A stretch of 64,000 nucleotides of DNA, taken from assembly GCF_041821025.1 (NCBI RefSeq), contig NZ_JBGUAY010000008.1, positions 62,001-126,000 on the forward strand, read 5' to 3'. Of the stretch, positions 1-64,000 are shown piece by piece. The position numbers were made by a program, and so were the translations under genes. Origin of the DNA: Egicoccus sp. AB-alg6-2. Its GTDB lineage: Bacteria; Actinomycetota; Nitriliruptoria; Nitriliruptorales; Nitriliruptoraceae. The notes beneath the pieces are model-generated. The model searched no databases and was not told where the DNA came from. It saw only the letters and a list, made by a program, of their open reading frames with translations. Each line of letters opens with the position of its first letter. Position 1 is the stretch's first letter.

Positions 1-376
1 CCGCCAGGACGAGGTCGCGGTTCAACAGCGTCCATGAGCCGAGCGGTGCGTCGGGCGCCACCTCACCGAGCTCGAGAGGCCGGGCCGAGACATGGGGGAG
101 CTTGTCGGCGATCAGCTCGGCACGTCCCCGGAGCGTCGGCGCGTACACGGTCCAGTTGCGTTGCCGTTGACGCAACTCGCGGGCCGCATGTCCGATGGAA
201 CGGATCTCGATCCGCTCGGCGTCCCACCAGGTGTTGGCCGCCCATGCGGCGTGCACCGGCGGGCTCTCGCTGATCCGCAGCCGGCCGTGCATCTCGTTCA
301 CGGCGACGCCCGCGAGGCGGAGCTCCTCGTCGAGTTCTGCCTCGAAGTCCTCGGCGGCGAGATAGGCCGTCGTCAC
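1..376 (-). CDS. SAM-dependent methyltransferase, RlmM-like (partial, C-terminus outside window)
   Basis: About 125 N-terminal residues are visible; the frame stays open to the window edge. The start is GTG (MTTAYLAAEDFEAEL...) with GGGAG five bases upstream. The visible part resembles the N-terminal half of RlmM-like 2'-O-ribose rRNA methyltransferases, including a stretch reading LPHVSARPLEL followed by APLGSWTLLNRDLVLA. The SAM-binding half would lie beyond the left edge, so the catalytic residues cannot be checked. If the family is right, it acts on structured RNA in the cytoplasm. The family call comes from remembered similarity; an unrelated methyltransferase or a non-enzymatic homologue is possible. 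The gene is oriented away from the broken gene at 422-753. Confidence 0.6.
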   Translation of the reverse strand, partial: MTTAYLAAEDFEAELDEELRLAGVAVNEMHGRLRISESPPVHAAWAANTWWDAERIEIRSIGHAARELRQRQRNWTVYAPTLRGRAELIADKLPHVSARPLELGEVAPDAPLGSWTLLNRDLVLA

Positions 377-421
377 GGTGCTCCCGTCGTCGTATGCCAG
401 CGCCTCATGGAAGCAGAACGG

Positions 422-753
422 CGGCGACCGACGGCGGGGTTCGCCGAGGCGGTCGAGGCGATCTACCCGCTCGCGTACACGCTGAAGTTCGCGAGCAAGA
501 ACGACCTCGGGCGTGACTATGTCGTCCCACCGCTCGAAGGCCTGTGGTCAGCCGACGACATGGACGCGTTCACCGTGTCGCGCGACAAGTCGCGGTGGGG
601 CTGGACGCTGTTGCTGATGGTCCCGAGTGGATCGGCCCCGAGCTGTTCGCCGCCGCGCTCGAGCAGATCGGGGCCAAGGACCCGCCGCCGCGGCTCGGCG
701 ACGTCCGCCTCGAACCACTGGCCGAGGGGCGGTGCGTGCAGGCGGGCGCGTAG
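422..753 (+). pseudogene. Degraded GyrI-like domain protein
   Basis: From about 440 the reading FAEAVEAIYPLAYTLKFA... PLEGLWSADDMDAFT... matches the GyrI-like small-molecule-binding family (AraC effector-domain fold). Near 622-624 one base appears to be missing in a run of C. Upstream the sequence reads ...LLLMVP in one frame; downstream it reads EWIGPELFAAALEQIG... EGRCVQAGA in another and stops at 753. Family members usually have about 55 more residues at the N-terminus and about 85 more at the C-terminus after the EGRC motif; both are absent here. No start codon with a ribosome-binding site fits the conserved frame. This is therefore a frameshifted, doubly truncated remnant. A sequencing error could explain the shift but not the lost ends. 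Confidence 0.75.
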
Positions 754-765
754 ACCGGCCCCGGG

Positions 766-1470
766 TCAGGCCGTCGCGGCGACGGGCTGGGTACGTGGCG
801 CGGCCGGGTCGACGGCTCCTCGAAGCATCGCCGACGCCGCCGGTGCGAGGCCGGTGACCAGCAGCACGGTCCAGATCGCCGATGTCGCGGGTGTGGAACC
901 GGCGACGACGAACAGGACAGTCCCCGCGACGAGGCACAGCGTGGCCCACAGCGGGATCACACGCGCCCGGCGGAGTCCGACCGCCTGCGGGATGGTGGCA
1001 AGCAGTCCGACGAGGTACAGCGGCACGAACAGCGCCATGATGAACGCATTCGACTCGGCCGCGAGCGTGAGTTCTGCGGCGGTCGTCAGGTCGTCGTGCG
1101 CAGCGAACACCTGCGACATGGCGAAGTGGCCGACGAGGTGGACCACCTGTCCGAGCGCGAACAGCATCGCCAGCACGGCCCCGGTCCACGCCCAACGCGG
1201 TGCACGGGCGACCGAGATCCGCCAGATGGCGAGCAGCGCGGGGATCGTGAGGAGCATCGCCACGTAGAACAGGTAGGAGGCCACCACGAAGGTCGCCCGG
1301 TTGGCGTTGATCATCGCCAGGCTGGCGGTGGCTTCCTCGATGCCGTACTCCCCGACGATGCCCGCCTCCGTCGGCGGGTCGGCCACCATGCGAACCTGGT
1401 CGCCGATGCCGAACAGCAGCGGCGCGAGCACGATGCTGGCGCCTCCAACGATGCGTACGGTCCGTCCCAT
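766..1470 (-). CDS. Multi-pass membrane protein of unknown function
   Basis: 234 residues starting MGRTVRIVGGAS, chosen over a longer frame (to 1521) because GGAGGACCAG lies directly before this ATG. I see about six hydrophobic stretches (around residues 5-25, 60-85, 90-115, 140-165, 175-195, 200-220), so it is probably an integral inner-membrane protein. There are no catalytic motifs that I recognise; it broadly resembles the many DUF4386-like membrane proteins of actinobacteria. It stands alone, ending 13 bases after the broken GyrI-like gene in convergent orientation, and is transcribed divergently from the histidine kinase gene at 1641. Confidence 0.8.
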   Translation of the reverse strand: MGRTVRIVGGASIVLAPLLFGIGDQVRMVADPPTEAGIVGEYGIEEATASLAMINANRATFVVASYLFYVAMLLTIPALLAIWRISVARAPRWAWTGAVLAMLFALGQVVHLVGHFAMSQVFAAHDDLTTAAELTLAAESNAFIMALFVPLYLVGLLATIPQAVGLRRARVIPLWATLCLVAGTVLFVVAGSTPATSAIWTVLLVTGLAPAASAMLRGAVDPAAPRTQPVAATA

Positions 1471-1640
1471 CTGGTCCTCCGATGCCGGCGACGGCCCGCC
1501 CGCCGCTGAGGACTCGAGCATGCGCCCGACGCGTCGACGCCGCGTCCGCCGACCCGCACCGATCGCGCTCGCTTCTCGGTGGACCGCGGGTCATCCTCGA
1601 GACGGACGCGTCGGACCGGGCACCTCGTTATCGTCGGTTC

Positions 1641-3533
1641 ATGAACCTGCCCTTGGGACGTGACGAGGCCGTGTTGGCGCTGGCCTGCGGCGTCTGGGCC
1701 GGCTACTTCCTCGCGATGGAGGTTCCCGGATCGGTCCCCGCCGCGGCGTTGGTCGCCGCCGGCGCGTCGGCCTACCGGCGGCGACCGGTGCTCGCAGCGT
1801 TGGCACTGGCCGCCCTATCCATCGCGCTCCAGGGAATCGTGGGCCTGTCGGGTGAGAATCCCGGATTGCTGGCCGCCTGGTTCGTCGCGGTGTACGGCCT
1901 CGGCCGCCACACCGTGCCGGGACGCGCCATCGCCCCGCTGACAGCGCTCGTCGTCGCGGTCGCGGTCGCCGATCCCACCGCGCCGACGATCCTGTTCGGC
2001 TGCGTCCTGCTCGGCTCGGTGTGGTCGTTCGGGGCGGCCGTCCGCCGGCGGACGGAGGCGGCCCACCGGGCGGCGCTCGCGGCCGACCAGCTGGCGCAGG
2101 TCGATCCCGCCGCGCGGGCGGCACAGGCCGTGGCGGAAGAGCGGGCGCGGCTGGCCGGGGAGACGCTGGCCGTCGTTCGTGCGGCCGTCGTGACGATGCA
2201 GGCGCACGCGGAGGCCGCGGCCGCCGCACTCGACCCGGCCCACCTCGAGGCGATCCAGGTCGAGGGTCGCAGGGCGACGAGTGAACTGCGCCGACTGCTC
2301 GGCCTGCTGCGATCGGCACCCGATTCCGGCGCCCCGGCACCACGGCCGACTGCGCGGCCGGCGTGGCTGGGACTCCTTCTCGCGGCGGTCGGGCTGATGG
2401 CGCTGTGTCAGCTCGAGATCGTCGTCACCCCCGATGCGGTCGCCCCGCTCTCGGCGAGCACGGTCGGGCTGTCGTTGCTGCTGAGTGCGACGGTCGGACT
2501 GCGGCGACCCGACCCCGGGTTGGCCTGTACCGCGGCGACCATGGCGCCGACGCTGGCGCTGGTGGCGGGGCTGACACTGCCCTACGGGCTGTGGACCGGG
2601 GTGGCCGCCGGTCTCCTGGGCTGGTCTGTCGGCACCCGGGGGCACCTGCGCGATCGGGCCGCTCTCGGACTGTTCGCGGGCGTGCTCGTCTTCGACGTGC
2701 AGCGGCACCACCCGGGGAACGAGGCGATGATGTTGGTGGTGATCGCACTCGCCGTGGTCGCCGGCCACCTGTGGGCGCTGCGTGGCCACGACGAACGATC
2801 CGCCACCGACCAGGCCGCAGCACTACGCGCGGAGCACGAGGCCGCGACCGAGCGTGCCGTCCGCGCCGAACGGCTCCGGGTGGCCCACGAACTGCACGAC
2901 GTCACCAGCCATGCCGTCGGGGTGATGGTCCTCCAGGCCGGCGGGGCGGCCGCGATGCGCGAGCAGGATCCCGATGCGGCCGGCGTCGCGGTCGCGAACG
3001 TGCGCGCCGCCGGGACGCAGGCACTGTCGGAACTCGAGCTGCTGTTCGGACTGCTCGACGCCGGCGCCATCGGACCGTCCGGGTTGGCGGCGACGAACGC
3101 ACCGGCAGGGCTGCGGCAGCAGGTCGAGGCCCTGGTGACGCGCATGCAGGCCGCCGGGCTCCGGGTCACGCTCAGCTGTGAGGGAGCGTTGCCCGAGCAG
3201 GCGGGCGTGGCAGCCACGGCGTACCGCGTGGTGCAGGAGGCGTTGACCAACGTGGTCCGTCACGCCCCGCGTGCCCGTGCAGCGGTGGAACTGACGGCGC
3301 GAGCGGGTGTGCTGCAGGTGACCGTGCGCAACGACGGCGCGCCGCGGCCACCGACGACGGCGGAGGGACCAGGGTTCGGGCTGGTCGGACTGGAGGAACG
3401 CGTGCGGGCCGACGGGGGTGAGCTGATCGCGGCTCCCGACGCCGCAGGGGGCTTCGTGGTCCAGGCACGCCTGCCGTTGGCAGCGCCGCCGGACCGCCCG
3501 GCACCGGCCGATCCGGCGGAGGCCCGCTCGTGA
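1641..3533 (+). CDS. Sensor histidine kinase (HisKA_3) with a second, degenerate DHp-like domain
   Basis: 630 residues from ATG 1641. An open frame runs back to 1482, but its first 53 residues are proline/arginine-rich and unlike a membrane kinase. Order: membrane segments at 8-130; a helical DHp-like stretch at 160-224; a second membrane block at 240-380; a true DHp with phospho-acceptor His419 in VAHELHDVTSHAVG; then a HATPase domain with an N-box (QEALTNVVRHA) and a G-box region (GFGLVGLEERV). The first DHp-like segment follows the same pattern (EERARLAGETLAVV ... SELRRLLGLLR) but has Leu176 where the His should be. The stop overlaps the response regulator start (GTGA), so the two form a translationally coupled two-component pair. 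The signal is unknown; the many membrane helices suggest an envelope or membrane stimulus. Confidence 0.92.
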   Translation: MNLPLGRDEAVLALACGVWAGYFLAMEVPGSVPAAALVAAGASAYRRRPVLAALALAALSIALQGIVGLSGENPGLLAAWFVAVYGLGRHTVPGRAIAPLTALVVAVAVADPTAPTILFGCVLLGSVWSFGAAVRRRTEAAHRAALAADQLAQVDPAARAAQAVAEERARLAGETLAVVRAAVVTMQAHAEAAAAALDPAHLEAIQVEGRRATSELRRLLGLLRSAPDSGAPAPRPTARPAWLGLLLAAVGLMALCQLEIVVTPDAVAPLSASTVGLSLLLSATVGLRRPDPGLACTAATMAPTLALVAGLTLPYGLWTGVAAGLLGWSVGTRGHLRDRAALGLFAGVLVFDVQRHHPGNEAMMLVVIALAVVAGHLWALRGHDERSATDQAAALRAEHEAATERAVRAERLRVAHELHDVTSHAVGVMVLQAGGAAAMREQDPDAAGVAVANVRAAGTQALSELELLFGLLDAGAIGPSGLAATNAPAGLRQQVEALVTRMQAAGLRVTLSCEGALPEQAGVAATAYRVVQEALTNVVRHAPRARAAVELTARAGVLQVTVRNDGAPRPPTTAEGPGFGLVGLEERVRADGGELIAAPDAAGGFVVQARLPLAAPPDRPAPADPAEARS

Positions 3534-4207
3534 TACGTGTGGTGATCGCCGACGACCAGGACCTCATCCGCGGCGGTCTCCGGGCCATCCTCGACGCCGA
3601 ACACGACATCGAGGTGGTGGCCGAGGCCACCGACGGCAGCGCCGCCGCATCCGCAGCCGCCGTCCACGAAGCCGACGTCGTGCTCATGGACATCCAGATG
3701 CCAGGCAGCGATGGCATCGATGGCACCCGCGAGGTCATCGGCCGGCGCCCACAGGCGCGGGTGCTCGTCATCACCATGTTCGACCTCGACGAATACGTCT
3801 TCGACGCGCTGCGTGCCGGTGCCAGTGGGTTCCTGCTCAAGACCACGGCACCCGCCGAACTCGCTGCCGCCGTGCGGGCCTGCCACGGCGGGGAACTGCT
3901 CTTCGCCCCCACGGTGACCAGGCGACTGGTGGAGGCCTATGTCCGCCACCCACCCGCACCACAGGGGCTGCCGGCCACGCTCCGGGGCCTCACCGACCGC
4001 GAACTCGACGTCTTCCGCGCGCTGGCGAGGGGTCGCTCCAACGCCGAGATCGCGGCCGAGCTCCACCTCGGTGAAGCCACCGTCAAGACCCACGTCACCC
4101 GCATCCTGGCGAAGCTCGGGCTCCGCGACCGCGTCCAGGCCGTCGTCCTGGCCTACGAGAGCGGCCTGGTCGCCCGCAGCGACTCGGGCGGGTTCGGGTC
4201 AGCCTGA
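3530..4207 (+). CDS. NarL/FixJ-type response regulator
   Basis: 225 residues from a GTG that overlaps the kinase stop by four bases. The receiver domain (about 1-120) shows the acidic pair (IADDQD), the phospho-acceptor Asp in VVLMDIQMPG, and the Lys in GFLLKTTAP. A C-terminal LuxR-type helix-turn-helix follows at about 150-215 (LTDRELDVFRALARGRSN, then GEATVKTHVTRILAKLGLRD). It is the partner of the preceding kinase and is expected to bind DNA as a phosphorylated dimer. Its targets are not evident. The 3' end overlaps the convergent membrane-protein gene by nine bases, so there is no room for a terminator between them. Confidence 0.95.
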   Translation: MIRVVIADDQDLIRGGLRAILDAEHDIEVVAEATDGSAAASAAAVHEADVVLMDIQMPGSDGIDGTREVIGRRPQARVLVITMFDLDEYVFDALRAGASGFLLKTTAPAELAAAVRACHGGELLFAPTVTRRLVEAYVRHPPAPQGLPATLRGLTDRELDVFRALARGRSNAEIAAELHLGEATVKTHVTRILAKLGLRDRVQAVVLAYESGLVARSDSGGFGSA

Positions 4208-5095
4208 CCAGACGCCCGGTCGCAACCAGGGGGAGGAGACCGCGCGCATCCTTCGGGCGCCGACCACGAGCCACGCGAGGCAGACGGTCACGATCGCCGA
4301 CCACACCATCGGCTCGCCGGCATCAACCGGCGCGCCGGACACCGCGACGAACGCGTTCATCGACAGCAACGCCAGACCGAGTGTGAGGGTCTTGACCAGC
4401 ACGATGGCGGCGAGCACCGGCGCCACGGGATGCTCCCGCAGGAGCAGGACGCCGGTGAGCACGAGCAGCGGAAGGACGATGCCGAGGTCGAGGACGTGCA
4501 CGATGCTGGGGATGTCGTAGGTGAACAGGCTGTCGGGGACACCGCCGGGCCAGACCGCGAGGATGTCGGTCAGCCACAGCGTCGCGAACAGGCCGGCGAC
4601 GACGAACAGGAACCACGCCAGACCGCGCCGGGGGAGTGCGGTGAACGCATCGGCGGTGGCGGCCGGTTGCAGCCGAACCAGGCCGTTGACGAACCCGTAG
4701 GTCGCCAGACCGATGGCGGCGATGTAGAGCAGCAGCGCGTCGTTGTACGGCGCGACGACGTACATCAGGTAGGTGTAGGCCACGTACAGGCAGACCGCCA
4801 GCCACACGATGTGGCCGCGCAACGACCCAGCCCGTGCGCGAAGGGCCCCCCAGACCAGCGCGGCTGTCGCGAGCAAGGTGACCAGGTCCTGACCGCGCAG
4901 TGTCTCGGGCAGGGTGGGCCGCACCCCGTCGGGAGCCCGGTAGGCGCCTTCGATCAGCAGCCCGTACGAGGTGGCGAGCAGCAGGATGGCGCCCAGCAGC
5001 AGCGAGTACGCCAGCGGCAGGGGTCGTCCCGTCGACGTGTCGACCGGCCGCCGCCGCGTGGAGGGAGGAGCCGCCCGGGTCGCGGTGGTCGCCAT
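4199..5095 (-). CDS. Multi-pass membrane protein of unknown function
   Basis: 298 residues from ATG 5095. It has a short, basic, threonine-rich cytoplasmic N-terminus followed by about eight to nine hydrophobic segments: LAYSLLLGAILLLATSYG near 28, then around 72, 95, 122, 160, 200, 228 and 270. There is a conserved-looking PYNDALLLYIAAIG region. I do not recognise a family with confidence. Its position next to the two-component system, convergent with a nine-base overlap, may be coincidence. Forty bases upstream of its start lies the 12-bp hairpin at 5135-5161. Confidence 0.75.
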   Translation of the reverse strand: MATTATRAAPPSTRRRPVDTSTGRPLPLAYSLLLGAILLLATSYGLLIEGAYRAPDGVRPTLPETLRGQDLVTLLATAALVWGALRARAGSLRGHIVWLAVCLYVAYTYLMYVVAPYNDALLLYIAAIGLATYGFVNGLVRLQPAATADAFTALPRRGLAWFLFVVAGLFATLWLTDILAVWPGGVPDSLFTYDIPSIVHVLDLGIVLPLLVLTGVLLLREHPVAPVLAAIVLVKTLTLGLALLSMNAFVAVSGAPVDAGEPMVWSAIVTVCLAWLVVGARRMRAVSSPWLRPGVWSG

Positions 5096-5134
5096 GTCCG
5101 CCTCCGACGAACGCGTGCAGATCGGCCGCCGAGC

Positions 5135-5161
5135 GGAGGCTCGACGTCCCGTCGAGCCTCC
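5135..5161. promoter_or_regulatory. Perfect 12-bp hairpin in a divergent intergenic region
   Basis: GGAGGCTCGACG (5135-5146) and CGTCGAGCCTCC (5150-5161) form an uninterrupted 12-bp stem with a three-base loop. It lies between two genes that start away from each other (5095 minus, 5312 plus), so a normal gene-end terminator is not expected here. There is no U-tract on either side. It could be an attenuator or leader structure of the minus-strand gene (40 bases before its start), an operator for a dimeric regulator, or the terminator of an unseen small RNA. Confidence 0.6.
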
Positions 5162-5311
5162 CGCGCCGGAGCTCGTGACTCAAGGGTCCAAGGGCCTGAT
5201 CGTGGCGGTCCAACGCACGCATGATGGAGGCGACGTCGCGGTGCGTGCGCGGCCACTCCCGGGCAGCGGCGACGCGGCGTGAGCGCGAAAAAAGCGCGAA
5301 GGAGGACGGTC

Positions 5312-6055
5312 ATGACGAGGTTGGATGGAACGGTCGCCCTGCTCACGGGCGGGGCCCGCGGCATGGGCGCGGGCGAGGTGCGGCGCCTGGTGCAGGAGGG
5401 CGCGAAGGTCGTCATCGGCGACGTCCTCGACGAGGAGGGCGAGGCACTGGCCGCCGAACTCGGCGACGCGACCCGATTCGTGCACCTCGATGTCCGTGAC
5501 TCGGCCTCGTGGGCCGCGGCGCTCAAGGCGACCCACGAGGCGTTCGGGCCCGTGACCCTGCTGGTCAACAACGCCGGCATCCTCACGCAGGCGCCGGTGG
5601 ACGCCACCGACGAGGCGGACCTCCGACGCATCTACGACGTCAACCTGGTCGGTCCCTTCCTGGGCATGCAGGCCGTGGTGTCCGACATGAAGGCGGCCGG
5701 CAAGGGCGTGATCATCAACGTCGCATCGGCAGCCGCGATGGTTCCCATGCCGATGCTCGCCGCCTATGCCTCGAGCAAGTGGGGCCTGCGCGGCCTGACC
5801 AAGTGCGCGGCGATCGATCTCGGTCGCTACGGCATCCGCGTGAACGCCGTGCACCCAGGAGCCGTCCGGACCCCCATGACCGCGGGTGTGCCCGAGGAGA
5901 TGTTCGAGATCTACGCCGTCCCGCGCATCGGTGAACCCGAGGACATCGGCGCCATCGTGGCGTTCCTCGCCAGCGACGAGGCGTCGTTCATCACCGGCGG
6001 CGACTTCGTCGTCGACGGTGGGATGGTACTCGGCCCGTTGCCGCAGGCCGGCTGA
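5312..6055 (+). CDS. Short-chain dehydrogenase/reductase (classical SDR)
   Basis: 247 residues from ATG 5312, preceded by AAGGAGGA; a frame opening at 5279 lacks such a site. Classical SDR signatures are present: the cofactor glycine motif TGGARGMG (residues 11-18), DVRD, NNAG, catalytic Ser in VASAAAM, YASSK with catalytic Tyr and Lys, and HPGAVRTPM. The C-terminus ends GGDFVVDGGMVLG as in 3-alpha/20-beta-hydroxysteroid dehydrogenase-like NAD(H) oxidoreductases. The substrate cannot be told from sequence. It is a single gene, followed by a bidirectional terminator-like hairpin. Confidence 0.93.
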   Translation: MTRLDGTVALLTGGARGMGAGEVRRLVQEGAKVVIGDVLDEEGEALAAELGDATRFVHLDVRDSASWAAALKATHEAFGPVTLLVNNAGILTQAPVDATDEADLRRIYDVNLVGPFLGMQAVVSDMKAAGKGVIINVASAAAMVPMPMLAAYASSKWGLRGLTKCAAIDLGRYGIRVNAVHPGAVRTPMTAGVPEEMFEIYAVPRIGEPEDIGAIVAFLASDEASFITGGDFVVDGGMVLGPLPQAG

Positions 6056-6072
6056 ACTCGCCGAGACCAGGT

Positions 6073-6101
6073 GTCGCCCCGCCGATCGCAGGCGGGGCGA
6101 C
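6073..6101. terminator. Bidirectional terminator-like hairpin
   Basis: GTCGCCCCGCC (6073-6083) pairs perfectly with GGCGGGGCGAC (6091-6101) around a seven-base loop. It sits in the 81-base gap between two convergent genes (SDR ending 6055, OsmC ending 6137). There is no T-run on either side, which is common for actinobacterial terminators of this kind. Confidence 0.8.
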
Positions 6102-6136
6102 CCGGTCGGTCACCACCAGCATGACCGCGCCCGTGA

Positions 6137-6562
6137 TCACCCGGAGACGCGCACGGTGACGGGCGTTCCGGCCTCGACGGTGCGGCTGACCGTGCAGGTG
6201 CGGTCGTGCGAGGTGCGTGCCGCACGGGGGAGGAGTTCGCGTGCGCGGTCACCGTCTTCGCCCTCGGGAAAGGCGATGTCGAACGTCAACCGGATGTCGC
6301 GCAGGATGTTGCCGACCTCGTCACGCGCCTTCTCGGCCTCGACGACCACCTCGAACCGTTCGGGGGCGGCGCGGCGGCCGGTCACCACGTCCACGTCGAC
6401 CGCGGAGCAGCCGCCGATCGCGGCGAGGAGGAGTTCGACCGGCGAGAAGCCGGTCTCGTCCATGCTGCCGAACGTCAGTTGCGCACCCTTGGCGTTGGTC
6501 GCCCGGTACACGCCCGTCTCGAGCCGCTCGAGGGTCACCTGCCGGTGGTCGTCGCCGGTCAT
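6137..6562 (-). CDS. OsmC family peroxide-detoxification protein
   Basis: 141 residues, the usual OsmC/Ohr length. The two family cysteines are visible in IGGCSAVDV (near 51) and in CTVSRT near the C-terminus, with the SPVELLLAAIGG helix that frames the first. Family members reduce organic or lipid hydroperoxides in the cytoplasm through this thiol pair; whether this is an OsmC or YhfA-like member cannot be settled here. It is followed on the same strand by nothing close; the next gene upstream (6634-7050) is 71 bases away and may be co-transcribed. Confidence 0.88.
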   Translation of the reverse strand: MTGDDHRQVTLERLETGVYRATNAKGAQLTFGSMDETGFSPVELLLAAIGGCSAVDVDVVTGRRAAPERFEVVVEAEKARDEVGNILRDIRLTFDIAFPEGEDGDRARELLPRAARTSHDRTCTVSRTVEAGTPVTVRVSG

Positions 6563-6633
6563 CTCGTCTCCGTCGTCGTGGCGCCGACTCCAGCCGGCGC
6601 TACGACGAACCTACTGCCGGCCCGTCGACCGGT

Positions 6634-7050
6634 TCAGGAGGAAGCGTCGGCGATGTTGACCATCCAGTGCATGCCGAACCGGTCGATGCACATGCCGAAG
6701 TAGTCGCCCCACGGCGCCTTCGCCAGCGGCTCGACCACCGTTCCTCCGTCGGCCAGGGCGTCGTAGTAGCCACGCAACGTCGGCTCGTCGTCTCCGCTCA
6801 GCGACAGTGAGATCTGCGAGCCGTCGGACATCTCCATCGAAGCGGGCAGGTCCGCTGCCATCAGCACCAGACCACCTTCGGCCTCCAGTTGGCTGTGCAT
6901 GATCTTGTTCGCTTCCGCGGGGTCGTCGCTGACCCCGAAGGATTCGAAGGTGTCCATCGTCAGTTCGCCGCCGAAGACCTGCTGGTAGAAGGTCATCGCC
7001 TCGCGGGTGCGGTCACGGAAGTTGATGTAGGGGTTGAGTCGAACGGTCAC
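6634..7050 (-). CDS. PhnB-like VOC superfamily protein
   Basis: 138 residues. The N-terminus reads NPYINFRDRTREAMTFYQQVFGGEL, and the C-terminus APWGDYFGMCIDRFGMHWMVNI, both typical of the PhnB/glyoxalase-like (3-demethylubiquinone-9 3-methyltransferase-like) group of the vicinal-oxygen-chelate fold. The paired beta-alpha-beta-beta-beta modules can be followed across the sequence. The GMHWM segment near the end matches the family pattern. Members are small, cytoplasmic and mostly uncharacterised. It lies upstream of the OsmC gene on the same strand. Confidence 0.88.
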   Translation of the reverse strand: MTVRLNPYINFRDRTREAMTFYQQVFGGELTMDTFESFGVSDDPAEANKIMHSQLEAEGGLVLMAADLPASMEMSDGSQISLSLSGDDEPTLRGYYDALADGGTVVEPLAKAPWGDYFGMCIDRFGMHWMVNIADASS

Positions 7051-7116
7051 GTCGGTCTCCTTCGGGTGGGCGGGCGTGGCCCGCCGTCCAGTAGGGACGC
7101 GGAGCGGGGCGAAGAC

Positions 7117-7770
7117 TCATCGGTCGGCGACGTTCTCGTCGCGATCGGCCGGGCGGGGTCGGCGAGGTAGGGGCGACGCCCGTGCGTTCTCGTGACGCCG
7201 GCTGGTCCACCAACCGATCGTCAGCCCGCCCACGAGGTTGGCGATCAGATCCCGTGCAGTGTTGTCGTACCCGCCCACCTGGTGTTCCTCCAGGACCAGG
7301 GTGAGCAGGTACTCCGCGATCTCGTTGATGGCGCCCGCGCCGCAGGCACCGAGCACGACGATCCACACCGTCAGAGCGCGGTCGCCCGGCGACGGCGCGA
7401 TACGAGGCCGGAGCGACTCCCAGACCGCACGTCCGACGAACCCGAACCCCACGGCGTGCTGCACGTTGTCGTAGCGGATCAGGCCGTCGACGAGCCAGAC
7501 CTGGTACAGGATCCCGTCGCCGACCGCGACGAGCCCGCCCGCGAGGTGCCCGAGCGCGAACACCACCAGACCCCAGATGGTCGTTCGGGAGAGTCGGACC
7601 CGCCGGTGGACCGCCACGACGATGCCTGCGCCCACCGCCACCATGAACGCGTAGACCGGCCAGTTGCCGTGCCCCGATGCGATCCCTGTGCCCAGGAGCG
7701 CCAGGCTGCCCGTCGCGGCGACGGCGACCGGTGCGGCATTCGCCCGCAGCGTGCTCGTGACCGGTTCCAT
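7117..7770 (-). CDS. Membrane protein, DUF2238/YjdF-like
   Basis: 217 residues with about six membrane segments. The polar residues placed within or next to helices are characteristic: YDNVQHAVGFG, then AINEIAEYLL and GGYDNTARDLIANLVGGL. This pattern of buried Asp, His, Glu and Asn is shared with the DUF2238 (YjdF) membrane family, whose function is unknown. The C-terminal 25 residues are basic and probably cytoplasmic. No functional partner is evident: the flanking gene on the same strand at 7923 is a different membrane protein. Confidence 0.75.
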   Translation of the reverse strand: MEPVTSTLRANAAPVAVAATGSLALLGTGIASGHGNWPVYAFMVAVGAGIVVAVHRRVRLSRTTIWGLVVFALGHLAGGLVAVGDGILYQVWLVDGLIRYDNVQHAVGFGFVGRAVWESLRPRIAPSPGDRALTVWIVVLGACGAGAINEIAEYLLTLVLEEHQVGGYDNTARDLIANLVGGLTIGWWTSRRHENARASPLPRRPRPADRDENVADR

Positions 7771-7890
7771 CGCCGCCTCCGACTCATTGGCGACGTTGCC
7801 AGATGCGGCGCCGGCTCGCGGGCACTTCCGCGCGCGGGTGCATGGCGACCGCCCCGGTCAGCGGTGCGTTCGTCGGGAACCGTCCGCGGC

Positions 7891-7930
7891 GGGCGAGCGC
7901 CGTCAGCGACGGGCGAGCGCCGTCAGCGAC
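7891..7930. repeat. Exact 20-bp tandem duplication at a gene end
   Basis: The 20-base unit GGGCGAGCGCCGTCAGCGAC occurs twice in direct succession (7891-7910 and 7911-7930). The second copy contains the stop codon and last codons of the minus-strand gene ending at 7923. The first copy is therefore a duplicated gene end, including a second in-frame-like CGC TGA. It looks like a recent replication-slippage event. Confidence 0.9.
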
Positions 7931-8480
7931 GGGGATCGAAGCGCTCGACGAGTCCGCTGACGAGGTTGGTCGGCCGCTGCTGCTCGCCCATCTTGGAGGC
8001 GAGCGCGATGTTGAGGCCGGTCAGCACCGGGACCACCCACTGCACGACCTGCAGCTGCCGCTGCGTCGCCGCCGGGCCCTCCGGGGTCTCGGCAGCCGGC
8101 TCGACCGCGGAGTCGACCGGGACAGGTTGGTCGTCGCCGATGCGCCGGCCCAAGACCGCGGCGTAGACGTCAGCGCCCAGTGCCGCGGCGAAGACGCCGG
8201 TCTTCGCGACGTTGACCGCCATGGCGCCCCGCTGGGTCGTCAGCCGGCCCTTGTTGCCCCACAGCAGCGCGATGCTGCCCACGACGTGGGCGAGGATCGC
8301 GGCCAGCTTCCACGGCTGCCACGCCTTCCAGCCGACGTCCGCGACCCGCACCCGGTCCTCGCTGGAGGACAGGGCGCCCGAGGCGCCGTGCAGTCCGACG
8401 GCGCCCATGAGGGACCCGCCGAACCAGGCGGCGGCGCCGACGTCGTGCAGGATTCGGGCGGTGGTCTGGTCGGACGCCAC
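7923..8480 (-). CDS. Small membrane protein of unknown function
   Basis: 185 residues from GTG 8480 (VASDQTTARILHDVGAAAWFGG), preceded by GAGGAGA; the open frame extends to 8597 but its extra residues are low-complexity and arginine-rich. Hydrophobic stretches at about 12-35, 60-78, 95-115 and 150-170 suggest three to four membrane helices. The His-Asp near the N-terminus and the GNKGRLTTQRGAMAVNVAKT loop are striking, but I cannot place it in a characterised family. The last codons lie in the 20-bp duplication described above. Confidence 0.8.
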   Translation of the reverse strand: MASDQTTARILHDVGAAAWFGGSLMGAVGLHGASGALSSSEDRVRVADVGWKAWQPWKLAAILAHVVGSIALLWGNKGRLTTQRGAMAVNVAKTGVFAAALGADVYAAVLGRRIGDDQPVPVDSAVEPAAETPEGPAATQRQLQVVQWVVPVLTGLNIALASKMGEQQRPTNLVSGLVERFDPRR

Positions 8481-8642
8481 GGCGTCTCCTCGCGTTGTCG
8501 GACGTCGAGTATCTGCCCGCGCCAGCCGTCGGGACGGCGCGCCGGGTGCCGTTGGTACCGCCTCCCTTCGCCGGTAGGCGTCCACCGGCCGCGGCAAGGC
8601 GTAGGTTGTCGCGCTCGTCCGCCGCCGACGTCACGGGTCCGC

Positions 8643-10361
8643 ATGTCCGCGATCGAAGCAACCGGCGACGCCGGCGACGGGGTCGCCGACACCGTCGTGG
8701 CCAGGATCGAGGCACGCCGCGTCTCGGCGCGTCGGGGCCTGGCGGCGACGGTCGATCGGCGCGAGCAGGCGTACCGTGAGCTGGTGAACTCGCCGGATCC
8801 GGTGGATCAGGCGATCGCACGGGTCTACCGCGACTTCCTGGTCCAGGTCGAGCAGGTGCAGCGCTCCGAGGCGGCCATGCTGCTGGCCGCCGACATGGAC
8901 GGCGACACGGTCGTCGGACGCGTCGCCGTGTTCGACGAGGACCGTGAACTGCTCGTCGTTCCCTGGCACGCGCCCGAGGGGCAGCGCCAGCTCACGGCCC
9001 GGCAGCGCCTGATGATCACCGAACGCGGCGACCAGCCGCTGGCCGTCCACCGACTGACCGCCGACGCGGACGCGCTGGCCGAACGCATCCGCGGCGGGAT
9101 GCGGGCCGCGGCACGGCGCGAGGAGATGTCCGATCCGCTGGCCACCCTGACCAGCGAACAGGGCGAGGCACTGGAAGCCATCGGCACTGCCCGCGGTGAC
9201 GTCGTCCTCACCGGACCGCCCGGGAGCGGGAAGTCGGCCATCGTGCTGGTCGAACTGGCGCGTCGGGTCCTGTCCCATCCCGATCCACACACGCTGCGGG
9301 TGCTGTTCGTGACCGGTTCGCCACGACTGGCGCAACGTGCGGAGGTGCTCGGGCGCCTGCTCGGTGTCGCCTCGATCACCCCGGTCCCGCAGGCGGAACT
9401 CGGACGGTTGCTCGGGACCGGCGCCGGACCGACGCCGATCGCCGGGCAGCACCCGGGCGCCGACGGGGCCGACGTCCCCGAGGCCATCGCCGGCGCGTTC
9501 GAGGATCTGCGCGGACGGCTCGCCCGGCCCGATCCCATCCCGCACCCCCTGGGCTCCGTCGACCCGCACGAGGTGCTGGCGGTGCGGAACTGGCGTGCCC
9601 GCGCCGGCAGCAGCACCTACACGCAGGTCGCCAAGGGCCTCCGGCGTGACCTCGCCGCGGAGTACGCGCGGCTGATCCCCGGTCCAGCGACGGCGGCTCG
9701 CGCCGAAGCGGCCGCCGAACGGCTGCGACCCGTGCTCACGCCAATCGAACTGGTCCGACGTGCGCTGGGGGAGCGCACGCTGCCGCAGGCGCTGCGCCGG
9801 GCGGCCACCGCGTGCGCGCGGTCCCTGCTCGAGACGCCCGCCGGCCAGTCGGCGGCCGACTGGGACCTGGTCGTCGTGGACGAGTACCAACGGCTGCCCG
9901 GCCTGTACCTGTGGCTGCTGCGCCGCAGAGCGGGTCAGCTGGTGCTGTCGGGTGACCCGCACCAGTCCTTCACCGACGAGGACGTCGAGGTCACCGCGGC
10001 GGCGACCGCGGTCGCCCTGACGACCAGTCTCCGGCTGCCAGCAGCCATCAGCACCTGGATCGACCGGTTCTGGCTCGAGCACGGTCTGCCGCAACCGGGC
10101 ATCCGGTCGGCCGCCGTCGGCGGCGAGGTCCGTACGTCGGCGGGTGCCGCCGAACGCGCGGGTCCCCACGCGCAGGTCCTGGCGCCCGCCGGCCTGGCTG
10201 CGCAGAACGACCGCTGGCTGAGCCCGCTGGACGCACTCGGGCTCGAATGGCCCGAGGTCGTGCTCCTCGGTCCCGAGCGCATCCTCGCCGAGCACGGCCC
10301 ACCGGGACTCTTCGTCGCGGCCACCCGAGCCATCGACCTCCTCACCCTCGACCCCGGGTGA
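8643..10361 (+). CDS. HelD-like superfamily 1 helicase/ATPase
   Basis: 572 residues from ATG 8643; the frame is open back to 7803 only because it runs antisense to the preceding gene. Residues 15-80 form a charged helical region, and VGRVAVFDEDRELLVVPWHAP (about 91-111) resembles the N-terminal segment of HelD proteins, which bind RNA polymerase. Helicase motifs follow: Walker A GPPGSGKS (191-198), Walker B VVVDEYQ, LSGDPHQSF (motif III), TTSLRLP and VAATRAIDLL (motif VI). It is shorter than typical HelD (about 700 residues), mainly between motifs. The most likely role is ATP-driven remodelling of nucleic acid or RNA polymerase. It converges on the RecQ gene, nine bases away. Confidence 0.8.
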   Translation: MSAIEATGDAGDGVADTVVARIEARRVSARRGLAATVDRREQAYRELVNSPDPVDQAIARVYRDFLVQVEQVQRSEAAMLLAADMDGDTVVGRVAVFDEDRELLVVPWHAPEGQRQLTARQRLMITERGDQPLAVHRLTADADALAERIRGGMRAAARREEMSDPLATLTSEQGEALEAIGTARGDVVLTGPPGSGKSAIVLVELARRVLSHPDPHTLRVLFVTGSPRLAQRAEVLGRLLGVASITPVPQAELGRLLGTGAGPTPIAGQHPGADGADVPEAIAGAFEDLRGRLARPDPIPHPLGSVDPHEVLAVRNWRARAGSSTYTQVAKGLRRDLAAEYARLIPGPATAARAEAAAERLRPVLTPIELVRRALGERTLPQALRRAATACARSLLETPAGQSAADWDLVVVDEYQRLPGLYLWLLRRRAGQLVLSGDPHQSFTDEDVEVTAAATAVALTTSLRLPAAISTWIDRFWLEHGLPQPGIRSAAVGGEVRTSAGAAERAGPHAQVLAPAGLAAQNDRWLSPLDALGLEWPEVVLLGPERILAEHGPPGLFVAATRAIDLLTLDPG

Positions 10362-10370
10362 CGGGTGCCT

Positions 10371-12524
10371 TCAGCTGGCCGTGGTCGAGGACAACACCAG
10401 CGGCATGACGGGGCCCGCGCCCTGCTCGGCGAGGAGTACGGCCGCGACCGTCAGTGTCCACCCCGACATCGTCAGGGCGTCCACCAACAGCACCGGTCCC
10501 TCCGGCGCGGCGTCGGTGACCTTCAGCGCGCTGAGGGCGTTGGCGGCCTGGAACGCCGAGTTGGCGAACCGGTCCTGCGGCGGGGTGTCGACCTTGGCCA
10601 GTACGTCGTGGCGGACCGGCAACCGTCCGAGTTCGCCGAGCCGGTCGGCCACGGCGCGGGTGAGCTCGCCGTAGGTCGCCGAGGGCATGGTCACGATGGT
10701 GCGGGGGCGTTGGGGCCAGTCCCAGCGTGCGAGCAGCTTCACGCAGCCGTCCACCACCTCGGCGAAGGCGTCGTGGCCGCTCAGCTGCGCCCGGTCGCCG
10801 CCGGCTCGCGCCAGCTCCAGCAGTTCGGACACGGGCTGGCCGTAGCCGGAAGCGTCGTTGCCGGCCAGGGCGCGACCGGGCGCCGCCTGCAGGTTCTTCG
10901 GCAGGTTGCCGCGCCGCTCGTGCCCGAGTTGGTCGAGGCCGCTCGGCCAGCGTCGCCGCGGCAGAACCGGCAGTTCACGGTTGCGCACGTGGTTGCGTGC
11001 GGCCGCCAGGACCTCGTCGTCGAGCGGTACCTCCAGGGGGGTACCGGTGCACCGTCCGCAGCGGCCGCACGGCTCGGCGGCCGGGTCGTCGAGCGCCGCC
11101 GTCAGCAGCTGCATGCTGCAGCCGTCCGTCGCCGGATCGAGATAGCGGCGCATCACCTCGTGCTCCGCGCGGCGGCCGTCGAGCAGACGCTGATAGCGGT
11201 CGTCGTCGTGCCGGTAGGGCTGCCCGGTGGCGAGGTAGCCGCCCGCCACCCGCTCCACCACCCCCTCGACGTCGAGCACCTTCAGCAACAACTCCAGGCG
11301 GGTGCGCCGCACGTTGACGGCCGTCTCCAGCGAGGGCAGGGAGCGCGGCTCGGAAGCGTCCAGGGCCGCCACGATCTGCTCGACCTCGGGTGGGGTCGGG
11401 ATGCCGGCCACGTCGAAGTGGTGCCACAACCGCTCGTCGGTCGGCGTCGGCAACACCACGATGTCGGTCGGCTCGCCGCCGCGACCGGCCCGACCGATGG
11501 CCTGGTAGTAGGCGACCGGCGACGACGGCGCTCCCAGGTGGATGACGAACCCGAGGTCCGGCTTGTCGTAGCCCATCGACAAGGCCGTGGTCGCGACGAC
11601 CCCCGCGACCTGGTTCGCCTTGAGCGCGTCCTCGAGGTCGGCGCGCTGCTGGGTGTCGAGGTGGGAGGTGTAGGCGCGCACGTCGTGGCCGGTCTCGACG
11701 AGGAACTCGGCGACCCGGTTGGCCTCGGCGACCGTCAGCGTGTAGATGATGCCGGCGCGGCCGGCCGGGGCACGGGTGGCGAGGTAGCCGGCGATCCACG
11801 CCAGCCGCTGCTCGTGGCTGGGCAGGTCGACGACGTGCAACGCGAGGGTGTCGCGGGCGAGCGCGCCACGCAGGACCGTGACGGGGACCTCCGCGTCGTC
11901 GGGGTGGTTGCCGAGCTGGTCCGCGACGTCGGCGACCACCCGGTCGGTCGCCGTCGCGGTGCATGCCAGCACCGGCACCGCGGTGTCCCGGGCGGCCGCC
12001 AGCTGTCCGAGGACGTCACCCAGGCGCCGGTAGTCGGGGCGGAAGTCGTGGCCGTGATCGGAGATGCAGTGCGCCTCGTCGATGACCAGCATGCCGATGC
12101 TGGCGACCAGCCGGTCCAGGATCTCGGCCCGGAAGCGGGGGTGGTTGAGACGCTCGGGCGAGACCAGCAGCAGATCCACCGATCCCTCGACGACCTGCTG
12201 CTCGATGGCCTGCCAGTCGTCGACGTTGGTGGAGTTCACCGTTTCCGCCCGCAGTCCCATGCGTCGTGCGGCCGCCAACTGGTCGCGCATGAGCGCCAAC
12301 AGCGGGGAGACGATCAGCGTCGGGCCGGCGCCCTGCTCGCGCAGCAGCCGGGTCGCGATGAAGTACACCGCCGACTTGCCCCAACCGGTGCGCTGCACGA
12401 CGAGGACCCGCGCGCGTCGGTCGACCAGCGCCTCGATGGCGCTGACCTGGTCGTCGCGCAGTCGGGCGTCCGGGCCCGCCAGCAGCGTCAGCAGGTCCTG
12501 GGCGAGGGCGCGGGTGGCTGGCAA
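10371..12524 (-). CDS. RecQ-family DNA helicase with C-terminal phosphoribosyltransferase-like domain
   Basis: The start is taken as TTG 12524 (LPATRALAQDLL), with AAGGACG upstream; the frame is open to 12635 but the extra residues are proline-rich. About 717 residues. Superfamily 2 motifs: RTGWGKS (Walker A), [52 protein letters not shown] (motif VI). A four-cysteine zinc site follows (CGRCGRC region). The last 190 residues are unlike RecQ and resemble a type I phosphoribosyltransferase (VLLVDALTMSGWTLTVAAVLL resembles the PRPP loop). This architecture is known in actinobacteria, but what the last domain does is not. ATP-driven 3'-5' DNA unwinding in repair is expected. It is one of two RecQ-like genes in the window. 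Confidence 0.88.
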   Translation of the reverse strand: MPATRALAQDLLTLLAGPDARLRDDQVSAIEALVDRRARVLVVQRTGWGKSAVYFIATRLLREQGAGPTLIVSPLLALMRDQLAAARRMGLRAETVNSTNVDDWQAIEQQVVEGSVDLLLVSPERLNHPRFRAEILDRLVASIGMLVIDEAHCISDHGHDFRPDYRRLGDVLGQLAAARDTAVPVLACTATATDRVVADVADQLGNHPDDAEVPVTVLRGALARDTLALHVVDLPSHEQRLAWIAGYLATRAPAGRAGIIYTLTVAEANRVAEFLVETGHDVRAYTSHLDTQQRADLEDALKANQVAGVVATTALSMGYDKPDLGFVIHLGAPSSPVAYYQAIGRAGRGGEPTDIVVLPTPTDERLWHHFDVAGIPTPPEVEQIVAALDASEPRSLPSLETAVNVRRTRLELLLKVLDVEGVVERVAGGYLATGQPYRHDDDRYQRLLDGRRAEHEVMRRYLDPATDGCSMQLLTAALDDPAAEPCGRCGRCTGTPLEVPLDDEVLAAARNHVRNRELPVLPRRRWPSGLDQLGHERRGNLPKNLQAAPGRALAGNDASGYGQPVSELLELARAGGDRAQLSGHDAFAEVVDGCVKLLARWDWPQRPRTIVTMPSATYGELTRAVADRLGELGRLPVRHDVLAKVDTPPQDRFANSAFQAANALSALKVTDAAPEGPVLLVDALTMSGWTLTVAAVLLAEQGAGPVMPLVLSSTTAS

Positions 12525-12666
12525 GGAGACGTCCTTCGGGTGCGGCGGGCGACGGGCCCATGATGGCGGGGCGCTGGGACGCGCGCACGAATGGTGTCGC
12601 AGGGGTGTGGACGGCCACCGTCCCGGGACCGGCACCTCGACCGGCCCGCCTCAGCGGGTACGCCGG

Positions 12667-12696
12667 TTGGACACGTGCCGTGCCCGGCTGTACTAC
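12667..12696 (+). promoter_or_regulatory. Possible sigma-70-type promoter for the glutathione peroxidase gene
   Basis: TTGGAC (12667-12672) is followed by TGTACT (12689-12694, 16-base spacer) or TACTAC (12691-12696, 18-base spacer), about 45 bases before the TTG start at 12740. The elements are near consensus, but no experimental support is available. Confidence 0.4.
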
Positions 12697-12739
12697 TCGC
12701 GCGCACGAACCCCGAGAGTGACCCGGCGAAGGGCCCACC

Positions 12740-13228
12740 TTGCACCTCCACGACATCCCCGTGCGCACCCTCGACGGGTCCCCCACGTCGCTGGCCGAGC
12801 ACCGCGACGACGCCATGCTCATCGTCAACGTGGCCTCGAGGTGTGGTCTCACGCCGCAGTACGCAACGCTCGAAGCGCTGCACGAGCGCTACCGGGACCG
12901 CGGGTTCAGCGTGATCGGTGTGCCGTGCAACCAGTTCGGTGGCCAGGAGCCGGGGACGGCCGAGGACATCGCCACGTTCTGCTCGACCAGTTACGGCGTC
13001 ACCTTTCCCTTGCTCGACAAGACCGACGTCAACGGTCCCGGACGTCACCCGCTCTACGAGGTGCTGACCGGGCACGCCGACGAGCAGGGCGAGGCGGGCG
13101 ACGTCCAGTGGAACTTCGAGAAGTTCCTGGTCGCCCCCGGCGGCGAGGTGGTCGCGCGCTTCCGTCCCACCACCCTGCCCGACAGCGACGAGGTCGTCCG
13201 CGCGATCGAAGCGGTCCTGCCCCGCTGA
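12740..13228 (+). CDS. Glutathione peroxidase-family thiol peroxidase
   Basis: 162 residues, full length for bacterial GPx. The start is TTG 12740 with GAAGGG upstream. The active-site region reads NVASRCGLTPQY, with Cys in place of selenocysteine. The other conserved blocks are VIGVPCNQFGGQEPG (Gln and second Cys) and VQWNFEKFLV (Trp and Asn). Bacterial cysteine GPx proteins usually act as thioredoxin-dependent peroxidases in the cytoplasm. The gene is monocistronic and converges on the acyltransferase gene, 18 bases away. Confidence 0.95.
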   Translation: MHLHDIPVRTLDGSPTSLAEHRDDAMLIVNVASRCGLTPQYATLEALHERYRDRGFSVIGVPCNQFGGQEPGTAEDIATFCSTSYGVTFPLLDKTDVNGPGRHPLYEVLTGHADEQGEAGDVQWNFEKFLVAPGGEVVARFRPTTLPDSDEVVRAIEAVLPR

Positions 13229-13246
13229 TCCGGTTCGCGGCCGGCG

Positions 13247-14323
13247 TCACTCGGTCGGAGGCAGGGAGTCGGGTTCGACGACAGCGATGACCGCCGCGTC
13301 GGGGATGGCGTCGGGGCCATGACGGGCGAGGATCCAGGCGTCGATACGGCGCCACCACGCGTTGAGCCAGGCGGCCCCCTCGTCTCGGCTGGTGGGTACC
13401 TCCGCCGCCGGGACGCGCCACGCCTCGATCTCGACCGCGGCGTCCATCGGCAGACCGCGCCACAGGTCCACGACGCTCGAGAGGTCCTCGAGTCCCGTGT
13501 GCGCGACGAAGATCACGTCCGCCGTCGGGGCGGCGGTCAGCGCCGCCAGCGCGCCACCGGCGCGCGGCCTCAGGACGTGTCGCATCTCGCGCGCCTGTTC
13601 GGCCTCGTCGTGCCGGCCGAGTTCCTCCAGCCTCGCGATCGAGTGCAGCCGACGGGCGTGGGTGAAGTTGCGTCCTTCGGGGAACAGCACCAGCGCGTCG
13701 CCGGGTGCCAGGTCGGTGGCGAGCCTGCGGACGGCCTCGGTGCCGCTGCCCCGTGGCGCTGCGGTCGCGACGAAGTGGCTCGGCAGGCGGTTGAGCCCGA
13801 TGTCGAGCGCCGGTGCCCACTGCAGCAGTTCGCGGAGCACGATCCGCGGTCGCAGCCCGCGCTGCAGCAGTCCGTGCACGAGCAGGAACGAGTCGCCCGG
13901 GCCCGCATGTCGGCTCAGCACCACCAGCGGCGCCTGCGGGTCGTCGGGGGCACCCGTGGCCCCGGCCGCGTCGTCGTCGAGGGTGATCTGCAGGTTGAAC
14001 GTCCGGCGGGCCGTGTGCACGAGGGCGGCGAGGTAGTGCCGCATGATGGCGTAGTGGGCCGCCTGCCAACGGTCGTCGGCCAGACGTCGCCCGAAACCGC
14101 TGGCGACCCAGAGCCCGAACAGGGCGATCACGGCGGCGGTCTCGGCGGCGAGGAAGACGAGCACGAACAGCAGTAGTCGCAGTGGTCGCAACCGGCCGGG
14201 CAGCAGCGGCGAGGCGAAGGCGGCGACCATCAGCATCAGCGGCAACGTCGTCACCAGCAGCAGCGCCAACAGCGGCACGGCCGGCGCCAGGACGAGCCGA
14301 CGTACCCACCGTGGCGGCAACAT
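13247..14323 (-). CDS. 1-acyl-sn-glycerol-3-phosphate acyltransferase-like (PlsC family) membrane protein
   Basis: 358 residues. Two to three N-terminal membrane segments (about 10-37, 48-75) precede a PlsC acyltransferase domain. It has the catalytic HxxxxD motif as SRHAGPGDSFLL (His near 139) and the acyl-acceptor motif FPEGRNFT near 212. The central stretch (AEQAREMRHVLRPRAGGALAAL) matches long members of the family. It would transfer acyl chains to a lysophosphatidate-like acceptor at the inner membrane face. It starts four bases after the patatin gene, so the two are clearly one operon: one enzyme removes acyl chains, the other adds them, pointing to phospholipid remodelling. Confidence 0.85.
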   Translation of the reverse strand: MLPPRWVRRLVLAPAVPLLALLLVTTLPLMLMVAAFASPLLPGRLRPLRLLLFVLVFLAAETAAVIALFGLWVASGFGRRLADDRWQAAHYAIMRHYLAALVHTARRTFNLQITLDDDAAGATGAPDDPQAPLVVLSRHAGPGDSFLLVHGLLQRGLRPRIVLRELLQWAPALDIGLNRLPSHFVATAAPRGSGTEAVRRLATDLAPGDALVLFPEGRNFTHARRLHSIARLEELGRHDEAEQAREMRHVLRPRAGGALAALTAAPTADVIFVAHTGLEDLSSVVDLWRGLPMDAAVEIEAWRVPAAEVPTSRDEGAAWLNAWWRRIDAWILARHGPDAIPDAAVIAVVEPDSLPPTE

Positions 14324-14327
14324 CGCG

Positions 14328-15221
14328 TCAGCCCTCCCTGGCGGCGGAGCGGGACTGCTCCACCAGGTAGGCCGACGAGGCGAGGTAGGCGGTCTCGATC
14401 CGTTCGGGTGCCTTCGAGGTGTCCCGGTAGCGGAACTGGGCCGGGTCGTTGTAGTCCATCCCGGTGGTGATCCCCGTCGGGAGCACGTGCACCTCGACGT
14501 CGTCGGGAACCCGCGCCATGGCTTCGACGAACCGGTGCCGCCGGGCGATCTCGAAGGCCACCAGGCCGACCTCCCAGGCCTTCGACGGGACGGTCAACGG
14601 TTGCTCGATCCGACCGACCTGCAGCACGTAGATGCGGCGTGCCCCCAGTTCGAGAGCGCGACCGACGGGGATGCTGTCGACCAGGCCGCCGTCGAGGTAG
14701 TGGTCGGTGCCGATGACGACGGGCGGAAGCAGGCCGGGGACGGCGGTCGAGGCCAGCAGCGCCTCGACGAGGGGTCCGTCGGTGAACCACTGCGCCGCGG
14801 CGCGTTCGATGCTGGCCGCCACGCACTGGAAGGGGAACGTCAGCTCGGCGAAGGCACGCGCCGGCAGATGGGCGAGCAGCAGCCGGCGCAGCCGAAGGTT
14901 GCCGTGCAGATGGGTCCGGCTGCGGGTCAGGGTGCTGGCGCGCTCGAGCAGCGACGCCTCGAACGGGTTGTAGGCGTCGAGGTTGGTCCACAGCTCGCGC
15001 AGGCGCTCGACGGCGTCGTCCGGCCCGGCCGCGAGCATGGCGCCGTTCATGGCGCCGACCGAGGAACCGACGACCAGGTCGGGTCGGACGCCGTGCTCCT
15101 GCAGCGCCTGCAGCATCCCGACCTGGACCGCACCGTGGACGCCGCCGCCGCCGAGCACGAACGCCACCTCGGGGGTGGGCGTCCGGGGCTCGTGGGCCGC
15201 GTCGTCGTCTCGGAGATCCAT
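14328..15221 (-). CDS. Patatin-like phospholipase
   Basis: 297 residues from ATG 15221 (MDLRDDDAAHEPRTPTPEVAFVLGGGG); a longer frame to 15386 is low-complexity. It shows the patatin oxyanion loop GGGGVHGAVQ, the nucleophile elbow GSSVGAMNG with catalytic Ser, and the catalytic Asp in YLDGGLVDSIP. The predicted reaction is acyl-ester hydrolysis of phospholipids or lysophospholipids. The NTE/RssA-like bacterial patatins are the nearest group. It is the first gene of a two-gene operon with the PlsC-family acyltransferase. Confidence 0.9.
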   Translation of the reverse strand: MDLRDDDAAHEPRTPTPEVAFVLGGGGVHGAVQVGMLQALQEHGVRPDLVVGSSVGAMNGAMLAAGPDDAVERLRELWTNLDAYNPFEASLLERASTLTRSRTHLHGNLRLRRLLLAHLPARAFAELTFPFQCVAASIERAAAQWFTDGPLVEALLASTAVPGLLPPVVIGTDHYLDGGLVDSIPVGRALELGARRIYVLQVGRIEQPLTVPSKAWEVGLVAFEIARRHRFVEAMARVPDDVEVHVLPTGITTGMDYNDPAQFRYRDTSKAPERIETAYLASSAYLVEQSRSAAREG

Positions 15222-15306
15222 CGAGGCGCACCGTATCGCCGCCACGTCGTGCAACCCTTGCCGCGGCGCCGACGTCCCACCGGGACGAGGCGAGGGGAGC
15301 GGTGCG

Positions 15307-16656
15307 TTGCGGAGCGCGATGGCAGGGGTGGCGGCCGCGATGCTCGTGTTGGCGGGGTGCGGCCAGTCCGGGCCGCCGGTCCCCACCGTGGCCGCCGGCG
15401 ATGGCGGCGCACCGGTGCCCTCCTGCGACGACGTGCCGGCCGTCCAGCCGCCCGCCGAACACCTGCGCGACGACCCGATCTACGTCGGCAACGAGCAGCC
15501 CGTCGAGGCGCTCGGCGCGTGGGCCCACGGCCGCGACGGTTTCGAGGAACTGTGGATCGACCGCGACCACCTCGGGTGGGTCGTCCTCGGGTTCAGCGAC
15601 CACGCCGAGGCCGCCCAGGACGAACTGTCCGCCGAGTTCCCGGGCGTCGGGGCGGTGGTCGTCGAGGTGGAGCGCACGCTGGACGAGCTGCTCGCCCTGC
15701 AACGGCGGGTGCACGACCTCGACGTGGTCGGCGGAAGCTGGGCCTCGGTCCAGCACGGGGTCGTCGGCCTCGAGCTCGGCGCGCTCACCGACGACAAGAT
15801 CGCCGCCGTGCAGGCCGCGTTCGGCGACCAGCCGGTGTGCATCACCGGTACCGATCCCGCCGTACTACCCCAGCCAGGGCCGCAGGCGCAGGCGGGCCCC
15901 GGATGGCGGCTGCTGGCCGACGAGGTGGCCGGAGAGCCCTACCGCACCGGCGTGGCCGCCGACCCGGACGGCTACGAGCGCCTGTGGCGCGCGATCGGGC
16001 TGCCGGGTCAGCTGCCCACGGTGGACTTCGAGACCGAGATCGTGGTCTGGTTCGGTGCCGTGTTCAGCAGCAGCTGTCCCGGCCTCCGCTTCGACGGGGT
16101 GGTGCACACGGGGGAACCGCCGCTGCTGCACGCCGTCATCGTGGACACCGACGACGCGGTCGCCTGCAACGCCGACGCCAACCCACGCGCCTTCGTCGTG
16201 GCGGTCGAGCGCGCCGCGCTGCCCGACGGGCCGTTCGCGGTGCAGCTCGGTGCCCAGGATCCGCCACCGGGCGCGCCGCAGGAGCGCACCCTGGTCGACG
16301 CGGACCTCCGCAGCCCTGGGGCGCCCCTGCCCGCCGATGCCGTCGGTCCCGACCCGGCCTTGGCCGCGCCGGCCGAGCCCACGGTGGGGCCCGGCGAGCA
16401 CGTCGAGGTCGGCTTCCCGGTCGGCTACCGCTTCAACCTGCACTGCGGGCCACAGTGGCTCGGTCCCCTCAACGACGTGCTCTGGCGTACCGGGGTGACC
16501 GACACCCCGCAGGCGTGGCGTGACGCCATGGACGCGCACGAAGAGGCCGTCGTCGAGGTGATCGTCGGAACCGAGCCGCCCGTCCTGACCGCCACGGTCG
16601 CCGGGCACGCGCTGACCTATCACCCCACCGCCGACGAGCACCCGGGCTGCGACTGA
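15307..16656 (+). CDS. Predicted lipoprotein of unknown function
   Basis: About 449 residues from TTG 15307 (LRSAMAGVAAAMLVLAGCGQSG), chosen because GAGGGGAG stands eight bases upstream; ATG 15319 is the alternative. The signal segment ends in a lipobox, LAGC, so the mature protein would be lipid-anchored outside the membrane. The mature part is rich in acidic residues and proline. It has several Cys (CDD, CITGTD, SSSCPGLRF, CNADANP, LHCGP, HPGCD) suggesting disulfides. I recognise no domain. It is transcribed divergently from the patatin operon with an 85-base gap. Confidence 0.75.
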   Translation: MRSAMAGVAAAMLVLAGCGQSGPPVPTVAAGDGGAPVPSCDDVPAVQPPAEHLRDDPIYVGNEQPVEALGAWAHGRDGFEELWIDRDHLGWVVLGFSDHAEAAQDELSAEFPGVGAVVVEVERTLDELLALQRRVHDLDVVGGSWASVQHGVVGLELGALTDDKIAAVQAAFGDQPVCITGTDPAVLPQPGPQAQAGPGWRLLADEVAGEPYRTGVAADPDGYERLWRAIGLPGQLPTVDFETEIVVWFGAVFSSSCPGLRFDGVVHTGEPPLLHAVIVDTDDAVACNADANPRAFVVAVERAALPDGPFAVQLGAQDPPPGAPQERTLVDADLRSPGAPLPADAVGPDPALAAPAEPTVGPGEHVEVGFPVGYRFNLHCGPQWLGPLNDVLWRTGVTDTPQAWRDAMDAHEEAVVEVIVGTEPPVLTATVAGHALTYHPTADEHPGCD

Positions 16657-16771
16657 CCGGTCGGCGCTGCAGACGACGCTGGCGGTGTCCGAACGCCCCG
16701 CACCGCCTGCGTCCACCCCCGAGAACCGCCGACTACGGTGGTGCGTAACGCTGAGTGGTGGGGTGGGCGCG

Positions 16772-18007
16772 ATGCGCAAGAGCGAGCAGCGGGCCTCGTG
16801 GCTGGCCGCGCATGCCGCCGCGCGGATCCTCGTCGTCGACGACGAGCCGACCAACCGCCAGTTGCTCGAGACGATGCTCCAGCTCGCCGGGATCGCCGAG
16901 GTGATCACGCTCGCGGATTCGCGCGAGGTGGTGCCGCGCTGCCTCGCGGAGCCCATCGACCTGGTGCTCCTCGACCTGCACATGCCGTACTACAGCGGCT
17001 TCGAGGTGCTGTCGGCGCTGCGTGCGCGCCTCCCAACCGACACGTTCCTGCCGGTCGTGGTACTGACCGGTGACACCGCGGGGGAGACCCGGTCCCGGGC
17101 CCTGGAGGCGGGCGCCTCCGACTTCCTGATCAAGCCGTTCGACATGACCGAAGTGGTGTTGCGGGTGCGCAACCTGCTCGACGCCAAGCACCTGCACACC
17201 CAGGTCCGCGCGCACAGCCAGGCGCTGGAGGCCCGCCTCGAGGAACGCGACCGCGCCGATCGTGAGCGCCGTGACCGGGATGCCCGCATCCAGGCCCGGA
17301 TCGAGGCCGCCCTCGACGAACGCTGTCGTGGAACCGTCTACCAGCCGATCGCCGACCTCCGTAGCGGCGGGATCGTCGGGTTCGAGGCGCTGACCCGCTT
17401 CGCGGGCGAACCATGCCGCCCGCCCAACGAGTGGTTCGACGAAGCGGCGTCCATCGGCCGCGGAGCGGGACTCGAGCTCGCCGCCGGTCGTACGGCGCTG
17501 GCCGGGATGGAGCAGCTCGCCCCCGACGCGTTCATGTCCGTCAACTTCTCGCCGTCGACGGCACTCGAACGTGACCTGTTCGACCTGCTCATCGACCTCC
17601 CGGGTGAGCGGATCGTGCTGGAGCTGACCGAACACGACCGGGTCGACGACTACGCGCCCCTCGTGGAGGCGCTGGACGAGCTGCGGGCACACGGCGTCCG
17701 GATCGCCGTCGACGACGCGGGTGCGGGGTATGCCGGCCTGCGGCACGTGCTGCGGTTGCGTCCCGACGTGCTCAAGCTCGACGTGGCACTCACCCGGGAC
17801 ATCGATCGCGACCCCGCGCGTCGGGCACTGGCCACCGCCATGGTGGCCTTCGCCTACGAGATCGACGCCGATGTGATCGCCGAGGGCATCGAGACCGCCG
17901 AGGAGTTGCGCACCCTCCGTGACCTGGGTGTGCCCCTGGGCCAGGGCTATCACCTGGCCCGGCCCGACAGCCTGCCGCTGACCGCCACCTCCCTGGCCGC
18001 CTGCTGA
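16772..18007 (+). CDS. Response regulator with EAL c-di-GMP phosphodiesterase domain
   Basis: About 411 residues from ATG 16772; a GTG at 16685 would add 29 residues of poor character. The receiver domain spans about 15-140 (RILVVDDEPTN, phospho-Asp in VLLDLHMPYYSG, Lys in DFLIKPFD). A charged coiled-coil linker (QALEARLEERDRADRERRDRD) leads to an EAL domain. EAL signatures are intact: FEALTRF, MSVNFSPS, ELTEHDRV, AVDDAGAGYAGLRH, LKLDVALTRDI, IAEGIETAEE, GQGYHLARP. It should hydrolyse c-di-GMP when its receiver is phosphorylated. No histidine kinase is adjacent, so the input is orphan. Confidence 0.92.
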   Translation: MRKSEQRASWLAAHAAARILVVDDEPTNRQLLETMLQLAGIAEVITLADSREVVPRCLAEPIDLVLLDLHMPYYSGFEVLSALRARLPTDTFLPVVVLTGDTAGETRSRALEAGASDFLIKPFDMTEVVLRVRNLLDAKHLHTQVRAHSQALEARLEERDRADRERRDRDARIQARIEAALDERCRGTVYQPIADLRSGGIVGFEALTRFAGEPCRPPNEWFDEAASIGRGAGLELAAGRTALAGMEQLAPDAFMSVNFSPSTALERDLFDLLIDLPGERIVLELTEHDRVDDYAPLVEALDELRAHGVRIAVDDAGAGYAGLRHVLRLRPDVLKLDVALTRDIDRDPARRALATAMVAFAYEIDADVIAEGIETAEELRTLRDLGVPLGQGYHLARPDSLPLTATSLAAC

Positions 18008-18074
18008 GCCGACCGGGACCGCCGACGTCCTGGTCGGCCAGTACCGTCGCCGACCGGTGCCCAGGGAGCAGGCG

Positions 18075-19154
18075 ATGGACGACCGGGCGATCGCCCGCTG
18101 GCGGATGCACGCGCTCGGCCTGACCGGCCAGCGGCAGTCCTCACCCGCCGGGGTGGTCGGCGCCCTGCTCGGGGTCCAGGCCGAGAACCACGCCCAGGCG
18201 AGCTGGGCGGTGGCGACCCGGACGACGTCGCCGAGCCTGGCCGACTTCGCGCGGCAGTTCGATGTCGGCGCCTTCCTTCGCACGCACGTGCTGCGCCCGA
18301 CCTGGCACTACGTCCTGCCAGACGACATCCGCTGGCTGCTGGAGCTGACCGGCCCGCGGATCCGTCGCTCGCTCGCCCAGCGCCAACGCGAGCTCGGCGT
18401 CACCGACACGGACCTGGCGCGCTCGCGTGGCGTCATCGGCGATGCCCTCGCCGCCGGACCGCTGCCACGTCGCGACCTCGCCGCCCGGATGGCCGGCCAC
18501 GGGCTGCCCGCCGCGGGACGAGAACTGGGGCTGCTGCTCGAGGACGCCGAAGTCGGCGGGCTGATCTGCAGCGGCCCCATGTCGGACACCGCGCACACCA
18601 TCGCGCGGCTGGACCACCGTGCGCCGCAGGCACGCCGCCTGGATCGGGACGAGGCCGTCGCCGAACTCGTGCGCCGCTACTTCACCGGGCACGGCCCGGC
18701 CACCGAACGCGACCTGTCCTCCTGGGCCAGCATGACCCTCACCGACGTGCGCGCCGGTCTGGCCGCCAACCGCGGCCACCTCGACACCTTCACCCACGAC
18801 GCGCGCACGTACTGGTTCGGTCAGCCGCCACCGGAGGACCACGAGGGCTCCCCGCGCGCACACCTGCTGCAGACCCTCGACGAGTACCACAACGGCTATC
18901 AGGACTCGCGCCACGTGCTCGATGCCGAGGGCATCGTCCCCCGTGGTCGTCCGGCATCGGTCGGCATGGTCGTGGTCGACACCCAGGTTGTCGGCGGCAT
19001 GCGCCGGACCGTGGCCGTCGACCGGGTCGTGTTCCACCTGCGGCTGTTCCGCCCGCTCCGTCGAGACGAGCGGGCGGCCGTGTCAGAGGCCGCCGTGCGC
19101 TACGGACGCTTCCTCGACCGCGAGCCCCTCGTCACGGGACTGGGTGACCGCTGA
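18075..19154 (+). CDS. Winged-helix DNA-binding protein (HTH_42/AlkZ-like)
   Basis: 359 residues from ATG 18075, with AGGGAGCAGG upstream. The sequence follows the YcaQ/AlkZ-like group: an N-terminal LGVQAENHAQASWAVATRT block and VLRPTWHYVLPDDIRWLLELTGPRI. A middle region GHGPATERDLSSWASMTLTDVRAGL and a C-terminal barrel-like part follow. Characterised relatives (AlkX, AlkZ) are DNA glycosylases that use a QxQ motif or unhook crosslinks. Here the QAENHAQASW stretch carries Q-A-E rather than a plain QxQ, so glycosylase activity is uncertain. Its 3' end overlaps the convergent lut gene by 23 bases. Confidence 0.8.
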   Translation: MDDRAIARWRMHALGLTGQRQSSPAGVVGALLGVQAENHAQASWAVATRTTSPSLADFARQFDVGAFLRTHVLRPTWHYVLPDDIRWLLELTGPRIRRSLAQRQRELGVTDTDLARSRGVIGDALAAGPLPRRDLAARMAGHGLPAAGRELGLLLEDAEVGGLICSGPMSDTAHTIARLDHRAPQARRLDRDEAVAELVRRYFTGHGPATERDLSSWASMTLTDVRAGLAANRGHLDTFTHDARTYWFGQPPPEDHEGSPRAHLLQTLDEYHNGYQDSRHVLDAEGIVPRGRPASVGMVVVDTQVVGGMRRTVAVDRVVFHLRLFRPLRRDERAAVSEAAVRYGRFLDREPLVTGLGDR

Positions 19155-21369
19155 TCGTCGCGCCGGCCGGCGGTCGGTCGACGCCGGCGCCAGGAAGCCG
19201 GCCTGCGAGGTACTCGGCCAGGTGCACGGCACGCACCGTGCGGCCCGAGGCGTCGAGCCCGCCACGCAGGTGCAGCAGACACCCCGGGTTGTCGGTGATC
19301 AGCACGTGCGCCTGCGTCTCGTCGACGCAGGCGAGCTTGCGGTCGAGGATCCCGGCGGCCAACCGCGGGTTCCTGACCGACGTCGAGCCGCCGAAACCGC
19401 AGCAGGTCCCGGCCTCGGGCAGCGGTACGACCGATACACCGGCGACCTCCTCGAGGAAGCGTTCGACGACGTCCTCGCGGCCGAGCGTGTTGCTGGCCTG
19501 ACAGAAGCGGTGGACCGTGACCGGTGTGCGGTCGCCGTCGTCGAGGCTGCCCGCCGGCAGGCGGCCGGGCCCCTCCGTCAGGTAGCCGACGAGGTCGTGG
19601 ACCCGTCCGGCGAGCTGGTCGGCCCGCTGGCGGTGACCGGCGTCGTCACGCAGCAGGCGAGGCGCGTCGTGGCACAGCATCGCCAGGCAGCTCGATGCCG
19701 GCGTCACCACGTCGTCGGCACCCTCGAGCACGTCCAGCGTCTGCCGCAGCATCGAACGGGCGACGTCCTGTTCACCGGCGTCGTAGGCCGGCAGCCCGCA
19801 GCAGTGCTGTTCGCGGCGGACCAGCACCTGGGCTCCGGCGGCCCGCAGCAGGGTCGCGGCGGCGACCGGCACCTCGGGGGCCAGGCGGTCGGCGAGACAC
19901 TGCAGGAACAGCTGCACCCGTCGTCCGCGCAGCGGCTGTGACGCGAGCGGCGGTGGCTCGCGGAGGCCGCCGGCGACGAGCCGGTCGCGGGCAGGGCGGA
20001 TCGGTACGGCCGGCGGCGTCCGCCAGCCGATCCAGGCGTCGAGCCGGCCGTTGCCCAGCAGCGCGCGCGGAAGGCGCGTGACACCGTCCCGCCGCAGCGG
20101 GCTCGTCAGGACGCCGGTGAGCCGCAGGCCGAAGTCCACCAGCCAGCGGTGCTCGAAGGCGGCGATGGCAAGCCGGGTGACGCGGCCGGCCGGCACGGCA
20201 TCGGGCACCGCGTCGGTCACCTCCGCGCGGACCTCGAGGATCTGCACCGGCAGGGGGATGTCGACCGGACACACCGTCGCACAGGCGCCGCAGGACACGC
20301 ACAGCGACTGCGGACCGGCCGCCGCCTCGGCACCGTGATGGAAGGCCGTGTTCACCAGGCCGATGGCGCCGGTGTAGACGTGACCGAAGGCGTGGCCGCC
20401 GACGACGCCGTACGGGGGGCAGACGTTGGCGCAGGCGCCGCAGCGGATGCATCGCAGCGCGGCGGCGACGTCGGGGTCCTCAGCCATCGCGCTGCGCCCG
20501 TTGTCGAGCAGCACGATGTGCTGCGCCTGCCCCGGGCGCGGACCGGTGATGAAGTTGGTGTAGACCGTGATGGGCTGACCGGTGGCGGAGCGGGCCAGCA
20601 ACCGGACCTGCTTCATGGCGTCGGCGTAGGTCGGGACCAGCTTCTCGATGCCGGCGGTGACCAGGTGCACGGCCGGCAGGGCGACCGCGAGCCGGTTGTT
20701 GCCCTCGTTCTCGACCGTCAGCATGGCGCCGCCCTCGGCGATCAGCGCGTTCGTACCGGACAGGCCGGCGCCACTGGTCAGGAACCGCTGGCGGAGCTCC
20801 GTGCGCGCCGCGGCGACCATGCGCTCGATGTCGTCGGGCGGGAACGTGCGGCCGAGGACGCGCTCGAACAGCTCGGCGACCTGCTCCTTGCGCTTGTGGA
20901 TGGCGGGCATCACCAGGTGGGACGGGGTCTCGCCGGCGAGCTGGAGGATCCATTCGCCGAGGTCGGTCTCGACCGGCACGATGCCGTTCGCCTCGAGGTG
21001 GTGGTTCAGACCGATCTCCTCGGACACCATCGACTTGCCCTTGACCACCACGGTGGCGCCCGCGTCCCGGAGGATCGAGGTGATCCGCTCGTTCGCCTCA
21101 CCGGGGGTCGCGACCCGCACGACCTGCGAACCGGCCGCTTCGGCGTTGCGGGTGAACTGGTCGAGGAGGTGGTCCCAGTCGGCGAGTACGCGGTCCTTGA
21201 CGGCGGCCAGCTCGGCGCGCAGGTCGTCGAAGCTGCGGTCCTCCTGCGCTTCGAGGTGGGCGATGGCCGTGTCACGGCTGGTGCGCCAGCCACGCTGGAA
21301 CGCGGTCAGTCCCTCCCGGACGTTCGGGTCGGCGAGGGCCGCCTCGTAGCGCTCCTCGAACGCCCTCAC
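19132..21369 (-). CDS. Fused LutB-LutA-type lactate utilisation iron-sulfur protein
   Basis: 745 residues from GTG 21369, which overlaps the lutC stop (GTGA). Residues about 1-290 are the LutB/LldF LUD-type part (KGKSMVSEEIGLNHHLE, SGTNALIAEGG). Then come two ferredoxin-type sites, CIRCGACANVCPPYG and CVSCGACATVCPVDIP, near 305-375. The last 270 residues are a LutA-type pair of CCG domains (LFLQCLADRLAPEV... EQHCCGLPAYDAGEQ; HRFCQASNTLG... TCCGFGGSTSVRNPRLA). In most bacteria LutA and LutB are separate; here they are in one chain. With LutC it would form the L-lactate-oxidising complex at the membrane. The C-terminus overlaps the neighbouring gene by 23 bases. Confidence 0.88.
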   Translation of the reverse strand: MRAFEERYEAALADPNVREGLTAFQRGWRTSRDTAIAHLEAQEDRSFDDLRAELAAVKDRVLADWDHLLDQFTRNAEAAGSQVVRVATPGEANERITSILRDAGATVVVKGKSMVSEEIGLNHHLEANGIVPVETDLGEWILQLAGETPSHLVMPAIHKRKEQVAELFERVLGRTFPPDDIERMVAAARTELRQRFLTSGAGLSGTNALIAEGGAMLTVENEGNNRLAVALPAVHLVTAGIEKLVPTYADAMKQVRLLARSATGQPITVYTNFITGPRPGQAQHIVLLDNGRSAMAEDPDVAAALRCIRCGACANVCPPYGVVGGHAFGHVYTGAIGLVNTAFHHGAEAAAGPQSLCVSCGACATVCPVDIPLPVQILEVRAEVTDAVPDAVPAGRVTRLAIAAFEHRWLVDFGLRLTGVLTSPLRRDGVTRLPRALLGNGRLDAWIGWRTPPAVPIRPARDRLVAGGLREPPPLASQPLRGRRVQLFLQCLADRLAPEVPVAAATLLRAAGAQVLVRREQHCCGLPAYDAGEQDVARSMLRQTLDVLEGADDVVTPASSCLAMLCHDAPRLLRDDAGHRQRADQLAGRVHDLVGYLTEGPGRLPAGSLDDGDRTPVTVHRFCQASNTLGREDVVERFLEEVAGVSVVPLPEAGTCCGFGGSTSVRNPRLAAGILDRKLACVDETQAHVLITDNPGCLLHLRGGLDASGRTVRAVHLAEYLAGRLPGAGVDRPPAGATISGHPVP

Positions 21370-21920
21370 GGCAGCACCACCACGTCGACCTCCTGGGGAC
21401 CCTGTACGCCGATCGTCAGGCTGCGCTCGATGTCGGCGGTGCGCGACGGTCCGGTGATCAGGGTCGCGAAGGCGGCGACGCCGGTGGGGCGGCCGGCGAG
21501 CCAGCTCGCCGCCGACTCGAGCCGGTCCACGATCGTGTGCCGCTCGACCAGCAGCACCAGCCGGTGGCACAGCATGGTCGTGACGCGGTCTCCGAGCGGA
21601 TGTTCGGACACCAGCACGCTGCCGGTCTCGGCGATCCCCATCGCGCCCTCCACGATCGCCACCTCGACGTCGGCGACCTGCGCTGCCGGGTCGTCGCCGT
21701 CGGCGACCACCACCTCGAGGCGGTGCGCCTCGAGTGCCCGCCGCAGCGTCGGTTGGCGGCGGTCGAGGCTCGGGGCGACGGCGACACGACGCCCGTGCGC
21801 GGCCGCGTGGTCGGCGACGGCGGCCAGGTCGGGGAGCTCGAGGTGACCCGCAGCGGACGCGGTGACGGCCGCGGCGAACCGCTCGGCGGTCGACGGCAAT
21901 GCGGTCCCGGAGGTTTCCAT
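21366..21920 (-). CDS. lutC: LutC-like LUD domain protein
   Basis: 184 residues from ATG 21920 (METSGTALPSTAERF), with GGAGAG upstream; a frame opening at 21971 lacks a site. The LUD domain is recognisable: VAIVEGAMGIAETGSVLV near the middle, CHRLVLLVERHTIVDRL, and LITGPSRTADIERSLTIGVQGPQEVDVVVL at the end. It is the third component of the LutABC lactate oxidation system. It lies directly upstream of, and overlaps by four bases, the fused LutB-LutA gene. Confidence 0.9.
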   Translation of the reverse strand: METSGTALPSTAERFAAAVTASAAGHLELPDLAAVADHAAAHGRRVAVAPSLDRRQPTLRRALEAHRLEVVVADGDDPAAQVADVEVAIVEGAMGIAETGSVLVSEHPLGDRVTTMLCHRLVLLVERHTIVDRLESAASWLAGRPTGVAAFATLITGPSRTADIERSLTIGVQGPQEVDVVVLP

Positions 21921-22054
21921 CGGTGGCTCTCCGTCGGCGTCGGCCAGAGCTGCCCTTCCGCCGGGCGTCACCCTGCCAGTGCGGGGAGCTGAGGTCCAGT
22001 GTGTGTCACGATGGCACGCTCGTGTCGCGCCGAGGCGACGGGCAGGAGCAGATG

Positions 22055-23059
22055 ATGGACGAGCTCGAGTTCGAGATCGAACGGATCGCCGCGGCGTCGG
22101 ACTTCTCCGGCGCGGTCCGGGTCGACCGCGACGGCCGGGTGCCGCTGGCGCGCGCCTTCGGACTGGCGCACCGGGCGCTCGAGGTGCCGAACACCGTCGA
22201 CACCCGCTTCGGCATCGCGAGCGGCCTCAAGGGCTTCACCGCCCTGGTCGTGATGAGCCTGGTCGAGGACGGAAGCCTGACGCTGGACACGCCCGCACGG
22301 TCGCTCCTGCGCGACGACCTGCCCCTGATCGCCGACGACGTGACCGTCGACCACCTGCTGGCGCACCGCTCCGGCATCGGCGACTACTTCGACGAGCACG
22401 GTGACCTCGACATCACCGATCACGTGCTCCCGGTCCCGGTCCACGAACTCGAGACCACCGAAGACTTCGTGCGCGTGCTCGGGGGCCACCCGACCGTCTT
22501 CCCCGCCGGTGAACGGTTCGCCTACTGCAACGGTGGGTACGTGGCACTCGCGCTGCTGGCCGAGCGGGCGGCCGCGACCTCGTTCCACGACCTCGTGGCG
22601 CAGCGCGTGTGCGGTCCGGCGGGCCTGACCCGCACGGACTTCCCCCGGTCCGACGAACTGCCGGGCGACGCGGCCGTCGGCTACCTCCACCTGCACGGCG
22701 GTCGGACCAACGTGTTCCACCTGCCCGTCCGCGGTACCGGCGACGGCGGCGTCTACTCCACCGTCGCCGACCTGCACGCCTTTTGGCAGGCGCTGTTCGC
22801 CGGCCGGCTGGTGCCGATCGAACGGGTCGAGCAGATGATCGCGCCCCGCAGCACCGTGCCCGAGAACGACGCCCGCTACGGGCTCGGGTTCTGGCTGCAC
22901 GCCTCCGGGCCGTCGGTCGCCCTCGAGGGCTACGACGCCGGGGTGTCGTTCCGTTCGGTCCACGACCCGCGGACCGGCACGACCCACACCGTGATCGCGA
23001 ACTCCTCCGAGGGCGCCTGGCCGCTGGCGCGCCACCTCGCCCGCGAGCTCACGGGCTGA
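22055..23059 (+). CDS. Serine hydrolase, class C beta-lactamase/penicillin-binding fold
   Basis: 334 residues from ATG 22055 (a second ATG is at 22052); AGGAG lies 6 bases upstream of the chosen start. The SxxK motif is SGLK in GIASGLKGFT, and the YxN motif is YCN in ERFAYCNGGYVALALL. HRSGIGDYF and the late GYDAGVSF region fit the family. There is no signal peptide, so it is probably cytoplasmic, unlike secreted beta-lactamases. It resembles the EstB/LACTB-like esterases and D-aminopeptidases more than a true beta-lactamase; the substrate is unknown. It is divergent from lutC with a 134-base gap. Confidence 0.85.
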   Translation: MDELEFEIERIAAASDFSGAVRVDRDGRVPLARAFGLAHRALEVPNTVDTRFGIASGLKGFTALVVMSLVEDGSLTLDTPARSLLRDDLPLIADDVTVDHLLAHRSGIGDYFDEHGDLDITDHVLPVPVHELETTEDFVRVLGGHPTVFPAGERFAYCNGGYVALALLAERAAATSFHDLVAQRVCGPAGLTRTDFPRSDELPGDAAVGYLHLHGGRTNVFHLPVRGTGDGGVYSTVADLHAFWQALFAGRLVPIERVEQMIAPRSTVPENDARYGLGFWLHASGPSVALEGYDAGVSFRSVHDPRTGTTHTVIANSSEGAWPLARHLARELTG

Positions 23060-23099
23060 GCGGGGTGGCGCGCCGCGACGAGGGCGTCGTCGTGGCGGT

Positions 23100-24377
23100 T
23101 CAGCCGGCCGCTGCCAGCGCCTGGTCGAGGTCGGCCAGGATGTCGTCGATGTGCTCGATGCCGATGTTGAGCCGGATGGCGTCGGGCTTCACGCCGGCCG
23201 TCGCGAGCTCCTCCTCGGTGAGCTGGCGGTGGGTCGTCGAGGCCGGGTGGTTCACCAACGACTTGGTGTCACCGATGTTGACCAGGCGCGTGAACAGCTC
23301 CAGGGCGTCGTGGAACGTGACCGCCGCGTCGTAACCGCCGGTCACCCCGAAGGTCATCAGCGCTGCGGGCCGGCCACCCGTGTACTTCTTCGCCAACTCG
23401 TGGTAGGGCGAGCTCGGCAGCCCCGCGTACTCGACGTACTCGACACCGGGGTGCGCCTGGAGGTGCTCGGCGACCTTCTGCGCGTTCTCGACGTGGCGCT
23501 CGATGCGCAGCGGCAGTGTCTGCAGGCCCTGGATGATCTGCCAGGCGTTGAACGGACTGATCGCCGACCCGGTGTTGCGCAGCGGGACGGTACGGGCCCG
23601 CCCGATGAAGGCGGCCTCGCCCAGCGCCTCGGTGTACACCACGCCGTGGTAGGCCGGTTCCGGCTGGTTGAGCTGCGGGAAGCGGTCGGCGTGGTCGGAC
23701 CACGGGAACCGGCCGCTGTCGACGATGATCCCGCCGATCGAGTTGCCGTGTCCACCGATGTACTTGGTCAACGAGTGGACGACGATGTCGGCGCCCCACT
23801 GGATCGGCTTCATCAGGATCGGCGTCGCGACGGTCGAGTCCACGATCACCGGCACGCCCGCATCGTGGGCGACGGCGGCGATGGCCTCGAGGTCGGGGAT
23901 GTTGCCTGCGGGGTTGCCGATGGACTCGAGGTAGACCGCCTTGGTCCGCTCGTCGATCAGAGCGGCGATCGCGTCGGCGGAGTCGTCCTCGGCGAAGCGG
24001 ACGTCGACCCCCTGCGCGGGGAACATGTGCTTGAACAGGGTGTAGGTCCCGCCGTACAGCAACGGCACCGTGACGATGTTGTCGCCGGCGCGGGTGATGG
24101 TCTGGATCGCGTACGTGATCGCGGCCTGGCCCGAACTGGTCGCGAGCGCCGCGATGCCGCCCTCGAGCGCGGCCAGCCGCTGCTCGAGCACGTCCTGGGT
24201 CGGGTTCATGATGCGCGTGTAGATGTTGCCCGGAACGGCGAGGTTGAACAGGTCGGCGCCGTGCTGGGCGTCGTCGAACTCGTAGGCGACCGTCTGGTAG
24301 ATGGGGACGGCGACGGCCTTGGTGGTCGGATCGGGTTCGTAGCCGGCGTGGATCGCCAGGGTCTCGTCGTGCGCCAT
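23100..24377 (-). CDS. metY: O-acetylhomoserine/O-succinylhomoserine sulfhydrylase (aminocarboxypropyltransferase)
   Basis: 425 residues from ATG 24377, with GAAAGGG upstream. It is a fold-type I PLP enzyme of the Cys/Met metabolism family: the sequence begins HDETLAIHAGYEPDPTTKAVAVPIYQTVAYEFDD. It has SSGQAAI, the PLP lysine in VHSLTKYIGGHGNSIGG, and the C-terminal LVNHPASTTHRQL block typical of MetY. It would convert O-acyl-homoserine plus sulfide to homocysteine. It follows the metA-like gene by 20 bases on the same strand; together they form a two-step direct sulfhydrylation operon. Confidence 0.96.
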   Translation of the reverse strand: MAHDETLAIHAGYEPDPTTKAVAVPIYQTVAYEFDDAQHGADLFNLAVPGNIYTRIMNPTQDVLEQRLAALEGGIAALATSSGQAAITYAIQTITRAGDNIVTVPLLYGGTYTLFKHMFPAQGVDVRFAEDDSADAIAALIDERTKAVYLESIGNPAGNIPDLEAIAAVAHDAGVPVIVDSTVATPILMKPIQWGADIVVHSLTKYIGGHGNSIGGIIVDSGRFPWSDHADRFPQLNQPEPAYHGVVYTEALGEAAFIGRARTVPLRNTGSAISPFNAWQIIQGLQTLPLRIERHVENAQKVAEHLQAHPGVEYVEYAGLPSSPYHELAKKYTGGRPAALMTFGVTGGYDAAVTFHDALELFTRLVNIGDTKSLVNHPASTTHRQLTEEELATAGVKPDAIRLNIGIEHIDDILADLDQALAAAG

Positions 24378-24397
24378 GGGTCGCCCTTTCGAAGCGG

Positions 24398-25510
24398 TCA
24401 GCGGTCGGTGGTGATCGTCCGGAGCTGCGTGTCCGGCGGTTGGACACGCAGGCCCAACGGGTCGTCCGGGTCGACGCCGGGCATGAACGCCACCCCACGT
24501 TCGACGTCGGTCAGGCGGTAGACCAGGCCGAGCCAGTTGGCGAAGACCGCCTTGGCGGTGTCGGCCCAGGTGTTGTCGAGGCCGTCGGCCAGTTCGTCCT
24601 CGGGGAACGCGGGCGCCGGGCGGCCGGTGTGCCGAGCCTCGGCGACGGCTTCGAGGTGGCGGTGCGCGCCGCGCGCTGCAGCGCCGAAGAGGTAGTTCTG
24701 CGGCAGGGGCGGCAGTTCGTCCAGTTCTCCGTCCGCGTAGCGGCCGACCTCGCGCTTGTACTCCTTGAGCAGGCTGACCGTGTCGTACTCGGGATGGCCC
24801 TGCATGAACACCATGCGGATCCCGTCGGCGCTGGTGGCCAGGTGCAGGTCGCCCTCGGTGCTCTCGATGAGTACCTGCAGGCCCGCACCCTCGAGCTGCG
24901 CCGAGGTGACCTCGTTCCAGCGTGAGTGCGGCACGTCGAAGCGGGTGTTGATCCCGTGCAGCAGGGGATGACCCGGCGCCCGGTTGCGGTGGGGGAAGAC
25001 GCCCCACCGCTTGCTCTGCAGCGGGCGGCGATGGATGCCGTGCAGGTACTGCAGCAGGGCATGGGTCGCCAGGCACGAGCACAGGATCGAGGTCACGTTG
25101 TCGCTGGCCCAGTCGATGACCTCGAGCAGCGGGGCCCAGAAGGCCTCCTCGTCCAGCCGCGGGTTGGAGACGTTCGCGCCCGAGACGATCAGGGCATCGA
25201 GCCCCTCCTCGCGCAGTTGCTCGAACGGGGTGTAGTAGCGCTCGATGTGGGCACGGGCGGCGTCGCTGCGCACCAGCCCGGGCACGGTGAACGGGTGCAC
25301 GTACACCTGCACGATGCGGTTGGCGTGCCCCACGAGGCGGACGAACTGCTGCTCGGTCACGTGCAGTGCCGCGTCCGGCATCATGTTGAGCAGGCCGACG
25401 TGGAGCTCGCGGATGTCGGCGTGTCGTGCCGCTTCGACGTCCAGCACGTCCTCGCCCGCGGCCGCGAGTTCGGCGAAGGTCGGCAGCGACGAGTGGGCGA
25501 CGATCGGCAC
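24398..25510 (-). CDS. metA: MetA-family homoserine O-acyltransferase
   Basis: 370 residues from GTG 25510, with AGGAAG four bases upstream; the frame is open to 25723 without a good site. The catalytic triad is placed at Cys146 (SILCSCLATHALLQYLHGI), His239 and Glu241 (GHPEYD). These agree with the E. coli Cys-His-Glu arrangement. The residue that separates acetyl-CoA (Glu) from succinyl-CoA (Gly) users, after ALIVSGANV, is Ser (about 115) here, so the donor cannot be assigned. It would make O-acetyl- or O-succinyl-homoserine for the adjacent metY. Confidence 0.88.
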   Translation of the reverse strand: MPIVAHSSLPTFAELAAAGEDVLDVEAARHADIRELHVGLLNMMPDAALHVTEQQFVRLVGHANRIVQVYVHPFTVPGLVRSDAARAHIERYYTPFEQLREEGLDALIVSGANVSNPRLDEEAFWAPLLEVIDWASDNVTSILCSCLATHALLQYLHGIHRRPLQSKRWGVFPHRNRAPGHPLLHGINTRFDVPHSRWNEVTSAQLEGAGLQVLIESTEGDLHLATSADGIRMVFMQGHPEYDTVSLLKEYKREVGRYADGELDELPPLPQNYLFGAAARGAHRHLEAVAEARHTGRPAPAFPEDELADGLDNTWADTAKAVFANWLGLVYRLTDVERGVAFMPGVDPDDPLGLRVQPPDTQLRTITTDR

Positions 25511-25682
25511 GTGCTTCCTGGTGGGCCGGCGAGCCCCCGACGCTAGCGCTGTGACGCGCGCATGCCACACGCGCCGGTGCCTACGTGGCAAAGCCGCGGG
25601 CGCGACGTCGACGACACACGCGTCCGGATCGGCTGCAACCTGCGCGGCCAGCCGTGCGTCGGGTGTTGGAAAGGAGGCCGCC

Positions 25683-26855
25683 ATGCCACCCCGATCCGCA
25701 CGTCCTGTACGTCGGCCGCTCACCCTGGTCCTCGCCGTCGGGCTGCTGGCCGGTCTGCTGCCCGCAACGGCCGGCGCGCAGGAACGCGCGACGACCCTGT
25801 GCCAGGACGCGCCGCCAGCGTCCTTCGCCGACCGGGGCCAGGTGGCGGCCGTCCATCGCGCGGCGGTCGACTGCCTGGCGCACCTCGGCGTGGTCGAGGG
25901 TCGCGTCGAGGGCGCCGCCGCCCGCTACCTGCCCGGCGCCGAGGTGCGTCGCGACCAGATGGCGTCGTTCGTCGTCCGTGCCCTCGAGGTGGTGGCGGGT
26001 GAGCACGTGCCCGGTCCCGGCGACGTGGCCTTCACCGACATCGACGGCACCGCCCACGCCGACCGGATCCGGCAACTGGTGCGCATCGGCGTGGTCGAGG
26101 GGACCGGAGCGACCACCTACGCGCCGGGGGCTCCGGTGACGCGAGCACAGACGGCGACGTTGCTGTTGCGCGCGACGGCCTGGGCCGGTGGCACGACGGT
26201 CGATGCGCTCGCCGGCGGTCCGACCCGTTTCGTCGACATCGCCGGCACGGCGCACGAGGCACGCATCCAGGGTGCCTACCACCTCGGTGTCACCGCCGGC
26301 GTGGAGACGTTCCGGTTCGCGCCCGAACGCAACGTCACACGGCAGCAGATGGCGAGTTTCCTGCTCGCGGCGCTGCGCGCCATGCTCGAGGACCCGTCGA
26401 CGTGCACCAGCGCCCGTGACGGCTACACGGTCTCGCTGCCCGCCGGCTGGCGCACCAACGCCGGGGACATCGTGCCCCGCTGCACCGTCTTCCACACCGA
26501 GCGCTTCGTCCTCGAACCGCACAGCGAGATCCCTGGCGGACTCGCCGTACACCTGGGCACCGCCCCGATGGACCACGAGGAAGCGGCCGACGAGGCCACC
26601 CGCGCGGAACGCGGCCGCCGTACCGACACGGCCGGCGGCCGGACGGCGATCGTGGTCGAGGCCGTGGACGACGGGGAAGGCCTGTACCCCGCGGGCACCC
26701 TGGTCTACACCTGGTACATCGACGCACCGGACACGGCCGCGGCGCCGACCCTGATCGCCCGCACCACCTCGCTCGCCCGCGACTACGAGGCCAACAAGCG
26801 CGCGCTGGACGGCATGATGGCATCGCTGGTCTTCGTCGGCGGGCCGAGCGCCTAG
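25683..26855 (+). CDS. Secreted S-layer homology (SLH) domain protein
   Basis: 390 residues from ATG 25683, preceded by GAAAGGAGG. A signal peptide with basic start (PPRSARPVRRPLT), hydrophobic core (LVLAVGLLAGLLPA) and AGA cleavage-like end covers about 1-32. Three SLH repeats span roughly 40-230 (FADRGQVAAVHRAAVDCLAHLGVVEG; FTDIDGTAHADRIRQLVRIG; FVDIAGTAHEARIQGAYHLG). The remaining 150 residues, containing TSARDGYTVSLPAGWRTN, are unassigned and may be a surface domain. SLH repeats attach proteins to wall polymers, so this should be exported and wall-bound. The 3' end is ten bases before the LigD-type gene. Confidence 0.9.
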   Translation: MPPRSARPVRRPLTLVLAVGLLAGLLPATAGAQERATTLCQDAPPASFADRGQVAAVHRAAVDCLAHLGVVEGRVEGAAARYLPGAEVRRDQMASFVVRALEVVAGEHVPGPGDVAFTDIDGTAHADRIRQLVRIGVVEGTGATTYAPGAPVTRAQTATLLLRATAWAGGTTVDALAGGPTRFVDIAGTAHEARIQGAYHLGVTAGVETFRFAPERNVTRQQMASFLLAALRAMLEDPSTCTSARDGYTVSLPAGWRTNAGDIVPRCTVFHTERFVLEPHSEIPGGLAVHLGTAPMDHEEAADEATRAERGRRTDTAGGRTAIVVEAVDDGEGLYPAGTLVYTWYIDAPDTAAAPTLIARTTSLARDYEANKRALDGMMASLVFVGGPSA

Positions 26856-26864
26856 ATTCGAGGC

Positions 26865-27884
26865 ATGGGTGCGAAGGACGACGGCGCGGTACTGGACCTC
26901 GACGGGCACGAGGTCACGATCTCGAGCCCGGACAAGGTCTTCTTCGAGGAGCGCGGGGAGACCAAGCTCGACCTCGTCCGCTACTACGAGGCCGTCCGGG
27001 AACCGCTGCTGGGCGCCATGGGTGGGCGGCCGGTGCTCCTGCAGCGCTACCCCAATGGTGCCGCGGGGTCGAACTTCTTCCAGAAGCGGGTGCCGAAGAA
27101 CGCCCCGCGCTGGCTGACCACGACCGAGGTCAGCACCGTCAACGGCACCACCTCCGAGGCGCTGGTCGCCGCCGACGTCGCGCACGTCGCCTGGGCCGTC
27201 AACCTCGGCTGTCTCGGGTTCCACGTCTGGCCCAATCGTGCCGACGATCCGGCACACGCCGACGAACTGCGGCTCGACCTCGACCCCCAGCCCGGCACGG
27301 ACTTCGACACCGCCCGGGAGGCGGCCCGCGAACTGCGCACCCTCCTCGAGGAGGTCGGCCTGACCGGCTACCCGAAGACCACGGGGAAGCGCGGCATCCA
27401 CGTCTACCTGCGGCTGGAGCCGCGCTGGGACGCCTACGAGGTGCGCTCGGCCGCCGTGGCGGTCGCCCGTGAGCTCGAGCGTCGCCGCCCGGACCTGCTC
27501 ACCGCCGCGTGGTGGAAGGAGGAGCGGGGCGAGCGCATCTTCGTCGACTACAACCAGAACGCGCCCCACAAGACGGTGTTCGGCGCCTGGTGTGTCCGGG
27601 CGCGTCCCGGCGCGCAGGTCTCGACCCCGTTCGCCTGGGACGAACTCGACGACGTCCATCCCGACGCGTTGACCATCGCCACCGTTCCCGACCGGGTCGC
27701 GGAGCAGGGCGATCCATGGGCGCCGATGTACGTCCGGCCGCAGTCGCTCGAGCCGCTGCTGGCCATGCACGAGCGCGACCGGGACAACGGCCTGCACGAC
27801 GCCCCGTGGCCGCCCGTCTACCCGAAGATGCCCGACGAGCCGCCTCGGGTCGCGCCCAGCCGCGCGAAGGACCCCGACGCCTGA
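26865..27884 (+). CDS. LigD-type DNA polymerase (primase-polymerase) domain protein
   Basis: 339 residues, the size of a free-standing LigD polymerase domain. It starts VLDLDGHEVTISSPDKVFF, typical of the family. The metal-binding aspartates are in ELRLDLDPQPG, with TTGKRGIHVYL and IFVDYNQNAPHKTVFG following; these match the AEP-fold catalytic motifs. It fills gaps with ribonucleotides or deoxynucleotides in non-homologous end joining, together with Ku and a ligase. Ku is 14 kb away (41833), and no ATP-dependent ligase or nuclease domain is in this window. It is nine bases downstream of the SLH gene and may be transcribed with it. Confidence 0.93.
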   Translation: MGAKDDGAVLDLDGHEVTISSPDKVFFEERGETKLDLVRYYEAVREPLLGAMGGRPVLLQRYPNGAAGSNFFQKRVPKNAPRWLTTTEVSTVNGTTSEALVAADVAHVAWAVNLGCLGFHVWPNRADDPAHADELRLDLDPQPGTDFDTAREAARELRTLLEEVGLTGYPKTTGKRGIHVYLRLEPRWDAYEVRSAAVAVARELERRRPDLLTAAWWKEERGERIFVDYNQNAPHKTVFGAWCVRARPGAQVSTPFAWDELDDVHPDALTIATVPDRVAEQGDPWAPMYVRPQSLEPLLAMHERDRDNGLHDAPWPPVYPKMPDEPPRVAPSRAKDPDA

Positions 27885-28002
27885 GCGGGGGCGTACCGCG
27901 CGATGCTCGGGCGCGACGCTCGGGCGGGGCGCCGCTGGACCGACGGCCGGGGTGCCGGGCATCCGCCTGCGTACCGTGCGGAGCCGCCGACCTCCAGGAG
28001 CC

Positions 28003-28284
28003 ATGGTGCAGATCGAACGCGACGACGCCCGACAGCGCTACGTGGCCAGTGATGACGGAACCCCCGCCGGCGAGCTCACCTTCGAGGTGGAGGAGGGCAC
28101 GATCCGGCTCCTGCACACCGGCGTGGCGCCGGACGCCGAGGGCCAGGGTGTCGGCAGCGACCTCGCCCGTCGCGCGCTCGACGACGCCCGCCGCGACGGC
28201 GTCCGGGTCGACCCCCGGTGCGAGTTCGTGGCCGGCTTCATCGACCGCAACCCCGAGTACGCCGGACTCGTCCAGGACCGCTGA
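28003..28284 (+). CDS. Small GNAT-like N-acetyltransferase (YjdJ-type)
   Basis: 93 residues from ATG 28003, with AGGAG just upstream. The compact GNAT core is clear: GELTFEVEEGTIRLLHTGVAPDAEGQGVGSDLARRAL, with the acetyl-CoA loop EGQGVGS, and CEFVAGFIDRNPEYAGLV at the end. The group is a stripped-down GNAT found across bacteria with unknown substrate. It ends seven bases before the convergent lipoprotein gene. Confidence 0.88.
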   Translation: MVQIERDDARQRYVASDDGTPAGELTFEVEEGTIRLLHTGVAPDAEGQGVGSDLARRALDDARRDGVRVDPRCEFVAGFIDRNPEYAGLVQDR

Positions 28285-28290
28285 CCGCCG

Positions 28291-29400
28291 TCAGCGGTCG
28301 CCCGCGGGCGTCCGCTCCTCGGGCGCCGGGCCCGGCTCGTCGTCCGACGCCGGCCGGACCGCGGCGTGCAGGTGGTCGAGGTGCACCGGATCGGTGAAGG
28401 AGCGGCCGCCGAACGCATCCAGCGCCCACGGACTGCCGACGATGGGCTCGGCAGCGTCGGTGTAGAGCGCCTCGACGGCCCGACGTGTGGCCGACTGCTC
28501 GGAACGTCGACCCTCGATCACCAGTTCGCCGCCGACACGGAAGATGTCGACGGCCCGGCCACGCAGGTGGTCGCTCATCCGGTCCGTGCCGAAGACGTGG
28601 TAGGGGTGCCCGCTCTCGAGCACCACCACGCCGACGTCGCCGGTGGCCTCCGCGAGCCGCGACATCAGTGCGAGCAGTTCGACGCGGGTGGCACCACGGT
28701 GGATGTCCCACCGCGCGGAGTCGGGCAGGAAGATCCGTTCGTCGTCGAGCACGGCTTCGACCCGGGGATCGAGGTCGTCGGGACGTGGGACGGGCACGCC
28801 GCCGTCGGAGGCGATGCCCTCGAGCACCCAGTCGCCGTCCTGCATACGCAGGCGGACGTCGATGGTGCGCACCTCCACGCGCGCCTCGTCGGCTCCGGGG
28901 TCACCGATGGTCTGCTCGAGCACCACCATGATCGAGGCGCGGTCGGCGGTCAGGCCGCCGAACTGCGGATAGACCACCTCGCCGCGGGACCAGCTTCCGG
29001 GGTGGTACAGGCCGCCGGCCTCCTCGGCGATCCGATCGCGCGTCGCGCCGGACGCGAGGCGTGCCGTGACCTCCTCGAACGTCTCGCCGGGTTCGTAGGT
29101 CGTCAGGACCTGGGCGACCTCCGCGCCGAGGGACTTCGCGTTCGGGTGCGTCTCGTCGGGGTGGGGTTCGTATCCCCGGGGCAGCGGCGGCGCCTCCGGC
29201 GGCCGTTCGCCGGGCTCGGTCGGTTCGTCCTCGGGCTCCGGCTCCGGTTCCTGCGGGGTCGCCGGCGCAACGGCCTCCTCGTCCGAGGGGGTGCTCGTGG
29301 CCTGCGGATCGGTGGGGGCACCGAGCGTGACCGTGTCGCTGAACACCCCGCAGGCGGACGCCAGGACGGCGATCAGCAGCAACAGCAACTTCGGACGCAT
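28291..29400 (-). CDS. Lipoprotein with a D-Ala-D-Ala carboxypeptidase-like (M15/extensin-like) C-terminus
   Basis: 369 residues from ATG 29400, with GAGGTGA upstream; the frame is open to 29502. A signal peptide ends in lipobox LASAC (Cys about residue 17). A low-complexity acidic/proline region (EPEPEPEDEPTEPG) forms a linker. The C-terminal part shows SDHLRGRAVDI and HLDHLHAAV, resembling the zinc-binding SxHxxGxAxD and HxxH sites of M15-type peptidases. It would be surface-anchored and could trim peptidoglycan. The middle domain is unassigned. The neighbour upstream on this strand is another lipoprotein. Confidence 0.8.
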   Translation of the reverse strand: MRPKLLLLLIAVLASACGVFSDTVTLGAPTDPQATSTPSDEEAVAPATPQEPEPEPEDEPTEPGERPPEAPPLPRGYEPHPDETHPNAKSLGAEVAQVLTTYEPGETFEEVTARLASGATRDRIAEEAGGLYHPGSWSRGEVVYPQFGGLTADRASIMVVLEQTIGDPGADEARVEVRTIDVRLRMQDGDWVLEGIASDGGVPVPRPDDLDPRVEAVLDDERIFLPDSARWDIHRGATRVELLALMSRLAEATGDVGVVVLESGHPYHVFGTDRMSDHLRGRAVDIFRVGGELVIEGRRSEQSATRRAVEALYTDAAEPIVGSPWALDAFGGRSFTDPVHLDHLHAAVRPASDDEPGPAPEERTPAGDR

Positions 29401-29465
29401 GACGACGTTCACCTCGCGCGGGGGCCGCGAAGGTAGCCAGCCGGGCCGTACCGATCGTGGGCGGG

Positions 29466-30446
29466 TCAGGAGGTCTCCGCGATCCGTTGGCGGCGGCGCC
29501 ACGCGGCCCAGACCGCCAACGCCGGAAGGCCGATCACGGCGACCACCGGCAGCACGGCGAGGCCGATCCAGATGGCGGCGTCGGCGACCGCGGTCAGCGA
29601 CCGGCTGGCGGCCGACAGCGCGGCCCGGACCGTCTCGCCCGGCGCCCAGCCGGGATCCGCGACCGGCGCCGCCGCGACCGACGGGGTGAGGCGGACCGTG
29701 ATGGTCGCCAGCGACACCTGGTCGCCGACCATGTCGAGCCGCCCTTCGATCCGGTCGATCTCGGCGCGCACCTCGCGGATGCGCTCGTACACCCGCAGCA
29801 GTTCGTCGGCCTCGGCAGAGCTCTCGCCGATCTCGGCCAGCAGGGCCCGCAGTTCCTCCTCGAATGCCTCGAGGTTGCGCAGTTGCGCCCGCAGGTCGGC
29901 GCTCAGGACCGTGACGTCCTGTTCCTCGACGCGGCGGACCGGGGTGTTGTCGGCGAGTGCCTCGAGGTCGTCGAGCGTGGGTTCCAACCGCTCGCTGGGC
30001 ACCCGCACCGTCACCGTGCCGCTGAGCACCCCGTCACGATCACGGCGCAGATCCGCCGTGGCGACGAAACCGCCCGCCTGGTCGACGGCGCGGACGACGC
30101 CGTCGTGCACCTCCGCGGGGTCGCGGTCCTCGAGTTCGATCGTGGCCGTGCGAATCACCCGCCGCCCCAGCGTCACGGCGGTCGGTAGCGCCGTGTCGCC
30201 GGACCCGACCTCGCCGTCGTGTGCCGGCTCCTCGCCGGTCTCGATGTCGTGGTCGAAGCCGGCTCCCGAGTCGAAGCCGCCGCCCGAGTCCATGGCGGGT
30301 GCGGGTTCCGGCGCATCCTCGGCGGCTTCCATGGTGGCCGAGTCGGCCGTGTCGCCGGCCTGGCCGCCCGAGCAGCCGATCACGAACACCGCGAGCATCA
30401 GGCCCGCTCCCACCCGCCGCCGCCCGGTCCTTCGCGTCGTCCCCAT
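29466..30446 (-). CDS. DUF4349 lipoprotein
   Basis: 326 residues from ATG 30446, with CGAGGTGGG upstream. A basic start and hydrophobic core end in IGCSGG (lipobox-like). A variable acidic region follows. DUF4349 covers about 110-300: GRRVIRTATIELEDRDPAEV, GFVATADLRRD, a predicted coiled coil (NLEAFEEELRALLAEIGESSAEADELLRVYERIREV) and DRIEGRLDMVGDQVSLATITVRL. A C-terminal membrane helix (WIGLAVLPVVAVIGLPAL) ends with basic residues, so it may be doubly membrane-attached. Function is unknown. Confidence 0.88.
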   Translation of the reverse strand: MGTTRRTGRRRVGAGLMLAVFVIGCSGGQAGDTADSATMEAAEDAPEPAPAMDSGGGFDSGAGFDHDIETGEEPAHDGEVGSGDTALPTAVTLGRRVIRTATIELEDRDPAEVHDGVVRAVDQAGGFVATADLRRDRDGVLSGTVTVRVPSERLEPTLDDLEALADNTPVRRVEEQDVTVLSADLRAQLRNLEAFEEELRALLAEIGESSAEADELLRVYERIREVRAEIDRIEGRLDMVGDQVSLATITVRLTPSVAAAPVADPGWAPGETVRAALSAASRSLTAVADAAIWIGLAVLPVVAVIGLPALAVWAAWRRRQRIAETS

Positions 30447-30508
30447 CGCCCACCTCGCGTGTCGTCGTCGAGGGTGGGACGGTCGTGGCCCGGCGAAGGT
30501 TGCGTCGG

Positions 30509-31423
30509 TCAGCGCAACAGCGCGCTGCGGACGTGGTCGAGACGGGCCGGTGGGATCGAGTGCAGGGGCGGCCGGCACCAGCGTTCGGTGACGAGGCCGT
30601 CGAGTTGCAGGGCCGCCTTGAGCACCGCGGGCGTCGAGGCAGCCACGGCCCCGATCGCCTCCACCGTGCGGGTGATCGACGCCTGCAGGCGGCTCGCCTC
30701 GGCGTCGTCTCCGGCACCGACGGCGGCATGCAGCGCGACCACCTGCCGCAGGCGCAGGTTGGCGATGGCAGTGATCGACCCGTCGACACCGGCACGCAAC
30801 GCGGCCGCCAACGACGGGCCGTGACCGGTGAGCAGCGCGAACGCGTCCTGATCGGCGACCTCGGCCGCGAAGGCCGCCCGGCGGTCCGCGTCTGGCGAGG
30901 AATCCTTCATCCCGACGATACGTGGATGCGTCGCCAGTTCGGGCAGCGCGGCCGGCTCCAGCGAGGAGCCCGTCAACTGTGGGATGTGGTAGACGAGCAT
31001 CGGGACGCTGGTGCGCTGCGCGACCTCGAGGTGGTAGGCCGTCAACTCCTCGGAGGTCAACGGATAGGTGTGCGGCGCGAGCACCAACACGGCGTCGGCG
31101 CCCGCCGCGGCGAGCCGCTCGACGTCCTCCTCGACGGCGGGGACCGTCGCGCCGGACGCGCCGGCGACGACGAGGGGTCGGGGGCCGGCGTCCGTCGTGA
31201 CCAGGCCGTCGACCGTCGCGCGGGTCGTCCGGGTCAACGTCTCGCGCTGAGCAGGTTCGAGCAGCGCGCCCTCGCCGGTCGTGCCCGCCAGGACCACGCC
31301 GGTCGCACCGTCACCGACCGCACGCCGGACCAGCACCTCGACGTCGCCGAGGTGGACCTCGCGGCCCTCGTCCAGCGGGGTGACGAGCGCCACCATCGCG
31401 CCGTGCAGGCCGGTCAGCCGCAT
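30509..31423 (-). CDS. DapA-family aldolase (dihydrodipicolinate synthase-like)
   Basis: 304 residues, usual length for the family, a TIM barrel. Diagnostic sites: GVVLAGTTGEGALL, MLVYHIPQLTG (family YNxP-like position with His-Ile-Pro), and the Schiff-base lysine in VGMKDSS. These are shared by dihydrodipicolinate synthase, N-acetylneuraminate lyase and several keto-acid aldolases. The YHIP variant and absence of other lysine genes suggest it is one of the many paralogues with another substrate. It is a separate gene with no partner that reveals the pathway. Confidence 0.85.
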   Translation of the reverse strand: MRLTGLHGAMVALVTPLDEGREVHLGDVEVLVRRAVGDGATGVVLAGTTGEGALLEPAQRETLTRTTRATVDGLVTTDAGPRPLVVAGASGATVPAVEEDVERLAAAGADAVLVLAPHTYPLTSEELTAYHLEVAQRTSVPMLVYHIPQLTGSSLEPAALPELATHPRIVGMKDSSPDADRRAAFAAEVADQDAFALLTGHGPSLAAALRAGVDGSITAIANLRLRQVVALHAAVGAGDDAEASRLQASITRTVEAIGAVAASTPAVLKAALQLDGLVTERWCRPPLHSIPPARLDHVRSALLR

Positions 31424-31487
31424 CCGGGCTCCTGGGGTCGGTGGCGGGCGGCCAGCGTAGGCACCGCGGCCCCACCGCGTGTCCGCC

Positions 31488-31958
31488 TCACCGGGTGTCC
31501 ACGCGCTCCTCGAGACGGCGCAGGAACTCCCGTTGTGCGACGACCAGCTTCTCGTCGGCGGTCGTCAGGTCGAACCACGCCACGCGGTCCACCTCGGGGA
31601 ACCGCTGCAGCCGCCCCGACCCGCGCGGCCACTCCATCTCGAAGGTGCCGGGAACGACCGCCTCGGGATCGAGGTCGGCCTCGATCGCGAACGCCGTGAC
31701 GACCTTTCCGCCCGATTGGCGCACCGTCCCGAGCTCGAGCACCTCGCCGTCCGGTGCCGCCAGCCCCAGTTCCTCGACGAACTCCCGTCGCGCCGCCGCC
31801 AGGGGAGCCTCCCCGTCGGCGTACTCGCCCTTCGGCAGGCTCCAGCCGCCGGCGTCGCGTCGCGCCCAGAACGGACCGCCCATGTGGGCGAGCAGCACCT
31901 CGAGTGTCCCGCTCGTGCGCCGGAACAGCAGCAGGCCGGCACTGTGTCGTTGCGCCAT
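31488..31958 (-). CDS. NUDIX hydrolase
   Basis: 156 residues from ATG 31958, with GACGGAGG upstream; the frame is open to 32066. The Nudix box runs GEYADGEAPLAAARREFVEELG, close to the consensus GX5EX7REUXEEXGU. The N-terminus (RHSAGLLLFRRTSGTLEVLLAHMGGPFWARRDAGGWSLPKGE) resembles NTP pyrophosphohydrolases related to MutT/Ap4A hydrolases that carry the tryptophan-rich PFWARRDAGGW loop. It hydrolyses nucleoside diphosphate-linked compounds; which one is not clear. Divergent from the class V aminotransferase. Confidence 0.92.
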   Translation of the reverse strand: MAQRHSAGLLLFRRTSGTLEVLLAHMGGPFWARRDAGGWSLPKGEYADGEAPLAAARREFVEELGLAAPDGEVLELGTVRQSGGKVVTAFAIEADLDPEAVVPGTFEMEWPRGSGRLQRFPEVDRVAWFDLTTADEKLVVAQREFLRRLEERVDTR

Positions 31959-32076
31959 CCGGCCTCCGTCTCGTTCGCCCGGCAACGTCCCACGGTAGGC
32001 GCGCGCGGCCGAAGGTGACGCGGCGGCACCGGCCGCGACTTCACTAGCGTCCACGGCACCGACCAAAGGCTCGAAC

Positions 32077-33162
32077 GTGACGACGTCGATGGCCAGCGAG
32101 ACCGACGCGCGGCGTCTCGCCGCGGCGCGGGCGGAATTCGAGCCGGACGTCGTCTACCTCAACAGCGCGACGCTCGGACTGCCGCCGCGCCGGACCATCG
32201 ACGCGGTCACGTCGGCACTCGACGACTGGCGGCGCGGCACGGTGGACGCCGCCGCCTACGACCTGCACGTCGAGGCCAGCCGGCGCGACTACGCCCGCCT
32301 CGTCGGCGTCGATCCCTCGTGGGTCGCGGTCGGGTCCCAGGTCTCGGCGTTCGTCGGGCTGGTGGCCGCGTCGTTGCCGCCCGGGAGCGAGGTCCTGACC
32401 GCGACGGGCGACTTCACCAGCGTGCTCTTCCCGTTCCTGGCGCGATCCGGGCTGGGGGTGCGCGTGCGCGAGGCGCCACTCGAGGACCTGGCGGACGCCG
32501 TGGGCCCGGCCACGAGTCTGGTGGCCGTGTCGGCCGTGCAGTCGGCGGACGGACGTCTCGCCGACCTCGATGCGCTGGTGGCCGCCTGCGCCGCGGTCGG
32601 CGCACGGACCCTCGTGGACACCACGCAGGCCACCGGCTGGCTGCCGGTCGACGCCTCCCGCTTCAGCTTCACGACCGGCGGCGGCTACAAGTGGCTGCTG
32701 TCGCCCCGCGGAACCGCGTACTTCACCATCCGTCCGGAGCTGTTGGACGACCTCGTACCCGTCGCGGCGAGCTGGTACGCCGGCGATGACCGGTGGTCGA
32801 GCATCTACGGCACCCCGCTGCGGCTCGCTGCCGAGGCGCGCCGGTTCGACGTCTCCCCGGCCTGGCAGGCCTGGGTCGGTCAGGCCGCCTCGCTGGAACT
32901 GCTCACCGAAGTCGGCGTCGAGGCCCTGCACGCCCACGCGTGTGCGATGTCCCGGCGGTTCTGCGACGCCGTGGGGCTGCCCTACGCCGATTCGGCGATC
33001 GTGTCCGCGGTCGCCGACGACGACGTGCCGGAACGATTGCGCCGAGCGGGGATCGTGGCGGCCAACCGCGCCGGCCGACTGCGGTTGTCGTTCCACGTCT
33101 CCACCAGCGAAACGGACGTCGACCGCGCCGCCGAGGCCCTGGCCGGCCATCTCCACAGCTGA
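32077..33162 (+). CDS. Class V aminotransferase-family PLP enzyme
   Basis: 361 residues from GTG 32077 (ATG 32089 is an alternative). N-terminus VVYLNSATLGLPPRRTIDAV is typical of selenocysteine lyase/cysteine desulfurase-like enzymes. The PLP lysine is in TTGGGYKWLLSPRG; LVDTTQATGWLPVD carries the Asp and Gln that contact PLP. The last part, GRLRLSFHVSTSETDVDRA, matches the family end. The reaction (desulfurase, isopenicillin-N epimerase-like or transaminase) cannot be decided. A TAGCGT element lies 26 bases before the start. It converges on the cupin gene, 11 bases away. Confidence 0.88.
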   Translation: MTTSMASETDARRLAAARAEFEPDVVYLNSATLGLPPRRTIDAVTSALDDWRRGTVDAAAYDLHVEASRRDYARLVGVDPSWVAVGSQVSAFVGLVAASLPPGSEVLTATGDFTSVLFPFLARSGLGVRVREAPLEDLADAVGPATSLVAVSAVQSADGRLADLDALVAACAAVGARTLVDTTQATGWLPVDASRFSFTTGGGYKWLLSPRGTAYFTIRPELLDDLVPVAASWYAGDDRWSSIYGTPLRLAAEARRFDVSPAWQAWVGQAASLELLTEVGVEALHAHACAMSRRFCDAVGLPYADSAIVSAVADDDVPERLRRAGIVAANRAGRLRLSFHVSTSETDVDRAAEALAGHLHS

Positions 33163-33173
33163 CCGGTCGGGAA

Positions 33174-33587
33174 CTACTCCTCGACGAAGCGGCAGTGGTA
33201 GCGCGCTGCGAGTGCGGCGAGGGCGTCGTCCTCCAACGCCTCCTCACCGCCCGGCCACGCGGCGACCGCATGGAAGAACTCCTCGAAGCCACCCGGGGCC
33301 AGCAGCGTCAGCATCCGCAACGGCTGGTCGCCGGAACGCACCAGCGTGTGCGGGGCACCCGCCGGGACCCGAACGAACGCGCCGGGCTCGAGCGTGTGCG
33401 CACGGTCGCCGACCACCGCGCGACCTTCACCGGCCAGGACGAAGAAGCTCTCCTCCTCGCGGTCGTGGACGTGCAACGGGGGAGGATCACCGAAGAACGT
33501 CTCCTCCGCGAGCGAATAGGCACCGCCGGTGTCACGTCCGCGCGCCAGGAACCGGTAGGTGCTGCCGAGCACCGTGATCTCGTCCAT
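33174..33587 (-). CDS. Cupin_2 domain protein
   Basis: 137 residues from ATG 33587. The double-stranded beta-helix motifs are PPPLHVHDREEESFFVLAGEG and PGAFVRVPAGAPHTL, with His-x-His and Glu of motif 1 and the His of motif 2, so a metal ion is probably bound. The ligand is unknown. The ribosome-binding site (GGGAG) is inside the 3' arm of the hairpin at 33588-33635, which could control its translation or separate it from the upstream subtilase gene. Confidence 0.9.
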   Translation of the reverse strand: MDEITVLGSTYRFLARGRDTGGAYSLAEETFFGDPPPLHVHDREEESFFVLAGEGRAVVGDRAHTLEPGAFVRVPAGAPHTLVRSGDQPLRMLTLLAPGGFEEFFHAVAAWPGGEEALEDDALAALAARYHCRFVEE

Positions 33588-33635
33588 CGCCGTCTCCCGA
33601 TCCGCATCCGGCCGTTGCGGGACCGGGAGACGGCG
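33588..33635 (-). terminator. Hairpin downstream of the subtilase gene, overlapping the cupin ribosome-binding site
   Basis: CGCCGTCTCCCG (33624-33635 as read on the minus strand) pairs perfectly with CGGGAGACGGCG (33588-33599), a 12-bp stem; a further partial inner stem (TGCGG/TCCGCA) lengthens it. It starts 10 bases after the subtilase stop and its second arm ends directly against the cupin ATG, including its GGGAG ribosome-binding site. It can act as terminator, attenuator or translation block. No U-tract is visible. Confidence 0.7.
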
Positions 33636-33645
33636 ACATCGGCGG

Positions 33646-36495
33646 TCAGCGGCGCACCGGCAGGACCACGTGGCTGTCGCACGGACCGTCGTCGCTGCCG
33701 CAGCCGTGCTGGGAGTCGTAGTGGATCACCGCGACGGTCTGCGTGTCGAGGTATTGCGGTTCGATCTGCAGCGTGATCTGGTCCGAAGCGGTCACGGCCT
33801 GCGGCAACGTGACGCTCGCCTCGAGCAACGCCACCTCCGCGGCGAAGGTCGGGGTCGCCTCGACCGTCTCGGTCACCGCCAACACGCCGTCCGCGTACAG
33901 ACGCACGATCCAGCCGGCGCTGCCGAGGTCGCCGCACGCGGAGCACATCGCCCACCAGCGGGCCGTCAGCGTCCCGTCCAGCGTGACCTGCTCGCCGTCG
34001 AGGAACCAGGTCCAGTTGGGGTCGTGGATGTTGCGGGCGGCCGTGCCGTCGACGATGCCGCTGCCGCCGAGTGCGGTCCACGTGGCCGCCTCGGAACCGG
34101 AGAACGTGTCGTCGTGGCGCAGGAACGGCCCGTCGCAGGCCTGGACGTCCAGTCGTCCCTCGCCGGTGCAGCCGTCCTCGGTGTTGCCACGGAACCACAG
34201 CGTCTCGCCGGCGGCACCGGCGTCCGCAGCGTGCCGGACGCGCAGCGCCAGCGGGGCACGCAGGGTGCGGTCACCGTTGGTCGCGACGACATGCCCCTCG
34301 TAGTCGCCTTCGGCGAGTCGCGAGCCGTCGAGCGTGATCCGCAGGTTCGCCGTCGCACGGCCGTTGGCGGGCACGCGCACCTGGCGGTCCAGTTGCAGCC
34401 GCCATCCACGATCGGGAAGGGCGCGACCCTCGCCGCCGCGGTCGTTGCCGTCGCCCGGCTCGAACCGCAGCTGCCAGCGGCCGCCCTGGCCGGAGACGTC
34501 CTGGACGAGGAGCTGCTTCTCGACCACCGTGCGGGCACCCACCTCGACGACGCCGAAGTTGATGCTGCCACGTGCCAGCGTGCCGTCGGGATGGGCGGGA
34601 TGGTCGCGGTAGGTCTCGCCCAGCAGCGCCGGCGTGGTCGCCGCGGCGAAGGCGTCCACCATCCCCGCGCCCTGGTCGTGCACGGAGTAGGGCGCATCCG
34701 TGGCCGGGTCGACGAGCTGGACGGCGGTGTTCATCAGGGCCGTCTTCAGCATCGGCGGGGTCCAGTCGGGGTGCAGCTCGGTCAGCTGCGCCAGGATCCC
34801 GGCGACGTGCGGCGCGGCCATCGAGGTCCCACCGGCCTGTCCGTACCCGTCGGGCGAAGCCAGCTGACCGGCACGCGGCACCGACGAGGTGATGTCGTTG
34901 CCCGGCGCCACGACGTCGGGCTTGATCACGAAGTCGTCGTTGGGGCCGCGGCTGGAGAACCCGGTGACCTGGCCGACGATGGAGCGCGGCTCGCTCCACG
35001 CCAGCCGCAGGTCGGCGGTGGAGACGCCGTCGGCGCCGAACAGTTCGCGCAGGGCGTGGCCGTCCTCCTGGCTGATGGCGACCACCGGGATGCCCGGGGT
35101 CACCCCGGTCAGCGAGCCGGCGAAGTTGCCCGGCTCCTCGTTGTAGATCACGGCGGCGATCGCACCCGCCGCCTCGGCACTGGCGCCCTTGGTGCTGAAG
35201 GGCGCGATGCCGCGCTCGATCAGGGCGATGCGCCCGGCGGCAGCGGCACCGCAGTCGGCCGGGGTCAGCGCGAGACCGCAGTCGACGAACGGCGTGGTCT
35301 GGTCGGCGTCGGGGATGACCGATCCGGCCATCGGGACCATCTCGATGTCGAGGAGTCCCGCGTCGGGCACGGAGGCGAGGTAGGCGCGGTCGCCCGGATC
35401 GGTCGACGCGCCGACGGTCACCACGTCGTGTGCCGAGCCGGGACTGCCGATGGTGGAGTAGCCGGGTCCGGAGTTGCCGGCGGCCACGGCTGAGACGATG
35501 CCGGCGGCGGCCGCGTTGTTCAGCGCCTCGGACTCGGGCGAGTCCGGGTCGCCGTTCTCGCTGCCGAGGGACAGGTTCATCACGTCGGGGCCGCGTTCGG
35601 CCGCAGACTCGATGCCGAGCACCACGGACAGGTTGAGCCCGGTACCGGCGTCGCTGAGCACCTTGTACGCCCACACGTCGGCGTCCTTGGCCGGGCCGTC
35701 GTAGCGGGCGAGGCCGAGTGGGGTGTCGCCGTACGCAGCGGATCCCGCCGCCGTCCCCGCGACGTGGGTGCCGTGGCCGTGGGCGTCGGAGTGCCCGGCG
35801 GTCCAGGTCTCGTAGTGCTTGACCTTCGGGTGGGTGTCACCGGGATAGGTGGGGTCGCCACCGAACATCGGGTGGGTCCAGTCGATGCCGGTGTCCAGCA
35901 CGGCCACCGACTGGCCGGCGCCGGTCGCGCCGAGCTCCCAGACCTCCGGCGCCCGCGTGTGCGCGACGCTCTCGTCCATCAACGAGGTGACCTGCGTGAC
36001 CGGGTCGACGACCCGGACCGCGGGATGGGCGGCGAGTGCGGCGGCCGCTGCCGGGGTGGCGGCCACGCCGAGGCCGTTGAGGACGTAGGTCATGCGGGCT
36101 TCGCGGGTGCTGGTCACCCCTGCGGCGTCGCCGACCGGAAGCGTCAGCAGCCGCACGTCGAGGTCCTGCGTGGCCAGGTCCCCGAGAACGGCGTCCTGCT
36201 GCGCGCGCAGCCAGGCCCGGTGGGCGGCGAGGTCGAAGCCGTCACCGGCCTGTGCCGCCGCCACCGCCGCGGGGGTGCCCTCCAGTCGGACGATGTAGGC
36301 GCCGTGGCCGGCGCCGAGCCCGAGATCCGGCGCGGCGAGGTCGAGTTCGACGTGACCGAGCAGTTCGTCGCCGATCGGAGTGGTCGGCGACAGCAGCGGC
36401 GTGGGCTCGAGCAGTGACGGCGCCGGTACGAAACCCAGCAGCGACAGTGACGCGATGCCGACCATGGCGGTCGACGCGCGCAGACGTCCGGTCAT
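33646..36495 (-). CDS. Secreted subtilisin-like serine protease (S8 family) with PA domain
   Basis: 949 residues from ATG 36495. Residues about 1-30 form a signal peptide (MTGRLRASTAMVGIASLSLLGFVPAPS). A prodomain of the I9 inhibitor type lies at about 60-165. The catalytic domain starts near 185: Asp201 in VAVLDTGIDWTHP, His241 in DAHGHGTHVAG, oxyanion Asn341 in VAAGNSG, Ser558 in GGTSMAAPHVAG. A protease-associated (PA) insert lies at about 400-495. The C-terminal 390 residues include a beta-sandwich (fibronectin-like) part and two cysteine-rich stretches (QACDG, MCSACGD, GCGSDDGPCDSH). It is exported and digests external protein; no sortase or anchor motif is evident. Confidence 0.94.
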   Translation of the reverse strand: MTGRLRASTAMVGIASLSLLGFVPAPSLLEPTPLLSPTTPIGDELLGHVELDLAAPDLGLGAGHGAYIVRLEGTPAAVAAAQAGDGFDLAAHRAWLRAQQDAVLGDLATQDLDVRLLTLPVGDAAGVTSTREARMTYVLNGLGVAATPAAAAALAAHPAVRVVDPVTQVTSLMDESVAHTRAPEVWELGATGAGQSVAVLDTGIDWTHPMFGGDPTYPGDTHPKVKHYETWTAGHSDAHGHGTHVAGTAAGSAAYGDTPLGLARYDGPAKDADVWAYKVLSDAGTGLNLSVVLGIESAAERGPDVMNLSLGSENGDPDSPESEALNNAAAAGIVSAVAAGNSGPGYSTIGSPGSAHDVVTVGASTDPGDRAYLASVPDAGLLDIEMVPMAGSVIPDADQTTPFVDCGLALTPADCGAAAAGRIALIERGIAPFSTKGASAEAAGAIAAVIYNEEPGNFAGSLTGVTPGIPVVAISQEDGHALRELFGADGVSTADLRLAWSEPRSIVGQVTGFSSRGPNDDFVIKPDVVAPGNDITSSVPRAGQLASPDGYGQAGGTSMAAPHVAGILAQLTELHPDWTPPMLKTALMNTAVQLVDPATDAPYSVHDQGAGMVDAFAAATTPALLGETYRDHPAHPDGTLARGSINFGVVEVGARTVVEKQLLVQDVSGQGGRWQLRFEPGDGNDRGGEGRALPDRGWRLQLDRQVRVPANGRATANLRITLDGSRLAEGDYEGHVVATNGDRTLRAPLALRVRHAADAGAAGETLWFRGNTEDGCTGEGRLDVQACDGPFLRHDDTFSGSEAATWTALGGSGIVDGTAARNIHDPNWTWFLDGEQVTLDGTLTARWWAMCSACGDLGSAGWIVRLYADGVLAVTETVEATPTFAAEVALLEASVTLPQAVTASDQITLQIEPQYLDTQTVAVIHYDSQHGCGSDDGPCDSHVVLPVRR

Positions 36496-36616
36496 GTGCG
36501 TTGCTCCCTCTCGTACGTGCTCCCGGTGACGGGTTCCCGGTGTTCCGTACGACTCAACGTCCACCGACCGATCGGGTGACGGCGACGGGGCAGATCGCGC
36601 GAGCTGCGTCCTGCGG

Positions 36617-37861
36617 TCAGGCGCGTCGGCGCTGCAATCGGACCCCGACGAGGGCGCCGAGCAGGGCGACCGTGATCGCGACACCCATCGCCCAGCGTGG
36701 GCCGACGAGGTCCGCGGCGGCCCCGTCGATCAGCGCCGCGACGGGACGGTTGCCGAGGAACGCCACGCTCCACAGCGCCATGACCCGACCCCGCAATCGG
36801 TCCGGCACCCGGCGCTGCAGGACGGTCGTGAACCCGGTCAGGGCGAGCACGAACCCGACACCGGTCAGCCCGAAACCGGCCACCGCCACCCATGCGGCCG
36901 GCGAGATGGCGGACACGAGAAGTCCCGCGGCGACCACGGTGCAGCCGCCGGTGGCGACCTCCAGGCTGCCGATGCGGCGCTGGAGCGGTCCTGACATCGC
37001 CGCCGCCGGGACGGCCGCGACCCCGAACGCGCTGACGAGGCCGGCCGCCAACGCGTCACCGCCGCCGACGGCCTCGGCCAGGGCCGGCGCGAGGGTGATC
37101 ATCGGGTCCGCGGCGAAGCCCGTCGCGGCGACCCCGCCCAGCAGCAGGAGCAGACCCGGCTCGCTCCGCACGTGCCGCAGGCCCGCCCGGACGGATCGGT
37201 CGCGGTCACGGTGCTCCTCACGTGGGCGCGGACGGATCACCAGCAGGGCGCCGATCAGCACCAGGAACGTCACCGCGTTGATGACGAACGCCAGCTCGGC
37301 ACCGAGCGTGGCCAGGAGCACGCCGGCCGTCGCCGGTCCCAGCGCGCGCCCGAGGTTGAAGGTCAACGATGTCAGGGCGACCGCGCCTTCGAGGTCGGCG
37401 TCGTCGACCAGTGCCGGCACCAGCGCGTTGAGGGTCGGCGCCGACACTGCCTGACCGAGACCGATGCCGAACGCGGCCGCGAGGATGGGCCACGCCCCGG
37501 GCATGGCGTCCACGCCCCACCACACCGCCGCGACCGCCAACGCGGTTGCCGCGGCTGCCGCGGCCGACTGCGAGGTCAGCAGCAGTCGCCGTCGATCGAC
37601 CCGGTCGGACAGCGCGCCGCCGAGCGGTGAGAACAGCAGCAGCGGTCCGAACTGTGCCACCGAGACCAGCCCGACCAGCAGCGCCGACCCGCTCAGCCGG
37701 TAGACCACCACGGCGGCCGTGACGTTGAACAGCCAGTTGCCGCTGTTGGACACGGCGTTTCCGAAGAACCAGGGGCCGAATGTCCGGTCGCGCAGCAGCG
37801 CGGCCGTCGAGCGCGGGCCGGGAGGGGTCGACGGCGGTGGCGGAGTGGTCACGGTCGTCAC
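36617..37861 (-). CDS. Major facilitator superfamily transporter
   Basis: About 414 residues from GTG 37861 (GTG 37852 also possible); the frame is open to 38074 but the upstream residues are unlike a transporter. Twelve hydrophobic segments are visible. The MFS loop 2-3 signature is SDRVDRRRLLL near 90, and the second half repeats it in RVPDRLRGRVMALWS. This is the pattern of enterobactin exporter/MFS drug-export-like proteins (EntS-type). The substrate is unknown. Its upstream neighbour on the other strand is the cyclopropane synthase gene, with the start sites 126 bases apart. Confidence 0.9.
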   Translation of the reverse strand: MTTVTTPPPPSTPPGPRSTAALLRDRTFGPWFFGNAVSNSGNWLFNVTAAVVVYRLSGSALLVGLVSVAQFGPLLLFSPLGGALSDRVDRRRLLLTSQSAAAAAATALAVAAVWWGVDAMPGAWPILAAAFGIGLGQAVSAPTLNALVPALVDDADLEGAVALTSLTFNLGRALGPATAGVLLATLGAELAFVINAVTFLVLIGALLVIRPRPREEHRDRDRSVRAGLRHVRSEPGLLLLLGGVAATGFAADPMITLAPALAEAVGGGDALAAGLVSAFGVAAVPAAAMSGPLQRRIGSLEVATGGCTVVAAGLLVSAISPAAWVAVAGFGLTGVGFVLALTGFTTVLQRRVPDRLRGRVMALWSVAFLGNRPVAALIDGAAADLVGPRWAMGVAITVALLGALVGVRLQRRRA

Positions 37862-37987
37862 GCTATCCGGCAGGCACGCGGCGCCGTTGCAGCGCCGCGA
37901 CGCGAGTCCACGCTCCACGCGACCGTCAGCCGGGCCTTCGCACGTTCGCCGGTGGCCGGCTGCACCGCGGCGGGGGAAGATCGACCC

Positions 37988-39289
37988 ATGCGGACGTCGT
38001 TGGTGGCCCCGCCGGATCGGGCCGCGGAGATCGTGCGTCGGGTGCATGCCCGGCTCGCGGCGCGTGGCAGCCACCTGCCCCTGCGGCTGTGGAACGGACG
38101 CGAACTGGGACCGGAGGACGCCGGGTTCCGCATCGTCCTGGCGCAGCCGTGGTCGTTGCGTGCGGTCGCGTCGTTGCGCGACGACCTGCGGGCCGGTGAG
38201 GCCTACCTCGCCGGTGCCATCGACGTCGAGGGATCGATGGTCGCGGCGCTGCGCGCGATCGATCGACTACGCGGCGAACTCGCGGCACGGGACAAGCTCG
38301 CGCTCGCCAGTGCGGCCCTGCGTATGCCACCGGAACCGGCTGGGCTGCAGCGCCGCCGTGCGCAGCTCGACGGGCCGGCACATTCGCGCGAACGGGACGC
38401 GGCGGCGGTCCGCCACCACTACGACGTCGGCAACGACTTCTACGCACTGGTGCTCGGCGACGACCTCGTCTACTCGTGCGCCTACTTCGACGACGCGGGC
38501 GCGGCGGCCGCCGCACACGACCGCGAGGCGCTGGCGCGGGCCCAGCACCGCAAACTCGCGTTGATCTGCCGCAAACTCGACCTCCGGTCCGGCGAACGCC
38601 TGCTCGACGTCGGGTGCGGTTGGGGCGCACTGGTCGTCCACGCCGCCCGCCACCACGGCGTGCACGCCGTCGGGATCACCCTCTCGCCACGGCAGGCGGA
38701 GCTCGCCGCGGAGCGGGTCAGCGCCGCCGGGCTCGACGACCGGGTGCGCATCGAGGTACGCGACTACCGCGACGTGCGCGACCGGTTCGACGCGGTGGCC
38801 TCGGTCGGCATGGTCGAGCACGTCGGCGTCGATCTGCTGCCGACCTACGTTCGAACCCTCCGCGAACATCTCACGCCGGCCGGGCGGCTGCTCAACCACG
38901 GGATCACGACGGGACGGCGGGCGGTCGTGCGCGACTTCGCCCGCGATCCCGACACCTTCGTCGGCCGCTATGTCTTCCCCGACGGTGCCCTGGTCCCCGC
39001 CCACCACATGGTGCGCGAGCTCGAACTCGGTGGATTCGAGGTGTACGACCTCGAGCAGCTGCGCCCCCACTACGCGCTGACGCTGGAGCACTGGGCCGCG
39101 AACCTCGAGGCGGACCTCACCCGGGCGCGTGACCTCGTCGGTGAGACCACCACACGCGTGTGGCGGGCCTACCTCGCCGGTTCGGCACTGGGATTCGCGT
39201 CCGGGGACCTCGGCGTGGTCCAGATCCTTGCCGGCCGTGAGCGCACCCGGTTGCCGCTCGATCGGCGTCGCATGCTGCTCGCGGGCTGA
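37988..39289 (+). CDS. Cyclopropane-fatty-acyl-phospholipid synthase (Cfa/CMAS family)
   Basis: 433 residues from ATG 37988, with GGGGGAAGA upstream. The N-terminal domain is followed by the CMAS core with HHYDVGNDFYALVLGDDLVYSCAYF, the SAM site RLLDVGCGWGAL, SVGMVEHVG, and GRLLNHGITTG. It transfers a methylene group from SAM to unsaturated acyl chains of phospholipids at the membrane surface. This supports membrane adaptation to stress. The convergent downstream gene is a terpenoid-cyclase-like protein. Confidence 0.95.
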   Translation: MRTSLVAPPDRAAEIVRRVHARLAARGSHLPLRLWNGRELGPEDAGFRIVLAQPWSLRAVASLRDDLRAGEAYLAGAIDVEGSMVAALRAIDRLRGELAARDKLALASAALRMPPEPAGLQRRRAQLDGPAHSRERDAAAVRHHYDVGNDFYALVLGDDLVYSCAYFDDAGAAAAAHDREALARAQHRKLALICRKLDLRSGERLLDVGCGWGALVVHAARHHGVHAVGITLSPRQAELAAERVSAAGLDDRVRIEVRDYRDVRDRFDAVASVGMVEHVGVDLLPTYVRTLREHLTPAGRLLNHGITTGRRAVVRDFARDPDTFVGRYVFPDGALVPAHHMVRELELGGFEVYDLEQLRPHYALTLEHWAANLEADLTRARDLVGETTTRVWRAYLAGSALGFASGDLGVVQILAGRERTRLPLDRRRMLLAG

Positions 39290-39316
39290 CCGGTTGCGGA
39301 TGCCCTCCGGGGTCGC

Positions 39317-40285
39317 TCAGGCAGCGTCCCACCATCGCAGGACCCGCAGTGCCCGCAGGGTCACCCACCGGGACGGCCTGCCCTCGCCGTCGTCGACGGC
39401 GAACCAGGACCGCCCGGTCGGGTTCCCGTCGAGTGCCCACGTGCCGTCGTCGGAGCGTCGGGAACGGACGTGTTCGACCGGCTCGCCCAGGCGGGGATCC
39501 GGCGGGGCCCCGGTCAGGTCCGCCGCCGAACGGAAGTGGTCGAGGCCACGGAGCACGTCGTGGTGCCACCGGTTGGGATGCAGGAACAACAGGTAGCGCT
39601 CGTCGGCGGGCTCGCCGGTGCTGAGGCGGCGGAACAGCGCGCGCCGCAGCAGGTACTCCTCGCCGGAACGGCGCGCCTCGCGGGACGCCGGGGTACCGCC
39701 GGTGACCCGTTCGTACGCCAGCAGTCCCTCGAGGACGTTGATCGTGGTGTCGAACGACGACCGGGTCGAACCGCGCTCGGCCTCGCAGTTCCAGCCGCCG
39801 TCGTCCAGGCGTTCGCCGACGAGGCGGTCGACGGGGCTCATGTCGACGCCGAAGTAGGCGCCGTTGGCGACCGTGATGCCGTTGATGCACGGCTCGACCT
39901 CGCCCTCCCAGTACGGCTGGTCGTCGTGCTCCCACCGGCAGTTGGCACCGATCAGTGCCACCATGCGCTGCGCCCGCTCGGACGCCGGGTCGAGTCCGAA
40001 CTCGCGGAGTTGGGTCAGCACGTGGGTGGTGGACGTCCACGGCTGTCCGGGCTCGTCGCCGCCCCAGACGTAGTCGGCGGGGAAGTGCGCTCCGCCGGCC
40101 CAGCGCCCGTCTTCGTCCTCGACCTCGAGCAGCCGCGCGCCCCAGCCCTGCGTCTCGACCTTGGACCGCTCGGCCCGCCACGCCGACTCGGGCGCATCCA
40201 GCAGGTCCCGCAGCACCTGCCAGCGGATGGCGGGGTCGGCCCGCTGCGGGTCGAGCAGCCAGTCGGTCACCGCGTCGGCGGTCAT
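39317..40285 (-). CDS. Terpenoid cyclase/prenyltransferase-fold protein (squalene-cyclase-like)
   Basis: About 322 residues from ATG 40285 (40330 is an alternative); neither has a strong ribosome-binding site. The sequence shows repeated alpha-helical QW-like patterns: DPAIRWQVLRDLL, QPWTSTTHVLTQLREFGL, DDGGWNCE and SDDGTWALDGN. They suggest an alpha/alpha-barrel as in squalene cyclase. The DxDD catalytic motif of class II cyclases is not evident, so enzymatic cyclisation is not supported. Homologues exist in other actinobacteria as unassigned proteins. The convergent cyclopropane synthase may only be a neighbour. Confidence 0.7.
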   Translation of the reverse strand: MTADAVTDWLLDPQRADPAIRWQVLRDLLDAPESAWRAERSKVETQGWGARLLEVEDEDGRWAGGAHFPADYVWGGDEPGQPWTSTTHVLTQLREFGLDPASERAQRMVALIGANCRWEHDDQPYWEGEVEPCINGITVANGAYFGVDMSPVDRLVGERLDDGGWNCEAERGSTRSSFDTTINVLEGLLAYERVTGGTPASREARRSGEEYLLRRALFRRLSTGEPADERYLLFLHPNRWHHDVLRGLDHFRSAADLTGAPPDPRLGEPVEHVRSRRSDDGTWALDGNPTGRSWFAVDDGEGRPSRWVTLRALRVLRWWDAA

Positions 40286-40357
40286 GCGGGGCACCGTGAC
40301 CGATGAGTCGGGACCCCTCGCGTCGTCCATCCCAGGACCGAGTCGTCAGGAAGCGCC

Positions 40358-40705
40358 GTGGCCATGGAGAAGCCCACGACGGCGTCCGGCCGCGAGCGAG
40401 GGTCGGTGCGGGGTCGGGTCCTGGTGGTCGGTGTCCCGGCACCGGACGGACCCCACGCCGTCCACGCGCTGTGCGGCACGCTTCGAGACCGTCTGCTGGC
40501 CAGCGACGCCGAGGTCGCGGTGCTCGACGTGGCCGCGCTCGTGGACCCCGATGCCGCCACCGTCGAAGCGCTGGCACGTGTGCTGCTGACGGCACGTCGG
40601 CTCGGGCGAACCGTGCGCCTGCGCCAGCCCTCGCCGCGACTGACCGAACTGCTGCACCTGTTCGGGCTCGACGACGTGCTGCCCACCGATTCGGCGCCCA
40701 CCTAG
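40358..40705 (+). CDS. STAS-domain protein
   Basis: 115 residues from GTG 40358, with AGGAAG five bases upstream. The core [56 protein letters not shown] is a STAS domain similar to MlaB and anti-anti-sigma factors. The Ser/Thr phosphorylation site of anti-anti-sigma proteins is Asp-Ala-Ala-Thr here, and whether Thr is phosphorylated cannot be told. It is transcribed divergently from the cyclase-like gene and overlaps the sigma factor gene end by four bases in convergent orientation. Confidence 0.8.
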
Positions 40706-41697
40706 ACGTCGAGGTGGATGGGCAGACCGAATCGCGGGAACAGCCGTGCCGTGTCGAGGAAGCTGTTGAAGGCGAGGATCTCGCCGTCGACGATCTCGAG
40801 CACCTGCAACGCCCACGCCGTGTGGCCGCCGTCGGGGTCGGGCCGGTACTGCGCGAACGCCGGCATGCCGTTGGCCTCCACCGGCAGCAGCCGGGACCCA
40901 CGGCACTTGTCCGGGCCGGGACTGACCATCCAGGCGACCAGTTCGTCGCGCCCCTGCAGCCACAGGTCGTAGGGCGGCATGTTCTGGATCGCGTCCTCGC
41001 GCAGCAGCGCCGCCAGGGCGTCCATGTCGTAGCGCTCGAACGCGTCGACGTAGCGGGCGAGCAGTTCCGCCTGGGCCGGATCGTCCGGGCGCAGCGGTTC
41101 GGTCTCGGTCGGCGGGCGCTTGGCCAGGGTGGCACGCGCGCGCTGCAACGCCGAGTTGACCGACGCCACGGTCGTGTCCAGCAGCTCCGCGACCTCGTCG
41201 GCGTGCCACTGCAACACCTCACGCAGGATCAGCACCGCACGCTGACGTGCCGGCAGATGCTGCAGCGCCGCGACCAGTGCCAGCCGGAGCGAGTCACGCG
41301 CCACCACCATCTCGGCCGGATCGCTGGCCATCGGGAGCACCGCGCCGTCCGGCGCCGGCTCGACCCAGGTCGTGGCGTCGCGCTCGATCAGCTCGGCGGC
41401 CGAGACCGTGGTGGCGGGTCCGAGGTCCATCGGGCGGGCACGTCGCTTCCGTCCCCTCAACTGGTCCAGGCAGACGTTGGTCGCGATGCGGTACAGCCAG
41501 GTCCGTAGCGACGAGCGGCCCTCGAAGCGATCGTGGGCGCGCCAGGCGCGGACCAGCGTCTCCTGCACCGCGTCGTCGGCTTCGAAGGTCGAGCCGAGCA
41601 TGCGGTAGCAGTAGCCGGTCAGCTCGCGCCGGTAGGGCTCGAGCTGGGCGAGCACCGCGTCGGCCGGGGCCGGCGGGGTCGTGACGAGACCGCTCAT
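40702..41697 (-). CDS. ECF-type RNA polymerase sigma factor with C-terminal SnoaL-like domain
   Basis: 331 residues from ATG 41697, with GAGAGGTGG upstream. Sigma region 2: [57 protein letters not shown]. Region 4: [44 protein letters not shown]. The C-terminal 110 residues form a SnoaL-like (NTF2-fold) domain ([17 protein letters not shown], then [17 protein letters not shown]). This is the SigG/TIGR02960-like group with a tail that may act as its own control domain. No anti-sigma gene is adjacent; the STAS gene at 40358 is the nearest regulator-like neighbour. Confidence 0.92.
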
Positions 41698-41832
41698 CAG
41701 TCCACCTCTCGACGTCACGGCGGGACCCGTGGATCATTGCACGATGGCCAGTCGCCGTCCGGTCCGCATTTGTGCGGATTCGCAGCGCGTGCGCTGGCAC
41801 GCTGGCGGCCCAGACGGGTGGGAGGCGACGAC

Positions 41833-42786
41833 ATGGCACGTGCGACCTGGAGCGGATCCATCAGCTTCGGCCTCGTGAGCGTCCCGGTCCAGTTGTTCAC
41901 GGCGGTTCGGAGCCATTCCGTGCGCTTCACGCAGCTGCACCGCGACACCGGCAACCGGGTCCGCAACAAGCGCGTCGACGAGCAGACCGGCGAGGAGGTC
42001 GCCTACGACGACATCGTGAAGGGCTACGAGGTGGCCGACGACCAGTACGTCGTGGTCGACCCGGACGAACTCGACGAACTCGACCCCGAGGCCTCGCGGC
42101 TGATCGACATCGAAGACTTCGTCGACCTGCGTGAGATCGACCCGCTGTACTACGACCGCGCCTACTACCTGATGCCCGCGGGCGAGGCGGCCGCAAAGCC
42201 GTACAAGCTGCTCGCCGACGCGATGGAGCGGGCGGACAAGGTCGCCGTCGCGCGCTTCGTCATGCGCAACAAGGAGTACCTCGCCGCCGTGCGGGCGCGC
42301 GACGGTCTGCTGCTGCTGTCCACCATGCACTACGCCGACGAGGTCGCCGACCCCGCCGACCTCGACGCGACCGACACGCTCGAACAGGTCGACGTCGCGC
42401 CACGCGAGCTCGCGATGGCCGAGCAGCTCATCGACTCCCTGGTCGCGGAGTTCGATCCGACGAGGTACCGCGACGAGTACCAGGAGCGCGTCACGGCCTT
42501 CCTCGAGGCGAAGGCCGAAGGCCAGCAGGTCGAGATCACGCCGCCCGAGCGCGACACCGGTGGGGTCATCGACCTGATGGCGGCGCTGGAGCAGAGCCTC
42601 GACCGGGCGAAACGGGACCGAGGCAGCGGTGGCGGCAGGTCCGCCGCCCGCGACTACGGTGCGATGAGCAAGGACGAGTTGTACGAGCTCGCGCAGGAAC
42701 GGGACCTGCCGGGGCGGTCCTCGATGAGCAAGGAGGAACTCGCTCAGGCGCTGGCCGCGGGCGAGAACACCTCGAAGGCCAGCTGA
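41833..42786 (+). CDS. ku: Ku protein for non-homologous end joining
   Basis: 317 residues from ATG 41833, with GGAGG upstream. It begins ARATWSGSISFGLVSVPVQLFTAV and includes the bacterial Ku core (DYYDRAYYLMPAGEAAAKPYKLLADAM; VMRNKEYLAAVRARDGLLLLSTMHYADEV). After about 265 a lysine/arginine-rich tail has two SAP- or Rho-N-like motifs (MSKDELYELAQERDLPGRSS; MSKEELAQAL), which in other Ku proteins bind DNA or extend the ring. Homodimeric Ku rings hold DNA ends and recruit LigD. A free LigD polymerase domain is 14 kb upstream. Next on the same strand is a coiled-coil gene. Confidence 0.95.
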   Translation: MARATWSGSISFGLVSVPVQLFTAVRSHSVRFTQLHRDTGNRVRNKRVDEQTGEEVAYDDIVKGYEVADDQYVVVDPDELDELDPEASRLIDIEDFVDLREIDPLYYDRAYYLMPAGEAAAKPYKLLADAMERADKVAVARFVMRNKEYLAAVRARDGLLLLSTMHYADEVADPADLDATDTLEQVDVAPRELAMAEQLIDSLVAEFDPTRYRDEYQERVTAFLEAKAEGQQVEITPPERDTGGVIDLMAALEQSLDRAKRDRGSGGGRSAARDYGAMSKDELYELAQERDLPGRSSMSKEELAQALAAGENTSKAS

Positions 42787-42829
42787 CCGCCGGCACGACC
42801 CACCGTTCCGCATCGATCGAGCGCGCCCG

Positions 42830-43816
42830 ATGGACGACGAGCTGCTCGCCTCGCACGTCGAGGCGATCCACGGCGTCGCGCTCGAGGACTTCACCGCCGA
42901 ACGCGACCGCCGGGTCAAGCAGCTGAGAGCCGACGGGCACAAGGAGGAAGCGGCCGCGCTCAAGGCGCGCCGCAAGCCGACGGTCCCGGCGTGGGCCGTC
43001 GACCAGGTGGCGAGACAGGCACCGGACGACGTCGAGGCGCTCCTGCGCGCCGCCGCCGACCTGCGCACGGCACAGCATCGCGCCGCCAGCGGCCGTGGCG
43101 CGCACGGGATGCGGGAGGCATCGCGGCACCTGCGCGACCTGGTCGGCGAGCTGCGCGAGCGCGGCGGCCGGATCCTCGCCGAGGCCGGCACCCGCCCCGA
43201 CGCCCACCTCGACGAGGTGGAGCAGACCATCTTCGCCGCGGCCGTGGACCCCGAGCACCACGACACGCTGCGTCGCGGCACCTTCGCTGCCGTGCTGCCC
43301 GGACCGGGGTTCGGCGGGCTCGGCTTCGGGCTCGCCGCCCTCCCCGACCTCCCCGAACCTGCGCCCGCCGACGATCCCGACCACGCCGACGAGACGGCGG
43401 ACGGCCTGGCCGATGCCGCCGAGGCCGAACGCACCGCCGCTGACGAGCGCCGGGCGACCGAGGAGGACCGGCAGGCGGAGGCGGAGCGGCAGGCCGAGGA
43501 AGAGCGCCGGGCAGCCGAGGAGGACCGGCAGGCGGAGGCGGAACGGCAGGCCGAGGAAGAGCGCCGGGCCGAGGCCGCACGCGTGCTCGCGGCCCGCCGC
43601 CGGGAGCTGACACGACGCATCGACGCGCTCGAGGGCGCGCTCGAGAAGCAGGCGGAGCGGGTTCGCCGGGCACAGGAGCGGGCCGACGACCTGCAGGCCC
43701 GCGCCGACGCGGCGCGCGCCGACGCCGAGGCGGCCCGCACGGACCTCGAGGACTACGAGCGCGACCTGGCCGTCGCGCGCGAGGAGCTCGCGGACCTCGC
43801 CGCGCCCGACGCCTGA
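42830..43816 (+). CDS. Coiled-coil protein of unknown function, downstream of ku
   Basis: 328 residues from ATG 42830. Residues about 1-150 are globular-looking and begin [31 protein letters not shown]; the rest is a long charged coiled coil. Part of the coil is an exact 19-residue repeat (57 bp, 43460-43573). A short hydrophobic glycine-rich patch ([18 protein letters not shown]) lies at about 156-172. The gene follows ku by 43 bases on the same strand. Similar coiled-coil proteins near ku occur in other actinobacteria, so a link to DNA-end handling is possible, but nothing in the sequence proves it. Confidence 0.75.
43460..43573 (+). repeat. 57-bp tandem repeat inside the coiled-coil gene
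   Basis: The unit beginning GAGGAGGACCGGCAGG appears at 43460 and again at 43517 with only a few differences, encoding two copies of a 19-residue coiled-coil unit ([18 protein letters not shown]). The repeat would add or remove about five heptad-like turns if it changed copy number. Confidence 0.9.
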
Positions 43817-43828
43817 TCCGGTCGCGCG

Positions 43829-43909
43829 CCATGTCGCGCACGCGCCTCCCTGTCGCGCCCAACCCGCAGCAGTGCGGGATCGGCGCGACATGGGTGAGCA
43901 GCCGCGACA
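43829..43909. promoter_or_regulatory. TGTCGCG inverted-repeat cluster before the agmatinase gene
   Basis: TGTCGCG occurs at 43832-43838 and 43851-43857, and its reverse complement CGCGACA at 43884-43890 and 43903-43909. TGTCGCGCC (43851-43859) and GGCGCGACA (43882-43890) enclose a second perfect stem CCCGCA/TGCGGG (43863-43868/43873-43878) with loop GCAG. The whole region sits between the coiled-coil stop (43816) and the agmatinase start (43960). It could be an operator cluster, a terminator-like hairpin for the upstream gene, or a dispersed intergenic repeat. Confidence 0.75.
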
Positions 43910-43959
43910 TCGTCGGCTGCTTGACTCGTGGCCCGTACCGACGTCGAGGAACGCCGTCC

Positions 43960-45045
43960 ATGTCCGCCGCCGAACCACCGGTCGCCCCCGCCTCGTCGAC
44001 CGGCGCCGCCTCGCCGGCCGGCGCCGCCTCGCCGGCCGGCGCCGCCTCGCCGGCCGGCCGCGCCGACTCCGCAGGCCCCGTCGGGTCGGCCGGTCCCGTC
44101 GGCCCGGTCGACGCGACCGTGGTGCCGCGGTTCGCCGGCCCGGCAACGTTCTCCCGTCTGCCGCGGCGCGACGAGGTGACCCGGATGGACGTCGCCGTGG
44201 TCGGCGTCCCCTTCGACTCCGGGGTGAGCTATCGGCCCGGCGCCCGCTTCGGCCCCGCGCACGTCCGCGAGTCCTCGCGACTGCTGCGGCCGTTCAACCC
44301 GGCCCTCGGGGTGTCGCCCTTCGCCGCGCAGCAGGTCGTCGACGCCGGCGACATCGCCTGCAACCCCTTCGACATCCCGGAAGCGATCGCGGCGGTCGAA
44401 CGCGGGGCCCGGGAGCTGGTGGCCGCCGGCGCGAAGCTGCTGACGATCGGTGGCGACCACACCATCGCCCTGCCGTTGTTGCGGGTCATGGCGGCCGAGC
44501 ACGGACCCATCTCGGTGGTGCACTTCGACGCCCACCTCGACACCTGGGACACCTATTTCGGCGCGCCGACGACGCACGGCACCCCGTTCCGCCGCGCGTC
44601 CGAGGAGGGGCTGATCGATCCGGAGGGCTCGATCCACGTCGGCATCAGGGGTCCGCTCTACGCGCCGCAGGACCTGGTCGACGACGCTGCGCTCGGCTTC
44701 ACCGCGATCACCTGCCCCGACCTCGAGGTGGACGGCATCGCGGTGGCGATCGAGCGGATCCGAGCGCGCGTGCAAGACCGGCCCGTGTACGTGTCGCTCG
44801 ACATCGACGTCCTCGATCCCGCGCACGCCCCGGGTACGGGCACCCCCGAGGCGGGCGGCATGACCAGCCGTGAGCTGCTGCACGTCCTGCGCAGCTTCGC
44901 CGACCTGCACCTGGTCTCCGCCGACGTCGTCGAGGTGTCGCCCGCCTACGACCACGCCCAGCTGACCGGCATCGCCGCCGCGCACGTCGGCTACGAGCTG
45001 ATCAGTGCCATGGCGCCGACGGTGGCGGGTGCGGACGATGTCTGA
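43960..45045 (+). CDS. speB: Agmatinase-type ureohydrolase with repetitive N-terminal extension
   Basis: 361 residues from ATG 43960, with GAGGAA upstream. The N-terminus is low-complexity and carries the 18-bp repeat at 44002-44055. The ureohydrolase core has the binuclear manganese sites [24 protein letters not shown] and [22 protein letters not shown]. This is close to SpeB-like agmatinases, but guanidinobutyrase or arginase-like use cannot be excluded. It would hydrolyse agmatine to putrescine and urea. It overlaps by eight bases the FAD oxidoreductase gene, which suggests a polyamine or guanidino compound pathway. Confidence 0.88.
44002..44055 (+). repeat. Three exact 18-bp tandem repeats in the agmatinase N-terminal region
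   Basis: GGCGCCGCCTCGCCGGCC occurs three times in direct succession (44002-44019, 44020-44037, 44038-44055), encoding GAASPA three times. The copies keep the reading frame. This is not a CRISPR array, since there are no spacers. Confidence 0.92.
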
Positions 45046-46180
45046 CCAGGCGGCGCACGACCCGGGCCCGCCGCCGGCCTGGGGCACGGTGGGAGCGGCC
45101 GCCCGGGAGCTCCCACCGGTCGCGCCCGTCGTCGAGCCCCTCGGCGCGGACGTGTGCGTGATCGGGCTGGGCGCCTCCGGTCTTACCGCGGCGTTGCACC
45201 TCGCCGACCGCGGCGCCGACGTGGTGGCCGTCGACGCCCACGGCATCGCCGCCGCCGCGGCCGGGCGCAACGGCGGCTTCCTGCTGGCTGGGCTCGCGCA
45301 CTTCCATCACGACGCCGTGGCGGCGTACGGCCGCGACCGTGCCGTCGCGCTCTACCGCTGGACCCTCGACGAGCTCGAGCGGACGCTCGAATGGTTGCCC
45401 GAGCCCGTCGCCCGACGGGTCGGAAGCCTGCGCATCGCCGCGGACGCCGAGGAGCGCCGGGACTGTCGCCGGATGTTGGCGCAGCTGCAGGCCGACGGTC
45501 TTCCGGCGGAGGACTACGACGGTCCCGAGGGCGTCGGCGTCCTCCTCCCGACGGACGCGGCCATGGATCCGAGGGCCCGCTGCGCCGTGTTGGCCGAACG
45601 TGCGGTGGCTGCCGGCGTCAGGCTCCATGCCCCCTTCCGCGTGGCCGAACTCCGGCCCGGGACGGTGCACGGTGTCGAAGGCGAGGTCCGGGCCGACCGC
45701 GTGATCGTCGCCGTCGACGGTGGGCTCGACCGCGTGGTTCCGGAACTGGCGGGGCGGGTGGACAGCGTGCGGCTGCAGATGCTCGCGACCGCTCCGGATC
45801 ACGGTGTGGACCTGCCACGCCCGGTCTATCGGCGGTGGGGTTACGACTACGTCCAGCAACTGCCCACCGGTGAGGTGCTGCTCGGCGGCTTCCGGGACCG
45901 CGGTGTCGACGAGGTGGGCGCACCACCGCTCCCGAGCGCGGTCGTGCAGGACCACCTCGACACCGAACTGCGCCGGCTGGGCGTCACGGCACCCGTGACG
46001 CACCGCTGGGCGGCTCGGGCCGGCTTCACCGCGGACAAGCTGCCGATCTGCGCAGAGCTGCGTCCGGGCGTGTTCGTGATCGGCGGCTACAGCGGTCACG
46101 GCAACGTCATCGGGACGGCGTGTGGGCGGTTGGCGGCGGACGCCGCCCTGGACGGGACACCGCTGCGACTGCCGGCCTGA
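45038..46180 (+). CDS. FAD-dependent amine/amino-acid oxidoreductase (DAO family)
   Basis: 380 residues from ATG 45038, eight bases inside the agmatinase gene. The FAD dinucleotide-binding motif is [27 protein letters not shown] near the N-terminus, and [11 protein letters not shown] is typical of the D-amino-acid oxidase-like group (e.g. gamma-glutamylputrescine oxidase, sarcosine oxidase). The C-terminus shows [20 protein letters not shown]. With the agmatinase upstream the likely substrate is a polyamine such as putrescine or a derivative. The exact substrate is not shown by the sequence. Confidence 0.85.
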
Positions 46181-46185
46181 GCGAG

Positions 46186-47259
46186 TCACGGCAGCAGGAG
46201 GCAGCTGTCACCGAACTCGTGCCAGAGGTAGCCGCTCGCGAGCGCGGCGGCGTAGGCCCGCTCGACCAGCGGCGCGCCGGCGACGGCCTCCAGCAGCGCC
46301 AGGTGTGACGCGCCCGGCGCGTGCCATCCGGTGATCAGCCCGCCGACGACCTGGGCGGGCCGCTCGGCGCCCAGCACCAGCTCGGTCCAGCCGGAGCCCG
46401 CCCGGACCAGGTGGTCGGGACCGGCGGCCGTCTCCAGTGCCCGGGTCGCCGTCGTGCCGACCGCGACGACCCGTCCCCCGCCGCGCCGGGTGTCGTTCAC
46501 CAGCCGTGCGGTGGCCTCGGGAACCTCGAAACGTTCGGGCTGGGGCGGCTCATCGGCCTCCAGCGACGACAGCCCCGCGTGGAGCACGACGGGGGCGACC
46601 TGCACCCCGCGAGCCACGAGGTCGACCAGCAACCTGGCCGTGATGGGGCGTCCCGCGCTCGCCATCTCGGCGCTGCCGGGCTGGCGGGCATGGACGGGCT
46701 GGTAGGTCGCCAGTGGCCAACGTCCGTCGAGGTAGGCGTAGGCGACCGGACGCCCGTGCGCGAGCAGGTACGGCTCGTGCGGGCACGGCGGATCCGGATG
46801 TGCGCGCCACAGGCGGCTCCCGCGCTGAACGGCCGGATCCGGATGCGCCGCGGTCAGCCGCAGTGTCACGTCGCCAGGGAGCCGAATCACGTCGCCGACG
46901 TGCGCGTCGGCCAGCGGTCCGGTGTTGTCGGGGCGTCGCACCTCGACGACCCAGGCCGTCGGATCGGCCGGATGCGGCCCGGCGACGTGTACGGCGACGG
47001 CGACGCGGCGGGCCGCATCCGGGTCCGCACGCCGCCCGTCGACTGCCGCCGGCAGCGTCGCCGAGGTGTTCACGACCAGCAGGTCACCCGGCCGCAGGTG
47101 GGCCGGTAGCGACCGGAACCGGGCGTGTTCGAGCCGGTCGGGTCGCGCCACCAACAGGCGCACCTCGTCGCGTTCGAGGCCCCTGGCCTCGGGTGGGGAC
47201 GTGGCGGTCTGCTCCGCGGTGAGCGCGAAGTCCAGGGCCGCGGTGACCTCGGCCGTCAT
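46186..47259 (-). CDS. QueA-like S-adenosylmethionine:tRNA ribosyltransferase-isomerase family protein
   Basis: 357 residues from ATG 47259, which overlaps the SDR stop (ATGA). The open frame runs to 47886, but that part is antisense-like sequence of the SDR gene. Motifs of the QueA fold are present: DRLEHARFRSLPAHLRPGDLLVVNTSATLPAAV; RPITARLLVDLVARGV; VLHAGLSSLEADEPP; NDTRRGGGRVVAVGTTATRALETAA; LITGWHAPGASHLALLEAVAG. In queuosine biosynthesis QueA adds the cyclopentene-diol from SAM. No other queuosine gene is in the window, so this may have another use. It is co-transcribed with the SDR behind the MerR-like promoter. Confidence 0.85.
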   Translation of the reverse strand: MTAEVTAALDFALTAEQTATSPPEARGLERDEVRLLVARPDRLEHARFRSLPAHLRPGDLLVVNTSATLPAAVDGRRADPDAARRVAVAVHVAGPHPADPTAWVVEVRRPDNTGPLADAHVGDVIRLPGDVTLRLTAAHPDPAVQRGSRLWRAHPDPPCPHEPYLLAHGRPVAYAYLDGRWPLATYQPVHARQPGSAEMASAGRPITARLLVDLVARGVQVAPVVLHAGLSSLEADEPPQPERFEVPEATARLVNDTRRGGGRVVAVGTTATRALETAAGPDHLVRAGSGWTELVLGAERPAQVVGGLITGWHAPGASHLALLEAVAGAPLVERAYAAALASGYLWHEFGDSCLLLP

Positions 47260-47960
47260 GCGTGCACCTCCGCGTCGGTCAACAGTTGGGCCGCCCGGTA
47301 CCGGCCACCCGCAAGGCCGTGTTCGACCAGGTACCGCAGCGCGGGGGCGACCGTGTCGGGGGTCGGGCGGTCGGAGATGTCCTCGCCCGAGAACGCGGCC
47401 TGGTGCATGTCGGTCCGGACGTCGCCGGGATCGAACGCGTGGACCGTCACCTCCGGCTGCTCGGCCGCCAGGACCCGGCCGAACTGTTCGAGTGCGGCCT
47501 TGGTCATGCCGTAGCCGCCCCAGCCCGGATAGCCCTCGACGCCCGCGTCCGAGGTGAGGTTGACCACGGTGCCGCGACGCGCGCGTAGCAGTGGCAGGAC
47601 GCGTCGCGTGAGGGCCAGCGGGGCCAACAGGTTGACCTCGAGGAGCGAACGGAGTTCGTCGAGGTCGAGTTCCTCCAGGGAGGGCAGCGGCGACGGGCCG
47701 AGCGTGCCGGCGTTGTTGACCAGCAGGTCCAGCCCACCGAGCCCGGCGGCGGCGGACGCGAGGTCGCTGCGGTGCGATGGGTCGGTCACGTCGCCGGAGA
47801 TCGCGGCGACCCGTCCCGGGGCCCGCCAGGACGCGACGGTCGCCCGGAGGGCCTGCGGGTCGCGCGCGTCGACGACGAGGTCCCACCCCGCGGTGGCGAG
47901 TTCGGCGGCGAAGGCGCGGCCGAGGCCGCGCGACGCACCGGTGACGAGGGCGATCGGCAT
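47256..47960 (-). CDS. Short-chain dehydrogenase/reductase
   Basis: 234 residues from ATG 47960, with GTGGAGGAA upstream. It begins PIALVTGASRGLGRAFAAELATAGWDLVVDARDP. NNAG occurs in LLVNNAGTLG, catalytic Ser in NLTSDAGVEG, and YGMTKAAL carries Tyr and Lys. AFDPGDVRTDM replaces the usual PGxVxTxM. The substrate is unknown. It is the first gene of a two-gene operon with the QueA-like gene and is the direct target of the promoter at 47995-48025. Confidence 0.93.
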   Translation of the reverse strand: MPIALVTGASRGLGRAFAAELATAGWDLVVDARDPQALRATVASWRAPGRVAAISGDVTDPSHRSDLASAAAGLGGLDLLVNNAGTLGPSPLPSLEELDLDELRSLLEVNLLAPLALTRRVLPLLRARRGTVVNLTSDAGVEGYPGWGGYGMTKAALEQFGRVLAAEQPEVTVHAFDPGDVRTDMHQAAFSGEDISDRPTPDTVAPALRYLVEHGLAGGRYRAAQLLTDAEVHA

Positions 47961-47994
47961 CCTGGTTCCTCCACGTCGATTGCTGACGAGCAGG

Positions 47995-48025
47995 ACCGTA
48001 AGACCTCGACCTAACTTGAGGTCAA
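47995..48025 (-). promoter_or_regulatory. MerR-family-type promoter (19-bp spacer with inverted repeat)
   Basis: Read on the minus strand, TTGACC (-35, 48020-48025) is separated by exactly 19 bp from TACGGT (-10, 47995-48000). The spacer carries ACCTCAAG and, inverted, GTCGAGGT (two mismatches). Overlong 19-bp spacing with a dyad in the spacer is the hallmark of promoters controlled by MerR-type activators such as SoxR. The ATG of the SDR gene is about 28 bases after the expected start of transcription. The cognate regulator gene is not in the window. Confidence 0.75.
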
Positions 48026-48076
48026 GTGGATCGCGAAAGCAAGTGGCACGCGACGCGACATCGCTGGCGCAAGACA

Positions 48077-48105
48077 GACGGGCGGCCCACGAAGGGCCGC
48101 CCGTC
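48077..48105 (-). terminator. Strong terminator hairpin for the 48121-48450 gene
   Basis: On the minus strand GACGGGCGGCCC (48094-48105) pairs perfectly with GGGCCGCCCGTC (48077-48088) around a five-base loop. It starts 15 bases after the stop codon of the membrane-protein gene at 48121. It is followed by TGTCTTGCG, which is only weakly T-rich. It also insulates the SDR/QueA promoter at 47995 from the upstream gene. Confidence 0.85.
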
Positions 48106-48120
48106 GAGTGCGGGGGAGAG

Positions 48121-48450
48121 TCAGGCGGCGCGGACGCCGGCCGAGGTGCCGACCGGGGCGGTGACGTCACCGTTGCGGCTGGCGATGGCCCCGACGAAGG
48201 TGCGCACGAACTCGCCGGTCGCGATCAGCACGACGCCGGTCATCAGCGGGTGGAGCCAGTCGACGCGCAGGTCCTGGCCAAAGGCGGCGAACACCGAGTA
48301 GTCCAGGCCCCACGCCAGACCAGCGGCCAGCAGGACGGCCACCGTGCGGGTGAGGGCAGTCGGGATGCGGACGGGGACGAGCTCGTCGATGGTGGCGACG
48401 ACCACGGCGAGACCGAGTGCGAGGGCAACGAGGATGACGAACGGGTACAT
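48121..48450 (-). CDS. Small membrane protein of unknown function
   Basis: 109 residues from ATG 48450, with CAAGGAGCG upstream. Three hydrophobic segments are evident: YPFVILVALALGLAVVVATI near the N-terminus, one at about 33-52 and one at about 68-86 (PLMTGVVLIATGEFVRTFVGAI). No family is recognised. The leader contains two small perfect hairpins (48486-48505 and 48464-48480). It is monocistronic and ends in a strong terminator. Confidence 0.78.
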   Translation of the reverse strand: MYPFVILVALALGLAVVVATIDELVPVRIPTALTRTVAVLLAAGLAWGLDYSVFAAFGQDLRVDWLHPLMTGVVLIATGEFVRTFVGAIASRNGDVTAPVGTSAGVRAA

Positions 48451-48598
48451 GGGGGCGCTCCTTGCCCCGTCGTCCGGGGCCTCCGGCGGGTCGCTGGTGA
48501 CCCGCTCACCACTTGGACTCCGTGCAGCGCGAATCGGTTACCGGAACATTCGCGGCGGGTTGCGCGGCCTCGGACGCGTCGTCGGCGAGGATGCGACC

Positions 48599-49162
48599 GT
48601 GGACGTCGACCCGGAACTGGTACGAGCGGTGCAGCGCGGCGACGCGGGCGCCATGGATGACCTCGTGCGCGCGTCCTACACCGACGTCTACCGCCTGTGC
48701 CACCGACTGCTCGGCGATCCGGCGGACGCCGCGGACGCGACGCAGGAGGTCTTCGTGCGGGTGATGCGTTCGGTGGTCGGATTCCGCGCCGACTCGGCCT
48801 TCGGGACCTGGCTGCACCGGGTCACCCTCAACGTCTGTGCGACGGCGCTGCGACGCCGCGGCGACGCACGCGCACGCGGCCAGGCCGCCGGTTCGGTTCC
48901 GTTCGAGCCAGACGAACAGGTCGTGGACGGTGCCGACACGGCGGGCGAGGTCGCTGCACGCGACCAGGCCGGCCGCGTCGCCGCCGCCATCGCCCGCCTC
49001 CCGCCGGTCGCGCGCGATGTCGTCGTGCTCCGTCACGTCCGGGGACTGTCGACCAAGGAGGCCGCGCGGATGCTCGACATCAGCGAGACTGCGTGCAAGG
49101 TCCGACTGCACCGGGCGCACGCCCGGCTGCGCGATCTCCTCGACGAGGGCGACGTTGACTGA
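48599..49162 (+). CDS. ECF RNA polymerase sigma factor
   Basis: 187 residues from GTG 48599 (VDVDPELVRAVQRGDAGAMDDL), with GAGGAT upstream; the frame is open to 48344 but that part overlaps the gene on the other strand. Region 2: DLVRASYTDVYRLCHRLLGDPADAADATQEVFVRVMRSVVGFRADSAFGTWLHRVTLN. Region 4: ARLPPVARDVVVLRHVRGLSTKEAARMLDISETACKVRLHRAHARL. It is the SigE/RpoE-like type with typical spacing. It overlaps the anti-sigma gene by eight bases, which fixes the pair as a unit. Confidence 0.94.
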   Translation: MDVDPELVRAVQRGDAGAMDDLVRASYTDVYRLCHRLLGDPADAADATQEVFVRVMRSVVGFRADSAFGTWLHRVTLNVCATALRRRGDARARGQAAGSVPFEPDEQVVDGADTAGEVAARDQAGRVAAAIARLPPVARDVVVLRHVRGLSTKEAARMLDISETACKVRLHRAHARLRDLLDEGDVD

Positions 49163-49568
49163 CGCGACCAACCGCATCTGCCGCGAGGTCCGGGTCCACC
49201 TGCCGCCGTACGTGGACGGCTCGGCGCCGGCGTGGCGTCGCCGACTGCTCGGCTGGCATCTCGCGCGGTGCAACGCCTGCCGAGTCGAACTGGAGCGGCA
49301 GCAGCAGGTCGCGGCGGGGCTCGAGGCACTCGGTGAGCTCCGCCAGGAGACCGCACCGCCGCCGGATCTGTTGGACACCCTGCTGGAGCGCGCCGGCCAG
49401 CCCGACCTTCGCAGCCGTGCCGCCGCCCCGGCACGCGGGGCGGTCAGTGGAGCGCGACCCGGTCTGTCCGTCGCATTGCTCGTCGCCGGCGCTCTCGCGG
49501 GCACGGCGGTCGGGTTCGCGGGCTGGCGTGGGGCACGAGCCGTGGACCGGCGGGTGCGACGCCGCTGA
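49155..49568 (+). CDS. Zinc-finger anti-sigma factor
   Basis: 137 residues from TTG 49155, overlapping the sigma factor gene. GAGGG lies about six bases upstream. The N-terminal ZAS motif is ICREVRVHLPPYVDGSAPAWRRRLLGWHLARCNACRVELE, with His-x3-Cys-x2-Cys. A membrane-spanning helix, LSVALLVAGALAGTAVGFAGW, lies near residue 105, then a basic tail. This is a membrane-bound anti-sigma factor that binds and inactivates the preceding ECF sigma factor, probably releasing it on an envelope or redox signal. Confidence 0.92.
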   Translation: MTDATNRICREVRVHLPPYVDGSAPAWRRRLLGWHLARCNACRVELERQQQVAAGLEALGELRQETAPPPDLLDTLLERAGQPDLRSRAAAPARGAVSGARPGLSVALLVAGALAGTAVGFAGWRGARAVDRRVRRR

Positions 49569-49580
49569 CCCCGTGGACTT

Positions 49581-49624
49581 GGGGACGGTCACCTCGGGGA
49601 CGGTCACGTCGGGTCGGTCACGTC
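49581..49624. repeat. Imperfect 15-bp tandem repeats between the anti-sigma and DUF2277 genes
   Basis: GGGGACGGTCACCTC (49581-49595), GGGGACGGTCACGTC (49596-49610) and GGGTCGGTCACGTC (49611-49624) run in direct succession in the 82-base gap after the anti-sigma stop. No protein or structure role is evident. Confidence 0.85.
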
Positions 49625-49650
49625 GGGGTCGCGCGACGTACGCTTCGCGC

Positions 49651-49902
49651 ATGTGCCGATCCATCCAACAGCTGCGGGGTGCACAGCCCCCCGCCACCGA
49701 TGACGAGGTCCGCGACGCCGCGCTGCAGTACGTGCGCAAGATCAGCGGGTACCGGGCTCCGTCCGCCGCCAACCAGGAGGCGTTCGACGCCGCCGTCGCC
49801 GAGGTGGCCTCGGCAACGCGCCGGTTGCTCGAAAGCCTCGTCGTCGCGCCGGGGTCGAAGCCGGCCGAGCCCGTCCAGCGCCGCGTCCGTGCCCGCGCGT
49901 AG
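49651..49902 (+). CDS. DUF2277 family protein
   Basis: 83 residues from ATG 49651, the usual length. It begins MCRSIQQLRGAQPPATDDEVRDAALQYVRKISGYR, the near-invariant DUF2277 start. The C-terminus is basic. The function is unknown; homologues occur widely in actinobacteria and other phyla. Its stop codon overlaps the GTG start of the YigZ-like gene by one base, so the two are probably co-translated. Confidence 0.9.
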   Translation: MCRSIQQLRGAQPPATDDEVRDAALQYVRKISGYRAPSAANQEAFDAAVAEVASATRRLLESLVVAPGSKPAEPVQRRVRARA

Positions 49903-50588
49903 TGGTCGAGATCGCTGACGCCGGTTTCACCGATCCACTCGACACCATCGCGGCACGGGTCCGCACCGAGTCCGAGGTGAAGGCGTCACGATTCGTCGCC
50001 GATCTCGTGCCCGTTGCGGACCTCGCGGCCGCCGAGGCCGCCATCGCCGGAATCCGTCGGGAGTTCCACGACGCGCGGCACCACTGCACCGCGTTGGTGC
50101 TCGGCCCCGACGGGCAGCAGCAGCGGTCGAGCGACGACGGTGAACCGTCCGGGACGGCGGGCGCCCCCATGCTCGCCGTCCTGCGCGGTGCCGCGGTGAC
50201 CGATGTGGTCGCCGTCGTCACGCGCTACTTCGGCGGGACGTTGCTGGGCACCGGCGGACTGGCGCGCGCCTACGGGGGCGCCGTCGGCGACGCCGTCGCG
50301 GCCGCGACACGGCTGCGTCGGCGCACCGCCCGGCGCTTCGCCGTGGACGTCGGTCACGAGGACGCCGGCCGGCTCGAGCACCGCCTCCGGGTCTTCGTCG
50401 ACGGCGCACCGGGCGCGGCGGTGACCACCGGCGCCTATGACGCGAGCGGCGCTCGTTTCGAGGTCCTCGTCCTTCCCGACGCCGCCGCGGCGTTCACGAC
50501 CCTGCTCGCCGAGAGCGGCGTCGACCACCACCTCGACGATCTCGGCACCACCGTGCGGTCCTTCGTCGTCGCCCGCGGGAGCGCCTGA
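49902..50588 (+). CDS. YigZ/IMPACT family protein
   Basis: 228 residues from GTG 49902. The N-terminal domain is UPF0029/YigZ: SEVKASRFVADLVPVADLAAAEAAI, DARHHCTALVLGP, SDDGEPSGTAGAPMLAVLRGAAVTDVVAVVTRYFGGTLLGTGGLARAYGGAV. The C-terminal part is the small DUF1949-like ferredoxin-fold domain. IMPACT family members in eukaryotes regulate the Gcn2 response; the bacterial role is unknown. It directly follows DUF2277 and is convergent with the P-ATPase gene. Confidence 0.93.
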   Translation: MVEIADAGFTDPLDTIAARVRTESEVKASRFVADLVPVADLAAAEAAIAGIRREFHDARHHCTALVLGPDGQQQRSSDDGEPSGTAGAPMLAVLRGAAVTDVVAVVTRYFGGTLLGTGGLARAYGGAVGDAVAAATRLRRRTARRFAVDVGHEDAGRLEHRLRVFVDGAPGAAVTTGAYDASGARFEVLVLPDAAAAFTTLLAESGVDHHLDDLGTTVRSFVVARGSA

Positions 50589-50604
50589 CGGTCGTGGCCG
50601 CTGG

Positions 50605-53334
50605 TCACCGTCGCGTGCGGCGGCGCCGGGTACGGCCACGCTGCGCGAGGTACTTGCGGCCTTCTTCCACGACCAGGATCGAGGAGGCGGTGGCGCCGGC
50701 GATCAGCCAGTGGTCGAGGCCGAGGGGCACGGTGTCGACGACGGTCTGGAGCGGGGTGAGGTGCACCGCGGCGACCTGGAGAACGAACACTCCGGCCAGC
50801 GCGGCCCACAACTTGCCGTTGCGCAACGTGTGGCCGGAAAACACCGTGGTGGTCTCGACGCGGGCGTTGACGGCGTTGAAGAACTGGAACAGCACGAAGG
50901 TCGTGAACGCCAGCGTGACCGCGAATGCGCCCCCGTCGTCGGGCCGGACCACGGTGCCCCAGCGAAACAACGCCAACGTGCCGACCGCCATCACGCCGCC
51001 CGAGAGCGCCAGCCGTAGGAACCGGTCGCGATCGAGGATCTGCGCCGATGCAGGCCGGGGTGGGCGGGTCATGGTGTCCGGCCTGGCGGGATCCACCCCG
51101 AGCGCCATCGCGGGCGGGCCGTCCATGATCAGGTTCACCCACAGGATCTGGATCGGGGTGAACGGGGTGGGCAGCCCCAGCAGCCTGGCGCCGAGGATCG
51201 TCAGGATCGCGCCGATGTTGGTCGCGAGCTGGAATCGGACGAAGGAGACGATGTTGTCGTAGATCGTCCGACCGCGTTCGATGGCCGCCACGATGGTCGT
51301 GAAGTCGTCGTCAGCGAGGACGAGGTCGGCGGCTTCCTTCGTGACCTCGGTACCGGTGATCCCCATCGCGATCCCGATGTCGGCGCGCTCGAGGGCGGCG
51401 GCGTCGTTGACCCCGTCACCGGTCATCGCCGTGATACGGCCGCGACGTCGAAGCGCATCGACGATGCGGACCTTGTGGTGCGGAGACACCCGGGCGCACA
51501 CGCCGACGTCGTCGATGCGCGCGACGAGTTCGTCGTCATCGAGCGCGTCGATGTCACCGCCGGTGAGGGTCTCACCGGTGATGCCGAGCTCACGCGCGAT
51601 CGACGCTGCCGTCGTCGGGTGGTCACCGGTGATCATCTTCACCCGAACCCCGGCGCGGTGTGCGATCGCGATGGCCTCGGCCGCGCCCGGACGTGAGGGG
51701 TCGACGATGCCCACGAGTGCCTCGAACGTCAGCTCCTCGACGAGTCCGTCGACGGGGCCGACCTGGTCAGGTGGGGCCCCGAGGTGGCGGCTGGCCACCG
51801 CGAGGGTGCGTAGGCCGTCGGCGGCGAGCTCGTGGATGGCGCGATCGATGCGTGCCTGCCACATCTCGTCCAGCGGCGCCACCCCGTCGGGGACCACGAC
51901 CGAGGCACACCTTCGCAGGACCACGTCCGGGGCGCCCTTGACGTACAGGTCGGTCCCGCCGGCGAGGCCGTCGTGGGCGGTGGCCATCAGCTTGGTCGCC
52001 GCATCGAACGGCAACTCGTCCCGTCGCGGCCGTCGACGCAGCTGGCGGACGTCGGCGCCGAGCTTGGCCGCCAGCACCAGCAGCGCTCCCTCGGTCGGGT
52101 CGCCGACCAGGACCCCGTCGACGACGTCGGCGTCGTTGCACAGCGTCATCGCGGCCGGTGCGGCGCCCAACCTCCCCGGTGCCGGCCGAACCGCGCCGCC
52201 GGCGTGGTAGCCGTCGCCGGTGACGTCGTGTCGCCGGCCGGCGTGCCAGAAGGCGCGGACCGTCATCTCGTTGCGGGTCAGCGTGCCGGTCTTGTCGGTG
52301 CAGATCGTGTCGGTGGCGCCCAGCGTCTCCACCGACGGCAGCCGCTTGACGATCGCGTTGCGTCGCGCCATCCCGGCGGTGCCTACGGCCAGGGTGAGGG
52401 TCACCACGGCGGGTAAGCCCTCGGGGATGGCAGCGACCGCCAATGCGATGGCGTCGAGTGCCGCCCGGGCGAACGTGTCGCCCTGCAGCAGCGCCACACC
52501 GAAGACGACCGTCACGGCCAGGCCGGCGACCAGCGCGAGGCGACGGCCGAGGGCGTCGATCTGGCGCTGCAACGGGGTGGGGCGGGTTTCCGCCTCGGAC
52601 AACATGCGGGCCACGGACCCGATCTCGGTGTCCATGCCGGTGGCCGTCACCAACAACACGCCACGGCCGCGGACGACCGTCGCGTTCATCCACACCATCG
52701 TGTACCGATCGGCGATCGGCGCGCCCGCCGTGAGGTCGCCGGCCTCGACCTGTTTGTCGACCGCCGTGGACTCACCTGTCAGCGACGACTCGTCCACGGC
52801 GAGCGTCGTGGCACCCAGCAAGCGCCCGTCGGCAGGCACCCGGTCCCCGGCCTCGAGCAGCACCACGTCTCCGGGCACCAGCTCGGCCCCGTCGACGTCC
52901 TCCAGCCGGCCGCTGCGGCGCACCCGGGCACGGGTCGTGAGCATGCGCCGCAGCGCGTCCACCGCCCGCTCGGCCTTCGCTTCCTGCAGGTAGCCCAACG
53001 ACGCGTTGAGCACCAGCACGACACCGATCACGACCGCGTCCTTCAAATCGCCGACGGCCGCGGCCAGCCCGGCAGCGACGACGAGGATCGCGATCAACAG
53101 GCTCTTGAACTGGGCCACGAACAGCGACAGCCGCGACCGGCGTGGCGGTTCGGCGATCTCGTTGCGGCCGTACCGCTCGAGTCGTGTCGCCGCCTCGTCG
53201 CGGGTGAGGCCGGCATCGACGTCGACCGCGAGCGCGGCAGCGAGGGCGGCCGGACCGACCGTGTGCGGGGGCCCGGGCAGCTCGACGGCAACCGTGGCTG
53301 GTGGGGCGGTGGGATCTGGATCTGGAGCGGTCAT
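50605..53334 (-). CDS. Calcium-type P-type ATPase (P2 family)
   Basis: 909 residues from ATG 53334. It has a cation-ATPase N-terminus (VDVDAGLTRDEAATRLERYGRNEI), two to four N-terminal membrane helices and the actuator motif TGES at 187-190. The phosphorylated Asp is residue 347 in CTDKTGTLT. The ATP-binding stretch KGAPDVV and MITGDHPTTAASIA, TGDGVNDAAALERADIGIAMG close the core. The ion site residues in M4 are AAIPEGLPA (304-307) and in M6 NLIMDGPPA. This fits P2A/P2B calcium pumps of bacteria, exporting Ca2+ or a related ion across the membrane. A palindromic site lies just upstream of its start. Confidence 0.95.
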   Translation of the reverse strand: MTAPDPDPTAPPATVAVELPGPPHTVGPAALAAALAVDVDAGLTRDEAATRLERYGRNEIAEPPRRSRLSLFVAQFKSLLIAILVVAAGLAAAVGDLKDAVVIGVVLVLNASLGYLQEAKAERAVDALRRMLTTRARVRRSGRLEDVDGAELVPGDVVLLEAGDRVPADGRLLGATTLAVDESSLTGESTAVDKQVEAGDLTAGAPIADRYTMVWMNATVVRGRGVLLVTATGMDTEIGSVARMLSEAETRPTPLQRQIDALGRRLALVAGLAVTVVFGVALLQGDTFARAALDAIALAVAAIPEGLPAVVTLTLAVGTAGMARRNAIVKRLPSVETLGATDTICTDKTGTLTRNEMTVRAFWHAGRRHDVTGDGYHAGGAVRPAPGRLGAAPAAMTLCNDADVVDGVLVGDPTEGALLVLAAKLGADVRQLRRRPRRDELPFDAATKLMATAHDGLAGGTDLYVKGAPDVVLRRCASVVVPDGVAPLDEMWQARIDRAIHELAADGLRTLAVASRHLGAPPDQVGPVDGLVEELTFEALVGIVDPSRPGAAEAIAIAHRAGVRVKMITGDHPTTAASIARELGITGETLTGGDIDALDDDELVARIDDVGVCARVSPHHKVRIVDALRRRGRITAMTGDGVNDAAALERADIGIAMGITGTEVTKEAADLVLADDDFTTIVAAIERGRTIYDNIVSFVRFQLATNIGAILTILGARLLGLPTPFTPIQILWVNLIMDGPPAMALGVDPARPDTMTRPPRPASAQILDRDRFLRLALSGGVMAVGTLALFRWGTVVRPDDGGAFAVTLAFTTFVLFQFFNAVNARVETTTVFSGHTLRNGKLWAALAGVFVLQVAAVHLTPLQTVVDTVPLGLDHWLIAGATASSILVVEEGRKYLAQRGRTRRRRTRR

Positions 53335-53663
53335 CTAGGTTCTCCGGAGCACGTCCGAACCGGACGTTCACCGGAGGTCTCTCCCACCCATCAGGGCCGT
53401 GGCACCGAGCCCGTGGACCGGGCCGTGATGACGATGCCGTCGAGTCGGGGTACTCCCCTCCGCACCAGGCAGCGTACGACCCACCAACAGCTCCATCGAT
53501 GACCGCCACCTGCCCGTGCGCGCCGCGCCCTCCGTCGAGCCTCAACCGCCGGTGTCCAGTCGAGTCCCGCACGGTCGGTGTGACGGGGACGGTGGCGCCT
53601 GCGCGCAATGCACCACCGTGGAGTCACGCTGCGGATCGCCCCCACGACCGAAGGCGAACACCG
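53335..53663. other. Intergenic region between the P-ATPase and SDR genes
   Basis: 329 bases with no supported gene. The frames that cross it are open only because of the high GC content and lack ribosome-binding sites. It contains the palindrome CGTCCGAACCGGACG at 53352-53366 (arms CGTCCG/CGGACG), 18 bases before the P-ATPase start codon, which may be an operator. The rest shows no clear promoter or structure. Confidence 0.6.
53352..53366. promoter_or_regulatory. 15-bp palindrome near the P-ATPase start
   Basis: CGTCCG and CGGACG arms flank AAC. It lies 18 bases upstream of the P-ATPase ATG, so a bound regulator would affect transcription or translation of that gene. The site could equally be chance in a GC-rich genome. 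Confidence 0.4.
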
Positions 53664-54506
53664 ATGAGCAACCCCCCAGCCCAGAGCCAGCCCTACCCCG
53701 GCCGCGAGGACCAGCTGCAGCCACCGGCCGACCACGGCGAACGCAGCTACCGGGGCGCCGAGCGCCTGGCCGGGAAGAAGGCGGTCGTCACCGGCGCGGA
53801 CAGCGGGATCGGGCGGGCCGTCGCCCTCGCCTTCGCCCGCGAGGGCGCCGACGTGCTGATCAGCTACCTCGAGGAGGACGACGACGCCAAGGAAACGGCG
53901 CGTCTCGTCGAGGAGGCGGGTCAGCAGGCGGTCCTGGTGCCCGGTGACCTCGCCGATCCGGCCCACTGCCGGGCCGTGATCGAGCGGGCGAAGGAGTCGT
54001 TCGGCCGCATCGACGTCCTGGTCAACAACGCCGCGTTCCAGATGTCGCGCGAGGACATCGTCGACATCCCCGACGACGAGTGGGACCGCACCTTCCAGGT
54101 CAACATCACGGCCATGTTCCACCTGTGCAAGGCCGCGGTGCCGCTGATGCAGGCCGGCGGATCGATCATCAACACCGCGTCCATCCAGGAGGACCAGCCG
54201 TCGCCACACCTGCTGCCCTACGCGGCGACGAAGGCGGCCATCCTGAGCTTCACCGGCAACCTCGCCAAGATGCTCGGACCACGGGGCATCCGGGTCAACT
54301 GTGTCGCGCCCGGACCGATCTGGACGCCGCTGATCCCGGCGACCCTCCCCGAGGAGATGGTGGAGGGCTTCGGCTCCGACACGCCGCTGGGCCGCGTGGG
54401 GCAGCCGGCCGAGGTCGCGCCCGCCTACGTGCTGCTGGCGTCCGACGAGGCGAGCTACATGTCGGGCGCCAACGTGCCGGTCACGGGTGGCAAGCCGATC
54501 ATCTAG
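53664..54506 (+). CDS. SDR family oxidoreductase (YghA-like)
   Basis: 280 residues from ATG 53664, with GAAGGCG upstream. A 35-residue N-terminal extension (PAQSQPYPGREDQLQPPADHGERSYRG) precedes the SDR core: TGADSGIGRAVALAFAREGA, NNAAFQMSRE, TASIQEDQ, YAATKAAI, GIRVNCVAPGPIWTPLIP. It is the YghA/YhxD type of NADP(H)-dependent aldehyde or ketone reductase; family members often appear under stress or glucose-dehydrogenase-like annotation. A single gene, 175 bases before the PfkB gene on the same strand. Confidence 0.93.
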   Translation: MSNPPAQSQPYPGREDQLQPPADHGERSYRGAERLAGKKAVVTGADSGIGRAVALAFAREGADVLISYLEEDDDAKETARLVEEAGQQAVLVPGDLADPAHCRAVIERAKESFGRIDVLVNNAAFQMSREDIVDIPDDEWDRTFQVNITAMFHLCKAAVPLMQAGGSIINTASIQEDQPSPHLLPYAATKAAILSFTGNLAKMLGPRGIRVNCVAPGPIWTPLIPATLPEEMVEGFGSDTPLGRVGQPAEVAPAYVLLASDEASYMSGANVPVTGGKPII

Positions 54507-54681
54507 CCAAGGTGCATCCGTCGGGGTCTCGCCCACCGGCTTCGCCCGGTCATCGACCGTCGCCCCGGGCGACGGCCCCCGCTGCACGGACGCGCCTCCC
54601 CGCACCTTCGCCGCCCCCGGCGCGCCAGCATGACCCTCGCGCGCCGGGGCGGCCGGCGCCCGCCCGGGAGCGACGGACGTC

Positions 54682-55626
54682 ATGGCAGCGACGATCGCGG
54701 TGTTCGCACCGTCGGTGTGGGTCACGGTGACCATCGAGCAGGACGCGCTGGGCGACGACGACGTCCACCTCCATGCCGGTGGGCAGGGCATCTGGATCGC
54801 CCGGATGCTGCGACAGCTCGGCGCCGAGCCGATCGTGTGCGCCCCCGTGGGGGGTGAGAGCGGACGGGCATTCCAGGGGCTGACCGCGGACTGGGGCATC
54901 GAACTGCGGGAGGTGATCACCTCGGCCGCGTCGCCGGTCGAGGTCAGCGATCGGCGCGACAGCGACGAGCGGCAGCGACTCGCGCGTACGCGGCCCCCGG
55001 TCCTCACGCGTCACGAGGTCGACGAGCTGTACAACCGCACGCTGGAGACGGCCCTGGCCGCAGGGGTTTGTGTCGTCACCGGGCAGTTCCCGGAGCGGTC
55101 CCTGCCCGAGTCGTTCTACGGACGGCTGGCCCGCGACCTCGCCCGCTACGAGGTGAAGGTGGTCGGGGACTTCCACGACGCGGAACTGCAGGCGTTCCTC
55201 GACGCCGGGACGATGGAACTGCTCAAGGTCAGCGACGGGGACCTCGTCGCCGATGGCCTGATCGAGAAGGGCGACCGCACCGAGGAGGGGGCCCTGGCCG
55301 CGGCGCACGACCTCCAGCAACGGGGCGCGAAGGCCGTGGTGCTGTCGCGCTCGGACCGACCGGTGCTGGCGTGCTTTCCGAACGGGACCTTCCGCGTCAG
55401 CGGCCCGGAGCTCGAGAAGGTCGATTCCCAGGGCTCGGGTGACTCCATGACGGCCGCCTTCGCGGCTGGTGTCGCGTCCGGGCTCGATGCCGAGCCCATG
55501 CTGTCGCGGGCGTGGGCGGCCGGTGCCGCCAACATCACCCGCCGCGGCAGCGGTGGCGCCAGCCCCGGCCTCATCGACGAACTGCTGGTGCATGTCGAGA
55601 TCGAACGAATACCGGAGGATGCATGA
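54682..55626 (+). CDS. PfkB family sugar kinase
   Basis: 314 residues from ATG 54682. It has the family glycine-rich start motif HAGGQGIWIARMLRQLGAEP, like 1-phosphofructokinase PGGKGINVAR motifs, and near the C-terminus DSQGSGDSMTAAFAAGV, which carries the catalytic Asp (second motif, normally DTxGAGD). The sugar or nucleoside substrate is not apparent. The stop overlaps the SurE gene start (ATGA). In most genomes pfkB and surE are not paired, so the coupling may point to a phosphorylation/dephosphorylation cycle on a common substrate class. Confidence 0.9.
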   Translation: MAATIAVFAPSVWVTVTIEQDALGDDDVHLHAGGQGIWIARMLRQLGAEPIVCAPVGGESGRAFQGLTADWGIELREVITSAASPVEVSDRRDSDERQRLARTRPPVLTRHEVDELYNRTLETALAAGVCVVTGQFPERSLPESFYGRLARDLARYEVKVVGDFHDAELQAFLDAGTMELLKVSDGDLVADGLIEKGDRTEEGALAAAHDLQQRGAKAVVLSRSDRPVLACFPNGTFRVSGPELEKVDSQGSGDSMTAAFAAGVASGLDAEPMLSRAWAAGAANITRRGSGGASPGLIDELLVHVEIERIPEDA

Positions 55627-56465
55627 GCGGGCACCTGCCCCAGCGACTGGACCACGACGACGACGGGGACGTCGACGCGACCGTGGTGGAACGCCGGCCG
55701 GGTCGCATCCTGGTCACCAACGACGACGGCATCGGGTCCCCGGGTCTGCGCCTGCTGGCGGTCGCCCTCGCGGAGAGGTTCGGTGACGTGCTGGTGGCCG
55801 CACCCGCCAGCGACCTGAGCGGCACCGGGACCGGGATCGGACGCTACGACCCCGATGCCGGGGTCGGCATCCGGCGCTCGGACGTCGACGGTGTCGAGGG
55901 CTATGCGCTCGACGGCCCGCCGGGCCTGGCGGTCATGGCCGCGTCGCTCGGCGCCTTCGGCCCGGCACCGCAACTGGTGGTGTCCGGGGTGAACGCGGGG
56001 ATGAACACGGGCCACTCGGTGCTGCACTCCGGCACCGTCGGCGGTGCACTGACGGCGGCGACCTTCGGTGGCAGCGGACTCGCGATCAGCCTCGACGTGG
56101 ACCACGTCGACGAGCGTCCATGGCCGACCGCCGTCGAGGTCGCCGTCGCGGTGACGGACTGGATGCTCCGACAGCCACCGGCCACGGTCCTCAACGTCAA
56201 CGTTCCCGGGCTGCCGTACGACCGACTTCGCGGGGCCAGGTGGGCGAAACTGGACCGGTTCGGGTACTTCCACCTGGCGTCCGCGGACCTGACCGGCGAG
56301 GCGTTGTCGCTGGAGGTGACCGATCGCAGTTCCGGCCTGGATCCCGACACCGACACGGCCCTGTGCCTCGACGGGTTCGTCACCTTGACGACGCTGACGA
56401 CCGTCGAGCCAGGCCCCGCTCCCGAGATCGCGCCCGAAGACATCGTCGCGTTGTCGGCGGACTGA
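55623..56465 (+). CDS. surE: SurE-like 5'-nucleotidase
   Basis: 280 residues from ATG 55623, which overlaps the pfkB stop by four bases. The metal-binding N-terminus is RILVTNDDGIGSPGLRLLAVAL, followed by VAAPASDLSGTG (Ser position of the family) and VSGVNAGMNTGHSVLHSGTVGGALTA. These residues bind the divalent metal and phosphate in SurE. A 30-residue N-terminal extension (SGHLPQRLDHDDDGDVDATVVERRPG) is extra. SurE proteins remove phosphate from nucleoside monophosphates and are used in survival and stress. Confidence 0.94.
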   Translation: MSGHLPQRLDHDDDGDVDATVVERRPGRILVTNDDGIGSPGLRLLAVALAERFGDVLVAAPASDLSGTGTGIGRYDPDAGVGIRRSDVDGVEGYALDGPPGLAVMAASLGAFGPAPQLVVSGVNAGMNTGHSVLHSGTVGGALTAATFGGSGLAISLDVDHVDERPWPTAVEVAVAVTDWMLRQPPATVLNVNVPGLPYDRLRGARWAKLDRFGYFHLASADLTGEALSLEVTDRSSGLDPDTDTALCLDGFVTLTTLTTVEPGPAPEIAPEDIVALSAD

Positions 56466-56569
56466 CCCGGCGCCACCCGGGCACCACGCCGTCGGATCGC
56501 GGTGGCGCATGGGCGCCCGAAGCCACGGCCGGCGGCGTACCATCGTCGTCGGGCCCGGAGGAGGCGGAC

Positions 56570-56956
56570 ATGCTGTACGGAGCCGGAACGCTGCTGCTGT
56601 TCGCGTTCACGTTCTACTGCCTGCTCGACGTGGTGCTGAGCGACGAGCACGAGGTTCGCAACCTTCCCAAGCTCGCCTGGGTCCTGCTGGTCGTGCTGGT
56701 CTGGGGCCTCGGGGGACTCGTGTGGCTCCTGGCGGGACGGCCCGTCCGCGCCGGCGCGGCACCCGGAGGCGGACCCACCCGCCCGGTCCGCGGCGGGCCG
56801 CCACCGCACCGCACCCCGCCGGGCCCGCACCCGGCGGGCCGTGGGCGTCCGTATCCGCCGTCTCGACCAGCCGCCCCCCGCGGCCCCGACGACGATCCTG
56901 ACTTCCTGCGCCGCCTCGACGACCGCCTGCGAGGCCGCGACGACCGCGACGGCTGA
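56570..56956 (+). CDS. Phospholipase D-nuclease N-terminal-like membrane protein
   Basis: 128 residues from ATG 56570, with GGAGGAGG upstream. Residues about 3-65 resemble the PLDc_N family: LYGAGTLLLFAFTFYCLLDVVLSDEHEVRNLPKLAWVLLVVLVWGLGGLVWLLAGRP, two membrane helices with a polar charged turn. The rest is proline- and glycine-rich and basic, then ends in a charged helix (DFLRRLDDRLRGRDDR). No catalytic PLD motif is present. Related small proteins are common in actinobacteria and have no known role. Confidence 0.82.
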   Translation: MLYGAGTLLLFAFTFYCLLDVVLSDEHEVRNLPKLAWVLLVVLVWGLGGLVWLLAGRPVRAGAAPGGGPTRPVRGGPPPHRTPPGPHPAGRGRPYPPSRPAAPRGPDDDPDFLRRLDDRLRGRDDRDG

Positions 56957-57037
56957 AGCCCCAGTGGCGTCTCGCACGTCCGCCCGCCGCGCTCCGCCCG
57001 CCGCGCGTTGGCCCGGAGACCGGCACGGCCGCGGGTG

Positions 57038-57718
57038 TCAGTCCGTGGTGTGCGTCGCCAGCACGATGCCCCCGTCGAGGGGCAGCACGGCGACGCTGAA
57101 GTCCTCGCCGTCGAGCAGTTCCGCGACGAAGGTCTCGGCCTGGGCTCGCCCGCCGCCGCCGGTGACCAGCCCACGTGCGACGAGGACGCCGCCCTGGCGC
57201 AGCAGCCGCCTGACGTGGCCCAGTGCGTCCGCGGCCTCGGTGATGGGGGTCTGCCAGACGACCAGGTCGTAGCCGCCGTCGGTGAGTCGCGGCAGCACGG
57301 TCTCGGGCTCCCCGTGGATGGAGCGCACCCGGGAACCGGCGCCCGCTTCGCGGAAGGCGTCGACGGCGAGTCCGTGCGCGTGCCCGTCGGGCTCGATGGA
57401 GGTCAGGACGGCGCGGTCGGGCAGTGCCTCCAGCAGGGCAACACCGGAGACGCCACCGGCGGCGCCTACCTCGACGACGGTCCTGGCCCGAGCGGTCGTG
57501 ACCAGCCAGCGCAGCAGTGCGGTGACGGTCGGATCGGGTACCACCGTGTCGGCTGGCAGACGCTCGCGGACCGCGCGCAGGGTGGCACTCTCGGGCACCA
57601 GCGCCTGCAGGCCCGGGCGCGACGGAGCGGACCCGGCCTCCTCGGCCTGACGGCGACCACCCGGGTCGGACGTCCCGAACAGGGCATCGACGCCCGGCAG
57701 ACTGGCTCGACGGTTCAC
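57038..57718 (-). CDS. O-methyltransferase (class I SAM-dependent)
   Basis: 226 residues from GTG 57718, with AGGAGG about seven bases upstream. The frame runs to 58855 but the rest is antisense to RecQ. The SAM-binding motif is TVVEVGAAGGVSGVALLEAL, then SIEPDGHAHGLAVDAFREAG and YDLVVWQTPI, matching the O-methyltransferase/catechol-like MT family. The metal-binding acidic residues of catechol OMT are not evident. It is transcribed divergently from the second RecQ gene with a 177-base gap, the only other use of which could be shared regulation. Confidence 0.85.
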   Translation of the reverse strand: MNRRASLPGVDALFGTSDPGGRRQAEEAGSAPSRPGLQALVPESATLRAVRERLPADTVVPDPTVTALLRWLVTTARARTVVEVGAAGGVSGVALLEALPDRAVLTSIEPDGHAHGLAVDAFREAGAGSRVRSIHGEPETVLPRLTDGGYDLVVWQTPITEAADALGHVRRLLRQGGVLVARGLVTGGGGRAQAETFVAELLDGEDFSVAVLPLDGGIVLATHTTD

Positions 57719-57895
57719 TCTCGCGCCTCCTCGCCACCTCGGTGCGGTGACTTGCACCGCCCACGCTAGCCCTGCGGCGGTCGGTTGTACGTCGTGGCCG
57801 ATCGCCGTTCGCTGGGGGGAGGGCGCGACGCGGGCGCGGTCGGGCGGGCACCGTCTCCCCGCCGGCCGCCACCCGGGCGGGCGAGGAGGCCTCCC

Positions 57896-59551
57896 GTGGT
57901 GCACGACCGCCCAGCCGAGCAGGATCCGACCCGGACAGGGGTCATCAGGCTGAAGGCCCGCGACCTGCTCGACCACGACCAGCTGCGGCCGGGGCAGAAG
58001 GAAGCCGTCCAGGCCGTGCTCGGTGGTCGCGACACGCTGGTGGTGTTGCCGACCGGCTCGGGGAAGTCGGCGATCTACCAGCTCGCAGGGGAGTTGATCG
58101 ACGGACCCACGTTGGTCGTCTCGCCGCTCATCGCGCTGCAGGCCGACCAGGTCCACGGAATCGCCGCGCACGAGCGTCTCGGGGCCGCGGTGGCGCTGAA
58201 TTCGACCCTGAGCAGCAGGGAGCGCCGCGAGCTGTTCGACCGGGTCGCCGACGGCGCGGTCGAGTTCGTGTTCCTCGCACCGGAGCAGCTGGCCAACCCC
58301 GAGACCGTGGCCCGACTGCGGGACGTCGGCATCCGGCTGTTCGTGGTCGACGAGGCCCACTGCGTCAGCGAATGGGGGCACGACTTCCGCCCCGACTACC
58401 TGCGGCTGGCGAGCGCGATCGCCGAACTCGACCACCCCACCGTGCTGGCCCTGACGGCCACGGCCGCCCCACCCGTCCGCCAGGAGATCGTCGAGCGTCT
58501 CGGCCTGCGAGACCCGCAGGTCGTCGTCCGTGGCTTCGACCGTCCCAACATCCACCTCGAGGTCCGTCGGGTCCACGACGAGGACGTCCAGCGCCGCGCC
58601 GTGGTCGAGGAGATCCTGACGTCCACGCCGCCCGGGATCCTGTACGTCGCGACGCGGCGTGAGGCGGAACGTTACGCCGAGGATCTGCGGGTCGCCGGCC
58701 TCCGCGCCCACCACTACCACGGCGGCATGGACAAGGACGAGCGCGACGCGAGCCACCGGGCCTTCCTCGACGACGACCTCGACGTGATGGTGGCGACCCC
58801 GGCCTTCGGGATGGGTATCGACAAGCCCAACGTGCGGTTCGTCCACCATGCCCACATCCCTGAATCGCTCGACGGCTACTACCAGGAGGTCGGGCGCGCG
58901 GGTCGTGACGGCGAGCCGGCCCGCGCCGTCCTGTTCTTCCGCGAGGCGGATCTCGGCCTGCGGCGATTCTTCGTCGCGTCGGGTGGGGTCGATGGCGACA
59001 CGCTCGAGACCCTCGCCGTCGGTGTGGCCGCCGCCGAGGGCTACGTCGACGGCGTGGACCTCCAGGAACGCCTCGGCCTGTCACGAACGGAACTGGTCGT
59101 CGGACTCACCCGGCTGGAGGAGGCCGGACTCCTCGTCCTCCACCACGACGGCCGGGTCGAACACCTCGAGGACGCGCCACCGCCGCGCCAGGCCGTCGAC
59201 GTCGCCCTCCGACGCGACCAGGTCCAACAGCGGTACGAGGAGTCGCGACTCGAGATGATGCGCAACTACGCCGAGACGACGGGTTGTCGGGGACGCTTCC
59301 TGCTCAACTACTACGGCGAGCGTCTCGACGGCTCGTGCGGGCATTGCGACCGCTGCAGCGAGGGTGCCGCCGAGCCGGTCGACGACGACGCGCCGTTCCC
59401 GATCGAGTCGCGCGTGCGTCACGGCAAGTGGGGGAGCGGGACCGTCACCCGTCACGAGGAGGACAAGGTCGTGGTGCTCTTCGACGCCGGCGGCTACCGC
59501 ACCCTCAGCCTCGCCCACGTCGTCGAACACGGTCTGCTCACGGCGGAGTGA
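57896..59551 (+). CDS. RecQ-family DNA helicase with C-terminal Tudor-like (PcrA/UvrD C-terminal-like) domain
   Basis: 551 residues from GTG 57896, with AGGAGG upstream; the frame opens at 57785. Motifs: [12 protein letters not shown] (Walker A), [64 protein letters not shown] zinc site reads [25 protein letters not shown]. No HRDC domain follows. The last 50 residues ([35 protein letters not shown]) resemble the Tudor-like tail of PcrA, which contacts RNA polymerase. It is a different paralogue from the RecQ at 10371. Expected function: 3'-5' unwinding in repair or in conflicts between replication and transcription. Confidence 0.9.
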
Positions 59552-59668
59552 CGGCCGCCGCCGCGGGGGCCCGGGGCGGCCATTGGGCGGTAGGGGCACC
59601 GTCTGCGCCATCCCTAGGCTCCAGACCGGCTGGAGCAGGAACCCGGCCACGACGGGACGGAGGGTCAC

Positions 59669-60517
59669 ATGGGCACCGATGCGATGTCGCAGACGCAGGG
59701 ACTGTCGGCCGACCGCTCGGCCGTCGTCGTCGCCGAGGACGTCTGGCGGACCTTCCCCGGGGACCGCGGGGTCCAAGGGCTGTCGATGATCGTTCCCGAG
59801 GGGACGATCTTCGGGCTGATCGGCCCCAGCGGCTCGGGCAAGTCCACCTTCGTCAAGTTGCTGCTCGGCATGGACGACCCCGACAAGGGTGACGTCAGGG
59901 TGCTCGGCGCCGACCCGCAGCGCTTCGACTCGGCGGCACGTCGCAGAATCGGCTACCTGCCGCAGACGACGGCGTTCTATCCCGAGCTGTCGATGCGTCA
60001 CAACCTGCACCTGATGGCCTCGCTGTACGGGCTTCCACCGCGGTCGCGCCTCCTCCCGGGCAAGAAGTCGCGGGCGGCGCGCCAGCGCATCACCGAGACG
60101 CTCGAGTTCCTCGACCTCGAGGACCGCCAGAAGGTGCGCCTCTCCCGTGCGTCGGGCGGTGAACAGCGTCGGCTCGGGCTGGCGGCCGCGCTCGTGCACC
60201 GCCCCGAGCTGTTGGTCCTCGACGAACCGACCGCCGGCGTCGACCCCCTGCTGCGCCGCAGGATCTGGGACCGTCTCGAGAAGTTGCGCGACCGCGGAAC
60301 GACGATCTTCGTCACCACCCAGTACGTCGAGGAAGCCGCCGACTGCGACCTCGTGGCGTTCCTCGTCGACGGGCGGGTGGTCGTGGTCAACAGTCCCGAG
60401 GGGCTGCGTGACGCCGCCTACGGCGACGATCCACCCGACGACGTCACGTTCGACGACGTGTTCGTGACGCTGCTCGAGCGCTACCGCGCCGGAATCGAAG
60501 GCGACAACCATGCGTAG
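59669..60517 (+). CDS. ABC transporter ATP-binding protein
   Basis: 282 residues from ATG 59669, with CGGAGGG upstream. ABC ATPase motifs: Walker A GPSGSGKST; Q-loop region YLPQTTAFYPELS; signature RASGGEQRRLGLA; Walker B LLVLDEPTAG; switch His-like QYVEEAADCD, where the usual TTH is TTQ. The domain is of the ABC-2/multidrug or polysaccharide export type. The 3' end overlaps the permease gene by eight bases, so both make one transporter. It is probably an exporter of an unknown substrate. Confidence 0.92.
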   Translation: MGTDAMSQTQGLSADRSAVVVAEDVWRTFPGDRGVQGLSMIVPEGTIFGLIGPSGSGKSTFVKLLLGMDDPDKGDVRVLGADPQRFDSAARRRIGYLPQTTAFYPELSMRHNLHLMASLYGLPPRSRLLPGKKSRAARQRITETLEFLDLEDRQKVRLSRASGGEQRRLGLAAALVHRPELLVLDEPTAGVDPLLRRRIWDRLEKLRDRGTTIFVTTQYVEEAADCDLVAFLVDGRVVVVNSPEGLRDAAYGDDPPDDVTFDDVFVTLLERYRAGIEGDNHA

Positions 60518-61985
60518 CCCCGTCCGGGTCGCCGCGTTCGCGCGCGGCGAGACCGTTGCCACGATGCGTCAGCCGAAGCTGCTCCTGCTGCTCATCGTGG
60601 GGCCGTTCCTGGTGCTGTTCCTGTTCGGGATCGGCTACGACGCCCAGCTGCCGCCGCTCGGGACGCTCGTCGTCGGCGCCGAGGACGAGCTGACGACACA
60701 GGTCGACGAGTTCATCCGGACCGAGCAACCGGCCAGCCTGGACTACCAGGGCACCAGCCCCGACCGTGAACAGGCGCTGGCCGACCTGCAGGACGGTGAG
60801 GTCGACCTCGTGATCGTGCTGCCCGAGGACGCCGTGTCGGCGCTCGAAGCCGACGAGCGCGCGGTGATCGAGATCCACCACCGCAGCCTCGACCCGGTCT
60901 CGTACGAGCAGATCGCGGTCGCGTCGGACATCGCGGTGTCGCAGATCAACGACCAGGTGCTCGAAGAGGTGCTGGTCGTCATCCAGGGTCGGACCGCCGA
61001 CGTCGACGAGGAGATCCGGCTCGCCCGGGAGCAACTCGACGAGCTCCGTGCGAACGTCGACGACGGCGACATCGAGGCCGCGCAACGGACGGCCCGCGAT
61101 CTGGCCCCCCAGATCGGGCAGCTCGCCGACCTCCTCGAGTCCGGCGGTGGGGTGCTCAACCTCGTCACCATGCTGGGTGGTCCCGAGGACCTGCCCACCA
61201 CGATGCGCTCGGCGGCGAGCCAGCTCGAGCAGTTGGCCGAGATCGACGGCGTCGGCCAGCTCGACCAGGCCAGCTCCATGCTGGCCGAACTCGACGAGGC
61301 GGTGGCCCAGGTGCAGAGCATCGATCCCGCGGTCGCGGTCCGTCCCTTCGCCGTGGAGATCCAGTCCGAGGCGCCGGTCAGCATCACCCTCGACCGGTAC
61401 TTCGCACCGGGCGTGCTCTCGCTGATGCTGCAGCACCTCGGGCTCACGTTCGCCGCGCTGGCACTCGTACGCGAGCGCCGGGCCGGCACCCTCGAGGTCC
61501 TGCGGGTGTCCCCGGCCACGATGGGGGAGCGTCTGGCCGGCAAGTCCCTCGCCTTCCTGCTGCTGGGCGCCGTGGCCGCCGCGGGACTGACGGCGTTGAT
61601 CGTCGCGGTCTTCGGTGTGCCGCTGCCCGTGCACTGGTTCACGTTCGTCGGACTGCTGGCGATGACCCTGATCGCCTCGATCGGCATCGGTTACCTGATC
61701 GCCGCCCTCTCGTCCAGCGATTCGCAGGCCGTGCAGCTGTCGATGCTGGTGCTGCTGGCCACGATCTTCTTCTCCGGCCTGTTCATGCCGCTGGACCGGA
61801 TCATGTTCCCGATGCGCTGGCTGTCCTACGCGTTGCCGGCGACGCACGGCTTCCTCGGACTGCAGGACCTGATGCTGCTCCAGCGGCCGACGCATCCGAG
61901 CCTGTTCATCGCGCTCGGGATCATCACGCTCATCACCTTCGTGGCGGCGCGACTGCTGCTGCCGCGGCGGACCGAGGCGATCTGA
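60510..61985 (+). CDS. ABC-2 type transporter permease
   Basis: 491 residues from ATG 60510, overlapping the ATPase gene. The first hydrophobic segment (KLLLLLIVGPFLVLFLFGIGY) is followed by a large external domain (about 45-295), including coiled-coil-like DEEIRLAREQLDELRANVDD. Five or six membrane segments occupy the C-terminal third: SLMLQHLGLTFAALALV, LLLGAVAAAGLTALIVAVFG, FVGLLAMTLIASIGIGYLIAAL, LSMLVLLATIFFSGLFMPL and LFIALGIITLITFVAARLLL. This is the ABC2 YhgE/LinN-like arrangement with a large extracytoplasmic domain. It works with the ATPase at 59669. Confidence 0.9.
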   Translation: MRSPVRVAAFARGETVATMRQPKLLLLLIVGPFLVLFLFGIGYDAQLPPLGTLVVGAEDELTTQVDEFIRTEQPASLDYQGTSPDREQALADLQDGEVDLVIVLPEDAVSALEADERAVIEIHHRSLDPVSYEQIAVASDIAVSQINDQVLEEVLVVIQGRTADVDEEIRLAREQLDELRANVDDGDIEAAQRTARDLAPQIGQLADLLESGGGVLNLVTMLGGPEDLPTTMRSAASQLEQLAEIDGVGQLDQASSMLAELDEAVAQVQSIDPAVAVRPFAVEIQSEAPVSITLDRYFAPGVLSLMLQHLGLTFAALALVRERRAGTLEVLRVSPATMGERLAGKSLAFLLLGAVAAAGLTALIVAVFGVPLPVHWFTFVGLLAMTLIASIGIGYLIAALSSSDSQAVQLSMLVLLATIFFSGLFMPLDRIMFPMRWLSYALPATHGFLGLQDLMLLQRPTHPSLFIALGIITLITFVAARLLLPRRTEAI

Positions 61986-61996
61986 GCCGGCGCCGC

Positions 61997-63511
61997 TCAG
62001 CCGGTCCGCAACGTGCGGGGCAGGCCGAGCACCGCCGCGAGCGGTAGGACCGAGCGTGGCGCCCACGGCAGGCGCCACAGTCCACCGTGCGCGGCAGCGT
62101 CGGCGAACAGCCCCAGCGGATGCCCCAGCGTGACCTCGGGACGCCCGGGTGCCAGGGGGTCACGCAGGTCTCGCACGAGCATTGCCGCCATCAGCGCGGT
62201 GCTCGTCTCCGGCGCGAACACCTCGACGCCGAAGTGGTGCGCGCCGGCGTAGGCGGCGGCCAGCAGGCGGTTGCTGGTGACCGAGCGCGTGCTGGTGGCG
62301 GGAGCCACGTTGGCGGACACCGCGATGCCGTCGGCGCGGGCCACACGGAAGCGCCACCGGGCCAGCCGCTTGGCCAGCGCGTAGTTGGGCCCCTGCTGTG
62401 GCACCTGGCCGTCGGCCAGGCCGAACTCCTCGCCGTCGGGGGTCCGCACGAGATCCTCGTACTGGGGCCGGAAGCCGCGACCGCGCGACACCCGGTTGGC
62501 GGTGCGGCTGGCCAGCCCACCGCTGGTGAGGCGTCCCACGGCCGCCTCGACCGCCGGGACGGGCGCGGCATAGACGTCGGTCGGTGTGAGCAGCCCGGCG
62601 AGCGTGGTGTCGGGATGGCGCCGGGTCAGCTCCGTCGCGAGGACGTCGGCCGCCAGCGACACCCGCACGTTGTCGGCGCCGTCGGCGTAGACATAGGTCC
62701 CGACCACGTCGAGGTGCTCCTGGCCTGACAGCCAGGCTGCCAGCTCCGGGACCTCCGTCGCGAGGTCGGCGCCGGCCACGACCGCCAGTGCAGCGTGGTC
62801 GTCGGGATCGACCCGGTGCCGCACGGGCAGCTGCGCCTCGCCGGTGCCTTCACGGACCGCACCGAGGATCCGTTCCCACAGGCGTGGCCGTGGCAGGTCG
62901 ACGGGCACCACGGTGGCGCCCCAGCGCAGCAGGTGACCGAGCGGCCCCATCTCCGATGCGGCGCCGAGCACCACGACACGCAGGTCGGACAGGTCGAGCC
63001 AGTCCGGATTGGCGGCCACGAGCTCCACGGACGCGGCCGCCGACGGCTCGATCGTCCCGGCGGTCACCCACGCGCGCAGCTGGTGGCGGAGGTCGTCGCC
63101 ACGCAACAGCCGCCCGGCGTAGGGGATCTCCAGTTCCCGCGCTGGCTGGCCCCGGCCGCGCACGGTCGTGGTCTGCAGTTCCAGTTCGGCCGGCATGGTG
63201 AGCGCGTCCGCGAGGGACCGTTCGGTGTCGCCACGGTGGAAGGTGAACGAGGCGTGCACCGCGTCGAGCCCGGCCCGGGGGGCGGCCTCGGGATCATCGC
63301 CCGGTCGTTGAAGTTCCGCCCGGGTCAGCTCGCACAGCAGGTCGGCGTAGCGCTCGTGCCACGCGTCGGCGTCCCGGATCCGCCCGGCGAGGTCGCGGTC
63401 GACCGCACTCGCCGCTGCGGCGAACACGCGGCGTCCGGTCTCGCTCGTACGGCGACCGCCGCTGGTGGCAGGAAACTGCACACCCTGGGGCGTGGGGGTC
63501 GCATCGGTCAT
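61997..63511 (-). CDS. Conserved Rossmann-fold-like protein of unknown function
   Basis: 504 residues from ATG 63511. No signal peptide. A region in the middle (LDLSDLRVVVLGAASEMGPLGHLLRWGATVVPVDLPRPRLWERIL, about 172-215) looks like a nucleotide-binding Rossmann fold: beta strand, glycine turn (GAASEMG) and acidic-hydrophobic end VVPVDLP. The C-terminal third is rich in alanine and contains SNRLLAAAYAGAHHFGVEVFAPETSTALMAAMLVRDL and a serine/threonine stretch. I do not know the family. It is convergent with the ABC operon (11-base gap) and divergent from the partial GST-like gene. A role as an oxidoreductase-like or regulatory protein is only a guess. Confidence 0.75.
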   Translation of the reverse strand: MTDATPTPQGVQFPATSGGRRTSETGRRVFAAAASAVDRDLAGRIRDADAWHERYADLLCELTRAELQRPGDDPEAAPRAGLDAVHASFTFHRGDTERSLADALTMPAELELQTTTVRGRGQPARELEIPYAGRLLRGDDLRHQLRAWVTAGTIEPSAAASVELVAANPDWLDLSDLRVVVLGAASEMGPLGHLLRWGATVVPVDLPRPRLWERILGAVREGTGEAQLPVRHRVDPDDHAALAVVAGADLATEVPELAAWLSGQEHLDVVGTYVYADGADNVRVSLAADVLATELTRRHPDTTLAGLLTPTDVYAAPVPAVEAAVGRLTSGGLASRTANRVSRGRGFRPQYEDLVRTPDGEEFGLADGQVPQQGPNYALAKRLARWRFRVARADGIAVSANVAPATSTRSVTSNRLLAAAYAGAHHFGVEVFAPETSTALMAAMLVRDLRDPLAPGRPEVTLGHPLGLFADAAAHGGLWRLPWAPRSVLPLAAVLGLPRTLRTG

Positions 63512-63600
63512 GGGACGGTCCTCGATGGCGCGGGAGCGGGGTGACGATCGGCCGGAGACGCTAGGCGCGATCCGCGCCGTGCGGCAGTAGCGTCGTGCAC

Positions 63601-64000
63601 ATGAGCGATCACACCACCAAACAGGGCACGTACGTCGAAGAGCGCTTCGAGCGCGACACCCGCTACCTGTCGGCGCGCATCACCGCCGACGGCCGCGAGG
63701 GATGGCCGGTCGAGGACGGCCGGTACCGGCTGGTGGTCAGCCGGGCCTGTCCCTGGGCGAACCGGGCGATCATCGTCCGCCGTCTGCTGGGACTCGAGGA
63801 CGCGTTGTCGATGGGGGTCGCCGGTCCGACCCACGACGCCGACAGCTGGACCTTCGACCTCGACCCGGGCGGTGTCGACCCGGTGCTCGGCATCCCGCGA
63901 TTGAAGGATGCCTTCGAGGCGGCCGTCCCCGGCTACGAGCGCGGTATCACGGTTCCGGCGATGGTCGACATCCCCTCGGGCGCGGTGGTGACCAACGACT
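63601..64000 (+). CDS. Glutathionyl/mycothiol hydroquinone reductase-like protein (partial, C-terminus outside window)
   Basis: About 133 residues before the window edge. The N-terminus is typical of the ECM4/YqjG group: YVEERFERDTRYLSARITADG, then the active-site thioredoxin-like CPWANRAIIVRRLLGLEDALSMGVAGP. The Cys-Pro-Trp-Ala motif contains the nucleophile used to reduce glutathionyl- or mycothiol-quinone adducts. In actinobacteria mycothiol is the expected thiol. A palindrome GGCGCG-ATC-CGCGCC (63564-63578) and a TAGCGT element (63588) lie just before the start. The C-terminal helical domain is not visible. Confidence 0.9.
   Translation, partial: MSDHTTKQGTYVEERFERDTRYLSARITADGREGWPVEDGRYRLVVSRACPWANRAIIVRRLLGLEDALSMGVAGPTHDADSWTFDLDPGGVDPVLGIPRLKDAFEAAVPGYERGITVPAMVDIPSGAVVTND

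Follow-up and report, generated by a model that had tools for sequence, protein, structure and literature searches.

The locus examined here raises two questions: which regulator acts on an oxidoreductase gene and a QueA-like gene that lie together behind a promoter with an over-long spacer, and whether the product of the QueA-like gene has any part in queuosine synthesis. The first-pass annotation of the window (the whole 64-kb stretch of DNA that was analysed) had proposed a MerR-type promoter, TTGACC-19-TACGGT, with a near-palindrome in its spacer. MerR promoters have spacers of 19-20 bp and are activated by untwisting, and their operators share a layout, according to the passages drawn on here (PMC5045206). 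We confirmed the promoter on the minus strand, which reads TTGACC-TCAAGTTAGGTCGAGGTCT-TACGGT from 48025 to 47995, with 65 nt from the start of TTGACC to the ATG of the short-chain dehydrogenase/reductase (SDR) gene. As in SoxR promoters, where a dyad lies between -35 and -10 elements set 19-20 bp apart, these two elements enclose a dyad. The near-palindrome therefore stood, with symmetry at 7 of 10 half-site positions, but the form first given for it, ACCTCAAG-N-GTCGAGGT, was slightly off, as the dyad is 20 bp long and even-centred. Related dyads are found at orthologous promoters. The features of the locus are collected in Table 1.

Table 1. Features of the SDR/QueA-like locus, in window coordinates.
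Feature	Position	Strand	Basis or remark
-35 element TTGACC	48020-48025	minus	Sequence; conserved in same-genus genome G003
-10 element TACGGT	47995-48000	minus	19 bp from -35; -10 and spacing identical in G003
Putative SoxR-type operator ACCTCAAGTTAGGTCGAGGT	48003-48022	minus	20-bp dyad, enclosed by TTGACC-19-TACGGT
Likely ribosome-binding site GGAGG of the SDR gene	47968-47972	minus	Read from sequence
Classical SDR, 234 aa	47256-47960	minus	PF00106; N-S-Y-K present
QueA-like protein, 357 aa	46186-47259	minus	PF02547, 222 bits; separate clade from canonical QueA
Hairpin, 12-bp arms	48077-48105	minus	Between upstream 109-aa gene and promoter; read from sequence

The pattern TTGACN-19-TAnnnT occurs exactly once in the 64-kb window, and the same pair of elements was not found there at spacers of 16, 17, 18, 20 or 21 bp. 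In 200 random sequences matched in dinucleotide composition the expectation was 0.05 such promoters per 64 kb, and none of the 200 held one with a dyad symmetry of 7 or more. The operator by itself is not unusual in the window at a loose setting: with up to three mismatches it has eight matches against 4.47 expected, a number reached by 11 of 100 shuffles. The combined promoter-plus-operator pattern, again with up to three mismatches, has one match in the 3.74-Mb genome and none in the reversed orientation; that one match is present by construction, because the pattern was built from the 47995-48025 site and its counterpart in G003.

The operon behind the promoter is as the first-pass annotation had described it, an oxidoreductase gene followed by a QueA-like gene. 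The two overlap by ATGA and therefore very likely form one transcription and translation unit. The hairpin upstream of the promoter is a possible terminator of the 109-aa gene and would then set the operon apart as a unit of its own. The oxidoreductase shares TGxxxGxG, N-S-Y-K, NNA(G/S) and the PF00106 domain with classical SDRs of the ketoreductase/FabG type; it differs from the NCBIfam SDR families in its top score of 129.1 against a cut-off of 218 (among the best 25 of 211 matches) and from the classical family in a DISDR signature near the C-terminus, present in 12 of 15 aligned partners. None of its solved relatives, which include ketoreductases, FabG-type enzymes and others, points to a substrate. 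No PF02547 member other than the QueA-like gene was found in the source genome (G000).

Several neighbours of the operon can be described. The 109-aa protein (48121-48450, minus strand) looks membrane-like, has no Pfam or NCBIfam match and occupies the same place in G003 with 75% identity. Convergent with the QueA-like gene, at 43831-46180 on the plus strand, are genes for an arginase-family protein and an FAD-dependent oxidoreductase (DAO), the latter adjoining the pair in G003 as well (71% identity). An ECF sigma factor (Sigma70_r2/r4) is encoded at 48599-49568 on the plus strand, followed by an overlapping frame that by eye has the look of a zinc-finger-type anti-sigma factor (CxxC).

The source genome has eight MerR_1 matches, one of which, at locus L031 on contig G000:C2, qualifies as SoxR under the curated cut-off (TIGR01950, 211.9 bits against 116.9). 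The protein also carries the arrangement CxxCxCx5C (CIGCGCLSLETC), which we take to be the [2Fe-2S] cysteine motif of SoxR, and the regulator that the first-pass annotation had called MerR-type can be named SoxR. The soxR gene is divergent from the gene for a quinone oxidoreductase of the PIG3 family (310.5 bits, cut-off 296.8; the score is that of a shorter frame, and matches of a 517-aa frame to the antisense of soxR were disregarded). Further operator copies were searched for, and one of them, ACCTGAAGTAAGGTCGAGGT, lies in the intergenic region between these two genes. By eye this box lacks a good -35/-10 pair on both strands, and it may therefore be an operator for autorepression or autoregulation. 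Genome-wide, the nearly symmetric 20-bp operator pattern has 144 matches with at most one mismatch, 72 per strand, and its zero-mismatch matches include a third, at C6:224160. The recognition helix of SoxR reads STLHFYE in this genus (L059, L060), against SALRYYE or SALRFYE in many relatives, and the boxes of the genus read ACCT instead of ACTT, although not as a strict rule. The idea that ACCT or ACTT tracks the His or Arg of the helix was dropped, as L086 has Arg with ACCT.

We compared the locus across 61 genomes of the class. The QueA-like gene is carried by 26 of these, and the SDR gene adjoins it in all 26, including three (G006, G031 and G057) in which the contig ends inside the SDR gene and which were left out of the operator comparison. 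SoxR scoring above 150 bits was found in 21 of the 26 carriers and in 3 of the 35 non-carriers (Fisher 1.4e-8, a test that ignores shared ancestry and incomplete genomes; weak matches in G045, G058 and a second one in G038, all below 80 bits, are not in the count). The soxR gene is divergent from and adjacent to the pair in 15 class genomes (16 loci, one genome contributing two), and a promoter with a 19-bp spacer is present in all 15 soxR/pair intergenic regions. Dyads like ACTTGAAGTTAACTTCAAGT are frequent in these 15, with symmetry at 5 to 9 of 10 positions (14 scored; L016 read from its sequence). A strict promoter pattern missed L016 and the class loci with a -10 of GACGAT, and gave one match each at spacers of 18 and 20. 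Where SoxR is encoded elsewhere in the genome, the box is present at the pair promoter in G000 and G003 and weakly symmetric, 3 of 10, in G010. No box was found in any of the five class carriers that lack SoxR (G037, G040, G046, G049 and G056). The operator is thus conserved at all 15 soxR-linked orthologous promoters and absent from the five without SoxR. One of these five, G040, holds at L025 a QueA-like gene with two in-frame TGA codons and an SDR match in two pieces, a locus that is either decaying or misassembled.

The same correspondence is seen within the genus. With up to three mismatches the promoter-plus-operator pattern has one match in G000, six in G003 and none in G001 or G002, and the reversed pattern has none in all four genomes; neither SoxR nor the QueA-like gene was found in G001 (77% complete) or G002. 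In a sample of 198 genomes of the phylum, searched with a profile built from the class QueA-like sequences, 44 genomes reached at least 247 bits, and the other matched genomes reached at most 191.3 bits. SoxR above the cut-off is encoded by 25 of the 44 carriers against 20 of the 154 others (Fisher 1.2e-8, with the same disregard of ancestry and incompleteness). Six of the 44 also belong to the class set, and two sub-cut-off matches were left out: G103 has a truncated soxR-like frame next to the pair (101.3 bits), and G115 has a TGT fragment (24.4 bits).

In general, SoxR carries a [2Fe-2S] cluster whose oxidation by redox-cycling compounds switches its target promoters on. In the mechanism that we infer, which extends to the inducers, the substrate and the reaction, SoxR encoded on contig C2 would bind the dyad at 48003-48022, and the oxidised protein would distort the over-long spacer and allow RNA polymerase to use the -35 and -10 elements, so that the SDR and QueA-like genes are transcribed. 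The SDR, with its full N-S-Y-K set, is probably NADPH-dependent and most likely reduces a carbonyl or quinone-type group. The QueA-like enzyme would probably bind SAM as QueA does and use it as ribosyl donor in a step of detoxification or tailoring, the acceptor being not preQ1-tRNA but most likely a small molecule. Comparison across genomes establishes, at the level of sequence, the promoter architecture, the presence and linkage of SoxR, the pairing with the SDR and the independence of TGT described below, and control of the pair by SoxR appears well supported comparatively. We consider it probable that the site is a SoxR operator in a 19-bp-spacer promoter and that the SDR and QueA-like genes form one unit outside queuosine synthesis, with SAM-ribosyl and NADPH chemistry.

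What such a unit would act on is suggested by G003, in which the promoter sites precede the SDR/QueA-like pair, two ABC ATPases (of which one has a C-terminal domain of the DrrA1-3 type), an NADPH-dependent FMN reductase, an FAD/BBE oxidase and a DUF6506 protein. These co-regulated genes favour the processing of redox-active or toxic small molecules. The main rival to that reading is that the pair instead makes a protective or signalling metabolite, and so serves biosynthesis and not the detoxification of an incoming compound. We regard this as somewhat unlikely, although it has points in its favour. Enzymes that resemble those of antibiotic tailoring also belong to SoxR regulons, in the portion of PMC4146615 used here, and the regulators near the pair vary by lineage (SoxR, SufR-like proteins, GAF kinases with response regulators), as would be expected of a generally useful product. 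Against it stand the ABC ATPases and flavin enzymes of G003, and the widest neighbour clusters among 54 SDR-linked loci do not include a biosynthetic partner: apart from the pair and from frames that, by their position, run antisense to known genes, these are response regulators, present at 25 of the 54 loci, and ABC ATPases, present at 17, most clusters being unannotated.

The 54 loci come from a scan of named genomes that returned at least 80 loci. Among the matches listed, 54 of 80 have an SDR upstream on the same strand, in some cases 0.5-1.3 kb away from the QueA-like gene and not in contact with it (L111, L119, L123); the other 26 comprise 24 of canonical QueA type and two at a contig edge (L114, L142). 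A SoxR-type promoter precedes the SDR in 22 of the 54 listed SDR-linked loci and was not seen in the remaining 32 or in any of the 26 others. All 10 listed loci with an adjacent soxR have it, and so do 12 without one (Nocardia, Amycolatopsis, Kribbella and others). The rule for this wider promoter was set after the class-locus sequences had been inspected; shuffled sets gave a mean of 0.01 per set, and control spacers gave none at 16, 17, 18, 20 and 21 bp and four at 22 bp. A search of plasmids returned a single record, labelled 11.85 Mb and thus in effect a chromosome.

Carriers without SoxR (5 of 26 in the class, 19 of 44 in the phylum) imply that the function of the pair is not tied to SoxR alone, and in part of the loci that lack soxR other regulators do lie near it. 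SufR-like proteins of the Fe-S type occur in a Chloroflexota record (L131), two Thermoplasmata MAGs (L136 and L138) and a Fibrobacteres MAG (L140), scoring 96.5-125.4 bits, below the SufR cut-off of 178.8. LuxR-type response regulators lie near the pair in L115, L124 and L129 and were also scanned in L108; GAF/HisKA_3 sensor kinases stand beside it in L108, L117 and L129 (two Streptomyces and another actinobacterium). The SufR-like and kinase associations are ones of neighbourhood, and MAG contigs may be misbinned. The OsdR/DosR box has the consensus AGGGCCGATCGGCCCT in the material taken from PMC5069765, and what is found in carriers without SoxR amounts to a resemblance to it.

A second alternative is that the QueA-like enzyme still acts on tRNA, placing a SAM-derived group on a different modified base, and that this is made stress-inducible through SoxR. 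The fold is consistent with such a role. The protein has the PF02547 domain, and its AlphaFold2 model (mean pLDDT 91.6) matches the two-domain structures of QueA, the tRNA preQ1(34) SAM ribosyltransferase-isomerase: 1wdi (Z 27.2, rmsd 9.0 A, 275 aligned), 1vky (Z 26.0, 9.1 A, 274 aligned) and 1yy3 (Z 25.0, 8.2 A, 288 aligned), with the next chain at Z 7.0. The large rmsd together with the high Z suggests that the two domains are arranged differently. Many residues are conserved in both clades, among them D59, N64, R149, Y186, H227 and E242, as well as GTT268-270, R273, E276, H313 and GD350-351.

The QueA-like protein differs from QueA in other respects. It does not reach any of the three NCBIfam cut-offs for QueA (147.1 against 324, 113.2 against 267.45 and 62.4 against 588). 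In a midpoint-rooted tree of 76 QueA-like and 25 canonical sequences, each group is monophyletic with respect to the other (support 0.979; L025-L029, which are split or have internal stops, and the broken or partial L135, L137 and L142 were kept outside the tree). The canonical motifs AAPTAGLHFT, NFHLP and YRFFSFGD are replaced by EMxSAGRPFT, GWHEP and YxWHEFGD; these clade-consistent differences count against action on tRNA, although another tRNA base would still be compatible with them. Gene content points the same way. The first-pass annotation had noted no other queuosine genes in the segment, and this extends genome-wide for the two pathway families searched, with no TGT and no QueC match in G000. 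None of the 26 class carriers has TGT, and QueC is convincing in one of the 61 class genomes (G055, 202.7 bits), other matches lying at about 19-25 bits. Within the phylum, TGT is present in 92 of 92 genomes that have canonical QueA only, and 32 of the 44 QueA-like carriers lack it; in each of the 12 carriers with TGT, an additional QueA of canonical type lies at most 600 bp away from it (by coordinates among the matches listed). In Neobacillus niacini (L134) the canonical and QueA-like forms lie within 11 kb of each other.

We therefore think action on tRNA quite improbable. The QueA-like protein, by sequence, is predicted not to be QueA, and the pair to lie outside queuosine synthesis. The first-pass annotation had suggested an inducible stress or metabolite response in preference to tRNA housekeeping, and that interpretation gains support from an encoded SoxR, a second operator copy, the lack of TGT and QueC, and soxR genes beside the pair in relatives. 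Two side observations concern the queuosine families themselves. G055 has its full QueC in a genome without TGT, perhaps for 7-deazaguanine DNA modification or a natural product, and ten phylum genomes (for example G036, G068, G096 and G107) have TGT without a QueA-family match, perhaps reflecting queuine salvage or another use of TGT.

The remaining alternatives concern the site. A MerR-family regulator other than SoxR could use the dyad at 48003-48022, given the other MerR_1 proteins in the genome and the similar layout of MerR operators (PMC5045206, as above), and L094 has a weak MerR-type match downstream. We judge this very unlikely, as the gene that recurs divergently beside the pair is soxR (15 class genomes and 10 of 80 scanned loci among the matches listed), the box was not found in the five class carriers without SoxR, and the promoter pattern is absent from the two sister genomes that lack SoxR. 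A chance resemblance to a MerR promoter has a negligible probability: a single site alone would be weak, and matches to the loose operator pattern show no enrichment in the window, but the simulated frequencies and the conservation at orthologous promoters contradict it.

SoxR control of a non-queuosine pair is thus the reading that we carry forward. The QueA-like clade has an SDR partner in every uncut locus examined and often stands under a SoxR-type promoter, and its members come from records of Actinomycetota, Bacillota and Chloroflexota as well as from archaeal MAGs. A large non-queuosine sister clade within PF02547 implies that many such genes may be misnamed QueA, and its SDR partner and frequent SoxR promoter imply that a SAM-ribosyl reaction tied to redox stress may await discovery. 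It is tempting, though still tentative, to see here a second branch of the QueA superfamily, in which the ribosyl group of SAM would be transferred and rearranged onto a non-tRNA substrate together with a dedicated NADPH-dependent SDR, under unrelated redox sensors (SoxR, SufR-like proteins and GAF kinases). If true, the response to redox-active compounds would involve a new SAM chemistry, and the SoxR promoters would provide a direct means to induce the reaction. To our knowledge, QueA is known for one reaction. It is also the only entry under SAM ribosyl transfer in a table consulted in PMC1282579. The literature search, from which subscription journals were largely absent, returned no SoxR-controlled QueA relative and no SDR/QueA-like pair.

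The closest known counterpart, among the SoxR regulons that act directly in non-enteric bacteria, is that of Streptomyces coelicolor, which, in the portion of PMC4146615 used here, consists of an ABC transporter and redox enzymes that include a quinone oxidoreductase. The ABC ATPases, FMN reductase and FAD oxidase behind SoxR boxes in G003 resemble that regulon. The same portion of the account mentions neither a QueA relative nor an SDR/QueA pair; in the genomes studied here, by contrast, the pair recurs as a conserved partner, and a divergent soxR frequently lies next to it.
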